DNA of 40,866 nt from Caldithrix sp. (GTDB lineage Bacteria > Zhuqueibacterota > Zhuqueibacteria > Oceanimicrobiales > Oceanimicrobiaceae), in the NCBI GenBank assembly GCA_004356825.1, contig SMXC01000108.1:1-40866 (forward strand), given 5' to 3'. The translations under genes and the position numbers were made by a program. Positions 1 to 40,866 of the stretch are shown piece by piece (position 1 is the stretch's first letter; each line of letters starts with the position of its first letter). The notes below the pieces were generated by a model that was given only the letters and a program-made list of their open reading frames with translations, was not told where the DNA came from and did no database searches.

Positions 1-1
1 C

Positions 2-532
2 AGATGGGTCAGAAGGCAAGGCTATTGCGCATTCGTGACCCTGATTTGCGTTTCAGGTTTCATTGTTAACAGCCACATAGCCTCATTTTGGGTTGCTGCG
101 AATGAACAGCAGCATAATCTTCTTGATGAAATTCACCTGACGTTTCCGGCATTATCTGCAGGGACTACTTTGATAGTTGATGGACAATGTCGATACCACG
201 GTCCGGCAACCGTTTTTGAATCAAATTGGGATTTAGAGGGGGCTTTAAAGCTGCTTTATCAGGATAACACCATTCGGGCCAATATCATTACTCCCGATAT
301 TGATATTAACGATGATGGAATTCGTATCATTGGCTCTGGAGTGCAAAATTACGCATTTGAGAATTTGTTCATCTATAATCATAAAGAGAAGAAAGCATAT
401 CCAATAAAAAATGCTAAAGATGCAAGACAATATTTTGAGATGATTAACCCAAACTACAAAGTGAATTGTAAGGACGGCAGGCCCGGCTTTGGAGAACCTA
501 TTTATAAAATTAAATCCTTTGTTGTAAGATAG
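2..532 (+). CDS. C-terminal fragment of a membrane protein, function unknown (5' end outside window)
   Basis: The frame is already open at base 2 and has no stop until 532, so the GTG at 35 is probably an internal codon of a gene that starts before the window. The visible part begins with the end of a hydrophobic segment (around bases 26-85). It continues as a soluble tail of about 145 residues with the motif FPALSAGTTLIVDG and a stretch around WDLEGALKLLYQD. From memory, this kind of tail closes large polytopic proteins found near glycosyltransferases, but I cannot name a family. The next gene, on the same strand 109 bases downstream, is a GT39-like glycosyltransferase, which suggests a role in glycan or lipid-linked sugar handling. 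Function is inferred from context only. Confidence 0.6.
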   Translation, partial: RWVRRQGYCAFVTLICVSGFIVNSHIASFWVAANEQQHNLLDEIHLTFPALSAGTTLIVDGQCRYHGPATVFESNWDLEGALKLLYQDNTIRANIITPDIDINDDGIRIIGSGVQNYAFENLFIYNHKEKKAYPIKNAKDARQYFEMINPNYKVNCKDGRPGFGEPIYKIKSFVVR

Positions 533-544
533 GGAGATTCTTTG

Positions 545-624
545 CTTGATTCTTGATTCTTGATGCAGATCTCAAGATCGCAGTAACCAGCATCCAGTAT
601 CCGGCATCCAGCATCCAGCAAACC
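545..624. repeat. Short tandem repeats (cttgatt and catccag units)
   Basis: Two small direct-repeat tracts fill the gap between the first two genes. One is about three copies of gattctt (around 547-563). The other is four imperfect copies of a decamer-like catccag unit (around 587-620). There is no coding potential across them. They could be slippage-prone simple repeats or part of a dispersed element. Confidence 0.6.
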
Positions 625-641
625 AGAATTTAATTTCAGTT

Positions 642-1889
642 ATGATGATTTTTAATTATTTGCATACAATTGTTCACAACCAGCGGAAATTTCTGCTGCT
701 AATTTTTGGCCTGAGTTTGGCGCTGCGAGTGATTTTTGTTCTCTCACTGGAGGACAAGTTTTATTTCAGCGATTCACTGGCTTATGAAGATTGTGCCGTG
801 AGTATTTTGGAGGGTCAGGGCTTTGGTGACTTTAAGAGAGCGCCGCTTTATCCGCTCTGGATGGCTTTAGTCTATTTTCTGGCAGGTGGCAAAAGCCTTC
901 TGGTTTTGCGAATAATGGATTCAGTGATGGGTGCACTGCTTGTGTTGGTGATATATTTTCTGGGCAAAGAAATTTATGGTCGTATTGCAGGTGCGATCGC
1001 GGCCCTGATTGCATCGCTTTACCCGATGTTTATTTTTCTTGCCGGACTGCAATATCCCACGCTGTTAGGCACCCTAATGGTAACAATTGGGGTTTACTTT
1101 GCAGTGCTGGTTTTTCGTAAAAATCAGATTTATTTGAGTTCCCTGGCCGGGTTATTCATAAGCATTGCTGCGCTGGCGATTGTTCCACTGGGAATTGTGA
1201 TCATTGCCGCTGTGTTTTGGCTGTTGTTCAATACGAATTTGAAATTTAAACATAAAATTGCTCACAGTTGTCTGATGCTTGCCTTCATCATCCTTCCACT
1301 AATAACATGGACCACCAGAAATTATGTTCATCATGGCAAATTCATTCCTGTGCGGGAGGACGCTGTCCGCAAAATGCTTATGTTTGAAGAAAATCGGGTT
1401 AACAAAAGGTCGATGGCGGGAGTTCAGGAGAAATTTATGTCCATGTATAAAAACCCGGGGACCTTTTCGCGGCATTTTAAGGAGAATTTCGTAAACTTCT
1501 TTCGTTTAACGCCTTCATTGTATTTGAAATCAGCTGATCCCAATTACAATGCCGCTATTCATGAGGAAGACAAGAGAATTACGAAAACAAATAAATTTTC
1601 TCAGTCGCAGCTGAGTTCCCTTATCAGTGCCGTGACTTTTGGCGCAATATTAGGGTTGGCGATTTTAGGACTGCTCTGCAGCGGTAAAGATTTGCGTAAA
1701 TCCCTGTTACTTCTGACTGCGATTTTAGCCTTGGCCATCACTTACTCATTCTACTATGGCAAAATAAGATATCGTATTCCTGTTGAGCCCCTCATGATAG
1801 TCTATGCGGCAAATGGCCTCAAGATAGCGCTGACCTATATCGGGGACAGGTTTAAAAGGCGGCCATATCCCTTTGCAATGGAGAATTAA
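642..1889 (+). CDS. GT39/ArnT-like membrane glycosyltransferase
   Basis: This 415-residue polytopic protein has about nine to ten hydrophobic segments. The N-terminal segment is followed by an extracytoplasmic loop with acidic residues (FYFSDSLAYEDCA) and then APLYPLWMALVYFLAG. That layout is typical of the dolichyl-phosphate-mannose mannosyltransferase/ArnT (GT39, GT-C fold) superfamily, which moves sugars from polyprenyl-phosphate donors outside the membrane. The family is usually 450-550 residues, so this is a short member with a reduced C-terminal part. Two ATG codons lie in tandem at 642 and 645, and no clear Shine-Dalgarno sequence precedes either. Donor and acceptor are unknown. The fold assignment rests on the N-terminal motif pattern and topology. 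Confidence 0.7.
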   Translation: MMIFNYLHTIVHNQRKFLLLIFGLSLALRVIFVLSLEDKFYFSDSLAYEDCAVSILEGQGFGDFKRAPLYPLWMALVYFLAGGKSLLVLRIMDSVMGALLVLVIYFLGKEIYGRIAGAIAALIASLYPMFIFLAGLQYPTLLGTLMVTIGVYFAVLVFRKNQIYLSSLAGLFISIAALAIVPLGIVIIAAVFWLLFNTNLKFKHKIAHSCLMLAFIILPLITWTTRNYVHHGKFIPVREDAVRKMLMFEENRVNKRSMAGVQEKFMSMYKNPGTFSRHFKENFVNFFRLTPSLYLKSADPNYNAAIHEEDKRITKTNKFSQSQLSSLISAVTFGAILGLAILGLLCSGKDLRKSLLLLTAILALAITYSFYYGKIRYRIPVEPLMIVYAANGLKIALTYIGDRFKRRPYPFAMEN

Positions 1890-2010
1890 TATCATTTCTG
1901 TGAACAACGCTTGCTTAACCTTTATTCCTTTTCCCTGACATGAAGTTCCCCGGCTAATTTTTGCTGCATATTTTGAATTTGCTCCATCTGCTCTTATATG
2001 CTCCTCTATG

Positions 2011-3243
2011 TTACGATTGTTTCGCGTAATCAATTACTTGCTGCCAGACCCTCAATACATTGCCGCTTAATATTTTTTTAATATCTTCTTCAGAGTAGCC
2101 GCGTTTCAGTAAATGGTAAATCAAGTTGGGATAGTCTGCAACTGATTTCAGACCGACCGGCAGCGAATCGCCGACGCCGTCAAAGTCAGAACCGAGGCCG
2201 ACATGATCGATGCCGGCTACTTTGACCACATGATCGATGTGATCGACAACATTTTCGATGCTTGCATACGGGAATGGATTGGCCTGGTCGTATTTTTTCA
2301 TCTCTTCTTCAAGACGGGGATCGTTTTGATCGGTGATTGAGTTGTCGTCCATGAACTTTAAACTGTGGTTCCACTGAGCCCAACCTTTTTCGTTGGCCTC
2401 CTGAGTAAGAAAAAAAGAGCCAAAATTAATCTGAATCACGCCGCCTTTTTCTCCCAGCGCTTTTAGCATATCGTCGCTGACATTTCGTTCCATTCCGGGG
2501 GTAAACAGCCTGCAGCTTGAATGCGAGCAAATGGGCGGGACTTTGGACTCTCTTAAAACCTGGTAAAACGTTGAATCAGAAACATGCGAAATGTCGACCA
2601 TAATTCCCAGTCGGTTCATTTCGGCAACGACTTTCCGGCCAAAAGGGCTCAAGCCGTTCCAATCTTTATTATCGGGATCAAAAGAGGAATCGCAGATCAA
2701 ATTCTTTTTGCCGTGGGTCAGGGTGATATAACGGATTCCCTTTTTATAGAAATATTCAACGTTTGACAAATCGTCTTCGATAGCCGAGCCGTTTTCCATG
2801 CCGTAAGGAAATGAAATGAGTCCCTTCTCAAAGTTTCGCTTTACGTCATCGGGAGTGATGGCCGGCGCAAATTTATCCCAATTTGTTGCGACAATGCTGT
2901 CCATCATGGCTATTAATTTTTCAGCGTGTTTTTTGGAAGCCCCGTGTTCTGTTTGGTAATCCGCCGGGATATAAATTGACATGAAGGGCACGTCCAATCC
3001 GCCTTGTTTCGCGCGCGGAAAATCAAAATCTCCTTTGGTAGTAGCTTGGGAGATGTCATCCATTTCTTGTTGCTCAACCAGTCTGTATGGCACATCGACG
3101 TGACCGTCTAAAATGATAGTTGACTGGGCAATTTTCAAAGCCTGCTCATAAATATCGGGGTCGTAGCCTTCCGGTACTTTGGAATTTTTACTGCAATTAA
3201 GAAGAAGTATCAGTCCGAATACAAAAAATTTAGTGCGTGACAT
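2011..3243 (-). CDS. Membrane dipeptidase-type peptidase, family M19, lipoprotein
   Basis: This 410-residue protein starts with a signal peptide ending in LILLLNCSKN, a probable lipobox with Cys17 as lipidation site (Asn at -1 is unusual). The mature part matches renal/membrane dipeptidases (M19, amidohydrolase fold, two zinc ions). It has the metal motif HxD in LDGHVD (about residues 46-50), a glutamate in YGMENGSAIE, histidines in DISHVSDS and ICSHSS, and the C-terminal signature DHVGLGSDFDG. Such enzymes hydrolyse dipeptides, often with D-residues. The start is well supported: GGAGGG lies four bases upstream of the ATG at 3243. It faces the glycosyltransferase convergently. Substrate is not predictable from sequence. 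Confidence 0.93.
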   Translation of the reverse strand: MSRTKFFVFGLILLLNCSKNSKVPEGYDPDIYEQALKIAQSTIILDGHVDVPYRLVEQQEMDDISQATTKGDFDFPRAKQGGLDVPFMSIYIPADYQTEHGASKKHAEKLIAMMDSIVATNWDKFAPAITPDDVKRNFEKGLISFPYGMENGSAIEDDLSNVEYFYKKGIRYITLTHGKKNLICDSSFDPDNKDWNGLSPFGRKVVAEMNRLGIMVDISHVSDSTFYQVLRESKVPPICSHSSCRLFTPGMERNVSDDMLKALGEKGGVIQINFGSFFLTQEANEKGWAQWNHSLKFMDDNSITDQNDPRLEEEMKKYDQANPFPYASIENVVDHIDHVVKVAGIDHVGLGSDFDGVGDSLPVGLKSVADYPNLIYHLLKRGYSEEDIKKILSGNVLRVWQQVIDYAKQS

Positions 3244-3268
3244 ATTCCCTCCGTTTTTAAAATATTTC

Positions 3269-3482
3269 GGACACAGATAGCGCGGAGAATCACAAAGAAC
3301 ACGGAGATTATTTTTTTCAATTATTCTGACTTGTTTTTAGTTCTGTCATGCCGGTATGCTCTTAAGCCGGCATCCACACCGATGCGAAACTGGATTCCGG
3401 CTAGAAACATGCCGGAAAGACAAAAATAAAGATGGCTTTTTTTCTCTGTAATCTCTGTGTTTCCTTTGTGCCCTCTGTGTCC
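3269..3482. repeat. Nested inverted-repeat element
   Basis: The 250-base gap between two minus-strand genes carries an imperfect palindrome. GGACACAGA at 3269-3277 is mirrored by TCTGTGTCC at 3474-3482, with further matching between the cacaaag/cacggagatt region and aatctctgtg/cctttgtg. Nested inside, about 3346-3422, is a second palindrome built on GTCATGCCGG and CATGCCGGAAAGAC. No reading frame spans it. Its form is that of a non-coding dispersed palindromic repeat. Confidence 0.65.
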
Positions 3483-3492
3483 CTCAGGTTTA

Positions 3493-4773
3493 TTAAACTT
3501 TTAAATTCTTCTGCACATCTTTATCCCGATTCACCCGCCAGATTTTGGAATCCAAATAATAATGCTGCATGGCAAAACCCAGGATGAAGGCGGCGAAAAC
3601 CCGTTCGCCTAATCTTAAAGATGCCGGATCTTTAATGCCCGCCATCATCCCGATTGAATTTAGCAGCACTGTATCCAGTTCCAAGCCACTGACTGATTTG
3701 AGCCAATCAATCCAGGGACCTTTGTAAAAGCCAAACGTGAACACCAGGCCAACTAAAGCATAAGTTGTAAAGTTTTTAAACAAGGCTTTCACCCATCTAA
3801 ATTCCCTGTCAGTTTTCGATTTATATTTATTCTGTGCGAAGGAATAGACAATGCAGTGATATTGAATGTTATGGCCTATTGTCACCAGCGGCACGATAAA
3901 AACGGCCATAATCGGGTGGCTAAAAGCAACAAAATGCAGCGGAATGATCGAACACATATAGAGTAGTTTGCTGCCGTTAAGGGTTGAACCCGCTTTCCAG
4001 AGCTTGACTTGAAAGCCGATATAAAGCAGAATAATTGCCAGGTAAATTGTCCAGGCCAACGGGTGCAGAATGGAGCTGATAGTCAGATTTGCAAAGATTG
4101 GCGCCTGCAGCCCTAAAGGTGGAAAGCCCGGCGTGTTTTTGTAAAAAGAGCTGGTCAAAAACATCAGCAGCGGCATGTACAAAGTCAAATTAAAGAACCA
4201 ATAATCGAGCTTGTTGGTAAGCGCTTCATTATCGTTTGCTTTGCGTTTGTAGAGCGCAAAAAAGCCCCAGTGTTGACGCACAACATGGTAGTAAGCCCAA
4301 AGTCGAAAGAAGACAAAAAAGAGGATGCCGCCCACTGCCAACGTTTCTAGGGGCGTTGTGAAGCCAAGGTTTGGTGTCAAAGCGCCAACAAAGTAGGGCA
4401 ACAAAATGGCCGCCGGTCCGACAAAAAACCAGATGAACGAGAAGCGAAGTTCTCGTCCGCGCACCCGCCACTCGTCAGGGTCGAAAAGTGTCCGTCCGAG
4501 GGTCGCCCAAACATGGGGTGCATCCAGAATGATGGCCCAACTTATGACCACCAGCAACTCAAGGTTCAAAGAGATCTTAATGCCGCCGAGCTGCAAAGTT
4601 AAAAAGGCGTCTCGAAGCGGATCATTCAAAGCATAAATTGCATAAAAAATGATGCCGACATAAAGCCAGCCGGCGAGCGCTGAGCCGATGTAAAAAAGCA
4701 GATCTTTCCGGCGACTCAGAATCCAGTTAAATTTGATTCGTCCGGTTAGAGGTTGGGAAATGGCAGCTTGCAT
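3493..4773 (-). CDS. Polytopic membrane protein with conserved-looking histidine clusters, function unknown
   Basis: This 426-residue protein has about nine to ten predicted membrane segments. Histidines cluster at segment ends: DAPHVWAT (about 95-102), YYHVVRQHWGFF (about 173-184), HPLAW, HFVAFSHPIM, GHNIQYHCIVY (about 307-317) and MQHYYLDSKIW near the C-terminus. Several paired histidines in membrane helices resemble the general pattern of membrane di-iron oxygenases or desaturases and Brp/Blh-type carotene-cleaving enzymes, but I cannot match a defined signature. The start has no obvious ribosome site. It stands alone, flanked on both sides by repeat elements. The histidines are seen directly; the metalloenzyme idea is inference. 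Confidence 0.75.
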   Translation of the reverse strand: MQAAISQPLTGRIKFNWILSRRKDLLFYIGSALAGWLYVGIIFYAIYALNDPLRDAFLTLQLGGIKISLNLELLVVISWAIILDAPHVWATLGRTLFDPDEWRVRGRELRFSFIWFFVGPAAILLPYFVGALTPNLGFTTPLETLAVGGILFFVFFRLWAYYHVVRQHWGFFALYKRKANDNEALTNKLDYWFFNLTLYMPLLMFLTSSFYKNTPGFPPLGLQAPIFANLTISSILHPLAWTIYLAIILLYIGFQVKLWKAGSTLNGSKLLYMCSIIPLHFVAFSHPIMAVFIVPLVTIGHNIQYHCIVYSFAQNKYKSKTDREFRWVKALFKNFTTYALVGLVFTFGFYKGPWIDWLKSVSGLELDTVLLNSIGMMAGIKDPASLRLGERVFAAFILGFAMQHYYLDSKIWRVNRDKDVQKNLKV

Positions 4774-4811
4774 TTTCTAAATTAATTTCGCTTGATTTAT
4801 TTCAAGGTTGA

Positions 4812-4945
4812 AATAGGCGTTTGGCCTTTGACTTTTAATTTTTTTTGCAAGTTACGTCCTGAATATCGAATCACCTGTTGAGTGATTTACAATAACCATT
4901 TTAATTGAATTTTATTAGCTGATAGCCAATCACTCAAAGTTAATG
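4812..4945. repeat. Dispersed intergenic repeat, copy A (related to 22905-23060)
   Basis: The segment begins with a GGCGTTTGGCCTTTGACTTT-like tract. It then has a small palindrome around ATCACCTGTTGAGTGAT and ends with agccaatcactcaaagtta. The same order of motifs appears about 18 kb away at 22905-23060, so both are copies of one non-coding repeat. Function unknown. Confidence 0.55.
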
Positions 4946-5002
4946 ATTTGGTAAAAAAATGCAAGAACTTTGGTGGGGACGAATAATGGACTTAAATTTT
5001 GG

Positions 5003-5089
5003 CGTCTTGCGAGCGTTTCTCAGCGCGGCAATCTTTTTGGTCAAGGCAGTCTTGAGATTGCTTCGGCGGGAACGCCTCGCAAAGACGTC
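5003..5089. repeat. Palindromic repeat, family 1 copy 1
   Basis: GTCTTGCGAGCG at the left end is mirrored by CTCGCAAAGACG at the right. In between, gcggcaatct is mirrored by agattgcttcg, giving a near-continuous hairpin. Two other copies are at 9847-9934 and 27683-27792. All three share the tttgcgagcg, gcaatct, agattgctt and caaagacg blocks. Confidence 0.75.
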
Positions 5090-5113
5090 TGACACAATCG
5101 TTAAGAGTTTGGA

Positions 5114-6169
5114 TTAACCTCGCACTTTTCGAAAAATACTCGACAATCGATCCAACCCATAAACGAGTGGCCGATTTGCAATGTGGGCGACATCCCTGAG
5201 CATTTCTTTCGGATAGGAAGTCACTTTCTCCGTTCCTTCTTTAACTTTATCTATCGTTTTGCTAAATAGATGTGCGACCGGATTGACCGCCAGCATGACC
5301 GTATCGACCGTCTTTTCTTTGCTCATCCTGAGCAGTTCAACCGTCATTTTTTCCATGATGTCCGAGGTGATGAATTTGGTCGTTTTAAGAATAAACTTTG
5401 AGGTAGGATTGAGGTCTTTGTCAGATTCTATAGTGACCAATTTGCAGTAGTTTTCCGTAAGAAGAGAAATGCGAGTCAGGAGCGCTGCGTTCACAAAACC
5501 GTCGGCCAGTGAGCCGAAGATCCTATCCGCAAAAGGCACGCTTTTAATACTCTCCGTGGCAAACTTTGAAAACAACTCCTGGGTAGCATACTCAACGCCT
5601 TCAGAGCCACCGATGGCCATCGACAGATAAACCTTTTTGGCAATGGCCCATAAATCCTTGTTTGAAACCCGGCCGTGATATAAAACGAACAGTTCTTTAA
5701 CCAGATTAACACTCGAAGATAAAATGAGAATGGCATCCAGAAAACCATTTTGCGAGATACTGGAGCTGTAAAAAAGCCGCAGGACGTACCTCTTTCTAAT
5801 CTGCTCACTCTCTTTTTCCAGCACCTCAATTGTTTTTTGATACCCTTCTTCGGTTTCCTCAATGTTTGAAAAATCAAATCCAGACTCTATCAGAAAAGGG
5901 TTGGTTTTAAATTTATTAAGACGATTCTGAATGATTTCCGGGGCTCTATTTTTATCTTTGCTCGGTGCGTAGTTTTTGGGGATTTTGATAATTTTGTAAA
6001 TCGGAATGATAATGCTATAAATGATCAAGCCGAGGAGCAGGACCAAAGTCGCGTACCCAAAGGCCGGGTGCAGAGCCCGGGTCAGGAGATAGAGTTCTAA
6101 CAACTCCCGGAAAATAATGTAAATGAGAAAAAGTGAAAAGAAATAAAAGAATCGACTGAGGATTTTCAT
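5114..6169 (-). CDS. DUF697 (YcjF-like) membrane protein
   Basis: This 351-residue protein has two membrane segments at the N-terminus (about residues 5-23 and 38-58). A charged region rich in Glu/Lys and likely helical (about 70-140) follows. The next domain, around NGFLDAILILSSSVNLVKEL, matches the DUF697/YcjF pattern of a short hydrophobic helix, then an (I/L)R(E/K)(L/I)-like stretch. DUF697 proteins are inner-membrane proteins, often linked to small GTPases or stress responses, of unknown activity. It is the last gene of a four-gene minus-strand run, 52 bases after the dehydrogenase. The family call comes from memory of the motif and is moderate. Confidence 0.65.
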   Translation of the reverse strand: MKILSRFFYFFSLFLIYIIFRELLELYLLTRALHPAFGYATLVLLLGLIIYSIIIPIYKIIKIPKNYAPSKDKNRAPEIIQNRLNKFKTNPFLIESGFDFSNIEETEEGYQKTIEVLEKESEQIRKRYVLRLFYSSSISQNGFLDAILILSSSVNLVKELFVLYHGRVSNKDLWAIAKKVYLSMAIGGSEGVEYATQELFSKFATESIKSVPFADRIFGSLADGFVNAALLTRISLLTENYCKLVTIESDKDLNPTSKFILKTTKFITSDIMEKMTVELLRMSKEKTVDTVMLAVNPVAHLFSKTIDKVKEGTEKVTSYPKEMLRDVAHIANRPLVYGLDRLSSIFRKVRG

Positions 6170-6221
6170 ATTTACCAGTTTACGTTAACTAAACTTTAAA
6201 AGTTTGCTGCCATTCATCTTC

Positions 6222-7049
6222 TTACGCTTCACGCTTTTCCGCAACGTCAGTGGAAATCTCTTTTTTTGCATGGACCCAACCTTGAGAAGCTCCCATCATA
6301 CGATTTAACCATCGTGCAAAACGAGGGGCCAGGCTCGGTATCACGGATACGACAAAACGCTGCGACTTTGGGACGTAGACTTCAGCTAAATTTTTCTCCA
6401 CAGCTTTCCTTACCGCCACTGCTACATCGCGTGGCTGTATCACCGGAGTCAGAAATGTGTGTGATACGCCTTCACTCAAACGAGTTTCGACCTGACTTGG
6501 AAAGATACAGCTCACCCCAACAGGAGTATCCTGCAATTCAAAACGCAATGCTGAACTGAAACCGACAACGCCATGTTTCGAGGCCGAATAAGCAACGACG
6601 CCCTCAGTTCCGTATTTCCCGGCAATGCTGGCAATGTTCACGATGTGCGCGTTTTTTCTTTTCAAAAGATAGGGCAGCACCAAATGAGTTAATGCCATTA
6701 AAGCGATCAAGTTTGTTTCGACTGTCTTGCGCCAGGCAGTAAAGTCCCGATCCATAAAAGGACCGCTTGGCAGCACACCGGCATTGTTAACCAGAATATC
6801 GAACCCGCTTTTAAACTGCTGCGCCTTTTTAAGCATTTCAGAGACAGCCGTCCCATCCGTTATATCGCAGGAGAAAGCCTGGAAGGCGCGGCCCTGCTTT
6901 TCCACCGCCTCTGTGGTTTGCTGCACATCCGCAAAGGAAAGATCTATACCGATGACATCCGCGCCCGCCTTTGCAAATTCCAGGGCAGTCGCTTGGCCAA
7001 TTCCGCGGGCTGCTCCGGTGATAAGCACGGTTTTGTCTTTGACTCGCAC
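6222..7049 (-). CDS. Short-chain dehydrogenase/reductase (SDR), NAD(P)-dependent
   Basis: This 275-residue classical SDR has the nucleotide-binding glycine motif TGAARGIG (about residues 11-18), NNAG (about 88-91) and the catalytic Ser...YSASK pair with Ser in NIASIAG. The acidic residue after the second strand (GIDLSF) suggests NAD(H) preference. It starts with GTG at 7049, five bases after the stop of the upstream PHP-like gene, so translation is probably coupled. The tail after the Rossmann domain (about 235-275) has an Arg-rich stretch that could touch the membrane. SDRs oxidise or reduce many alcohols and ketones; the substrate is unknown. Confidence 0.93.
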   Translation of the reverse strand: MRVKDKTVLITGAARGIGQATALEFAKAGADVIGIDLSFADVQQTTEAVEKQGRAFQAFSCDITDGTAVSEMLKKAQQFKSGFDILVNNAGVLPSGPFMDRDFTAWRKTVETNLIALMALTHLVLPYLLKRKNAHIVNIASIAGKYGTEGVVAYSASKHGVVGFSSALRFELQDTPVGVSCIFPSQVETRLSEGVSHTFLTPVIQPRDVAVAVRKAVEKNLAEVYVPKSQRFVVSVIPSLAPRFARWLNRMMGASQGWVHAKKEISTDVAEKREA

Positions 7050-7054
7050 GCGAT

Positions 7055-8182
7055 TTAATCCGTAATTTTGTGCTCGACTTCAGTTAACGAGAATGGTTGA
7101 ATATAAATAGTACTGTTTTCATTGACCACTTCAGCTCGAATATAATTTAAATTATGCGGCAGATGGCTGAGATCAAATGATAATCCTTGCTGAATGACCT
7201 CGCCACAAAAGCTCCAGTTCACCTCTCCGTCAGTAACTTCAAGTGTGATCGATTGCTCATCGACTTCTATTTTATTGATTTGTGGGTATAGACCCTTTTC
7301 AAAACCGTGATCCTTGATTGCGAAAAACGCCCCGGCTTCCAGGGATCGCCGGTACGATTCAAGGGAATAAGTCTCCAGCATCACCAGCGTTTTGCCGCTG
7401 TCATAAGTTTGAGGGTGGGATTCTTTGACTTCCAAATTGTAGGGACCATACCAATCGTTAACCGCATAGCCGAAAATTTTAGTGGATTTATAAGTAAGCA
7501 AATCATCCCAGACTTCCAGAAAGTGTTGGTTCTGGTCCCGCCTGAACTCGCCAGTTCTAAAACGATAATCAAAAAATGCGTTGTAGATTTCGATTGCATT
7601 AAAGTTGTTGAGTTTCCGATAAAATCCTAACTTTCCCGTCGGGTGGGCGATAATTGGTAATCCACCGAATTGAATAATTTTATCGATCAAATTTTGGTTC
7701 GAGAAATAATGCCAAACCTGTCTGTTTGGACTAAAATTTCTTTCCCACAATTCAAGGTAAGTGGTTAAAAATGGAGACGTCATGTGATGTCGACCTACTT
7801 CTTCCATGCTCGGTATGAAAAATTTGAGATTTTGGGTTGTTTCTAAAAATGCTTCATCACTGGGGTATTCCTTTAGAAATTCAGATAAAGGCCACAGGCG
7901 TTCGCGGCTCGTATATTCTAACGATTGCACTCCGGAATAGTGCATGAGCGGGACAGCTTGATAACCGGCTTCGTCATAAGCCCGAATTCTCGACTCAGTG
8001 ACGCGAGTGTGATCGTGCTGCTGAGACAAACACCTTTGCCAGCTCGTCCAATCTACGACTTCATAGGGATTATAACTTACTTTAAATGCGCAATTTGTGT
8101 TGCCGAATTTGTCTAATTGGTGGCGGCAGCCAATTAAGGTGATTAGGAAAAAGAAGGTTAACCGAAGATATTTGAAATTCAT
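7055..8182 (-). CDS. PHP-superfamily-like lipoprotein (putative metal-dependent phosphoesterase)
   Basis: This 375-residue protein starts with a lipoprotein signal, FFFLITLIGCRH (Cys19). The mature part contains HDHTRVTESRIRAYDEAGY, then GLPIIAHPTGK, then IEIYNAFFDYR and FGYAVNDWYG. This order matches the PHP domain: an HxH-like metal motif, a strand ending in AHP, EIYN, and a late Asp near a gly-rich turn. The C-terminal 90 residues look like a small beta domain. PHP domains hydrolyse phosphoesters or act in polymerases. A surface-anchored version next to a decarboxylase and an SDR is unusual. It is flanked by spacers of five bases on each side, so it is in the same operon. Confidence 0.65.
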   Translation of the reverse strand: MNFKYLRLTFFFLITLIGCRHQLDKFGNTNCAFKVSYNPYEVVDWTSWQRCLSQQHDHTRVTESRIRAYDEAGYQAVPLMHYSGVQSLEYTSRERLWPLSEFLKEYPSDEAFLETTQNLKFFIPSMEEVGRHHMTSPFLTTYLELWERNFSPNRQVWHYFSNQNLIDKIIQFGGLPIIAHPTGKLGFYRKLNNFNAIEIYNAFFDYRFRTGEFRRDQNQHFLEVWDDLLTYKSTKIFGYAVNDWYGPYNLEVKESHPQTYDSGKTLVMLETYSLESYRRSLEAGAFFAIKDHGFEKGLYPQINKIEVDEQSITLEVTDGEVNWSFCGEVIQQGLSFDLSHLPHNLNYIRAEVVNENSTIYIQPFSLTEVEHKITD

Positions 8183-8187
8183 CTGGA

Positions 8188-9663
8188 TTATTTCATCAAT
8201 TCTATTAATTTCGTTTGAATTAACTCCCAGGCCTTTTGCACGTGCCGATCTTCCGTACGCAAATTTCCGATCGCCACCCGCAACACATACTTTTCATCGA
8301 GTTTTGTGTGAGACATGAACACTTCTCTCGTCGCATTCACGGCTTCAAGCAAGCGTTCATTTATCTTATTCAATTCGTCTGTGTCGGTCACGTTTTCCGG
8401 ATGTGCCCGGAAGCAAACCGTACTGAAGGGTGTGGGCGCCATGCGCTCAAAATCATCGTGCTCATCTATCCACCGCGCCAATTTTTGAGCCAGTTCAATG
8501 TGATAGCGTATGCGTGCGGCAATGCCTTCAACGCCAAAATAGCGCAGAACAAACCAAAGTTTTAACGCCCGGAACCGCCGCCCCAGCGAGACGCCGTAAT
8601 CCATAAAATTTTCAACTTCGTCGTCTTCCTGAGTACGCAGATATTCGGGTACCAGACTGAAGGCTCGTTTGAGCACCTCTGGCTTGCGGGTATAAAAGGC
8701 GCTTAAATCCACGGGCACGAACAACCATTTGTGTGGATTCACCACGATCGAATCCGCGCGCTCGCTGCCATCGAGAACGTGCCGCATTTCGGGGACAACC
8801 GCAGCCGAGCCGCCGTAAGCCGCGTCCACATGCAGCCATAGATCTTCGCGGTTGCAAATCTCGGCAATCTCAGGAACGGGATCGATGCTGGTGGTTGAGG
8901 TCGTCCCCACTGTTGCGACCACACAAAACGGCCGCCATCCTTGCCTGCGGTCTGCTGCAATGGCCTGGCTCAATGCTTCAGGTTTCATTTGAAATTTTTC
9001 ATCGACGGGAATTTTCTGGATACCGGCAAGGCCTAACCCCAAAGTAAGGGCTGCCTTATCAATTGACGAATGGGCATGCTCGGAGGCATACATTCGCAGG
9101 CGGGGCAAATTCCGTCCGCAGAGTCCTTCTTCGCGGATGCGCAAATCACTGAGCTGCTCGCGCGCCGCTGCGATGGCGTGCAGGCTGCTGACAGAGGCGG
9201 TGTCGTAAATGATGCCCCAAAAATCATCCGGCAGGCCCAGCATTTGCCGCAGCCAGTCCAAAGTCACCTGTTCCAGCTCCGTCGAAGCGGGGCACGATTT
9301 CCACAGCATGCCATTGATATTAAATGCCGCACTGGCTAATTCTCCAAGGATGCCCGCCGCGCTGCCGCTGGTGGCAAAATAAGCAAAGAAGTTGGGGTGA
9401 TTCCAGTGGGTCATGCCCGGCATAATTACTTTATCCAGGTCGCCTAAAATATCCGATATTTTCTCGCCTGATTTCGGCGGTGCGGTTGGCAAAAGCTTTC
9501 GAATATCCCCCGGCTTGATTCCGGAGAGGACCGAGTGACGGTCGATTTGCTGCAAGTAAGTGTTAATCCATTCAATGAGTTGCTGACCGGCCTCGCTAAA
9601 TTCGTCGGTGGGCATATCGCCTAAAAATTGCGGCGCAAGATCGGATTTATTTTCGGCATTCAT
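8188..9663 (-). CDS. PLP-dependent group II decarboxylase (aromatic-L-amino-acid decarboxylase type)
   Basis: This 491-residue protein matches the group II PLP decarboxylases along its length. It has the N-terminal MTHWNHPNFFAYF, a TASVSSLHAI-like region, HVDAAYGGSA with the Asp that contacts the pyridine nitrogen, and NPHKWLF with the Lys that forms the Schiff base. The length is normal for tyrosine, tryptophan and DOPA decarboxylases. The enzyme removes CO2 from an aromatic amino acid to give an amine. It is first in the run decarboxylase, PHP lipoprotein, SDR and DUF697, with five-base gaps between the first three. Substrate cannot be fixed from the sequence alone. Confidence 0.93.
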   Translation of the reverse strand: MNAENKSDLAPQFLGDMPTDEFSEAGQQLIEWINTYLQQIDRHSVLSGIKPGDIRKLLPTAPPKSGEKISDILGDLDKVIMPGMTHWNHPNFFAYFATSGSAAGILGELASAAFNINGMLWKSCPASTELEQVTLDWLRQMLGLPDDFWGIIYDTASVSSLHAIAAAREQLSDLRIREEGLCGRNLPRLRMYASEHAHSSIDKAALTLGLGLAGIQKIPVDEKFQMKPEALSQAIAADRRQGWRPFCVVATVGTTSTTSIDPVPEIAEICNREDLWLHVDAAYGGSAAVVPEMRHVLDGSERADSIVVNPHKWLFVPVDLSAFYTRKPEVLKRAFSLVPEYLRTQEDDEVENFMDYGVSLGRRFRALKLWFVLRYFGVEGIAARIRYHIELAQKLARWIDEHDDFERMAPTPFSTVCFRAHPENVTDTDELNKINERLLEAVNATREVFMSHTKLDEKYVLRVAIGNLRTEDRHVQKAWELIQTKLIELMK

Positions 9664-9765
9664 AATTGTTTTGAAAGCTAGTTTTTTGATGAAAATGAGA
9701 TCAGGTTTAGGTAGTTAACCCATTTAGCCTAAAAAAGCAAGGGATTTTTAGCCTCACTTTTCACC

Positions 9766-9794
9766 TTGACAATTTTTTGAATTATTAACATATT
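9766..9794 (+). promoter_or_regulatory. Possible sigma70-like promoter for the S9 peptidase gene
   Basis: A perfect TTGACA (9766-9771) is followed after 17 bases by CATATT (9789-9794), which matches 4 of 6 bases of TATAAT. It points to the peptidase gene, whose start is about 220 bases away beyond a palindromic repeat. FCB bacteria often use other promoter motifs, so this is tentative. Confidence 0.35.
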
Positions 9795-9846
9795 AGCTTC
9801 GGCTACCTGCGGTAGTCTTGTATGCGAGAAAGGTTTCATTCAGGCC

Positions 9847-9934
9847 GTCTTTGCGAGCGACGAAAGGAGCGAAGCAATCTCCATGCACGGAGTAAGGGGA
9901 TTGCTTCATCCGTTATCGCGGATTCGCAAAGACG
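9847..9934. repeat. Palindromic repeat, family 1 copy 2
   Basis: GTCTTTGCGAGCGACG at the left is mirrored by GATTCGCAAAGACG at the right. The inner blocks gaagcaatct and ggattgcttc pair with each other. It sits between the divergent decarboxylase and peptidase genes, inside the probable leader of the latter. Confidence 0.75.
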
Positions 9935-10015
9935 AAACATAGCAGCGTTTCTTTGAAGTGTACTTTTAATAAATTTCTTCCATAATTTAAATTCATTCTA
10001 CAAACCGAGGTGACT

Positions 10016-12841
10016 ATGAAACGATCCTACCGCCTACTGCTGTTCATTTTATTGATATTTGTATCACTGAGCGCTTTTGCCCAGGAGAAGAAACCTCTGG
10101 ACCACGGTGCCTATGACATCTGGAATAAGATAAACGAAAGCTCGATTTCGGTCGATGGCGAATGGGTGCTCTGGTCACTTGGGCCAGAGGATAAAGATGG
10201 AGCATTGAAAATCAAGAGTGTCACCGGTGATACTTCTTATTTTTTTCCGCGCGGTGCTTCTGCCAAATTTGATTATGACTCCGGGTTCGCTGCATTTCTT
10301 ATCCAGGCGCCAAAAGATTCGGTGAAAAAAGCCAAGCGCGACAAAAAGAAAAAAGAGGAGATGCCAAAAGATTCCCTTGGCATTGTCAACTTGAACACCG
10401 GTGAGATTTCAAAAATCGCCCGGGTTAAATCTTTCAAAACAGCCCCAAAAAGCGGCGGCTGGCTTGCTTATCACTTGCAAAAGACAGATGTGAAAGACAC
10501 GACCAAAACCAAAGAAGAAAAGACAGAGAGCAAGAAAGAAAAAAAGGATAACAAAAAGAAAAAAGTTGAAGGCACGAATCTTATTCTACGCAACCTTGCG
10601 ACCGCTTCCGATAGCACCTATTCTGACGTCACGGACTATCAATTTTCGGAAAATGGCAAGTGGCTGGTCTACACGGCCTCGAGCAAAGACAGCGCTGCCG
10701 ATGGAATTTATGCTGTTGAAGTGGAGAGTGGTGAGATCACGATCGTTCTTTCCGGACCGGGCAATTACAAACAAATCGCTATCGATGAAGCGGGAAGCCA
10801 GGTGGCTTTCATTTCCAATCGTGACAGCATTGAAGCCAAACAACCGACTTACAAATTATATCACTGGCGTATCGGCTCAAAAGCGGCGAAGATGGTTGCC
10901 GCTGAAAAAACTGCTGGCATTCCAGGAGGATGGTGGGTCAGTGAACATGGTAAAGTTTCGTTTTCAAAAAACGGCAAGCGCTTGCTTTTTGGAACCGCGC
11001 CGCGTCCGACCCCGGAGCCGGATGAGGAAGAGCCGGACGACGAAAAAGTCAAAGTCGATATCTGGCATTGGAAAGATCCTTATCTGCAGCCGATGCAGCT
11101 CAAAGAAGCAGAGAAAGAACGGAAACGAAGCTATCTGGCCGTCGTTCATCTCGACAAAAAGCGAGTTGTGCAATTGGCGAATGAGAAAATTCCCGAAGTT
11201 GAGATCGGCAGTGAGGGTAATGCCGACATAGCCATCGGCACTTCGAATATGCCGTACCGGCAACTCATCTCCTGGGACTGGCCCGCTTACACCGATATTT
11301 ACGTTATCAATGCCAAAACCGGCCAACGCAGGCTGGTGCGTCAAAAGTTGCAGTCGCGGGCGCGGCTCTCGCCGGCGGCAAAATATTTGACCTGGTGGGA
11401 ACGGCAGGATTCTTCCTGGTACGCGCTGGCGGTAAAAGGCGGCAGTCCCCTGAATCTAAGCAAACAAATCCCGCAGCCGGTTTATAACGAGCTTCATGAC
11501 TGGGCCTATGAAGCCAATCCCTACGGCAACGTGGGCTGGACTGAAAAGGACCGGCTCTTTCTCATTTATGACAAGCATGATATCTGGGCTCTAGATCCGA
11601 CCGGTAAAAAAGCTCCCCGTAATATCACCGAGGGACTGGGACGCGAAGATAATTTTCGGTTTCGGTATGTGCGTCTCGATCCGGAAGAACGCGCCATCAA
11701 CCCGGATGAATCGATGCTGCTGTCGACGTTTCATTATAAGACCAAAGCGGGCGGCTTTTTCAGTACTCGCGTGAACGGCGCAAATCAGCTTTCCCCGCTG
11801 ACTTTAATGGACAAGAGTTTCTCCAGACCGACCCAGGCTAAAAACGCCGATGCACTTCTGTTCACCCGATCAAGTTATAGCGAGTTTCCGGATTTGTGGG
11901 TAAGCAACCTGGACCTAAGCGAGATGCAAAAAGTGAGCGACGCCAATCCGCAGCAATCGGATTATCTCTGGGGCACGGCCGAGCTCATGGAGTGGCATTC
12001 TCTCGACGGCAAACTCTTGCAGGGGATTTTGTATAAACCGGAAAACTTCGACCCGGAAAAGAAATACCCGATGCTGGTTTATTTTTACGAAAAAAGCTCA
12101 CAGAATTTGCACCGTCACAGGGCGCCCCAGGCACACCGCTCAGTTATTGTCCCGGTATTCTATACCAGCCGCGGGTATGTTGTTTTTGTGCCGGACATTC
12201 CCTACCGGGTTGGCTATCCCGGTGAAAGCGCCTTAAATGCCGTGGTGCCCGGCGTGACGGACTTAATTAAACAGGGCTTTGTAGATGAGGAAAACAGCGG
12301 CGTACAGGGACATAGTTGGGGCGGCTATCAAATCGCGTTTATGGTGACGCGGACCAACATTTTCAAAGCTGCCGAAGCGGGCGCACCGGTCTCAAACATG
12401 ATCAGCGCCTACGGCGGTATCCGCTGGGGAACGGGCCGCAGCCGGATGTTTCAATACGAGCGCACCCAGAGCCGCATCGGCGGCTCGCTGTGGGAATACC
12501 CGATGCGTTATATGGAAAACTCGCCGATTTTCTGGGCCGACAAAATCGAGACGCCGCTGCTGATCATGCATAACGACCACGACGGCCACGTGCCCTGGTA
12601 TCAGGGCATCGAGTTGTTTGTCGCGCTCAGGCGCCTTGGCCAACCAGTCTGGCTGATCAACTACAACGACGAGCCGCACTGGCCGACCAAGTTCCAAAAT
12701 AAAAAAGACTGGCAAATTCGCATGCAGCAATTCTTCGATCATTATTTGAAAGGAGCGCCGGCGCCGGTCTGGCTGAAGGAAGGCGTGCCGGCAGTTGAGA
12801 AAGGCAAAACACTGGGGACTGAGACGACGAGTTCTGAATAG
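10016..12841 (+). CDS. Secreted S9 family (prolyl oligopeptidase-type) serine peptidase
   Basis: This 941-residue protein has a cleavable signal peptide (LLLFILLIFVSLSAFAQE). A long beta-propeller-like N-terminal region follows, and then an alpha/beta-hydrolase domain from about residue 660. Catalytic residues are visible: Ser in GHSWGGYQ (about 767), Asp in HNDHDGHVPWYQG (about 856) and His in DEPHWP (about 888). Two Lys/Glu/Asp-rich inserts (about residues 103-122 and 160-190) are unusual for the family and probably form charged loops. ATG at 10016 is chosen because GAGGTGA lies just upstream; an in-frame GTG at 10010 is less likely. Related enzymes cleave peptides outside the cytoplasm. 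Confidence 0.93.
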   Translation: MKRSYRLLLFILLIFVSLSAFAQEKKPLDHGAYDIWNKINESSISVDGEWVLWSLGPEDKDGALKIKSVTGDTSYFFPRGASAKFDYDSGFAAFLIQAPKDSVKKAKRDKKKKEEMPKDSLGIVNLNTGEISKIARVKSFKTAPKSGGWLAYHLQKTDVKDTTKTKEEKTESKKEKKDNKKKKVEGTNLILRNLATASDSTYSDVTDYQFSENGKWLVYTASSKDSAADGIYAVEVESGEITIVLSGPGNYKQIAIDEAGSQVAFISNRDSIEAKQPTYKLYHWRIGSKAAKMVAAEKTAGIPGGWWVSEHGKVSFSKNGKRLLFGTAPRPTPEPDEEEPDDEKVKVDIWHWKDPYLQPMQLKEAEKERKRSYLAVVHLDKKRVVQLANEKIPEVEIGSEGNADIAIGTSNMPYRQLISWDWPAYTDIYVINAKTGQRRLVRQKLQSRARLSPAAKYLTWWERQDSSWYALAVKGGSPLNLSKQIPQPVYNELHDWAYEANPYGNVGWTEKDRLFLIYDKHDIWALDPTGKKAPRNITEGLGREDNFRFRYVRLDPEERAINPDESMLLSTFHYKTKAGGFFSTRVNGANQLSPLTLMDKSFSRPTQAKNADALLFTRSSYSEFPDLWVSNLDLSEMQKVSDANPQQSDYLWGTAELMEWHSLDGKLLQGILYKPENFDPEKKYPMLVYFYEKSSQNLHRHRAPQAHRSVIVPVFYTSRGYVVFVPDIPYRVGYPGESALNAVVPGVTDLIKQGFVDEENSGVQGHSWGGYQIAFMVTRTNIFKAAEAGAPVSNMISAYGGIRWGTGRSRMFQYERTQSRIGGSLWEYPMRYMENSPIFWADKIETPLLIMHNDHDGHVPWYQGIELFVALRRLGQPVWLINYNDEPHWPTKFQNKKDWQIRMQQFFDHYLKGAPAPVWLKEGVPAVEKGKTLGTETTSSE

Positions 12842-12959
12842 AAATAAATTACAAGTTTCAAATGACAAATTCCAAATTAAATTAACCACGAAGACACTAA
12901 GATTGGTTTTAATCTTTTCTTGATTTTGAACGAAAAATTGGTAGGCTTAGGCAACCCTA

Positions 12960-13033
12960 GGGCGATTAGCTCAGTTGGTTAGAGCGCTGGTCTCACATAT
13001 CGGAGGTCACTGGTTCGAATCCAGTATCGCCCA
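12960..13033 (+). tRNA. tRNA-Val (anticodon CAC)
   Basis: A full cloverleaf is visible. The acceptor stem is GGGCGAT/ATCGCCC, the D stem GCTC/GAGC, and the anticodon stem CTGGT/ATCGG with two G-T pairs. The loop is ctCACat (anticodon 12994-12996), and the T arm is ACTGG-TTCGAAT-CCAGT. The discriminator base is A and the CCA end is not encoded. Anticodon CAC reads GUG (valine). Confidence 0.95.
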
Positions 13034-13055
13034 CAACCCGCGTCGCATGCACCTA

Positions 13056-15230
13056 CTATTTTAGCAGGATCATTCTTTTTACATTTCTAAACGTTCCGGC
13101 CTGCAAAACATAATAATAGAGTCCACTCGGCAACCGTGAGCCATCAAAAACCAAATCATATAATCCTGAATTGTAAAAACCGCTGATCAGTTCCGCCACT
13201 TTTTTGCCGGTAATATCATAGACCGCCAAGTTTACCTGCGTTGATTTCGGCAGGGAGAACCTGATCTGCGTTGAGGGATTAAAAGGGTTCGGGTAATTCT
13301 GTTCCAAAGCAAAATTTTCGGGTTGTTCACCGTCGGCCGGTTCAATTGTGGTGGGATTGTCTACTGTCAGGCGGCCATTTTGTGTATCGCGCAAAATATT
13401 GTGTGATGCGGCGTCCGCCAATACTGCATTGCTTATGACCAGGTCAAAACTGCCTGCAGAAATTCCGGTCAGGAAGTCCAGTTCAACAACAGCGCCTGAA
13501 TTTCCTGAGAAAGGCGACTGACTCATAGAAAAAGCAAACAGACGGATAACATGCTCCGAAATCAGGACTGCAGTGAGAGAATGATCCTCCTTGCGGTTGG
13601 TCAGGCGGGCGCTGCCGGATACCAGGGTCAGGTTGGCTGGAATTTCAAAATCTGCCTGAAAAGCAACAAAGGCGTCATAGTTGTCTACATCGATTTTTAC
13701 GGTTACCGTGTCATTCAATACCGCACTTGCATCACGGATGGAAATAGAGTTTGGAGAATAAGCTGTTGCTGACACCTGAATGTAGAACGGATTTTCATCA
13801 GGATCATTGCTGAGGACGGTAAAGCGATCCGTGAACGCTCCTTTGCTGTCGCTGTGAAATCTCAATTCAAATGTCCTGCCGGTTCCCGGCGCAATTGTTT
13901 GCGGCAAGGTGGTACTGTTCCAGAAGCGCGCTTGTGGGGAAGCAAAGGAATGAATGACCAATGTATCACTACCCTGGTTGGTTAAAGTGTAGTTCGTCGC
14001 TGCGGTGCTGAGAACCGAGGTTTCATCAAAGCTAATATTCAGTTCTCCGCTAATATCGGGGGAGACAATCGTCACGGCTCCCGGAAAAAAGTCGGATGTT
14101 ATATTGTCACCTGCCGCATCCGAAATAATCACATTTTCGATATTCACCGGGTAGTTTCCACCTAAGCCTGCCAATAAAAACCCCACTGTGACAATTTCTC
14201 CAGCCGAGCCCGTAAAAGGTTGATTGCCGGGCGACCAGGCAACAACCCGCAATCGGTTTGCAGATATTTTATTCGCAGAGGTCAAGTGATCGGTCTTTCT
14301 GGCAGAGAGCGCAACTTCATCCTGAATATATTCCAGCACCGAATCCAAAACCAGGTCAAACTGGAAACCTGTAAAAGGTTCCATGTTATTAATGCTGAAA
14401 GAAACGTCAACTTGATGGCCTGATCGTCCCGAGGCATTCAGAGTGTGTAATTCATTAACCGCAAAAGCAATCGCAGATAACGCAAACTGCACAAGAGGAT
14501 CGTCAGGGTCGTTAGATTGTACAAAAAGTGTGGCATTAAAGACGCCTTTTTCCTGAGAGTTAAATCGTATCAGGACGGAAATATTATTTCCCGCCAGGAG
14601 AGTCAGCGAAGTGTCGCCGATAATTTTGAAAAATGGATTGTCTGTATAAATCCGGGATATATTCAGGCTGGTATTGCCAGGATTGCTGAGATTGATATTT
14701 CTATCCGTAACCTGACTTAACGGTGTCCTGTCAAAATCAAGACTGTCGGCAGACACACTGATATCCGGGCCATAAATCGTCACGGCACCGTTTTGTGCGG
14801 AGGTCAAAATGTTTTGCGATGACGCGGCACTGATAAAAACGTTGCTCAGTGATAAAGTATAGGTGCCGGGATCGTTATTCAGAATGAGCTGGAAACTCAG
14901 CACCTCGCCTGAGCTGCCGGTGAAAGTACTTTGCGAGGTGGAGTAAACCACGATTCGCAGCGTGTGGCCGGTAATGATTTCCGCAGATAACGCAGGGTCG
15001 CCTGCCCGGCTTGACACCTGCGCTGAACCGGCCAAATAGTTGACCTGCGACGGCAGCAAGATGTCTGTTTGAAAAGCGACAAAACTATCGGAATTATCAA
15101 TCTGTAATGAAACGGAGATTGTGTCACCTGTGTCACCTGAAGCATCCGGGATGATCAACGAGTTTTGTGCAAGCGCGGATGTTACAGAGAACAATAAGTA
15201 CGCAATAACATATTTATATATTGACTTCAA
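13056..15230 (-). CDS. Secreted protein with three cohesin-like modules and a type IX sorting domain
   Basis: This 724-residue protein has an N-terminal signal peptide (about residues 1-21). Three similar modules (about 25-150, 255-385 and 490-620) have cohesin features: GDTISVSLQIDN, FVAFQTDI, LRIVVYS and SGEVLSFQL. Two ASH/HYDIN-like anchor modules (about 155-250 and 392-487, QSNDPDDP and LSNDPDENP) separate them. The last 80 residues carry ENFALEQNYPNPFNPST and end in a typical type IX secretion C-terminal domain. The start is TTG at 15230 with AAGGA about eight bases upstream. It lies 17 bases downstream of a subtilase with a dockerin, so the two products may bind each other on the cell surface. 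Cohesin identity is by motif, not by search. Confidence 0.8.
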   Translation of the reverse strand: MKSIYKYVIAYLLFSVTSALAQNSLIIPDASGDTGDTISVSLQIDNSDSFVAFQTDILLPSQVNYLAGSAQVSSRAGDPALSAEIITGHTLRIVVYSTSQSTFTGSSGEVLSFQLILNNDPGTYTLSLSNVFISAASSQNILTSAQNGAVTIYGPDISVSADSLDFDRTPLSQVTDRNINLSNPGNTSLNISRIYTDNPFFKIIGDTSLTLLAGNNISVLIRFNSQEKGVFNATLFVQSNDPDDPLVQFALSAIAFAVNELHTLNASGRSGHQVDVSFSINNMEPFTGFQFDLVLDSVLEYIQDEVALSARKTDHLTSANKISANRLRVVAWSPGNQPFTGSAGEIVTVGFLLAGLGGNYPVNIENVIISDAAGDNITSDFFPGAVTIVSPDISGELNISFDETSVLSTAATNYTLTNQGSDTLVIHSFASPQARFWNSTTLPQTIAPGTGRTFELRFHSDSKGAFTDRFTVLSNDPDENPFYIQVSATAYSPNSISIRDASAVLNDTVTVKIDVDNYDAFVAFQADFEIPANLTLVSGSARLTNRKEDHSLTAVLISEHVIRLFAFSMSQSPFSGNSGAVVELDFLTGISAGSFDLVISNAVLADAASHNILRDTQNGRLTVDNPTTIEPADGEQPENFALEQNYPNPFNPSTQIRFSLPKSTQVNLAVYDITGKKVAELISGFYNSGLYDLVFDGSRLPSGLYYYVLQAGTFRNVKRMILLK

Positions 15231-15247
15231 AGTATGATCCTTCTTTC

Positions 15248-18200
15248 TTAACGAATTAAAAGCATCTTTTTAGTAATGATGGCACTGCCGCTTTTTAAAC
15301 GATACACATAGATTCCACTGGCAATCTCGCGGTTCATGTCATTTTTGCCATTCCATTTAAGCTCGTGGTAGCCGGCCGTTTGATTCTGAAAACGGAAGGT
15401 CTTAACCAATTGCCCAAGCAGGTTGAACACTGTAATTTCCACGTCCTGTTGTTCAGGTAAACCATAGCGGATGGTAGTTGTCGGGTTAAAGGGATTCGGA
15501 TAGTTTTGCGACAGAGAATATTTTTCAGGGATGGCGTCTTCTGCACCGTTCCGGCCAATTTGAATCAGCTCACCCGTTGCATCCGCGGCCACGATTTCGA
15601 CTACCTCTTCCAGAGTACCATTTGTGAAACTGAAAAGGGTACCCGCATCTTTTAAAGCAGCGTTGTTCAAGTTATAAAGAACCAGAGTCATTTCATCGCT
15701 TTCAATGAAATAGGCATATTCCATGTTTTGAAGCAGTTCACCCGGTACAAAGTTATCCCGGTTTAATTGTGAGCCGGAGATTTTAAGCTGAAGCGCTGAA
15801 ATCGACCCGGCATTTTTCATCTGTGCCGATTGGTTGTCCAGTCCTAGCTCAGCAGGTGTACTTGAAAACGCGGCGGTATAACCTGAAGTCGAAGATCCGA
15901 TAATTGCGTTAACCACACCAACAATGTCGAGCACATTGATTTGACCGTCATCATTTATGTCGGCTGCATCAAATAGGAACGGTTGTGGATTTTGATTTAA
16001 GATCCAGTTAACGATGGAAGTAATATCCAGAACATTCACAGCAAGATCACCGTTTGCATCGCCGCCGGCCGCGTTAACCGGCGTCGCGGTGACGGTTTTG
16101 GAAAAGTCACTTTCGGTGAAATCGGAGCCGAGGACTTTATACATATAGAAATAGGTGACATCGGGGAGAATGTTAAAATCGGTATAGACAGAATCCGTGA
16201 TCAAGACGTTGTTAATCAAAAGCGTGTCGTTAAAGGTCGTGTCGGTTAGCGCCTCGAAGCGATACATGTTATAGCCAAGCACATCTGAAGAATTTGCTAC
16301 CGGCCATTCCAGATCGACCTTGCCAATATCTGCGTTGGCGATAAACTGGGTAGACGCCGCCGCTGCTGCCTGGATGATAAACTGGAATCGGGTAGATTCA
16401 GTCGGGATTTTAAAATTTTCCGCGTCACGCGCATTGGCAACTCGAATTGTCTGCAAACCATCACCGGTTTCAAGGCCGGATGTGAAATATGCAGTCCAGA
16501 CGGTCGAATCTGCACTCCATGAGGCGTTATCCTGCATTACATGTTGTGTGAAGGGTGCACGGACGCCGAAGCTTAGAAAGGGTGTAACGCTGGTATCCAT
16601 TGCGGTGTTGAAAAAGACATCGAACTTAACGGTCTCTGAACCGATTGGATCGACCGCGGATTCCTGCGGGTTCAAACCATTGATTTCAACTTTCCAAACG
16701 ACGCCGTGCGCGGAATCAGACGGCGCGGTCAAAAAGGGCTCAACCACGGCGCCGGGTAATTGTGCATCTTCACCAAAGTCGTAAATAGCCGCGTGAATTG
16801 CATTGAGGTCGGAGCTGCCCCAGTAGTTGCCGCTCATGTCATGCGAAGGTTTGTGGGTGAAATTTATCCACACAACCGGGGCGTCATTGTCGATGCTGTT
16901 ATTTTTGTCAAAGACAAAATCATCAGAAGTGAAATTCAGGAATCCCAGTGAACTGAGATGTCCGACCGAATTGAACGAAAAGTTGTTGTTTCTGAACTCA
17001 CAATTGTTTCTTAGGTCCGAGATATTTCGAGCAAAGACATTATGGAAAAGATTGCTTTGCGTAACGTGGAAATCTCCACCCTTAAACACAAAGCCATTCA
17101 AAAACTCATTGCCGCAATTTGTGATTTGACTGTTCGTAACCTCAACCCGAGCACCGAGATTCTCGAACAGAGAATTTAGATTATCAAAATGGCAATAATC
17201 AAATTGGAATGTATTGCCGCTGCGGAAAGAGAAACCCTTGCCACGATTTTCCACTGAATTGCTGCCGATAAAAATTGGATTTTCAGGCGTACCCAAAGCG
17301 ATTAGTGAACCCCAACAATCTATTGTCGCGCCTTCGATAAGAAGGACACGGGCGCCAGGGTCCAATTGGAGAGTGACGCCGGTTTCAACTCGCAAGTTTC
17401 CAGTAACCAAATATTCTTTCGAAGCATCCCAGATCGTGTTTTGACTGATTAAGCCGGAAATTTCAAGGCCATTTTGCACAGTAATGATGATTTCTTCTGT
17501 GCCGAAGCTTTGCTGTCTGGAAAAAATTTCAACTTCAAGGACAATGTTACGGTTATTTGAAACATCACTATCGATGGTCAAAACAAATGGAAAGTCTTCA
17601 CCTGTCAGAGTGGCATACGGCGATAAATCTCCAAGCAGGCTATTTGCATTATCGATTGTTGCTGTACCTGGATCTTCAAATTGACCCAAACGAATTTGCG
17701 ACCAAACGCTGTCAGCATCACCGCCAGCGTTTTTTACAGTAACAAAGATCTGGATTGTTTCTCCGGCATCGGGTATGCCGTCGCCATCGTCACCGGCGAG
17801 AGTATCCAATAGGGTAAAACCCACATAGTGGAGGTCAGTCGTCAGCTGCCGGGTCATCGCCTCGTATATATCCAAAATGCCATTGTTTGCGCTTTGAATG
17901 AGCCTGGCAAAAAGAGCCTCTGTTGACATATTGGGATTGTGATCTTTGATCAAAGCGACGGCTCCGGCAACAATGGGGCTTGCCATGGAGGTACCGTTTA
18001 ATTTGTGATAATCGCTGCTGGGGAAGGTGCTCCAGATGTCCACGCCCGGCGCTCTGATTTCATAGTTATGGTTAAAATCATTAGCAGCCACCACGGGACC
18101 TGAAAGATCACGGTTGGAAAATGCGGCTAGTGTGTTTGACTGAGTGGTTGCCTCAACGCCGATGACGAAAGAGTAGCAAGCCGGATAAGCGGGCGCGTAA

Positions 18201-19246
18201 ACCGGAAACGGCGGATAGGGTGGATCGACCTTGTAGCCATCATTACCTGCCGCAGCGACCAGCACTGCCGTTACGTAGGCATTTTCCAACGCCGCTTTGA
18301 CTGTTTGTGATTCCGCATAACTGCCGAGGCTCATATTGATGACCGTTGCGCCGTTCTGAGCGGCATAGTGAATCGCCGCGGCCAAATCACTTGAGGTGCC
18401 GGTCCCCGAACTTTGCAGCATTTTAACAGGCATGATCTGGGCGTTCCAGGCCACACCGGCGCCACCAACACTATTGTTGGTTTCGGCAGCCGCGATTCCT
18501 GCGACATGCGTGCCATGGCTGTTGTCATCATTGGGGTCATTGTCATCATTCACGAAATCCCAGCCACGAACATCGTCGATATAACCATTGCCATCATCAT
18601 CGATGCCGTTGTTTGCAATTTCCTGAGTATTTAACCAGATATTGTCGTTCAAGTCGGGATGGTTCCAATCAACACCTGTATCGATGATGCCGATAATTTG
18701 GCTATTGCTTCCAGTGCTTAAATCCCAGGCCGCTGGTGCATTTACTGCGGCAAAATGCCACTGGTCACCGTTTGTATATAATGGATCATTTGGATGAGTA
18801 TCACTCTTAAAGAAGTAATAATCGGGCTCGGCATATTCGATATTAGGGTCTTGTGCATACTGTTCTGCTAATTGCTTGGGAGAAATCCTTGCCTGATATT
18901 TGATCTTATATATTTTGTCCAGGCTCGGTATGTCACGTTTCTCGCCGATCGCATCTAAAAAGAAAGTCTTGTTCGATTTAGATTTGGTATTTTTGAATAC
19001 CGAAACCATCGACTCTACACGGTAGGTTTGGTTCAGTTGATCGATAGTAGAAATTCCGGTGGCGATAGAATTGCCCTTTAATAAGGATTTATTGAAAGAA
19101 ATGTCATCCTTGAACTTTAGCAGGATCGTGTTTTCTCTAAATGGTGGATTATGAGGGTCGTTTTGAAGAGAAGATGTTGATTCCTGGGCGAAGGCGGGTA
19201 AAACGAAGACTAGAATTATCGAAATTGATTTGATTATTTTCATCAT
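15248..19246 (-). CDS. Secreted S8 subtilase with dockerin and type IX sorting domain
   Basis: This 1332-residue protein has a signal peptide (SIISIILVFVLPAFAQ-like, ending at AFAQ) and an inhibitor-type propeptide with YAQDPNIEYAEPDYY. The S8 catalytic domain has Asp in IIDTGVDWNHPDL (about 189), His in HGTHVAGIAAA (about 244) and Ser in NGTSMASP (about 420). A CARDB-like beta module and a region of Asn-rich parallel beta-helix type (about 640-830) follow, then fibronectin-like modules. A dockerin with two calcium-type repeats (GDANGDLAVNVLD and DINDDGQINVLD, about 1064-1117) precedes a C-terminal domain with SQNYPNPFNPTT. The ATG at 19246 is chosen because GAGGA lies just upstream; the frame is open to 19291. 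It probably leads an operon with the cohesin gene. Confidence 0.88.
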   Translation of the reverse strand: MMKIIKSISIILVFVLPAFAQESTSSLQNDPHNPPFRENTILLKFKDDISFNKSLLKGNSIATGISTIDQLNQTYRVESMVSVFKNTKSKSNKTFFLDAIGEKRDIPSLDKIYKIKYQARISPKQLAEQYAQDPNIEYAEPDYYFFKSDTHPNDPLYTNGDQWHFAAVNAPAAWDLSTGSNSQIIGIIDTGVDWNHPDLNDNIWLNTQEIANNGIDDDGNGYIDDVRGWDFVNDDNDPNDDNSHGTHVAGIAAAETNNSVGGAGVAWNAQIMPVKMLQSSGTGTSSDLAAAIHYAAQNGATVINMSLGSYAESQTVKAALENAYVTAVLVAAAGNDGYKVDPPYPPFPVYAPAYPACYSFVIGVEATTQSNTLAAFSNRDLSGPVVAANDFNHNYEIRAPGVDIWSTFPSSDYHKLNGTSMASPIVAGAVALIKDHNPNMSTEALFARLIQSANNGILDIYEAMTRQLTTDLHYVGFTLLDTLAGDDGDGIPDAGETIQIFVTVKNAGGDADSVWSQIRLGQFEDPGTATIDNANSLLGDLSPYATLTGEDFPFVLTIDSDVSNNRNIVLEVEIFSRQQSFGTEEIIITVQNGLEISGLISQNTIWDASKEYLVTGNLRVETGVTLQLDPGARVLLIEGATIDCWGSLIALGTPENPIFIGSNSVENRGKGFSFRSGNTFQFDYCHFDNLNSLFENLGARVEVTNSQITNCGNEFLNGFVFKGGDFHVTQSNLFHNVFARNISDLRNNCEFRNNNFSFNSVGHLSSLGFLNFTSDDFVFDKNNSIDNDAPVVWINFTHKPSHDMSGNYWGSSDLNAIHAAIYDFGEDAQLPGAVVEPFLTAPSDSAHGVVWKVEINGLNPQESAVDPIGSETVKFDVFFNTAMDTSVTPFLSFGVRAPFTQHVMQDNASWSADSTVWTAYFTSGLETGDGLQTIRVANARDAENFKIPTESTRFQFIIQAAAAASTQFIANADIGKVDLEWPVANSSDVLGYNMYRFEALTDTTFNDTLLINNVLITDSVYTDFNILPDVTYFYMYKVLGSDFTESDFSKTVTATPVNAAGGDANGDLAVNVLDITSIVNWILNQNPQPFLFDAADINDDGQINVLDIVGVVNAIIGSSTSGYTAAFSSTPAELGLDNQSAQMKNAGSISALQLKISGSQLNRDNFVPGELLQNMEYAYFIESDEMTLVLYNLNNAALKDAGTLFSFTNGTLEEVVEIVAADATGELIQIGRNGAEDAIPEKYSLSQNYPNPFNPTTTIRYGLPEQQDVEITVFNLLGQLVKTFRFQNQTAGYHELKWNGKNDMNREIASGIYVYRLKSGSAIITKKMLLIR

Positions 19247-19505
19247 TTTCCTCATCTTGTAGAAGTTGTCAATTGATTCTTCGGCACTCAAAGATGAGAT
19301 ATGAGTTATAATGACCTATGTTTTAATTTTTTAATAACTCAGGAAGGATTACAGACTTTGTGGGTTCCCGCATTTGTGGAACAACACTTAAGTAGGTTGC
19401 TTTTTTATTTGAATTGTTTTATAATTATCACGAATGATTTTATCGAAACTACATTCTTTATTGTCCTTCAAACTCCTGCTTCTGCGAATGAAGCTGGACT
19501 TCGCC

Positions 19506-20096
19506 ATGGAGGGTAAATCTCAGGAAGAAACCGCACAGGTTTCGGATTCGCAGCTCTTTGCTGAAATTGCTGCTAAAAAAACCTGGGCCCTGGCCACCTT
19601 CTACGACCGCTATTCGGCGCACCTTTTCGGACTGGCGGTAAAAATACTTAAAGACCAGCAATTGGCGGAAGACGTGCTGCAGGATTTGTTTTTATACCTG
19701 TGGAATCATTCGGATAAATTTAGCCGGAGCCGGGGAAATGCGCTTTCCTGGGTCACCATTATCTGCCGCAATCGCTGCATTGACCAACTGCGCAGCAAAC
19801 AAAGAAAAGCGCAAAGCTCCGGCCTCATAAATGAAGAAATTGTGCAAAACATCACCATAGATGAATCTGAAAACCCGTTTGAAATCGTAAGTTATAATGA
19901 GAAGCAAAAACTGGTCAGCGGCGCACTTGAACAATTGCCGGAGGAACAACGCCGGCCTATCGAGATGGCCTATTTTGAGGGACTGAGTCAAACGGAGATT
20001 TCGGCTGAGCGGCTGCAGCCGCTGGGGACCATAAAAACCAGAATGCGCCTGGGCATGCAAAAGTTACGGAATCTGATGAAACAGACGATGGAATAA
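19506..20096 (+). CDS. ECF-type RNA polymerase sigma factor (SigK/RskA-linked type)
   Basis: This protein of about 196 residues has region 2 (FYDRYSAHLFGLAVKIL, then DQQLAEDVLQDLFLYLW) and region 4 (LEQLPEEQRRPIEMAYFEG, then LGTIKTRMRLGMQKLR). These are normal for extracytoplasmic-function sigma factors, which direct RNA polymerase to stress or envelope promoters. The frame is open from 19434 with ATGs at 19488 and 19506. The later one fits family length best, but no clear ribosome site decides it. Region 4 has an odd sequence before LGTIK (EISAERLQP instead of the usual EIAERL). The anti-sigma gene follows after three bases. It is divergent from the dockerin protease operon. Confidence 0.92.
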   Translation: MEGKSQEETAQVSDSQLFAEIAAKKTWALATFYDRYSAHLFGLAVKILKDQQLAEDVLQDLFLYLWNHSDKFSRSRGNALSWVTIICRNRCIDQLRSKQRKAQSSGLINEEIVQNITIDESENPFEIVSYNEKQKLVSGALEQLPEEQRRPIEMAYFEGLSQTEISAERLQPLGTIKTRMRLGMQKLRNLMKQTME

Positions 20097-20099
20097 TAT

Positions 20100-20939
20100 A
20101 TGAATCACGATGAAATAAAAGACTCGATTAGCGCTTATTGTCTGGGTGCACTCGATGAAACTGGGCAGAGCTCTGTTGAAGAGCACCTGAAACAAGGGTG
20201 CTCCGAATGTGAGGCGCTCTTGCGTGAAATGCATGAGGTGGTCAACGGGCTGGCATTTGCGGCTCCTGCGCAAAAGCCGTCTGCGTTGGTAAAAGAGCAA
20301 ATCCTCGCTGCAATTGAGCCGCAGCAAGCGCCCGCTGCTTCACCTTTGATTCAGCTCAAAGAGAAAGTTGAGGATTCAACCGTTGAACTTCTTCAGCGCG
20401 GCCGGGAAAGATGGATGAGAGTGAGCTGGGGGCTTTCATTGGCAATTGCCGTCATTGTAGTGCTGGTGGGATTATACAGCCAATACGTAAAGACTGAAAT
20501 CACCTTTTTGAAAAAGCGGTTAGAGGTCAGCGACCAGGTGGTTTCACAGCTCCGCACCGAGCTCTCCAAGCAGGAACGTATCCTCAAGGTGTTGCAATCT
20601 TCCGAAATTCGTATCGTTGATCTGCAGGGACAGAAATCCTCCCCGGATGCAATTGGCAGAGTTCTTTGGGATCCGGGCCAAAAGCTGGCCGTTATTTCGG
20701 CTCTTAATTTACCTCCGACGCCTTCCGACAAAGATTACCAGCTCTGGATGCTGCGCGGCACTCAACCCGTGGACGCCGGCATCTTTTCTTTGGATGAGGA
20801 GGGCAAAGCAATTTTTACCATCGAGACCATTGCGGATAGTATAAACCTCACTGCATTTGCCGTGACGCTGGAACCCAAAGGCGGTGTGCCCCAACCTACT
20901 GGAGACTTTTACCTCGTCGGTGCAGTCATTCGCGGTTAA
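20100..20939 (+). CDS. Membrane anti-sigma factor, RskA family
   Basis: This 279-residue protein starts with a short cytoplasmic anti-sigma domain. HLKQGCSECE (about 30-39) resembles the zinc-binding HxxxC..C signature with one extra residue. One membrane helix follows (about 104-124, LAIAVIVVLVGLYSQY), then a coiled-coil-prone stretch. The C-terminal extracytoplasmic RskA domain is visible in DYQLWMLRG, VDAGIF and TLEPKGGVPQPTGDF. Such proteins hold the cognate sigma factor until a signal triggers their proteolysis. The ATG at 20100 is three bases after the sigma factor stop, so the two are co-expressed. Confidence 0.92.
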   Translation: MNHDEIKDSISAYCLGALDETGQSSVEEHLKQGCSECEALLREMHEVVNGLAFAAPAQKPSALVKEQILAAIEPQQAPAASPLIQLKEKVEDSTVELLQRGRERWMRVSWGLSLAIAVIVVLVGLYSQYVKTEITFLKKRLEVSDQVVSQLRTELSKQERILKVLQSSEIRIVDLQGQKSSPDAIGRVLWDPGQKLAVISALNLPPTPSDKDYQLWMLRGTQPVDAGIFSLDEEGKAIFTIETIADSINLTAFAVTLEPKGGVPQPTGDFYLVGAVIRG

Positions 20940-21041
20940 GAAGTCTCTTACTGAATCCAATTTCTCTAAGCCTGAGGCCCGGGCTTTCCACTTTATTTAC
21001 TCTACTTTCGAAATTTCAGTCTCAGACCTATTTAATTAGGG

Positions 21042-21180
21042 ATGACCGAAAACTAGTATGAGGCGTCCCGCCGAACGATTTCTGCATGCAGCTCCGTGCT
21101 TAGAAATACTCGGCGAGGCATGTCCTGAGCTTGTCGAATGGACGCCTTCGTACTAGTACATTTGGATTTTTTACGGTCAT
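21042..21180. repeat. Inverted-repeat element (GACCGAAAA ends)
   Basis: ATGACCGAAAACTAGTATGA at the left is mirrored by TACTAGTACA...TTTTTACGGTCAT at the right, and aggcgtcc is mirrored by ggacgcct. The centre holds a tgtcctgagcttgtcgaa tract. The outer GACCGAAAA is shared with the ends of the element at 27658-27818. Confidence 0.65.
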
Positions 21181-21190
21181 TCACTAATAA

Positions 21191-21321
21191 TAGACTTCTG
21201 CAAAATAGCTTAATTTGTCATTTCGCGCGTTAGCGAGAAATCTATTTAATTCAATGACATACGTAAAAAGACTTCTCCCGTTGGTCGAAATGACACAAGA
21301 GGTCGTTTTTGCAGAAGTCTA
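21191..21321. mobile_element. MITE-like element with 15-bp perfect terminal inverted repeats
   Basis: TAGACTTCTGCAAAA (21191-21205) is the exact reverse complement of 21307-21321, giving a 131-base non-coding unit. A second nested palindrome is inside: tgtcatttcgcgcg...gagaaatct against gacttctcccgttggtcgaaatgaca. The size, perfect ends and lack of coding potential suggest a miniature inverted-repeat element. No transposase is nearby, and no clear target duplication is visible. Confidence 0.7.
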
Positions 21322-21339
21322 ACTAATTAAACAAAGGAG

Positions 21340-21382
21340 AACACCGAATATTATTTGATTTTCTTCAGTGTCCTTCGGTGTT
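21340..21382. repeat. Short palindrome AACACCGAA/TTCGGTGTT
   Basis: AACACCGAA at 21340-21348 pairs with TTCGGTGTT at 21374-21382, with a 25-base AT-rich spacer. It is the third palindrome in a row in this 640-base intergenic region. Confidence 0.6.
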
Positions 21383-21408
21383 AAAATATTTTTTTAACTA
21401 AATTAAAG

Positions 21409-21447
21409 AGCCGCAGTGTCGCCGGCATTGCGGCTTTCTTGTTGTTT
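21409..21447 (+). terminator. Terminator-like hairpin with T-rich tail
   Basis: AGCCGCA (21409-21415) pairs with TGCGGCT (21429-21435), and TTCTTGTTGTTTT follows. The shape fits a rho-independent terminator for plus-strand transcription coming from the sigma/anti-sigma pair. It lies about 470 bases after the anti-sigma stop, so it could also separate that unit from the DUF4331 genes. Confidence 0.5.
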
Positions 21448-21583
21448 TGCCTGCCTTTGGCATCTTTTCAAAAAAAATAAAAATTCATAAATCCGATTTC
21501 AACTCTGGTTCGTAATTATTTTTGAAAACACAAGGCGCCGTTTTCAAAACGAACATTTACTAACCAAATTAAGGAGAAGCATA

Positions 21584-22303
21584 ATGTTTCACAATCGATT
21601 TTTTCGAACGACTCTTTTGGGTGTCCTGACTATCGGAATTGTGGTCGTGTCCGGAATCATGATCAAAGCCGCCGACCACCTCGATTCGCCAAATTCATCA
21701 GAGAGCAATCTGGATGTAAATGACCTCTACGTTTTTAATCAAGGCAACAATGTTGTGTTTGCCATGACCGTTAGTCCGCTGGCGGGCAGCGGTGCCGCTT
21801 TTAATCCTGATGGACTCTATCAATTCAAACTTGACAAAGAGCGGGATGGCATTGCTGACGCGGTCATTCAAGTGACTTTTGATGGCACCGGCACGGGTCA
21901 AACCGTACAGGTTCGGGGTCCATCAGCGCCGTCGGTTACAGGTCCGGGTAGTAATAAAATCCTGAGTGGCTCGTCTATTTCAGGCAGGTTTGATAGCAAT
22001 TTTACCGGCAATGGGATGACCGTTTTTGCCGGCCCTCGTGAAGATCCATTTTTTGTCCATTTATTTGGCGACGCGAGCCTGACCAGTGTCTTGAACGCCG
22101 CCTTCACTGCGGCCCTCGGCACCCCGGTGGGTGACCCGAACGAACAAACATTTGCCTTTGCAGATCCGGCGCTTGATGATCTGGCCGGCGCGAATGTTCT
22201 GGCAATCGTTGTCGAAGTGCCCAAGTCAGCAGTAGCCAGCGCTCTCGGAATTACCACATCCGATACCTTTTATGCCTGGGCAACGACCAGTGTAAAAGAC
22301 TGA
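21584..22303 (+). CDS. DUF4331 protein, N-terminal half as a separate secreted protein
   Basis: This 239-residue protein has a signal peptide or anchor (about residues 12-30) followed by AADHLDSPNSSESNLDVNDL, the hallmark start of DUF4331 proteins. It continues through TVSPLAGSG and FVHLFGDAS to VVEVPKSAV. In complete DUF4331 proteins the chain continues into a second half; here it stops after that region. The second half appears in the next gene. AAGGAGAAG lies eight bases before the ATG, a strong ribosome site. DUF4331 proteins are exported and of unknown function. From memory they often lie with ECF sigma/anti-sigma and TPR genes, as here. Confidence 0.88.
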   Translation: MFHNRFFRTTLLGVLTIGIVVVSGIMIKAADHLDSPNSSESNLDVNDLYVFNQGNNVVFAMTVSPLAGSGAAFNPDGLYQFKLDKERDGIADAVIQVTFDGTGTGQTVQVRGPSAPSVTGPGSNKILSGSSISGRFDSNFTGNGMTVFAGPREDPFFVHLFGDASLTSVLNAAFTAALGTPVGDPNEQTFAFADPALDDLAGANVLAIVVEVPKSAVASALGITTSDTFYAWATTSVKD

Positions 22304-22347
22304 CCCAAACATTCAAATCAAATTATCTTAAAGAAAGGAACCAAAAG

Positions 22348-22842
22348 ATGTTAAAAACAGAATCCTTATCCATGTTGCTGTGCTTGTTACTGGCGGGTTT
22401 TATGGCTTTCACTGCCTGCGACGAAGATGGTGGGATGGAGCCCGTCGATGATGACACCTATACCCAGGTAGACCGAATAGGAATCCCGGCTCTGAACACC
22501 GTTTTCAATCATCCTCCTGCTTTTAGTAAGACCGCCTACAACATCGCAGGTCCGGCGGATGATGTGGCTACTTACACGGACCAATTTGTGACTGTTTTGA
22601 CAGCTGTGGCTAACGCGAATCCCAATGCGACGGCTGCTGTTTTGCTGCCGGATGAACTACCGGTGAATCTGGGTTCGGCTACCTCAAATTTTGCTCTGCT
22701 CGACGGCCGCAAACTCTCAGATGATGCAACGGATGTTGCGTTAACCGTTGTTGTCGGTGTCGCAGCTCTGCAAAGCGATAATGTTGATGCCAATGATGTG
22801 GCATTTTTAAATTCATTTCCATATTTGGCACCGCCTAATTAA
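22348..22842 (+). CDS. DUF4331 C-terminal half as a separate lipoprotein
   Basis: This 164-residue protein starts with a lipoprotein signal peptide ending in MAFTACDEDG (Cys at about 27). The mature part has VDRIGIPALNTVF, YNIAGPADD, LLDGRKLSDDATDVAL and NDVAFLNSFPYLAPPN. These are the motifs that normally end a single-chain DUF4331 protein. AAAGGA precedes the ATG by about nine bases. It is 44 bases after the N-terminal-half gene, so the two halves are probably co-translated, exported separately and assembled outside the inner membrane. This is a split, not a frameshift, because each half has its own export signal and ribosome site. Confidence 0.8.
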   Translation: MLKTESLSMLLCLLLAGFMAFTACDEDGGMEPVDDDTYTQVDRIGIPALNTVFNHPPAFSKTAYNIAGPADDVATYTDQFVTVLTAVANANPNATAAVLLPDELPVNLGSATSNFALLDGRKLSDDATDVALTVVVGVAALQSDNVDANDVAFLNSFPYLAPPN

Positions 22843-22904
22843 CTGAGGTCGCTAATTGCCGGCCTCCCTTGCATGAACTTGGGAGACCGCATTAGTTTTA
22901 GGAC

Positions 22905-23060
22905 AGCTAAAATACGCCTTTGGCTATTAGCTTTTGGCCTTTGGCTTTTAATTTTGAGAATTTAGGTGTGAAGATCATTTCACCTGCTAGGTGATCATTT
23001 TAACGAATTGATTCTTTTTAGGGCTAAAAGTAATTGCCAAAAGCCAATCGCTCAATTTAT
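22905..23060. repeat. Dispersed intergenic repeat, copy B (related to 4812-4945)
   Basis: A run of tttggc units (acgcctttggct, ttttggcctttggctttt) is followed by a TCACCTGCTAGGTGA palindrome. It ends with aaaagccaatcgctcaattta, the same motif order as copy A. The copy lies in the gap before the TPR gene. Confidence 0.55.
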
Positions 23061-23095
23061 GACGAACTCTTGAAACCAAACAATTGGAATTAAAA

Positions 23096-24436
23096 ATGAA
23101 ACTGTCTAAGAAAAAACTCATTTTCGGATTTGCAATCTTACCAACTATTTTAATTCTTGCTTTTAGTTTGAAATTGCAGTCGAATTCAAAATCAGCGGTA
23201 ACAGCAGAAGTGCTCCAAATAGCTTTGTCCAATAACCTTCCCAACAAGCTGGTCATGACCAAAAGCATCGAATTCTTTGAGAATCGTTTAAATGAAAGGA
23301 ACGGAGAGGATATTCTCGCCCAAAATCAGTTACTGCGGAATTATCTGGCGCGGTTCAAAGCCTACGGTCGGCAGGAAGATTTAGCGGCGGCTAAAAAGCA
23401 TCTCAGCAGTTTGTTAAAACGTTATCCGAAAAAGGCTTCCTTATATTCAACTTTGGCTAATGTGCAGATGGCCGGGCATCAATTTGAAAATGCTGTCGAG
23501 TCGGCTGAAAAAGCAATTGAGGTTGCCGAAGCGGAGGACTTTGTCAAACTCCACCTGCGCCTGTTCGATGCGCTGTTGACTTACGGTGATTACGACGAAG
23601 CAGGAGATATCTTGCGAACCATGTCTTTCAATCGCAGGTCGGTAGATTTTCTGGTCAGAGAAGCAAGGCTGGAAGATAAGCTCGGGAATTTAGCCAAAGC
23701 AAAATCGGGTATGCAAAAAGCCCTGTATCAAGCGAAGGCTTATGCCCAGTCCCCGGTGGTGATAGGTTGGTGTAGGGTCACACTTGGCCATTATGAACAT
23801 CACAGCGGCAATCCGCAAAAAGCCGTTGATATCTATCTCGAAGCGCTCAAACAACTGCCGGGTTATCCTGCCGCACTTGAAGGCATTGCGGCCATCAGCC
23901 ATAAAATCGATCACAACTTGATTGCAGCAAAACAGCTCTACCAAAAAGCCCTCGGAAATGGCGGCGAGCTCGACATTTATTCTAACTTGATTGCAATTGA
24001 ACAGCAGCTCGGTAATGATGAAAACGCAGAAACCTATCGTAATCACTTCATTAAAGAGGCTACTCGAGACCCACAGATAGAAAGGCTGTTTTACCGGCCG
24101 CTGGCTTTATTGTTTGCTGAAAAAAAAGAAATGCTCAGCCGTGCACTTCATTATGCAAGATTGGATTTAAAAAACAGACCGAGTTCTGAAAGTTACGACA
24201 CCCTGGCCTGGGTGCTGTATAAACGCGGCGACATCGAAAACGCCTACGAGGCCGCAACCAAGGCGGTTGCCTGGGGCAGACCGGAACCAACTGTTTTGTA
24301 TCATTCCGGCATCATTATGTGGGATTTCGGGGAAAAACAAAAGGCACAGGTTTTGTTGGAAGCAGCGCTTCAGAATGCGCTGGAGTTGGATGCTAATATC
24401 GTGGCAGAAATTCGATTTAAGTTACAAATGAGTTGA
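23096..24436 (+). CDS. TPR-repeat protein with N-terminal membrane anchor
   Basis: The protein has about 446 residues from the ATG at 23096; an in-frame TTG at 23084 is a weaker choice. The N-terminus is basic (MKLSKKK) and followed by a hydrophobic segment (about 9-25), an anchor or signal. The rest is helical, with many TPR-like 34-residue units such as YSTLANVQMAGHQFENAVES, AVDIYLEALKQLPGYPAALE and YDTLAWVLYKRGDIENAYEA. TPRs make protein-binding scaffolds. Its place downstream of the DUF4331 pair suggests a partner role in the same envelope system. A hairpin follows the stop at 24453-24497. Confidence 0.85.
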   Translation: MKLSKKKLIFGFAILPTILILAFSLKLQSNSKSAVTAEVLQIALSNNLPNKLVMTKSIEFFENRLNERNGEDILAQNQLLRNYLARFKAYGRQEDLAAAKKHLSSLLKRYPKKASLYSTLANVQMAGHQFENAVESAEKAIEVAEAEDFVKLHLRLFDALLTYGDYDEAGDILRTMSFNRRSVDFLVREARLEDKLGNLAKAKSGMQKALYQAKAYAQSPVVIGWCRVTLGHYEHHSGNPQKAVDIYLEALKQLPGYPAALEGIAAISHKIDHNLIAAKQLYQKALGNGGELDIYSNLIAIEQQLGNDENAETYRNHFIKEATRDPQIERLFYRPLALLFAEKKEMLSRALHYARLDLKNRPSSESYDTLAWVLYKRGDIENAYEAATKAVAWGRPEPTVLYHSGIIMWDFGEKQKAQVLLEAALQNALELDANIVAEIRFKLQMS

Positions 24437-24452
24437 GAATGGCTCAGCTCAT

Positions 24453-24497
24453 GGGGCTGTCTCAAAGAGTCAGGAATATCAACTTTTGGACAGCCCC
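24453..24497 (+). terminator. Long-loop hairpin after the TPR gene
   Basis: GGGGCTGTC (24453-24461) pairs perfectly with GACAGCCCC (24489-24497) across a 27-base loop. It sits 16 bases after the TPR stop. There is no long T-run, so a terminator role is only possible; it may also be a small repeat. Confidence 0.4.
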
Positions 24498-25349
24498 CGA
24501 ATCCAATCAAACTTTCTTTCACCTACCTCCAATAGCTTGCGCTTTGACTTTGCATAAGTCTTGCTTTGTTTGAACAATATTCGTTATCTTTACACCTCGA
24601 TTGTTTCGAAGACAGCCCATCATTGAATGCCATCTTACACTTAATGACTAAAAACGAGCTTGGTCAATGAGAGTGGGGGAGCTCATAGTAATATCAACTA
24701 ATATTCCGGGGAGTATTTTCCAGAAGTTATAATTATGTCTGGATTTGTATTGTGCTGATATTTTGTTGCACAGTCCTTTTTTTCTTGATCCAGCAATGTG
24801 GTTACAGACATATTTGTAAGTTTCAAGCACAAAGAGGATATAGTTTTGCCACAGATAATGGCGTGAACTACGATGAGGATGGTCATTTTCAGCAATTTAC
24901 GGCGAAGCACGGATTGACCTCAGAAAGAATTGACTCAACCCTTCGTAATAAAATAACCCATCAACTCCATGAATTCAAGCAGGCGTTTTCTCAGCATAAG
25001 CTTGTACGCGCAGCGATTTCACCGGCTCCAATACCGCATCTGAAACCATCAGCTGTAGTTGCGCTTCGATGAGGCCTAGATTGGCCTGCCATTTGGCTTT
25101 TTTCCTTTGAAATTTTCTAAATTATTTCATAGATTAGCTCAGCGCAGCAGAGCTGCAACCAAAAAAATGAACCAAACGCAAAGGTCGCAAATGAGGGCAG
25201 CGTTATAAAAGGATGAATGGGTTTATTATTGTTCATTCAGAAAACCTGAAATTCTCTGCGAATCTCTGCGTCCTCTTGTACCTCTGTGTTAATATTGTTG
25301 TTTTAAAAACTTTGCTAAAAAAATACAATGTTGCAGGCTTGTAGTACGG
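24498..25349. other. 850-base gap with no convincing intact gene
   Basis: The region has low coding signal on both strands, with short frames only. A plus-strand frame at 24752-25072 holds one propeller-like repeat (listed separately). Near the right end, 25243-25295 carries an AATCTCTGCG/CCTCTGTG-type tract like the outer arms of the 3269-3482 repeat. Nothing else was recognised. Confidence 0.5.
24752..25072 (+). pseudogene. Possible remnant of a two-component-regulator propeller protein
   Basis: This frame of 106 codons starts with a hydrophobic stretch (MLIFCCTVLFFLIQQCG). It then reads SFATDNGVNYDEDGHFQQFT, KHGLTSERI, which resembles one blade of a Reg_prop beta-propeller (ATDNGL..YDG..F..FT..DGL.S). 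Only one blade is present and the rest does not fit, so if real it is a decayed start of a larger sensor gene. It could also be chance similarity. Confidence 0.3.
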
Positions 25350-26771
25350 ATGACATATTCTGAATTGCTTAGGTTTTTTATGGAAAAAATCAAAGTTAAA
25401 TCCTTACCAGTTTTCTACCACTTCATTCGCTGCGTCATTAAATTTGCCATGTCGATTTTTTTTCAGAAGATTGAATTGCAAAATGGTGAAAACGTTCCTG
25501 CGCACGGCCCGGTGATTTTTGTAGCTAATCACCCCAATTCTATTATGGATGCGCTGGTCATGGGGCTGGTCACGAAGCGGAAAGTAAACTACATCGGGCA
25601 CAGCGGCTTATTTTCGAATAAACTCAAGAGTTGGTTTTTGAGAAGCTGCGGGGTCATTCCGATCTACCGCCGTGAGGATGCACCCGGCCAAATGGATCAA
25701 AATGTCTTCGCGTTCCAGGCATGCTATGAAGTCCTGGAGAGTGGAGAAACAATCGGCATCTTTCCCGAGGGCACCAGCGACATGTTCAGGAAAGTCAAGA
25801 AAGTAAAAACGGGCGCGGCCCGGATTGCCCTTGAAACAGAAAAAAGAAATAATTACCAACTTGGTCTGAAAGTGATTCCGATTGGCCTGTATTTTTTTTC
25901 ACGCAGCCGGTTTCGCAGCAAAGTTTTGATGAATGTTGGTGAACCGGTTAAACTGGAATCGTATTTTGAGGTAAACAAAGAAGATAACCCAGAAGCTGTA
26001 CAAAGACTTACTGAGGAAATTCAACAAAGTCTCGAAGCGTTAACCGTCAACATCCGCCACGAGGAGCTTGATGATTTTGTGAAGGATATTGAAGTTCTTT
26101 ACGGCGACGAATTAAAAACCGATTCTCCCGACTTGCAGGAGGTATCCGAAGAAACTGTTGCGGATTTCCTTGTGACTCAGAAAATTGCCGATTGCGTGGA
26201 ATATTATTATGAGCATGATCTCGAGAGAGTGCGCAATTTTCAGGCGGAAATCAGTGCATATAAACGCAAACTCAAATGGCTTCGTTTAAGGGACAATATG
26301 ATAAAGGAGAAGACCACATTCTCTCAAATGGTTAAGAATAGCGCTGTAACATTTGTTAGATCCCTGATTGGTCTGCCGCTTGCTTTATATGGAACTGTTA
26401 ACAACGTCATTCCGTATGTTCTTGCCGAGAATCTTGCCAAGAAATTTGTTGACGAACGCACTAAAATCTTATCTGCACTATTAATTGGCGGCGGAATCGC
26501 CTTTATTCTCTTTTATTCGGTGCAAGTCTTTGCTGTTTGGTTTTACCTGGGGAAACTTTGGGCCGTGGTTTACCTGATAAGTTTACCCATTAGCGGTTTT
26601 TTTGCTTTGGCATATTTTAAACAAATCCGACAGGAACAGGAGCGAATTAGTTTGTCTTTTTTCCTTTTTACCAACCGTCAGTTGTTTAATCGAATGCGCA
26701 GGGAGCGAAAAAGGCTTATTTTAAAGATGGATGAAATTAGAGATGAATACCGGCAATTGATGGGAATTTGA
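25350..26771 (+). CDS. PlsC-like 1-acyl-glycerol-3-phosphate acyltransferase with C-terminal membrane region
   Basis: In this 473-residue protein the PlsC/LPLAT domain occupies about residues 30-220. The His/Asp motif is NHPNSIMDAL, with GVIPIYRRED next, the acceptor motif FPEGTSD, and later VIPIGLYF. A helical middle region and two membrane segments (about 378-398 and 402-422) follow, with a basic C-terminus. The His-Asp spacing is five residues, as seen in some glycerol-phosphate acyltransferase relatives. The family moves acyl groups to glycerolipid precursors at the membrane. The start may be 25350 or the ATG at 25380; neither has a strong ribosome site. Confidence 0.88.
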   Translation: MTYSELLRFFMEKIKVKSLPVFYHFIRCVIKFAMSIFFQKIELQNGENVPAHGPVIFVANHPNSIMDALVMGLVTKRKVNYIGHSGLFSNKLKSWFLRSCGVIPIYRREDAPGQMDQNVFAFQACYEVLESGETIGIFPEGTSDMFRKVKKVKTGAARIALETEKRNNYQLGLKVIPIGLYFFSRSRFRSKVLMNVGEPVKLESYFEVNKEDNPEAVQRLTEEIQQSLEALTVNIRHEELDDFVKDIEVLYGDELKTDSPDLQEVSEETVADFLVTQKIADCVEYYYEHDLERVRNFQAEISAYKRKLKWLRLRDNMIKEKTTFSQMVKNSAVTFVRSLIGLPLALYGTVNNVIPYVLAENLAKKFVDERTKILSALLIGGGIAFILFYSVQVFAVWFYLGKLWAVVYLISLPISGFFALAYFKQIRQEQERISLSFFLFTNRQLFNRMRRERKRLILKMDEIRDEYRQLMGI

Positions 26772-26910
26772 CCGGCTAAAGCAACCAATAAGGTGAGTAA
26801 CCTGAATGGAATGTTAAAGTGTTAAAGTATTTTATAATCAAGTTGATTGGTAGCAAAGTCTACGCAAACAGCCGACGTAAATCTAAAAAGCTAACAGCCG
26901 GTACTAAAAA

Positions 26911-27630
26911 GTGACTGAGAAACCGAATTTTTTTGATAACGTTACGCTGCAGGCAATTTTGGGCGATTTGGGTCACGTCGTGGCTTTGGAAAGATGGGGC
27001 CCTAAAATCAGCCAGCGAGTCATCTGGCGGGCACCGATTCATGAGCGCAAAATTGCCTTAACATTTGATGACGGACCTCACCCGGTTTATACCCCAAAGA
27101 TTCTGGAAGTATTAGAGCGATTTAAAGTTCCTGCCACATTTTTCTTAATTGGAAAACATGTGCAAAACAATTTAACTCTCGCCAGGGAAACCGTTCGGGC
27201 CGGACATGAGGTCGGCAATCATACTTTTACGCATCGACGGCTGTGGCGGCTCACAGATATAAATATGTTTGACGAAATCAAACGAACCGATGAATTGCTA
27301 AGAAATTTGAATGGCGTTGCCCCAAGGTTTTTACGCCCGCCGATGGGGGCTTTTTCAAAAAGGGTGCTAAATAACGTAGAGAGCGCCGGATATAAAACCG
27401 TTATTGGAAATGTCTATCCACGCGATTCACATTTACCGAGCAAAGAAAAAATTTTAAGCAGAGTGCTGAGTCGGATCATTAAAGGTTCGATCATTATTTT
27501 GCACGATGGTGGCAATACAAATCACCTGGATCGCAGCCGGACGATCTGGGCTGCTGAAAGATTTATTCCTCAATTGCAGGAGCGCGGGTTTGAGTTTGTG
27601 ACGCTTTCTGATCTGTTAGGTCACATTTAA
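26911..27630 (+). CDS. Polysaccharide deacetylase family protein (NodB-type)
   Basis: This 239-residue protein has the CE4/NodB motifs in order: TFDDGPHP (catalytic Asp pair, about residues 50-57), NHTFTH (metal-binding histidines, about 105-110), RPPMGAFS (about 142-149) and IILHDGG (about 202-208). Members remove acetyl groups from amino sugars in peptidoglycan, chitin or capsule glycans. There is no signal peptide. The GTG at 26911 is two codons after an in-frame stop, so it is the first possible start. Confidence 0.93.
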   Translation: MTEKPNFFDNVTLQAILGDLGHVVALERWGPKISQRVIWRAPIHERKIALTFDDGPHPVYTPKILEVLERFKVPATFFLIGKHVQNNLTLARETVRAGHEVGNHTFTHRRLWRLTDINMFDEIKRTDELLRNLNGVAPRFLRPPMGAFSKRVLNNVESAGYKTVIGNVYPRDSHLPSKEKILSRVLSRIIKGSIIILHDGGNTNHLDRSRTIWAAERFIPQLQERGFEFVTLSDLLGHI

Positions 27631-27657
27631 CTCGTTTGTTTAAGGTTACAAGGCAGA

Positions 27658-27818
27658 ATTGACCGAAAACATAATTTTTTCTGTCTTTGCGAGCGTTTCT
27701 CAGCGAAGCAATCTACCTGATTGGGCAGTCGTGAGATTGCTTCTGCAAAAGCATGTCCCTGAGCCAGGCCGAAGGAAAGCCTCACAAAGACGGGCCATAT
27801 CTAACGTTTTCGGTCAAT
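27658..27818. repeat. Composite palindrome: GACCGAAAAC ends around family 1 repeat copy 3
   Basis: ATTGACCGAAAAC (27658-27670) is exactly mirrored at 27806-27818. Inside, 27683-27792 is the third copy of the repeat seen at 5003 and 9847 (GTCTTTGCGAGCG ... CTCACAAAGACG). It also contains a catgtccctgagccaggccgaagg tract similar to the centre of the 21042-21180 element. Confidence 0.7.
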
Positions 27819-27917
27819 CACGAATTGTTTTTAAGACCATATTCCAAATCAATAATTATTCTGACAATTAATCATTCTGCCAATTTCGTTTTGTGTCACA
27901 ATAAATGTAGGATTAAT

Positions 27918-29618
27918 TTGATAAATAGAAGATTTATATTATTTACACTAAAATTGTTTTATTTAGTCAGCTGCGCCAGCCAGGTCCCTCCCTCCGGCGG
28001 CCCGGTGGACAAAACTCCGCCCACCATTATAAACGCCATCCCTGAAAATAAAGCGACCTTGGTTCCGTTGGATCAACAAATCGAGTTCGAATTCAGCGAG
28101 GCAATGACCCGCAAAGGTTCCGAGAAAGCCGTGTTTATTTCGCCGGATCCCGGGGACAGGGTAAGACTCAAATGGAAGGGGCGCAGACTTCGCATTGAAT
28201 TTAGCGATTCACTTAAAATCAACCGCACCTATGTCATTACGCTTGGGACTGATCTCAAGGATGCGCATAATAATTCCTTAACTGCATCTTATACCCTGGC
28301 TTTTTCCACTGGGCCAGAACTCAGCGATGGTAAAATGAGCGGCCGTGTTTTTACCGATGAAAAAGCCAAAGGAATCCTGATTTGGGCATACATTCTTGAG
28401 GAAAGCAAAGACCCGAACCCCGGTCAAAAGGGCGGCGATTATATCACTCAAACCGACGCACAGGGAAAATTTGAGCTTACCAATCTCTCCGAAGGGCTTT
28501 ACCGCCTATTCGCTATTCGTGACGCGGATAACAATCGTTTTTATGAGACCGGCTTCGATGGAATCGGAGTGACATCCCGAGATATTCTGCTCACCAAAGA
28601 TAGTTTGGCAGTATCGGATATTCACTTTAAAGTCGTTACAGTCGATACCATCGGGCCGGCGCTGGTTTCCATTTCAACTCAGGACAACGCTCATTTGATG
28701 CTAACATTTGATGAAGAATTATCCCCGGAAACTCTTGATGATATTGATCATTACAAAGTGCGCGTGAAAGACTCGAAGGGTGAGGATACGCTTGCCATTC
28801 GTTTCGCCTACTTAAATGAGTTAGATCAAAAAGTGATTATGATAATCACTGAGCCGCAAACATCAAGAATTGAATATGAAATTGGGGTTCAAAACATAAC
28901 AGATCTATATGGAAATCTCGTCGATTCAAAATTTAATTCGGCGGAGTTTGTCGGCAGCGCTTTGCCCGACACGTTTAAACCGAAAATTGTCTCCACTACT
29001 CCTGCTGATAGCGCTCAGGCAGTTTTTCTGAATTCAATGATAGCTGTTTACTTCAATGAGCCGATGCACCGTGAGTCATTTGAGCGAAGTTTCTATCTCA
29101 GGGATTCCACCGGTCTTGATGTTCCGGGAACATTTGATTGGCCGACGCCGGCCTCAGTTAAATTTAAGCCGGCGAATTTTTTGCAGAGTTCAGTCACTTA
29201 TCGGGCGATCGTTAAACTTGATTCCATTTTTGATCTCGCCGGAAATGCCGCGGCTGATAGTACTTTTCAATTCCATTTCACTACTTTAAACGCCGACACA
29301 CTTTCTTCTCTTTCCGGGACTGTGGTTGAGCCGGATTCGACGGCCAATGGCAGAATATTTTTGAAGGCACAACAGAATACCAAAGATGGGCAAACATACG
29401 AGATTCAATTAAACGAACCCGGGCCGTATGAGTTTAGCGGGATTTTGCCCGGCACCTACTCTATAGAAGGGTTTCGAGATAGAGATAATAATGGAGAATA
29501 TAGTTTTGGGCTGGCGTTTCCGTTTCAACCGGCGGAACGGTTCGCGGTTTATCCGGATACAATAAAGGTCAGGTCACGTTGGCCCAATGAAGGGAACGAT
29601 CTCGTATTCAAGAAGTAA
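27918..29618 (+). CDS. Ig-like (Big_5) domain lipoprotein
   Basis: This protein of about 566 residues starts at TTG 27918, with TAGGA just upstream. The frame is open further left, but that part runs through a repeat element and has no signal. From 27918 the protein begins with a basic signal peptide ending in YLVSCASQ (lipobox, Cys19), then PPSGGPVDKTPP, the typical start of FCB surface lipoproteins. Two Big_5-type Ig-like domains follow (TIINAIPENKATLVPLDQQI and KIVSTTPADSAQAVFLN). Between and after them are carboxypeptidase-regulatory-like modules (YRLFAIRDADNNRFYE, IEGFRDRDNNGEYSFG). The role is probably structural or adhesive at the outer membrane. Confidence 0.82.
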   Translation: MINRRFILFTLKLFYLVSCASQVPPSGGPVDKTPPTIINAIPENKATLVPLDQQIEFEFSEAMTRKGSEKAVFISPDPGDRVRLKWKGRRLRIEFSDSLKINRTYVITLGTDLKDAHNNSLTASYTLAFSTGPELSDGKMSGRVFTDEKAKGILIWAYILEESKDPNPGQKGGDYITQTDAQGKFELTNLSEGLYRLFAIRDADNNRFYETGFDGIGVTSRDILLTKDSLAVSDIHFKVVTVDTIGPALVSISTQDNAHLMLTFDEELSPETLDDIDHYKVRVKDSKGEDTLAIRFAYLNELDQKVIMIITEPQTSRIEYEIGVQNITDLYGNLVDSKFNSAEFVGSALPDTFKPKIVSTTPADSAQAVFLNSMIAVYFNEPMHRESFERSFYLRDSTGLDVPGTFDWPTPASVKFKPANFLQSSVTYRAIVKLDSIFDLAGNAAADSTFQFHFTTLNADTLSSLSGTVVEPDSTANGRIFLKAQQNTKDGQTYEIQLNEPGPYEFSGILPGTYSIEGFRDRDNNGEYSFGLAFPFQPAERFAVYPDTIKVRSRWPNEGNDLVFKK

Positions 29619-29911
29619 ATTAAATTTTAAAGTAATTTTAAATAAAAGGATCATCTGAGAATTAGTTGCAAGAATCAGAAAAAGTTTAACAGCGAAGAAC
29701 ACTGAACCTGACTTGGGAATCCGTTCTGCTTGCAGAACAATACTTGTAGATTGAGTCAACTACCCGGGCTGAAACATAGTATCTTCAAAATCGATATCAT
29801 CAGTGTGCTTCGGGTTAACATTTTTATTTTCAAAAAAAATGAGTTGAGTCAAAACTCCTGCAGCTCTTTTTCAGAAGAACCCAATTAAAGACCTCTAAAA
29901 GGAGAACCAGA

Positions 29912-31180
29912 ATGAAGAAATGGATTTTATTTAGTTTTATCTTTACGCTGCCATTTGCTGCTTTCGCAGCGCCGGATGAGCAATCTGATTACACAAGCTA
30001 TATCGGCGCACTTGAAGAGCTCAACAATAAAAAGTTCTCAAAAATAATCATCAAAGAATTGAATGACTATTTGCACCGGTTCCCCAGCGCCGATAATCTC
30101 GATGACATTCACTTCAAAATTGCCACATTGTATTCAGATCGAAAGGACAAAGTTCGTTCTTTCTTCACCAACCTGGAGGTGATTTACCTTTACCCTAATT
30201 CAAGACATGTGCCGATTGCAAAGGACCGGGTTCGGGTCCTGCTGCTGCAGGAAAAGAAGTTCCGTCCGTTGAAAGATAAAGTGGAGACAGTGTTAAACCC
30301 GGCAACCAGAGATTCTACCACTGAGAGCGCTTATTTTGCCTTTATTGGTGATATGGTTTTGTATGATTTGAAATCAATCCGGAAATTAACGATTGCGGCC
30401 TGCGAAAAATTTCTGCAAACCAATCCTGAAATGCCCCGTGCTGATGCTGTACTATTCTGGCAAGCGCAGTTACTTGAAAAAGATAAGCGGGCTGCCGAGG
30501 CGATTGCTGAATTGCTGCAGCTGACTTATTTATATAGAAACAGTGTTTTTGCAACCGCCAGTAAATTAAAAATGGCAGAGATCTTTACTGGCAGGCTTAA
30601 AATGCACGATAAGGCTATGTTTGCTCTGGAGGAATTTATTTTAGAGTTCCCGGAGGATCCACAGGCGCCGTATGCGCAATTTAAGTTGGCTCAGATCATC
30701 GAAAAAAAGAAAAAGAAACCCCTTGAGGCGCTCGAGGCTTACAAAGCGGTGGCTAAAAATTTTCCCGGGAGCGTTGAGGCAGTTCCGGCACTTTTTGAAG
30801 CGGCCCGGCTTTATGAGGATAAGTTTAAGGAATATGATCAGGCCATCCGAATTTACACGGAAGTGGTTCGGGATTTTCCAGAGGATATTAAAGCCCCACA
30901 TGCTTTGGCGGAGGCCGCACGCATTTATGAAAAGCGTTTAAAGGATTATTTCAATGCGGCAAACGTTTTTTTTAAAGTTTACGGCCACTACCCTGAAAGC
31001 AATATCGCTGCCGAGTCTCTGTTCGCAGCAGCAGATATTAATGAAAAAAAATTAAAAGATTATGACAAAGCTATCATGTATTATCGATTCGTTGTCGAGC
31101 AATATCCGGATAAAAAGGTCGCTTCGAAAGCAAGCAAACGGATTGTGAAGTTGTCAAAAAATTTGGCAAATTTAAAATGA
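29912..31180 (+). CDS. Periplasmic TPR-repeat protein
   Basis: This 422-residue protein has a signal peptide (WILFSFIFTLPFAAFAAPDE). The remainder is a chain of TPR-like repeats of about 36 residues, best seen in FPEDPQAPYAQFKLAQIIEK, FPGSVEAVPALFEAARLYED and FPEDIKAPHALAEAARIYEK. The pattern resembles BamD/YbgF-type TPR proteins of the envelope. AAAAGGAGAA lies about seven bases before the ATG, a strong ribosome site. It probably scaffolds an envelope complex; partners are unknown. Confidence 0.85.
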   Translation: MKKWILFSFIFTLPFAAFAAPDEQSDYTSYIGALEELNNKKFSKIIIKELNDYLHRFPSADNLDDIHFKIATLYSDRKDKVRSFFTNLEVIYLYPNSRHVPIAKDRVRVLLLQEKKFRPLKDKVETVLNPATRDSTTESAYFAFIGDMVLYDLKSIRKLTIAACEKFLQTNPEMPRADAVLFWQAQLLEKDKRAAEAIAELLQLTYLYRNSVFATASKLKMAEIFTGRLKMHDKAMFALEEFILEFPEDPQAPYAQFKLAQIIEKKKKKPLEALEAYKAVAKNFPGSVEAVPALFEAARLYEDKFKEYDQAIRIYTEVVRDFPEDIKAPHALAEAARIYEKRLKDYFNAANVFFKVYGHYPESNIAAESLFAAADINEKKLKDYDKAIMYYRFVVEQYPDKKVASKASKRIVKLSKNLANLK

Positions 31181-31230
31181 TACTTTATGAAATAATGAAA
31201 TATTTAGACTGGGAGCTCTCTTTTTCATCA

Positions 31231-31825
31231 TAGTATCAATTAGATTATGGAACGCATCGCCGACAACCGATGAGAAAACTGTTTGGTCCACAAGATTCAC
31301 CAGGCTGTAAAAATGCCGGCATCAAACCGGTTGCCGTAACCCGGCAGTTATTTGAATTAGTTCGATGAAGCAAAAAAGTTTCCAGGTTTACGAATGGCGT
31401 ATTTGATATTTCGCAGGTCTCTCTGGATAAAATCTGGAAATTCGATGGTTCAATGAATTGTGAGTGATATGGCCGTGGTGACTTCGGGCACCTATGAGAA
31501 ATTTTTTGAAATCAATGACAAGAAATATTCAGACATCATTGATCCGCGAACGGGGTATCCGGCGACCGGAACAAAAAGCGTGACAATTGTTTGCCCCGAT
31601 GCCGAGTTGGCGGATGCATTGGCCACGGCGGTTTTTATCCTGGGTGAAAAGGAGGGGATTGCTATGATTGATCAATTAAACGGCATTGAATGTTTACTTG
31701 TCAATGAAAAGGACGAGCTCAGGACTTCAAAGAAGTTGAAACTGAACTACTATACTAAAAATGAAGACAGTGAAAGGCAGCAGACTATTAAAATTGTTGG
31801 GCAAACTGAGGTAACCAAAATTTAG
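31231..31825 (+). pseudogene. apbE: Decayed FAD:protein FMN transferase (apbE-like)
   Basis: The second part, an open frame from 31460, reads AVVTSGTYEKFF, SDIIDPRTGYP and ADALATAVFILGE, the clear C-terminal third of ApbE. Upstream, in another frame (31270-31448), GIKPVAVTRQLFELV, then TNGVFDIS and LDKIWKF match the N-terminal third, interrupted by a TGA at 31366-31368. The central part (normally about 70 residues with the DxGGxAKG region) is missing, and the two parts are in different frames. So a stop, a frameshift and an internal deletion are all present. ApbE attaches FMN to flavoproteins such as Nqr/Rnf subunits. The 3' end overlaps the convergent dsbD by four bases. Confidence 0.82.
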
Positions 31826-33606
31826 TTTGTACTTAAGACGCCTTCCATAATTTCCAAAAACTCCTCGGTTGAGAACTTAAGCAGTTCATCAGTGAACCTG
31901 CGGCGCTCATTTCCATTGCCATCAATTAGAATAATTGTCGGCACGCCGTGAACTTTATATTTCATTCTTAAATCTTTCACTCCCAGGGACTTTTCTTTCG
32001 TCAGGTCGGCTTTCAACGCTAAAAAATTTTCTGATTTCTCAATAATTGCCGGCTGGGTAAAAAGTTTCTTTTCAATTTGTTTGCACGGAATACACCAGTC
32101 GGCATAGAAGTCAATCAGGATTGGCTTGCCTTCATTGGCGGCTTGAGCAACCAGCTGCTCAGCGTAAGGCTGCCAATTAACGTGCTCCGTGTTAGACTCG
32201 GTCCAGGCCGAAACCGAGGTCCAAACGCCGAAGAGAATCATCAAAGTACCAATGGCAGGTTTCAGCCCTTTAAACCAGCCGAAACCCGCAGTCGATTTGT
32301 CAAGAAATCCGATTAAAATACCGCCTAAGACAACGGTGCCGGTGAAGAGCGCGACATAAATAAAGTTCGATATCAGCGGATTAATAAAATAAACGGCCAT
32401 TGCAATCATCACCACGCCAAAGACTTTCTTCACCCAAACCATCCACTCTCCGGAGCGCGGCAGGTTTTTGATTGAACTCGAGAAGGTGCCAAGAAAAATA
32501 TAAGGGAATCCTAAACCGAGAGATAAAACAAAGAAAAGCAAAAACCCGGTAAAGGCATCGCCCTTGGCCGCCACGTAAGTCAAAAGACTGAGTACAAATG
32601 GTCCAATACAGGGTGCAGCGACGATTCCAACTGTTAACCCCATAAAAAGCGAACCGAGGACGCCCTGCTTTGACCCGCCGGCCATATTTGACAGGAAAGC
32701 AGGAACCCGGATTTCAAATGCACCGAACATGCTGGCCGCAAACAGTAAAAAAACTCCGGCGATTGCACCCAAGACGAGCGGGTTTTGTAATGAAGATCCC
32801 AGCAACCCGCCGGTCATGGCCGCGACCACGCCTAAAACCGAATAGGTGATCGACATACCGAGGACATATACCAACGCCAGAAAAAAAGACTTGCTGATTT
32901 TCCCGGATGCCTGGCCGACAAAGAAGCTGATCGTGATAGGAATGATTGGGTAAACGCAGGGCGTCAGGTTAAGTAATAAGCCGCCAAGGAAAATAAACCC
33001 GAGCGTTAAAACGAGCCCGCTCTCTGATATAAGTTGGCTGATTTCATTCGTTGAGCGTTCACCCGCCAAGTGGCTCAACTTAAGTTCAAATTCACTTTTA
33101 TTGATTTGGATTACCGGCGCCCCGGCATCAACAATTGAGGTAACGATTTCGAACGATTTTGAGCTCGGGATTAGGCAGGAAACAGCGTTGCATGCCTGGT
33201 AGGAGAAGTCTCCGGAGATTTTCAGCTCACCTGGTAATAAACCTTCGGCCGCTTTTGCTTTCGTCCAAAAGACGACCTCCCCTTCATAAACTGAAAGCGG
33301 TATTTCGGAAAATTCGAATTTCAGCATTTGGCCTTCAGGATAATAGCTCTCACCGAATTCAAAGCCATCTATTTGCGCCAATTCAACGATAGTTGGAATA
33401 AGGAATTCTTCTGCTGGCTTGTGCGAATTGATGTGCCACTCAGGTTCAATCCTGACCTTAACGCCAATTTTAAATTCAGCCCCGGGTCGGATTTTATCCA
33501 CCGATAGAAAGGCTTGGAGGTCTAAGACTTCCTTGCCGCCAAACTGGGCGCTTAATGAATTTATGCAAAGTAAAAGAAGTGCAAAAGTTGTGAAGATCTT
33601 TTTCAA
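31822..33606 (-). CDS. dsbD: Thiol:disulfide interchange protein DsbD
   Basis: This protein of about 594 residues has a signal peptide (FALLLLCINSLSAQ). The periplasmic alpha domain has a Cys pair in YQACNAVSCLIP. The transmembrane domain has eight helices with redox cysteines in LNLTPCVYPIIP and VAAPCIGPF. The C-terminal thioredoxin-like domain has DWCIPCKQIEKKLF. All three DsbD parts are present and all six key cysteines are visible. The protein moves electrons from cytoplasmic thioredoxin to the periplasm for disulfide isomerisation and cytochrome maturation. TTG at 33606 is preferred over 33651 because AAGGAAA lies eight bases upstream and the signal peptide starts there. Confidence 0.95.
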   Translation of the reverse strand: MKKIFTTFALLLLCINSLSAQFGGKEVLDLQAFLSVDKIRPGAEFKIGVKVRIEPEWHINSHKPAEEFLIPTIVELAQIDGFEFGESYYPEGQMLKFEFSEIPLSVYEGEVVFWTKAKAAEGLLPGELKISGDFSYQACNAVSCLIPSSKSFEIVTSIVDAGAPVIQINKSEFELKLSHLAGERSTNEISQLISESGLVLTLGFIFLGGLLLNLTPCVYPIIPITISFFVGQASGKISKSFFLALVYVLGMSITYSVLGVVAAMTGGLLGSSLQNPLVLGAIAGVFLLFAASMFGAFEIRVPAFLSNMAGGSKQGVLGSLFMGLTVGIVAAPCIGPFVLSLLTYVAAKGDAFTGFLLFFVLSLGLGFPYIFLGTFSSSIKNLPRSGEWMVWVKKVFGVVMIAMAVYFINPLISNFIYVALFTGTVVLGGILIGFLDKSTAGFGWFKGLKPAIGTLMILFGVWTSVSAWTESNTEHVNWQPYAEQLVAQAANEGKPILIDFYADWCIPCKQIEKKLFTQPAIIEKSENFLALKADLTKEKSLGVKDLRMKYKVHGVPTIILIDGNGNERRRFTDELLKFSTEEFLEIMEGVLSTN

Positions 33607-33832
33607 TTTTAGATTTCCTTCTGCTTGCTTGGAAACAAATTCTGAGAACAATATAAATATTAATATACAAATTCCAATCTAAGAATCAAACATTGTAACA
33701 ACATAATTGCAGTATTTGTTTCCAAGATTCACAGCTGATTCGAAAAACTTGCTACTTTGACCATCACTGTGTATTTTTCGGGAATCTAAGAAATTTCTAC
33801 AGTGAAGTTTAAATTTCAATTTTGGAGGTTGC

Positions 33833-36259
33833 ATGCGCGGGTTTAAATTCATTCTCACATTTGCAGCGACCCTGGGGCTAGTGATTGCGCTCAATACAAA
33901 AATAGGTCTGCTGCCGCCGCTTGGTAAATTCCTCGATCCGTTTCAAGGCTTCTGGCAAAACGCTGAAACCGATAGGGGAGGAGAAACCGCAACTTTGCAG
34001 CTGGCAAATCTTAAGGCGACAGTGTCTATTTTATATGATGACCGTCAAATTCCCCACATTTTTGCTGAAAATGATCACGACCTTTACTTTAGCCAGGGAT
34101 ATGTAACTGCAAAAGACCGCTTATGGCAAATGGAGTTTCAGACCCACGCGGCAGCGGGCCGGCTTTCCGAAATCGTTGGCGAGCGTGCTTTGGAATACGA
34201 CCGCTTTCAACGGCGAATCGGGATGCTGTCTGGTGCCCGAAATACGATTAAGGCAATGGCAAGAGATGTGGTGATTCGTGAAGTGATTTTAGCCTACACT
34301 GCGGGGGTGAATACTTTTATAGAAACATTGGACCCAAGAGATTACCCCGTCGAGTACAAAATCCTCGATTATGCCCCCGAACCCTGGACGCCGTTAAAGT
34401 GCGCTCTGTTGCTCAAATACATGGCCTGGATGCTGACCGGATACGCTTCCGACCTGCAGATGAGCAACACGCTGGCGAGGTTTGGCAAGGAAGTCGTCGA
34501 AGACCTCTTCCCATATTATCCTGACAATATTCAGCCGGTCATCCCGGAGGGTACACCCTGGAACTTTAAACCGCTACGCGTTAAAAAGCCGGAAAGAGGA
34601 TTTGTAGCGAAGATTACCGGCAAGATTTTGCCGTATGAAGCCAATCCGGCAACGGGCAGCAATAACTGGGTAGTCTCCGGCTCAAAAACCGCCAGCGGAT
34701 TTCCGATTCTGGCAAATGACCCGCATTTGGAAATGAATCTTCCCTCTATTTGGTATGAAATGCAGCTGACCAGTCCGTCAGTGAATGTTTATGGTGTTTC
34801 CCTGCCCGGTGCACCAAACATTGTCATTGGCTTCAATGAAAAAATCGCCTGGGGCGTGACGAATGGCGAAGCTGATGTCATGGATTTTTATGAAATCACC
34901 TTTAAGGATTCTACTTTGGAGGAGTACCGGCATGACCATAAATGGCGGAAGATCAGGAAGGTCGTGGAGGAAATTAGAGTAAAAGGCGCCGGCACGGTTC
35001 TGGATACAGTCATTTATACACATCACGGCCCCATTCCATATATTAATGAAAAACCCTTTAATCGACGTGTACCCGTTTTGCATGCTTTACGTTGGTTGGG
35101 ACACGACCCCAGTAACGAAGCGCGTACTTTTTATGAATTGAATTATGCTGAAAATTACGGCGATTATGTTGAGGCCCTTTCTCATTATATTTGTCCGGCG
35201 CAGAATTTCGTCTTTGCCGATGCAAACGGCGATATCGCCATTTGGCACAATGGCAGGTTCCCTCTTAGATGGCACGGCCAGGGAAAGTTTATTGGCGATG
35301 GTTCTGATCCACTTTACGACTGGCAGGGCTGGGTTCCTCACTCGCAAAACCCGCATATTAAGAACCCGGCGCGCGGATTCCTTAGCTCAGCAAACCAGAA
35401 TGCCACCGACCTGACGTATCCGTATTATCTGAATTGGTACTACGCCCCGCACTATCGAAGCAGCAGGATAAATCAAAGGTTGATGGAAATGGAAGAAATT
35501 ACGCCGGATGATTTCAGGAAATTACAGCTCGACACCAGGAACCTTTTTGCTGAATCCGTCCTGCCGGCTTTATTGAGCATTTTAAACGAAAGCAGTCTGT
35601 CTCGCGAAGAGTCAGGGATGTTTCAGGAACTTTCTTCCTGGGATTTTTTTAATGATGCGGATAAAATTGCACCGACTATTTTCAAAAATTGGTGGGGGAA
35701 ACTTTATGATGCGATTTGGGCTGACGAATTTGGCGGCGAGGGATCGTATTTTCGGTTTCCCTCACGGGTGAGGACGGTGCAAATGATTGTGGAGGAGCCT
35801 AATGCACATTGGTTTGACAATGTTAAGACAACTGATGTCGAAACGCTTTCCGACCTGGCGCTAACAAGTTTCAACGCTGCCTATTCCGGGTTATCCGAGT
35901 CGTTTGGCGACATGAATGAATCCTGGCAGTGGGGTCGGTATAAAGGAACGGATATCATCCACCTTGCCCGAATCCCGGGTTTCGGTCGCATGGATTTAGA
36001 TGTCGGCGGGGACTTAAGAATTGTGAATGCCATCGGCAAGACCCATGGACCCTCCTGGCGCATGGTTGTGGCGCTGGGCCCGGAAGTAAAGGCCTGGGGC
36101 ATTTATCCCGGTGGTCAATCCGGCAACCCGGGAAGCCCTCACTATGACGATTTTGTCGACGACTGGGTAGAAGGGGATCTTGCTGAACTACTTTTTCTTA
36201 AATCGGCAGATTCAGAACACCGGCGAATTGTTTCAAAATTAAATTTGGAGGTGAAATGA
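33833..36259 (+). CDS. Penicillin acylase (penicillin amidase) family Ntn-hydrolase
   Basis: This 808-residue protein has an N-terminal hydrophobic segment (about 4-20). The alpha chain has IPHIFAENDHDLYFSQGYV and AKDRLWQMEF. The self-cleavage site is TGS/NNWVVSG, with Ser276 becoming the N-terminal nucleophile of the beta chain. NDPHLEMNLPSIWYEM follows. All these are family hallmarks, and length fits penicillin/acyl-homoserine-lactone acylases. Such enzymes cleave amide bonds of beta-lactams, N-acyl-homoserine lactones or other acyl amides. GGAGGT lies just before the ATG. The last four bases overlap the start of the small membrane protein gene. Confidence 0.94.
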   Translation: MRGFKFILTFAATLGLVIALNTKIGLLPPLGKFLDPFQGFWQNAETDRGGETATLQLANLKATVSILYDDRQIPHIFAENDHDLYFSQGYVTAKDRLWQMEFQTHAAAGRLSEIVGERALEYDRFQRRIGMLSGARNTIKAMARDVVIREVILAYTAGVNTFIETLDPRDYPVEYKILDYAPEPWTPLKCALLLKYMAWMLTGYASDLQMSNTLARFGKEVVEDLFPYYPDNIQPVIPEGTPWNFKPLRVKKPERGFVAKITGKILPYEANPATGSNNWVVSGSKTASGFPILANDPHLEMNLPSIWYEMQLTSPSVNVYGVSLPGAPNIVIGFNEKIAWGVTNGEADVMDFYEITFKDSTLEEYRHDHKWRKIRKVVEEIRVKGAGTVLDTVIYTHHGPIPYINEKPFNRRVPVLHALRWLGHDPSNEARTFYELNYAENYGDYVEALSHYICPAQNFVFADANGDIAIWHNGRFPLRWHGQGKFIGDGSDPLYDWQGWVPHSQNPHIKNPARGFLSSANQNATDLTYPYYLNWYYAPHYRSSRINQRLMEMEEITPDDFRKLQLDTRNLFAESVLPALLSILNESSLSREESGMFQELSSWDFFNDADKIAPTIFKNWWGKLYDAIWADEFGGEGSYFRFPSRVRTVQMIVEEPNAHWFDNVKTTDVETLSDLALTSFNAAYSGLSESFGDMNESWQWGRYKGTDIIHLARIPGFGRMDLDVGGDLRIVNAIGKTHGPSWRMVVALGPEVKAWGIYPGGQSGNPGSPHYDDFVDDWVEGDLAELLFLKSADSEHRRIVSKLNLEVK

Positions 36260-36597
36260 TACTTGCCGCGCTGCTGATTTTTATTCTTAGTTTTATCGCA
36301 GAAATGTTTTTACCCTGGTGGTCGATAGCGACCGTGGCGTTTGCAGTCGGTTTTGTGAAGACAGCAACCGGTTGGAAATCTTTTTGGGCCGGATTTCTGG
36401 GCGTAGGGTTTTTATGGTGGATGACTTCCGGCACTATTCACATTAGAACGAATGGGATTTTGACCTCTAAAGTAGGGGAGATGTTAACGCTGCCGCTGCC
36501 GATTTTAGTTATACTGATTACGGGATTAGTTGGAGGTTTGGTAGGAGGATTGGCGGCAAGTTCGGGATTTCATTTGAGAGCGATAGTGAAGAAATAA
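36256..36597 (+). CDS. Small membrane protein, function unknown, coupled to the acylase gene
   Basis: This 113-residue protein has three predicted membrane segments (about 3-22, 26-55 and 75-104) and a WW pair in FLPWWSIATV. The ATG overlaps the acylase stop in an ATGA, and GGAGGTGAA lies just before it, so translation is coupled. No family is recognised. The stop is followed by a weak palindrome (gcggcaa...ttgccggt, about 36619-36652) before the convergent next gene. Confidence 0.85.
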   Translation: MILAALLIFILSFIAEMFLPWWSIATVAFAVGFVKTATGWKSFWAGFLGVGFLWWMTSGTIHIRTNGILTSKVGEMLTLPLPILVILITGLVGGLVGGLAASSGFHLRAIVKK

Positions 36598-36724
36598 CGT
36601 GCCGGCGGATGAGCTTTAGCGGCAATCCATAAGCTTGTATTTTTGCCGGTGGTTCCGCCCCTCAATTTAATTGTCATTCCTTCCAGTCAAATTGTAAGTT
36701 GAATTATGAGCGTCGCGGTTGACT

Positions 36725-37927
36725 CTAGCCTGAGAGTGCAGCATGGGTGGTATCCAAAGCTTGCGCTAAGTCCTCTATGAGATCTTTGGGGTCCTCAATG
36801 CCGGCGGAGTAACGCACGAGTGTTTCAGGAATGCCTGCCAGGGCACGTTCCTGCTCTGTCAATTCAACATGTGAACCTGTTGCCGGTGGGGCGACGATGG
36901 TTTCAACCGCTCCCAGATTTGCAGCCCGGTGAGCATACTTGAGCTTTGGCAGAAACATTCGTACCGCATCAAAATCATCCGTGGCGAGCTGAAAGCTAAG
37001 TACCCCGCCAAAGTTACGCATCTGCTTTACAGCGATTTCGTGATTGAGATGCGTCTTCAGGCCGGGATAGAAAACGTTAGAGATGAAGGGATGCTCACTT
37101 AAAAAATTGGCGATTTGCATCGCAGTGCTGTTTTGACGTTCGACTCGCAATGCCAGGGTCTTGAGACCGCGTATGAGCAAGTAAGCTGCTTCGGGATGCA
37201 GCGTCGCGCCGTTGATTTCACGGAAGTGATAGATGTTTGCAATTGTATCGACGGGGCCACACACAACGCCCCCCAGTGCATCGGCATGCCCACCCAAAAA
37301 TTTTGTCGCACTATGCAACACGAGATCGGCGCCAAGTTCAAGAGGGTTCTGGTTGATGGGTGTGGCCAATGTATTGTCCACTATTACAGTTGCACCCACT
37401 GATTTTGCCTTTTGGGCAAGGCGCTCGATGTCCATGACCTTACAGGTCGGATTTGTGGGACTTTCCATGTAAAGCACCTGGCAGCCGTTCGCAATCTCCG
37501 CTTCAATGGCGTCGAAATCAGTGGTGTCACAAAGAACAAAGTCAATACCGAACTTGGGCAAAAATTTGTTGAAAATGACGTTGGTGCCACCGTATGTGTC
37601 TTTTACACTTACACAGCGGTCGCCGGGACTTAGCAAGGTGAACAGGGTATTGCTGATTGCAGCCATGCCGGTAGAGAAACTCGTTGCAGCTTCAGCCCCT
37701 TCCAGTTGGCGGACTTTTTCCTCGAACACTGACACTGTTGGATTCGTATTCCGGCCGTAAATGTGACCCGGCTGCTTACCAAGCGCGACGTCCCGCCATT
37801 TGTCCAGATCATCGTAGCCAAAAGACACACTGTGCACAACAGGTACCTGGGTGACGGTATCCATCAAATATTTTTCTTCGCCAGCCCATACGGATAGCGT
37901 TGCTTTATTTCTTGATTCTCTAATCAT
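36725..37927 (-). CDS. Cys/Met-metabolism PLP enzyme (cystathionine gamma-synthase/lyase type)
   Basis: This 400-residue protein has YGRNTNPTVSVFEEKV (substrate/PLP region), SFSTGMAAIS, YGGTN, MESPTNPTCKVMDI, then VDNTLATP, and SATKFLGGH with the Schiff-base lysine. It ends in a Ser-rich region before a C-terminal SAGIEDPKDLIEDL. These are the signatures of the trans-sulfuration PLP family (cystathionine gamma-synthase, gamma-lyase, O-acetylhomoserine sulfhydrylase). YGGT, where methionine gamma-lyases have YGCT, argues against methionine gamma-lyase. The exact reaction cannot be set. GGGAG precedes the ATG. It borders a cassette-type region, but it is likely a chromosomal gene. Confidence 0.92.
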   Translation of the reverse strand: MIRESRNKATLSVWAGEEKYLMDTVTQVPVVHSVSFGYDDLDKWRDVALGKQPGHIYGRNTNPTVSVFEEKVRQLEGAEAATSFSTGMAAISNTLFTLLSPGDRCVSVKDTYGGTNVIFNKFLPKFGIDFVLCDTTDFDAIEAEIANGCQVLYMESPTNPTCKVMDIERLAQKAKSVGATVIVDNTLATPINQNPLELGADLVLHSATKFLGGHADALGGVVCGPVDTIANIYHFREINGATLHPEAAYLLIRGLKTLALRVERQNSTAMQIANFLSEHPFISNVFYPGLKTHLNHEIAVKQMRNFGGVLSFQLATDDFDAVRMFLPKLKYAHRAANLGAVETIVAPPATGSHVELTEQERALAGIPETLVRYSAGIEDPKDLIEDLAQALDTTHAALSG

Positions 37928-37943
37928 TTCTAACTCCCGGTTG

Positions 37944-38008
37944 CGATAACGGAAATACGACGGGGCACAAAAGACTCAGCCCTCCAGTTCGCTCGTGCAA
38001 TGTTATGT
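37944..38008. other. Weak attC candidate
   Basis: CGATAAC (37944-37950) and GTTATGT (38002-38008) face each other like attC core boxes. The inner arms pair only partly (GGGC with GCCC, acgacg with cgctcgt). If real, it would bound a gene-less stretch of about 95 bases next to the attC at 38102. Pairing is poor, so confidence is low. Confidence 0.3.
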
Positions 38009-38101
38009 TTATTGCGTCTTTTTTTCAAAAACCTATTAATTTAAAACATAAAAGGTCCAAGTGTATTTAGATTTTTCCGCCATGGTTTTGAGGAACTATT
38101 G

Positions 38102-38162
38102 ACATAACAACCAAGCTCAGCCAGCGCCCGCGGGTACCGCGTCGGCTGCAGCGCTTTTATAC
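38102..38162 (-). other. Probable attC recombination site after the third cassette gene
   Basis: Read on the minus strand, the site begins GTATAAA (38162-38156), which contains the stop codon of the gene at 38157-38657, and ends GTTATGT (38108-38102). The inner arms AAGC..AGCC..CGC and GCG..GGCT..GCTT pair with bulges. The right end (TTTATAC on plus) departs from the AAC consensus, so this is a probable but not perfect site. Confidence 0.6.
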
Positions 38163-38657
38163 AGCCCCATTTTCTTTGCGGAACCAAGGAAAAAGAGATA
38201 TGCCCCAACCTAACGCTAATCCTGCCAACATTGTTGGAATACAGAAAAAAGGGATAAAAATGAATCCAATAACCGCCGTTGATGACATATGTCCGCCTCC
38301 ATATAGCGGATACCAAATACTCACGTGGCCATAAATCATCAGTGCAAGAATGCCTAGGATTCCCCCAACCAATAAGCAATAAACTCGTCGTGCAGTAAGA
38401 GTTCGAGATACTCTAAAAAGAATGCCGATAAGTATTGCAAAGGGGATAAAGCCGAATAATGCAATCACAAAGAGGTTATGCCCAGGAGCAAACTGCCGTA
38501 CTGCTATGTCTTTTATGGCGTCGAGTGGAGATATGCCTCCGATAACGACTTGTAAGAAAAAAATTATTAACGCTGGTGTAATGAATGCGACTACAGTTGG
38601 AACAAGCAATGTTAGAAGAACCGATTGTCGTTTAGCTATACGCAAGAAGTGGCTCAT
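38157..38657 (-). CDS. Four-helix membrane protein, cassette gene, function unknown
   Basis: This 166-residue protein has four predicted membrane segments (about 13-37, 61-81, 90-110 and 122-148) and a Gly-rich loop YPLYGGGHMSSTAV. No family is recognised. The stop codon falls inside the adjacent probable attC, which is typical of integron cassette genes. There is no visible ribosome site, another frequent feature of such genes. Codon use and composition are not obviously different by eye. Confidence 0.7.
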   Translation of the reverse strand: MSHFLRIAKRQSVLLTLLVPTVVAFITPALIIFFLQVVIGGISPLDAIKDIAVRQFAPGHNLFVIALFGFIPFAILIGILFRVSRTLTARRVYCLLVGGILGILALMIYGHVSIWYPLYGGGHMSSTAVIGFIFIPFFCIPTMLAGLALGWGISLFPWFRKENGAV

Positions 38658-38693
38658 TTTACATATGTTTTACGTTTTACAAAACTGCCCGTG

Positions 38694-38748
38694 CCCCAAA
38701 CACTGACTGCCGCAGCATGGCTAAATTGCCCACAAAGTTCAGTTCCAC
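38694..38748 (-). other. Degenerate attC candidate between cassette genes
   Basis: Read on the minus strand, GTGGAAC at one end and GTTTGGG at the other flank arms AACTGAACT and AGTCAGTGTT that pair with small bulges. Neither core fits the consensus fully. The placement, overlapping the stop of the gene to its right, is what a cassette end would show. Confidence 0.3.
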
Positions 38749-39923
38749 TTAACGACAACAACGACGCCCTCAAACTGTCCACATTGCAGGAAAATTGTTC
38801 GTGCATCATTTGTCCATCGTGAAACCTTGACTTTTACAGTTCGATCTTTAAACTCGTGTTCTCTCAATATATCAACGAACCGGGGTTCTCCTAATTGCGA
38901 TATAAGAACTTGCTTCAGTTTGTCGTAAAGACCGCCGGTCAATACAAAAATCTTCTTACGAGCAAGTTCCCTTTCTCTTAAGTCTTTTATATCCAAAGAC
39001 CACTCGTAGTCGGCTACTTTGACAATAGAATCTGATGAGCTATATTGGTAAGTGGCTGTAAATTTGAGATGTTCCGGAGCGGGTCTTTGGAAAACAATCC
39101 GGGGCAAAATCACTTTGCCAAATAGTTCCTTTGCCATCTCTGGCGACATGGTTCCCTGCATTTGGGAGCCGAGTCGTTGCTCTTGACGAATGACGTGAGA
39201 AATATGTGGTTGCTCAAATAGATAAGGGCCATTTAATTGCAACTCTTCAAGCTCCGACAATATGTCGATTTCGAGTTCTGCTATATCTTCCTCGTTACCT
39301 TTTTCCGGGAGGCGTGCTAAAATCTTATTAATCTTCGCTGCTAATTTGGTCGCGTTATCCAGATTCATATTAAAATGAATTGGGGCCTGCCCTGAATCTA
39401 TCTGTTCATTGATTATTGGTGTGCTTTGGACTTTGCTGTCAATTAGAATAGTAAGCTTTTTACCAATATAGTCGCCGGTGATCTTGCTGAACTTCCACTT
39501 CCCGGCGCGAGAGAATATTACATAAACAAAATATGATCCTTGATACTTATTAAATTTTGCTTCAGCTCGTTCTACATCACTCAGATTAAGTAAAGTGTTT
39601 CTCAATACCCTGATAGGCTTGCCTGCTGTTGTTATATCAATGGTTTCAGTATCGTCAACCAGCGATTGTTCGATTACGCAGAACTGAACGAAACTTGCAC
39701 CTTCATTTTGTAAGACTTGGTTGGCAAGGGCTCGATCAAAAAAAGCACATATTATAAAAATAATAATAATAAATCGAAGCTTAAATCCATTGAGTTCTAC
39801 TGTCTGGCAAGAATTGTCCATCGCTAAACAGGCGGATGGGTTTCCTATGCTACGCTTCTGTTTATTCACTATGAAACCTTTCAGACCCTTTTGAGCAGCA
39901 AACGGTTTCGGTTGCTCGAACAT
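38739..39923 (-). CDS. Cassette gene: membrane-anchored or exported protein with SecD P1-head-like domain
   Basis: This 394-residue protein has a hydrophobic segment at about residues 49-66 (FIIIIFIICAFFDRALA), which may be a signal peptide if translation starts at the internal ATG 39821. The part around KFSKITGDYIGKKLTILIDS, then STPIINEQIDSGQAPI, and NLDNATKLAAKIN matches the P1 head domain of SecD/SecDF. The C-terminal 170 residues are unrecognised. SecD itself is far larger with six membrane helices, so this is not a translocase subunit. The gene begins 29 bases from the attC at 39952, consistent with a cassette. Start site uncertain. Confidence 0.75.
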   Translation of the reverse strand: MFEQPKPFAAQKGLKGFIVNKQKRSIGNPSACLAMDNSCQTVELNGFKLRFIIIIFIICAFFDRALANQVLQNEGASFVQFCVIEQSLVDDTETIDITTAGKPIRVLRNTLLNLSDVERAEAKFNKYQGSYFVYVIFSRAGKWKFSKITGDYIGKKLTILIDSKVQSTPIINEQIDSGQAPIHFNMNLDNATKLAAKINKILARLPEKGNEEDIAELEIDILSELEELQLNGPYLFEQPHISHVIRQEQRLGSQMQGTMSPEMAKELFGKVILPRIVFQRPAPEHLKFTATYQYSSSDSIVKVADYEWSLDIKDLRERELARKKIFVLTGGLYDKLKQVLISQLGEPRFVDILREHEFKDRTVKVKVSRWTNDARTIFLQCGQFEGVVVVVKWN

Positions 39924-39951
39924 TTTGTAAGGCCTCTGATTTATAGCAGTT

Positions 39952-40026
39952 GCTTAACGACTTGAGCTCACTGGCGCTGGAGGGAGCGAAGCGAGCGGAA
40001 GCGTCCAGTGCAGCGATTTGTTAGGC
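39952..40026 (-). other. attC recombination site (complete, canonical cores)
   Basis: On the plus strand the site reads GCTTAAC (39952-39958) to GTTAGGC (40020-40026). Both fit RYYYAAC/GTTRRRY without mismatch. The arm CACTGG-CGCT (39969-39978) pairs with AGCG-T-CCAGTG (40000-40010), leaving T40004 unpaired. That is the extrahelical T expected on the folded strand of attC sites. The orientation matches minus-strand cassette genes. Confidence 0.88.
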
Positions 40027-40060
40027 CGCCATTCGCACAGACCATAGTGACCCGAGACTA

Positions 40061-40573
40061 TCAAGATACCCAAGCTCTCCAGCTCGACCGCACCAAGAGC
40101 GCTAGTCCTAGGCAGCTCGTGACATAGGCGAGATTGGCAGTCGCGCGGACGCGCCACGGAAAGCGACCGAGGTCCATTCGGGCAAGACGACCTGCCACGA
40201 CGCCAATGCCCAAGAAGAAGAACCAAGGAGTGAAGAGGAACGCCAAAGAGCCACGAACGAGAGTAGTGACGAGATCATGGACTGCCCCACATACGACAAA
40301 GGTGACGACAAGAGCGATTGCTGGCGGAAACGCGCGTTTTAACGGAGAGAATACGTAGCGGCCCAGGGTATACCCGAACACGGGATTCCAGTACTGCCAG
40401 AACACAGCGAAGGACCTTGCACCAAGGGACCTCTCCAGCATATTGCGGAGACCTCCGCGCGCTCCAGCAGGTACACCATTGCGTCTCAGGATGTACTTCC
40501 CCATGGTCAGCACGCGACGCCTCGGCTGGAACTCCGATTCACTGCTCACAGTTTCACTACTTCGAGTCGCCAT
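40061..40573 (-). CDS. Cassette gene: small MBOAT-like membrane protein
   Basis: This 170-residue protein has a basic N-terminus (FQPRRRVLTMGKYILRR) and about three membrane segments. The stretch FAVFWQYWNPVFGYTLGRYV, then VTFVVCGAVHDL, resembles the FW..W.P......TF..SG..H region at the core of membrane-bound O-acyltransferases and wax synthases, with His in VHDL as the candidate catalytic residue. It is far shorter than full MBOAT enzymes (400 or more), so it may be a mini-version or only a C-terminal part. The ATG lies six bases after an attC core and has no ribosome site. The stop is 35 bases from the next attC. Confidence 0.75.
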   Translation of the reverse strand: MATRSSETVSSESEFQPRRRVLTMGKYILRRNGVPAGARGGLRNMLERSLGARSFAVFWQYWNPVFGYTLGRYVFSPLKRAFPPAIALVVTFVVCGAVHDLVTTLVRGSLAFLFTPWFFFLGIGVVAGRLARMDLGRFPWRVRATANLAYVTSCLGLALLVRSSWRAWVS

Positions 40574-40577
40574 GGCG

Positions 40578-40637
40578 GCCTAACGTTTGAGTTAAATTGC
40601 GGTGCGTTTTTTGCGCCGTCAATTTTGAACGATTTGT
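40578..40637 (-). other. attC recombination site interrupted by a group II intron
   Basis: On the plus strand it reads GCCTAAC (40578-40584), then AAATTG-CGG (40594-40602), which pairs with CCG-T-CAATTT (40616-40625), T40619 being the unpaired base. It then reads TTGAACGATTTGT, where GTTAGGC or similar is expected. Instead the sequence turns into GTGTGCCCGG, the start of the intron. The order CTAACG-TTGAG ... TTGAACGA-TTGT is like the reverse strand of the known aadA attC. Confidence 0.85.
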
Positions 40638-40866
40638 GTGTGCCCGGCATGGCACGTGTATATTTTGAATATCGAAATATACACAGATTATCCAAAGGGT
40701 GCAAGTCCCTTATGGGCGAGTTGGCGAAGCCCATTAGTAAGCTGCAAGGGTGTTCCGGGTGACCGGAAATCTGAAGGAAGCAGGACTACAAGAGTCTGTA
40801 CGGACGAACAGGAACTGCATAAGAGGCATAGCTTTGTGGGTGAGCAACCACATCTTTGTAAAGCCC
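40638..40866 (+). mobile_element. 5' end of a group II intron (class C-attC type), continues past the window
   Basis: The first bases GTGTG fit the GUGYG 5' end of group II introns; 40636 is a second possible first base. Domain I features follow: GGGTGCAAGTCCC (40697-40709), a stem-rich region with CCGGGTGACCGG, and CTGAAGGAAGC (40771-40781). These are typical of bacterial group II introns. The reverse transcriptase/maturase gene and the 3' end are outside the window. The intron lies opposite to the cassette genes and starts inside an attC core, the known site preference of class C-attC introns. Confidence 0.85.

Follow-up and report, generated by a model that had tools for sequence, protein, structure and literature searches.

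The contig SMXC01000108.1 (C230), whose complete 40,866 nucleotides form the window analysed here, ends in a stretch where one strand of an integron attC site appears to run directly into a group II intron. Group IIC-attC introns are described as entering attC sites on the bottom strand, at TTGT/T and in the orientation opposite to the cassettes, and have been treated as one specific lineage (PMC7923331). The locus raises the questions of what kind of intron this is, how it came to lie in an attC and whether it belongs to that lineage. Our analyses make it very probable that it is a class C intron, of a lineage common to KSB1 and Bacteroidota and distinct from the classical IIC-attC introns, that reverse-spliced into the attC bottom strand of a chromosomal KSB1 cassette array.

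The 5′ exon (positions 40578 to 40637, + strand) is the bottom-strand arm of an attC. It begins with the R″ box GCCTAAC (40578–40584), forms a stem-loop with a bulged T and ends in GATTTGT, reading GCCTAACGTTTGAGTTAAATTGCGG...CCGTCAATTTTGAACGATTTGT with its final base at 40637. Folded as single-stranded DNA, the arm gave z = −3.49, with 0 of 200 shuffles equally good. Compared with 2464 random TTGT sites from the same sequences, its R″-plus-stem score had a p of 0.035; by the stem alone, this single site is only moderately improbable. The same test gave p = 0.002 and p < 0.0005 for the sites on contigs C136 and C261 of the source genome, and 0.0004 and 0.0008 for those in the KSB1 genomes G006 and G011 (contig C23), respectively. 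Several other KSB1 sites, where the hairpin is interrupted or short, scored weakly, and such weak-scoring sites (G060, G005 and G012) were judged by eye. The arm closes with the IBS1 TTGT (40634–40637, + strand), which is the same in all three 5′ junctions of the source genome and agrees with the published consensus TTGT/T (PMC7923331). Its layout is closely similar to that of the class 1 integron introns used as positive controls, which sit after CTAACGCTTGAGTTAAGCC...GGCTTGAACGAATTGT; the aadA-type attC invaded there reads CTAACGCTTGAGTTAA...TTGAACGAATTGT/ and the window site CTAACGTTTGAGTTAA...TTGAACGATTTGT/.

At this junction the 5′ exon CGATTTGT gives way to the intron sequence GTGTGCCCGGCATGG, which is also the ribozyme 5′ end of terminator-inserting class C introns (GsI-IIC and O. 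iheyensis type), with the first intron base at 40638. The intron (40638–40866, + strand) starts with GTGTGCCCGGC, reads GTGTGCCC at this start and continues up to the contig end, which cuts it in the 5′ part of domain I. The Rfam model RF02001 (group-II-D1D4-3) matched 40753–40866 (+ strand) with 76.3 bits (1.2e-13; gathering score 32), the match being interrupted on its 3′ side by the contig end. Thus, GTGTG at 40638 and the RF02001 match provide the GUGYG 5′ end and the domain I of class IIC. The window copy covers just 229 nt of the intron; its reverse transcriptase (RT), domain V and 3′ junction would lie beyond the assembled sequence, and the 3′ flank is absent from the assembly.

The invaded site adjoins a cassette gene of 170 aa (40061–40573, − strand), a weak MBOAT-like fragment (Pfam PF03062, 22.4 bits, under the cut-off of 27). 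The attC of this gene is an intact one downstream of it, one cassette from the invaded site (39952–40026, bottom strand shown on +), which runs from GCTTAAC to GTTAGGC, ends in GATTTGTTAGGC and has R boxes and a stem with bulges; its fold was no better than that of shuffles (z = −0.15). The next gene (38739–39923, − strand) encodes 394 aa with a SecDF P1 head domain (PF22599, 62.9 bits), and a gene without an assigned family (38157–38657, − strand) follows in the same orientation. After the latter, at ∼38105–38165, a degenerate attC-like hairpin can be read by eye. With the intact and the invaded attC and cassettes in one orientation, the region has the at least two attC sites of an integron or CALIN. 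According to the preliminary description, an attC is interrupted in its R core by a group II intron, which lies on the bottom strand, beside a stem with an unpaired T and opposite to the cassette genes; it had also asked for domain I of the intron to be folded with a covariance model. All of this agrees with our results: the intron is on the + strand and the three genes are on the − strand, the T is bulged in the fold and the model recognised domain I.

Further integron components were found elsewhere in the source genome. An IntI is encoded on contig C142, separate from that of the window array (374 bits with TIGR02249, whose cut-off is 265; IntI4 was its best match in the PDB), and contig C347 holds a further attC pair. 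Strict R″–R′ scans of the window recovered attC1 at most, with a chance background of 0 to 2 per shuffle in one scan, and were not taken as evidence by themselves. A looser scan gave 17 chance matches per 190,770 shuffled bases, so that a single match counts only with gene context. Scans of contigs C9, C18, C25, C77, C94, C115, C159, C195 and C336 revealed no convincing attC, and genome-wide matches to the pattern GATTTGTTAGGC were not above the reversed control, making them unusable as an attC count.

The source genome (4.36 Mb in 358 contigs, an estimated 94.7% complete) contains three intron-bearing places found by search: the window, C136 and C261. The C136 copy is 99% identical over 182 nt and reaches the contig end; the C261 copy is 97% identical over 110 nt, followed by an internal deletion, and lies near a contig end. 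Each follows an attC arm and TTGT, and the arm differs on each of the three contigs while the end point is the same. In short-read assemblies, contigs are expected to break at near-identical repeats of this kind. When the 3′ half of the G006 intron was used as a query against the genome, it identified C347, which ends within an intron and shows an RT C terminus, domains V and VI and the 3′ junction ...GCCTACTCGAT/TAGAAACC (its 3′ end is also given as ...GCCGCCTACTCGAT/TAGAAACC). Here the intron end is joined to TAGAAAC, the rest of the attC core. Before the intron, on the other strand, lie a CPBP-type membrane protein gene, an attC (4571–4682) and a hydrolase gene (4740–6065), both genes being named by eye. 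A domain V match on C206 was rejected as the missing 3′ half: it is a different, diverged remnant (L021, 6900–6979; RF00029, 42.4 bits) of another family than the window intron, with no RT nearby.

Complete junctions were available in related genomes. G006, of the same family as the window genome, carries a complete ORF-less intron with domain V that is 97% identical over the 5′ region, and its junctions are TTTTGT/intron/TAGACATT. Those of G005 are ATAGT/.../TAGACGTT, and those of G011 are GTTGT/.../TAGACGAA and TTTTGT/.../TAGTACAA; in all three genomes these 3′ exons go with 5′ exons ending in GT. One copy in G057 deviates (TTTAT/.../TATACC). The remainder of the attC core that had been predicted at the intron 3′ end is therefore present in other copies (C347, G006, G005 and G011), and domains V and VI with the 3′ end were seen in C347 and G006; the window's own copy stops short of its 3′ junction. 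In the Bacteroidota copies the 3′ remainder is TAGC, TACC, TGAA or TATG, in which attC identity is not evident. The intron locus of G006 is identical to JAJDAE010000127.1 from candidate division KSB1 bacterium OFTM177, and G011 is KSB1 isolate Bin_298. In the NCBI taxonomy, the KSB1 name leads to Candidatus Zhuqueibacterota in the FCB group; through these relatives, rather than a marker tree, the expectation of an FCB-group or candidate-phylum host held.

The source genome contigs yielded C-terminal RT pieces but no assembled group II RT core. A genome of the same class, G060, whose intron 5′ end is 97% identical to that of the window, encodes an RT with YADD that is open to the contig end. 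This RT scored over the TIGR04416 cut-off and, against solved structures, gave 360 bits with the GsI-IIC RT, 339 with a second group II RT, 137 with LtrA and 111 with another maturase; by these scores it is a class C RT. The class C RT anticipated in the preliminary description was thus found in relatives (G060 and G005) and not in the window copy. An RT on C222 was rejected as unrelated to the window intron, since the class C query matched it with only 70 bits. This short RT (L004, 1282–2310), distantly similar to the query and preceded by AAC-rich sequence, is possibly part of a diversity-generating element. The nearest relatives of the KSB1 RTs are those of Bacteroidota plasmids, at 60–65% identity, compared to about 45% for Firmicutes and Proteobacteria. 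In unrooted RT trees of 40, 36 and 27 sequences, the KSB1 and Bacteroidota RTs formed one clade (100/100 support in two of the analyses). A second group (100/99 in one analysis) comprised the class 1 integron introns and those of Thiodiazotropha, Scalindua, Pelagicoccus and the KSB1 genomes G001, G002, G036 and G053.

The target is read in a way that fits class IIC, with a hairpin in place of IBS2 and a short EBS1–IBS1 pairing. The proposed EBS1 is ACAT at 40850–40853 (+ strand), of which ACA would pair with the TGT of IBS1. With the EBS1 loops aligned, CACATC is seen in most of the KSB1 and Bacteroidota introns, together with 5′ exons that end in TGT; the two from Adhaeribacter show CACCTC instead, and their exons end in GGT. 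This one compensatory event (ACC/GGT) supports the predicted ACA/TGT pairing. The data show the site, its strand, the junctions of sister copies, the RT class of relatives and the lineage; how the intron was inserted and spliced, and what it did to the cassettes, is inferred. A retrotransposing class C intron would reverse-splice into a folded attC on its bottom strand, at the point in the core where TTGT meets T. Its choice of target would need just the attC hairpin and a short pairing, EBS1 ACA with IBS1 TGT, and the T as IBS3. The intron would then come between a cassette gene and the greater part of the attC that belongs to it, like S.ma.I2 in class 1 integrons.

The features shared with the group IIC-attC introns (S.ma.I2 type; controls L205–L207) are extensive: the attC bottom strand, insertion at TTGT/T opposite to the cassettes, the 3′ exon TAGAC and a class C RT. 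The window intron might thus be a copy of the classical lineage brought to KSB1 by horizontal transfer, and KSB1 does host such introns. G001, of the same genus as the window genome, carries a classical-lineage class C intron in an attC (L168, about 740–870), which starts with GTACGCCC and reads GTACGCCCGGCATGGGCATGAAC. However, the window type begins with GTGTG and not GTACG, is set apart from group IIC-attC by an extra hairpin after GGCATGG, and has another host phylum and an RT of another clade, with 65% identity to Bacteroidota RTs versus about 44% to proteobacterial ones. Approximately unbiased (AU) tests rejected a single clade of the KSB1/Bacteroidota RTs with the class 1 integron introns (p = 2.7e-5) and with a wider classical set (p = 5e-4, two data sets); when the clade was forced with all sampled attC-type introns, the rejection was weaker (p = 0.029). 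The transfer of a classical intron is thus unlikely, and the preliminary description's assignment to the known class C-attC lineage was not supported.

Two other explanations concern the site itself. Class C introns often insert after terminators (PMC4424553), as do some of the loci found here by pattern (e.g., L070, L126 and L134), and the hairpins could be terminators or generic palindromes hit by an ordinary class C intron. The terminator-inserting introns (GsI-IIC and O. iheyensis type) share the class C RT, but their target is a terminator and not an attC. The KSB1 sites lack a GC stem running straight into a T run, most show bulges, a far-end AAC core box and a 3′ exon with TAG, and the same arrays hold intact attCs, which makes this explanation very improbable. 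Fusion of a foreign intron sequence to the contig by assembly or binning is slightly less credible still. The metagenome-assembled genome is fragmented, with contigs that break off within the intron or close to it, but such ends are expected inside a repeat, three contigs carry three different attC arms with an identical end point, and near-identical introns occupy attC sites in several genomes of the same class. A class C intron of the KSB1/Bacteroidota lineage inserted into an attC is thus the preferred reading. KSB1 hosts both attC-targeting lineages, the classical one being separate from that of the window. The lineage of the window intron is separate from that of the class 1 attC introns, and attC targeting seems to have arisen or persisted in two branches; on the unrooted RT tree, two gains or repeated losses of the trait are possible. 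If another lineage shares this target, class C introns would have acquired attC hairpins as a target more than once, or the trait would be older than assumed, and comparing the two lineages makes it testable which intron features are required for reading attC.

GTDB species genomes, scanned for exact matches to TTGTGTGTGCCCGGCATG, contained 97 such stretches, which belong to Bacteroidota, Verrucomicrobiota, Planctomycetota, Nitrospirota, Pseudomonadota, Chloroflexota, Zhuqueibacterota and others. Many are in attC-like hairpins, others follow terminators and a few occur by chance. Hence, attC-inserted class C introns are common outside Proteobacteria, and the window copy is not itself rare. In a literature search of partial coverage, no mention of KSB1 group II introns was found. 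A second attC-targeting lineage would make the integron arrays of uncultured phyla regular intron habitats, and it extends the setting of the proposed intron role in cassette formation beyond Proteobacteria. An attC of the KSB1 genome G012 (L057, 2940–3042) and a Scalindua attC upstream of an intron (L092) look alike in sequence over their length, which suggests cassette exchange between phyla. On plasmids of Bacteroidota (Persicobacter, Adhaeribacter and Chryseobacterium), the class C introns have the nearest RTs, the same EBS1 loop and attC-like 5′ exon hairpins but, unlike the KSB1 copies, a 3′ remainder that is not clearly attC. On four Bacteroidota plasmid loci (L064, L065, L193 and L063), long AAC...GT hairpins resembling attC lie upstream of introns, and one Tenacibaculum plasmid bears such hairpins twice; these may be unrecognised cassette arrays.

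A shorter intron form was present in G011 and G057, two genera. In this ∼450-nt form, full-length position 132 is joined to 1627, removing the EBS1 loop, domains II–III and the RT fingers. Its copies (L055, 2803–3253, 5500–5760 and 7070–7276; L059, 2518–2969) lie at four different attC-like sites and are 90–94% identical, a spread possibly due to movement in trans or to cassette shuffling. We regard it as more likely than not that two or more separate class C lineages target attC, one of them common to KSB1 and Bacteroidota, and that in the KSB1 family f5 the 450-nt form of the second lineage, without EBS1, domains II–III and most of the RT, spread to several different attC sites by moving in trans, as short non-autonomous elements do. 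Other internal deletions, with different breakpoints and domain I fused to RT sequence, occur in C261 (L006/L023) and G005 (L051); such recurrent deletions perhaps arise by template switching. Between the intron copies of L055 (3273–6927, − strand), the KSB1 genes encode a HigB-like toxin, an HTH antitoxin, PIN, SDR and OmdA proteins, a toxin–antitoxin-rich set like those of other integron arrays.
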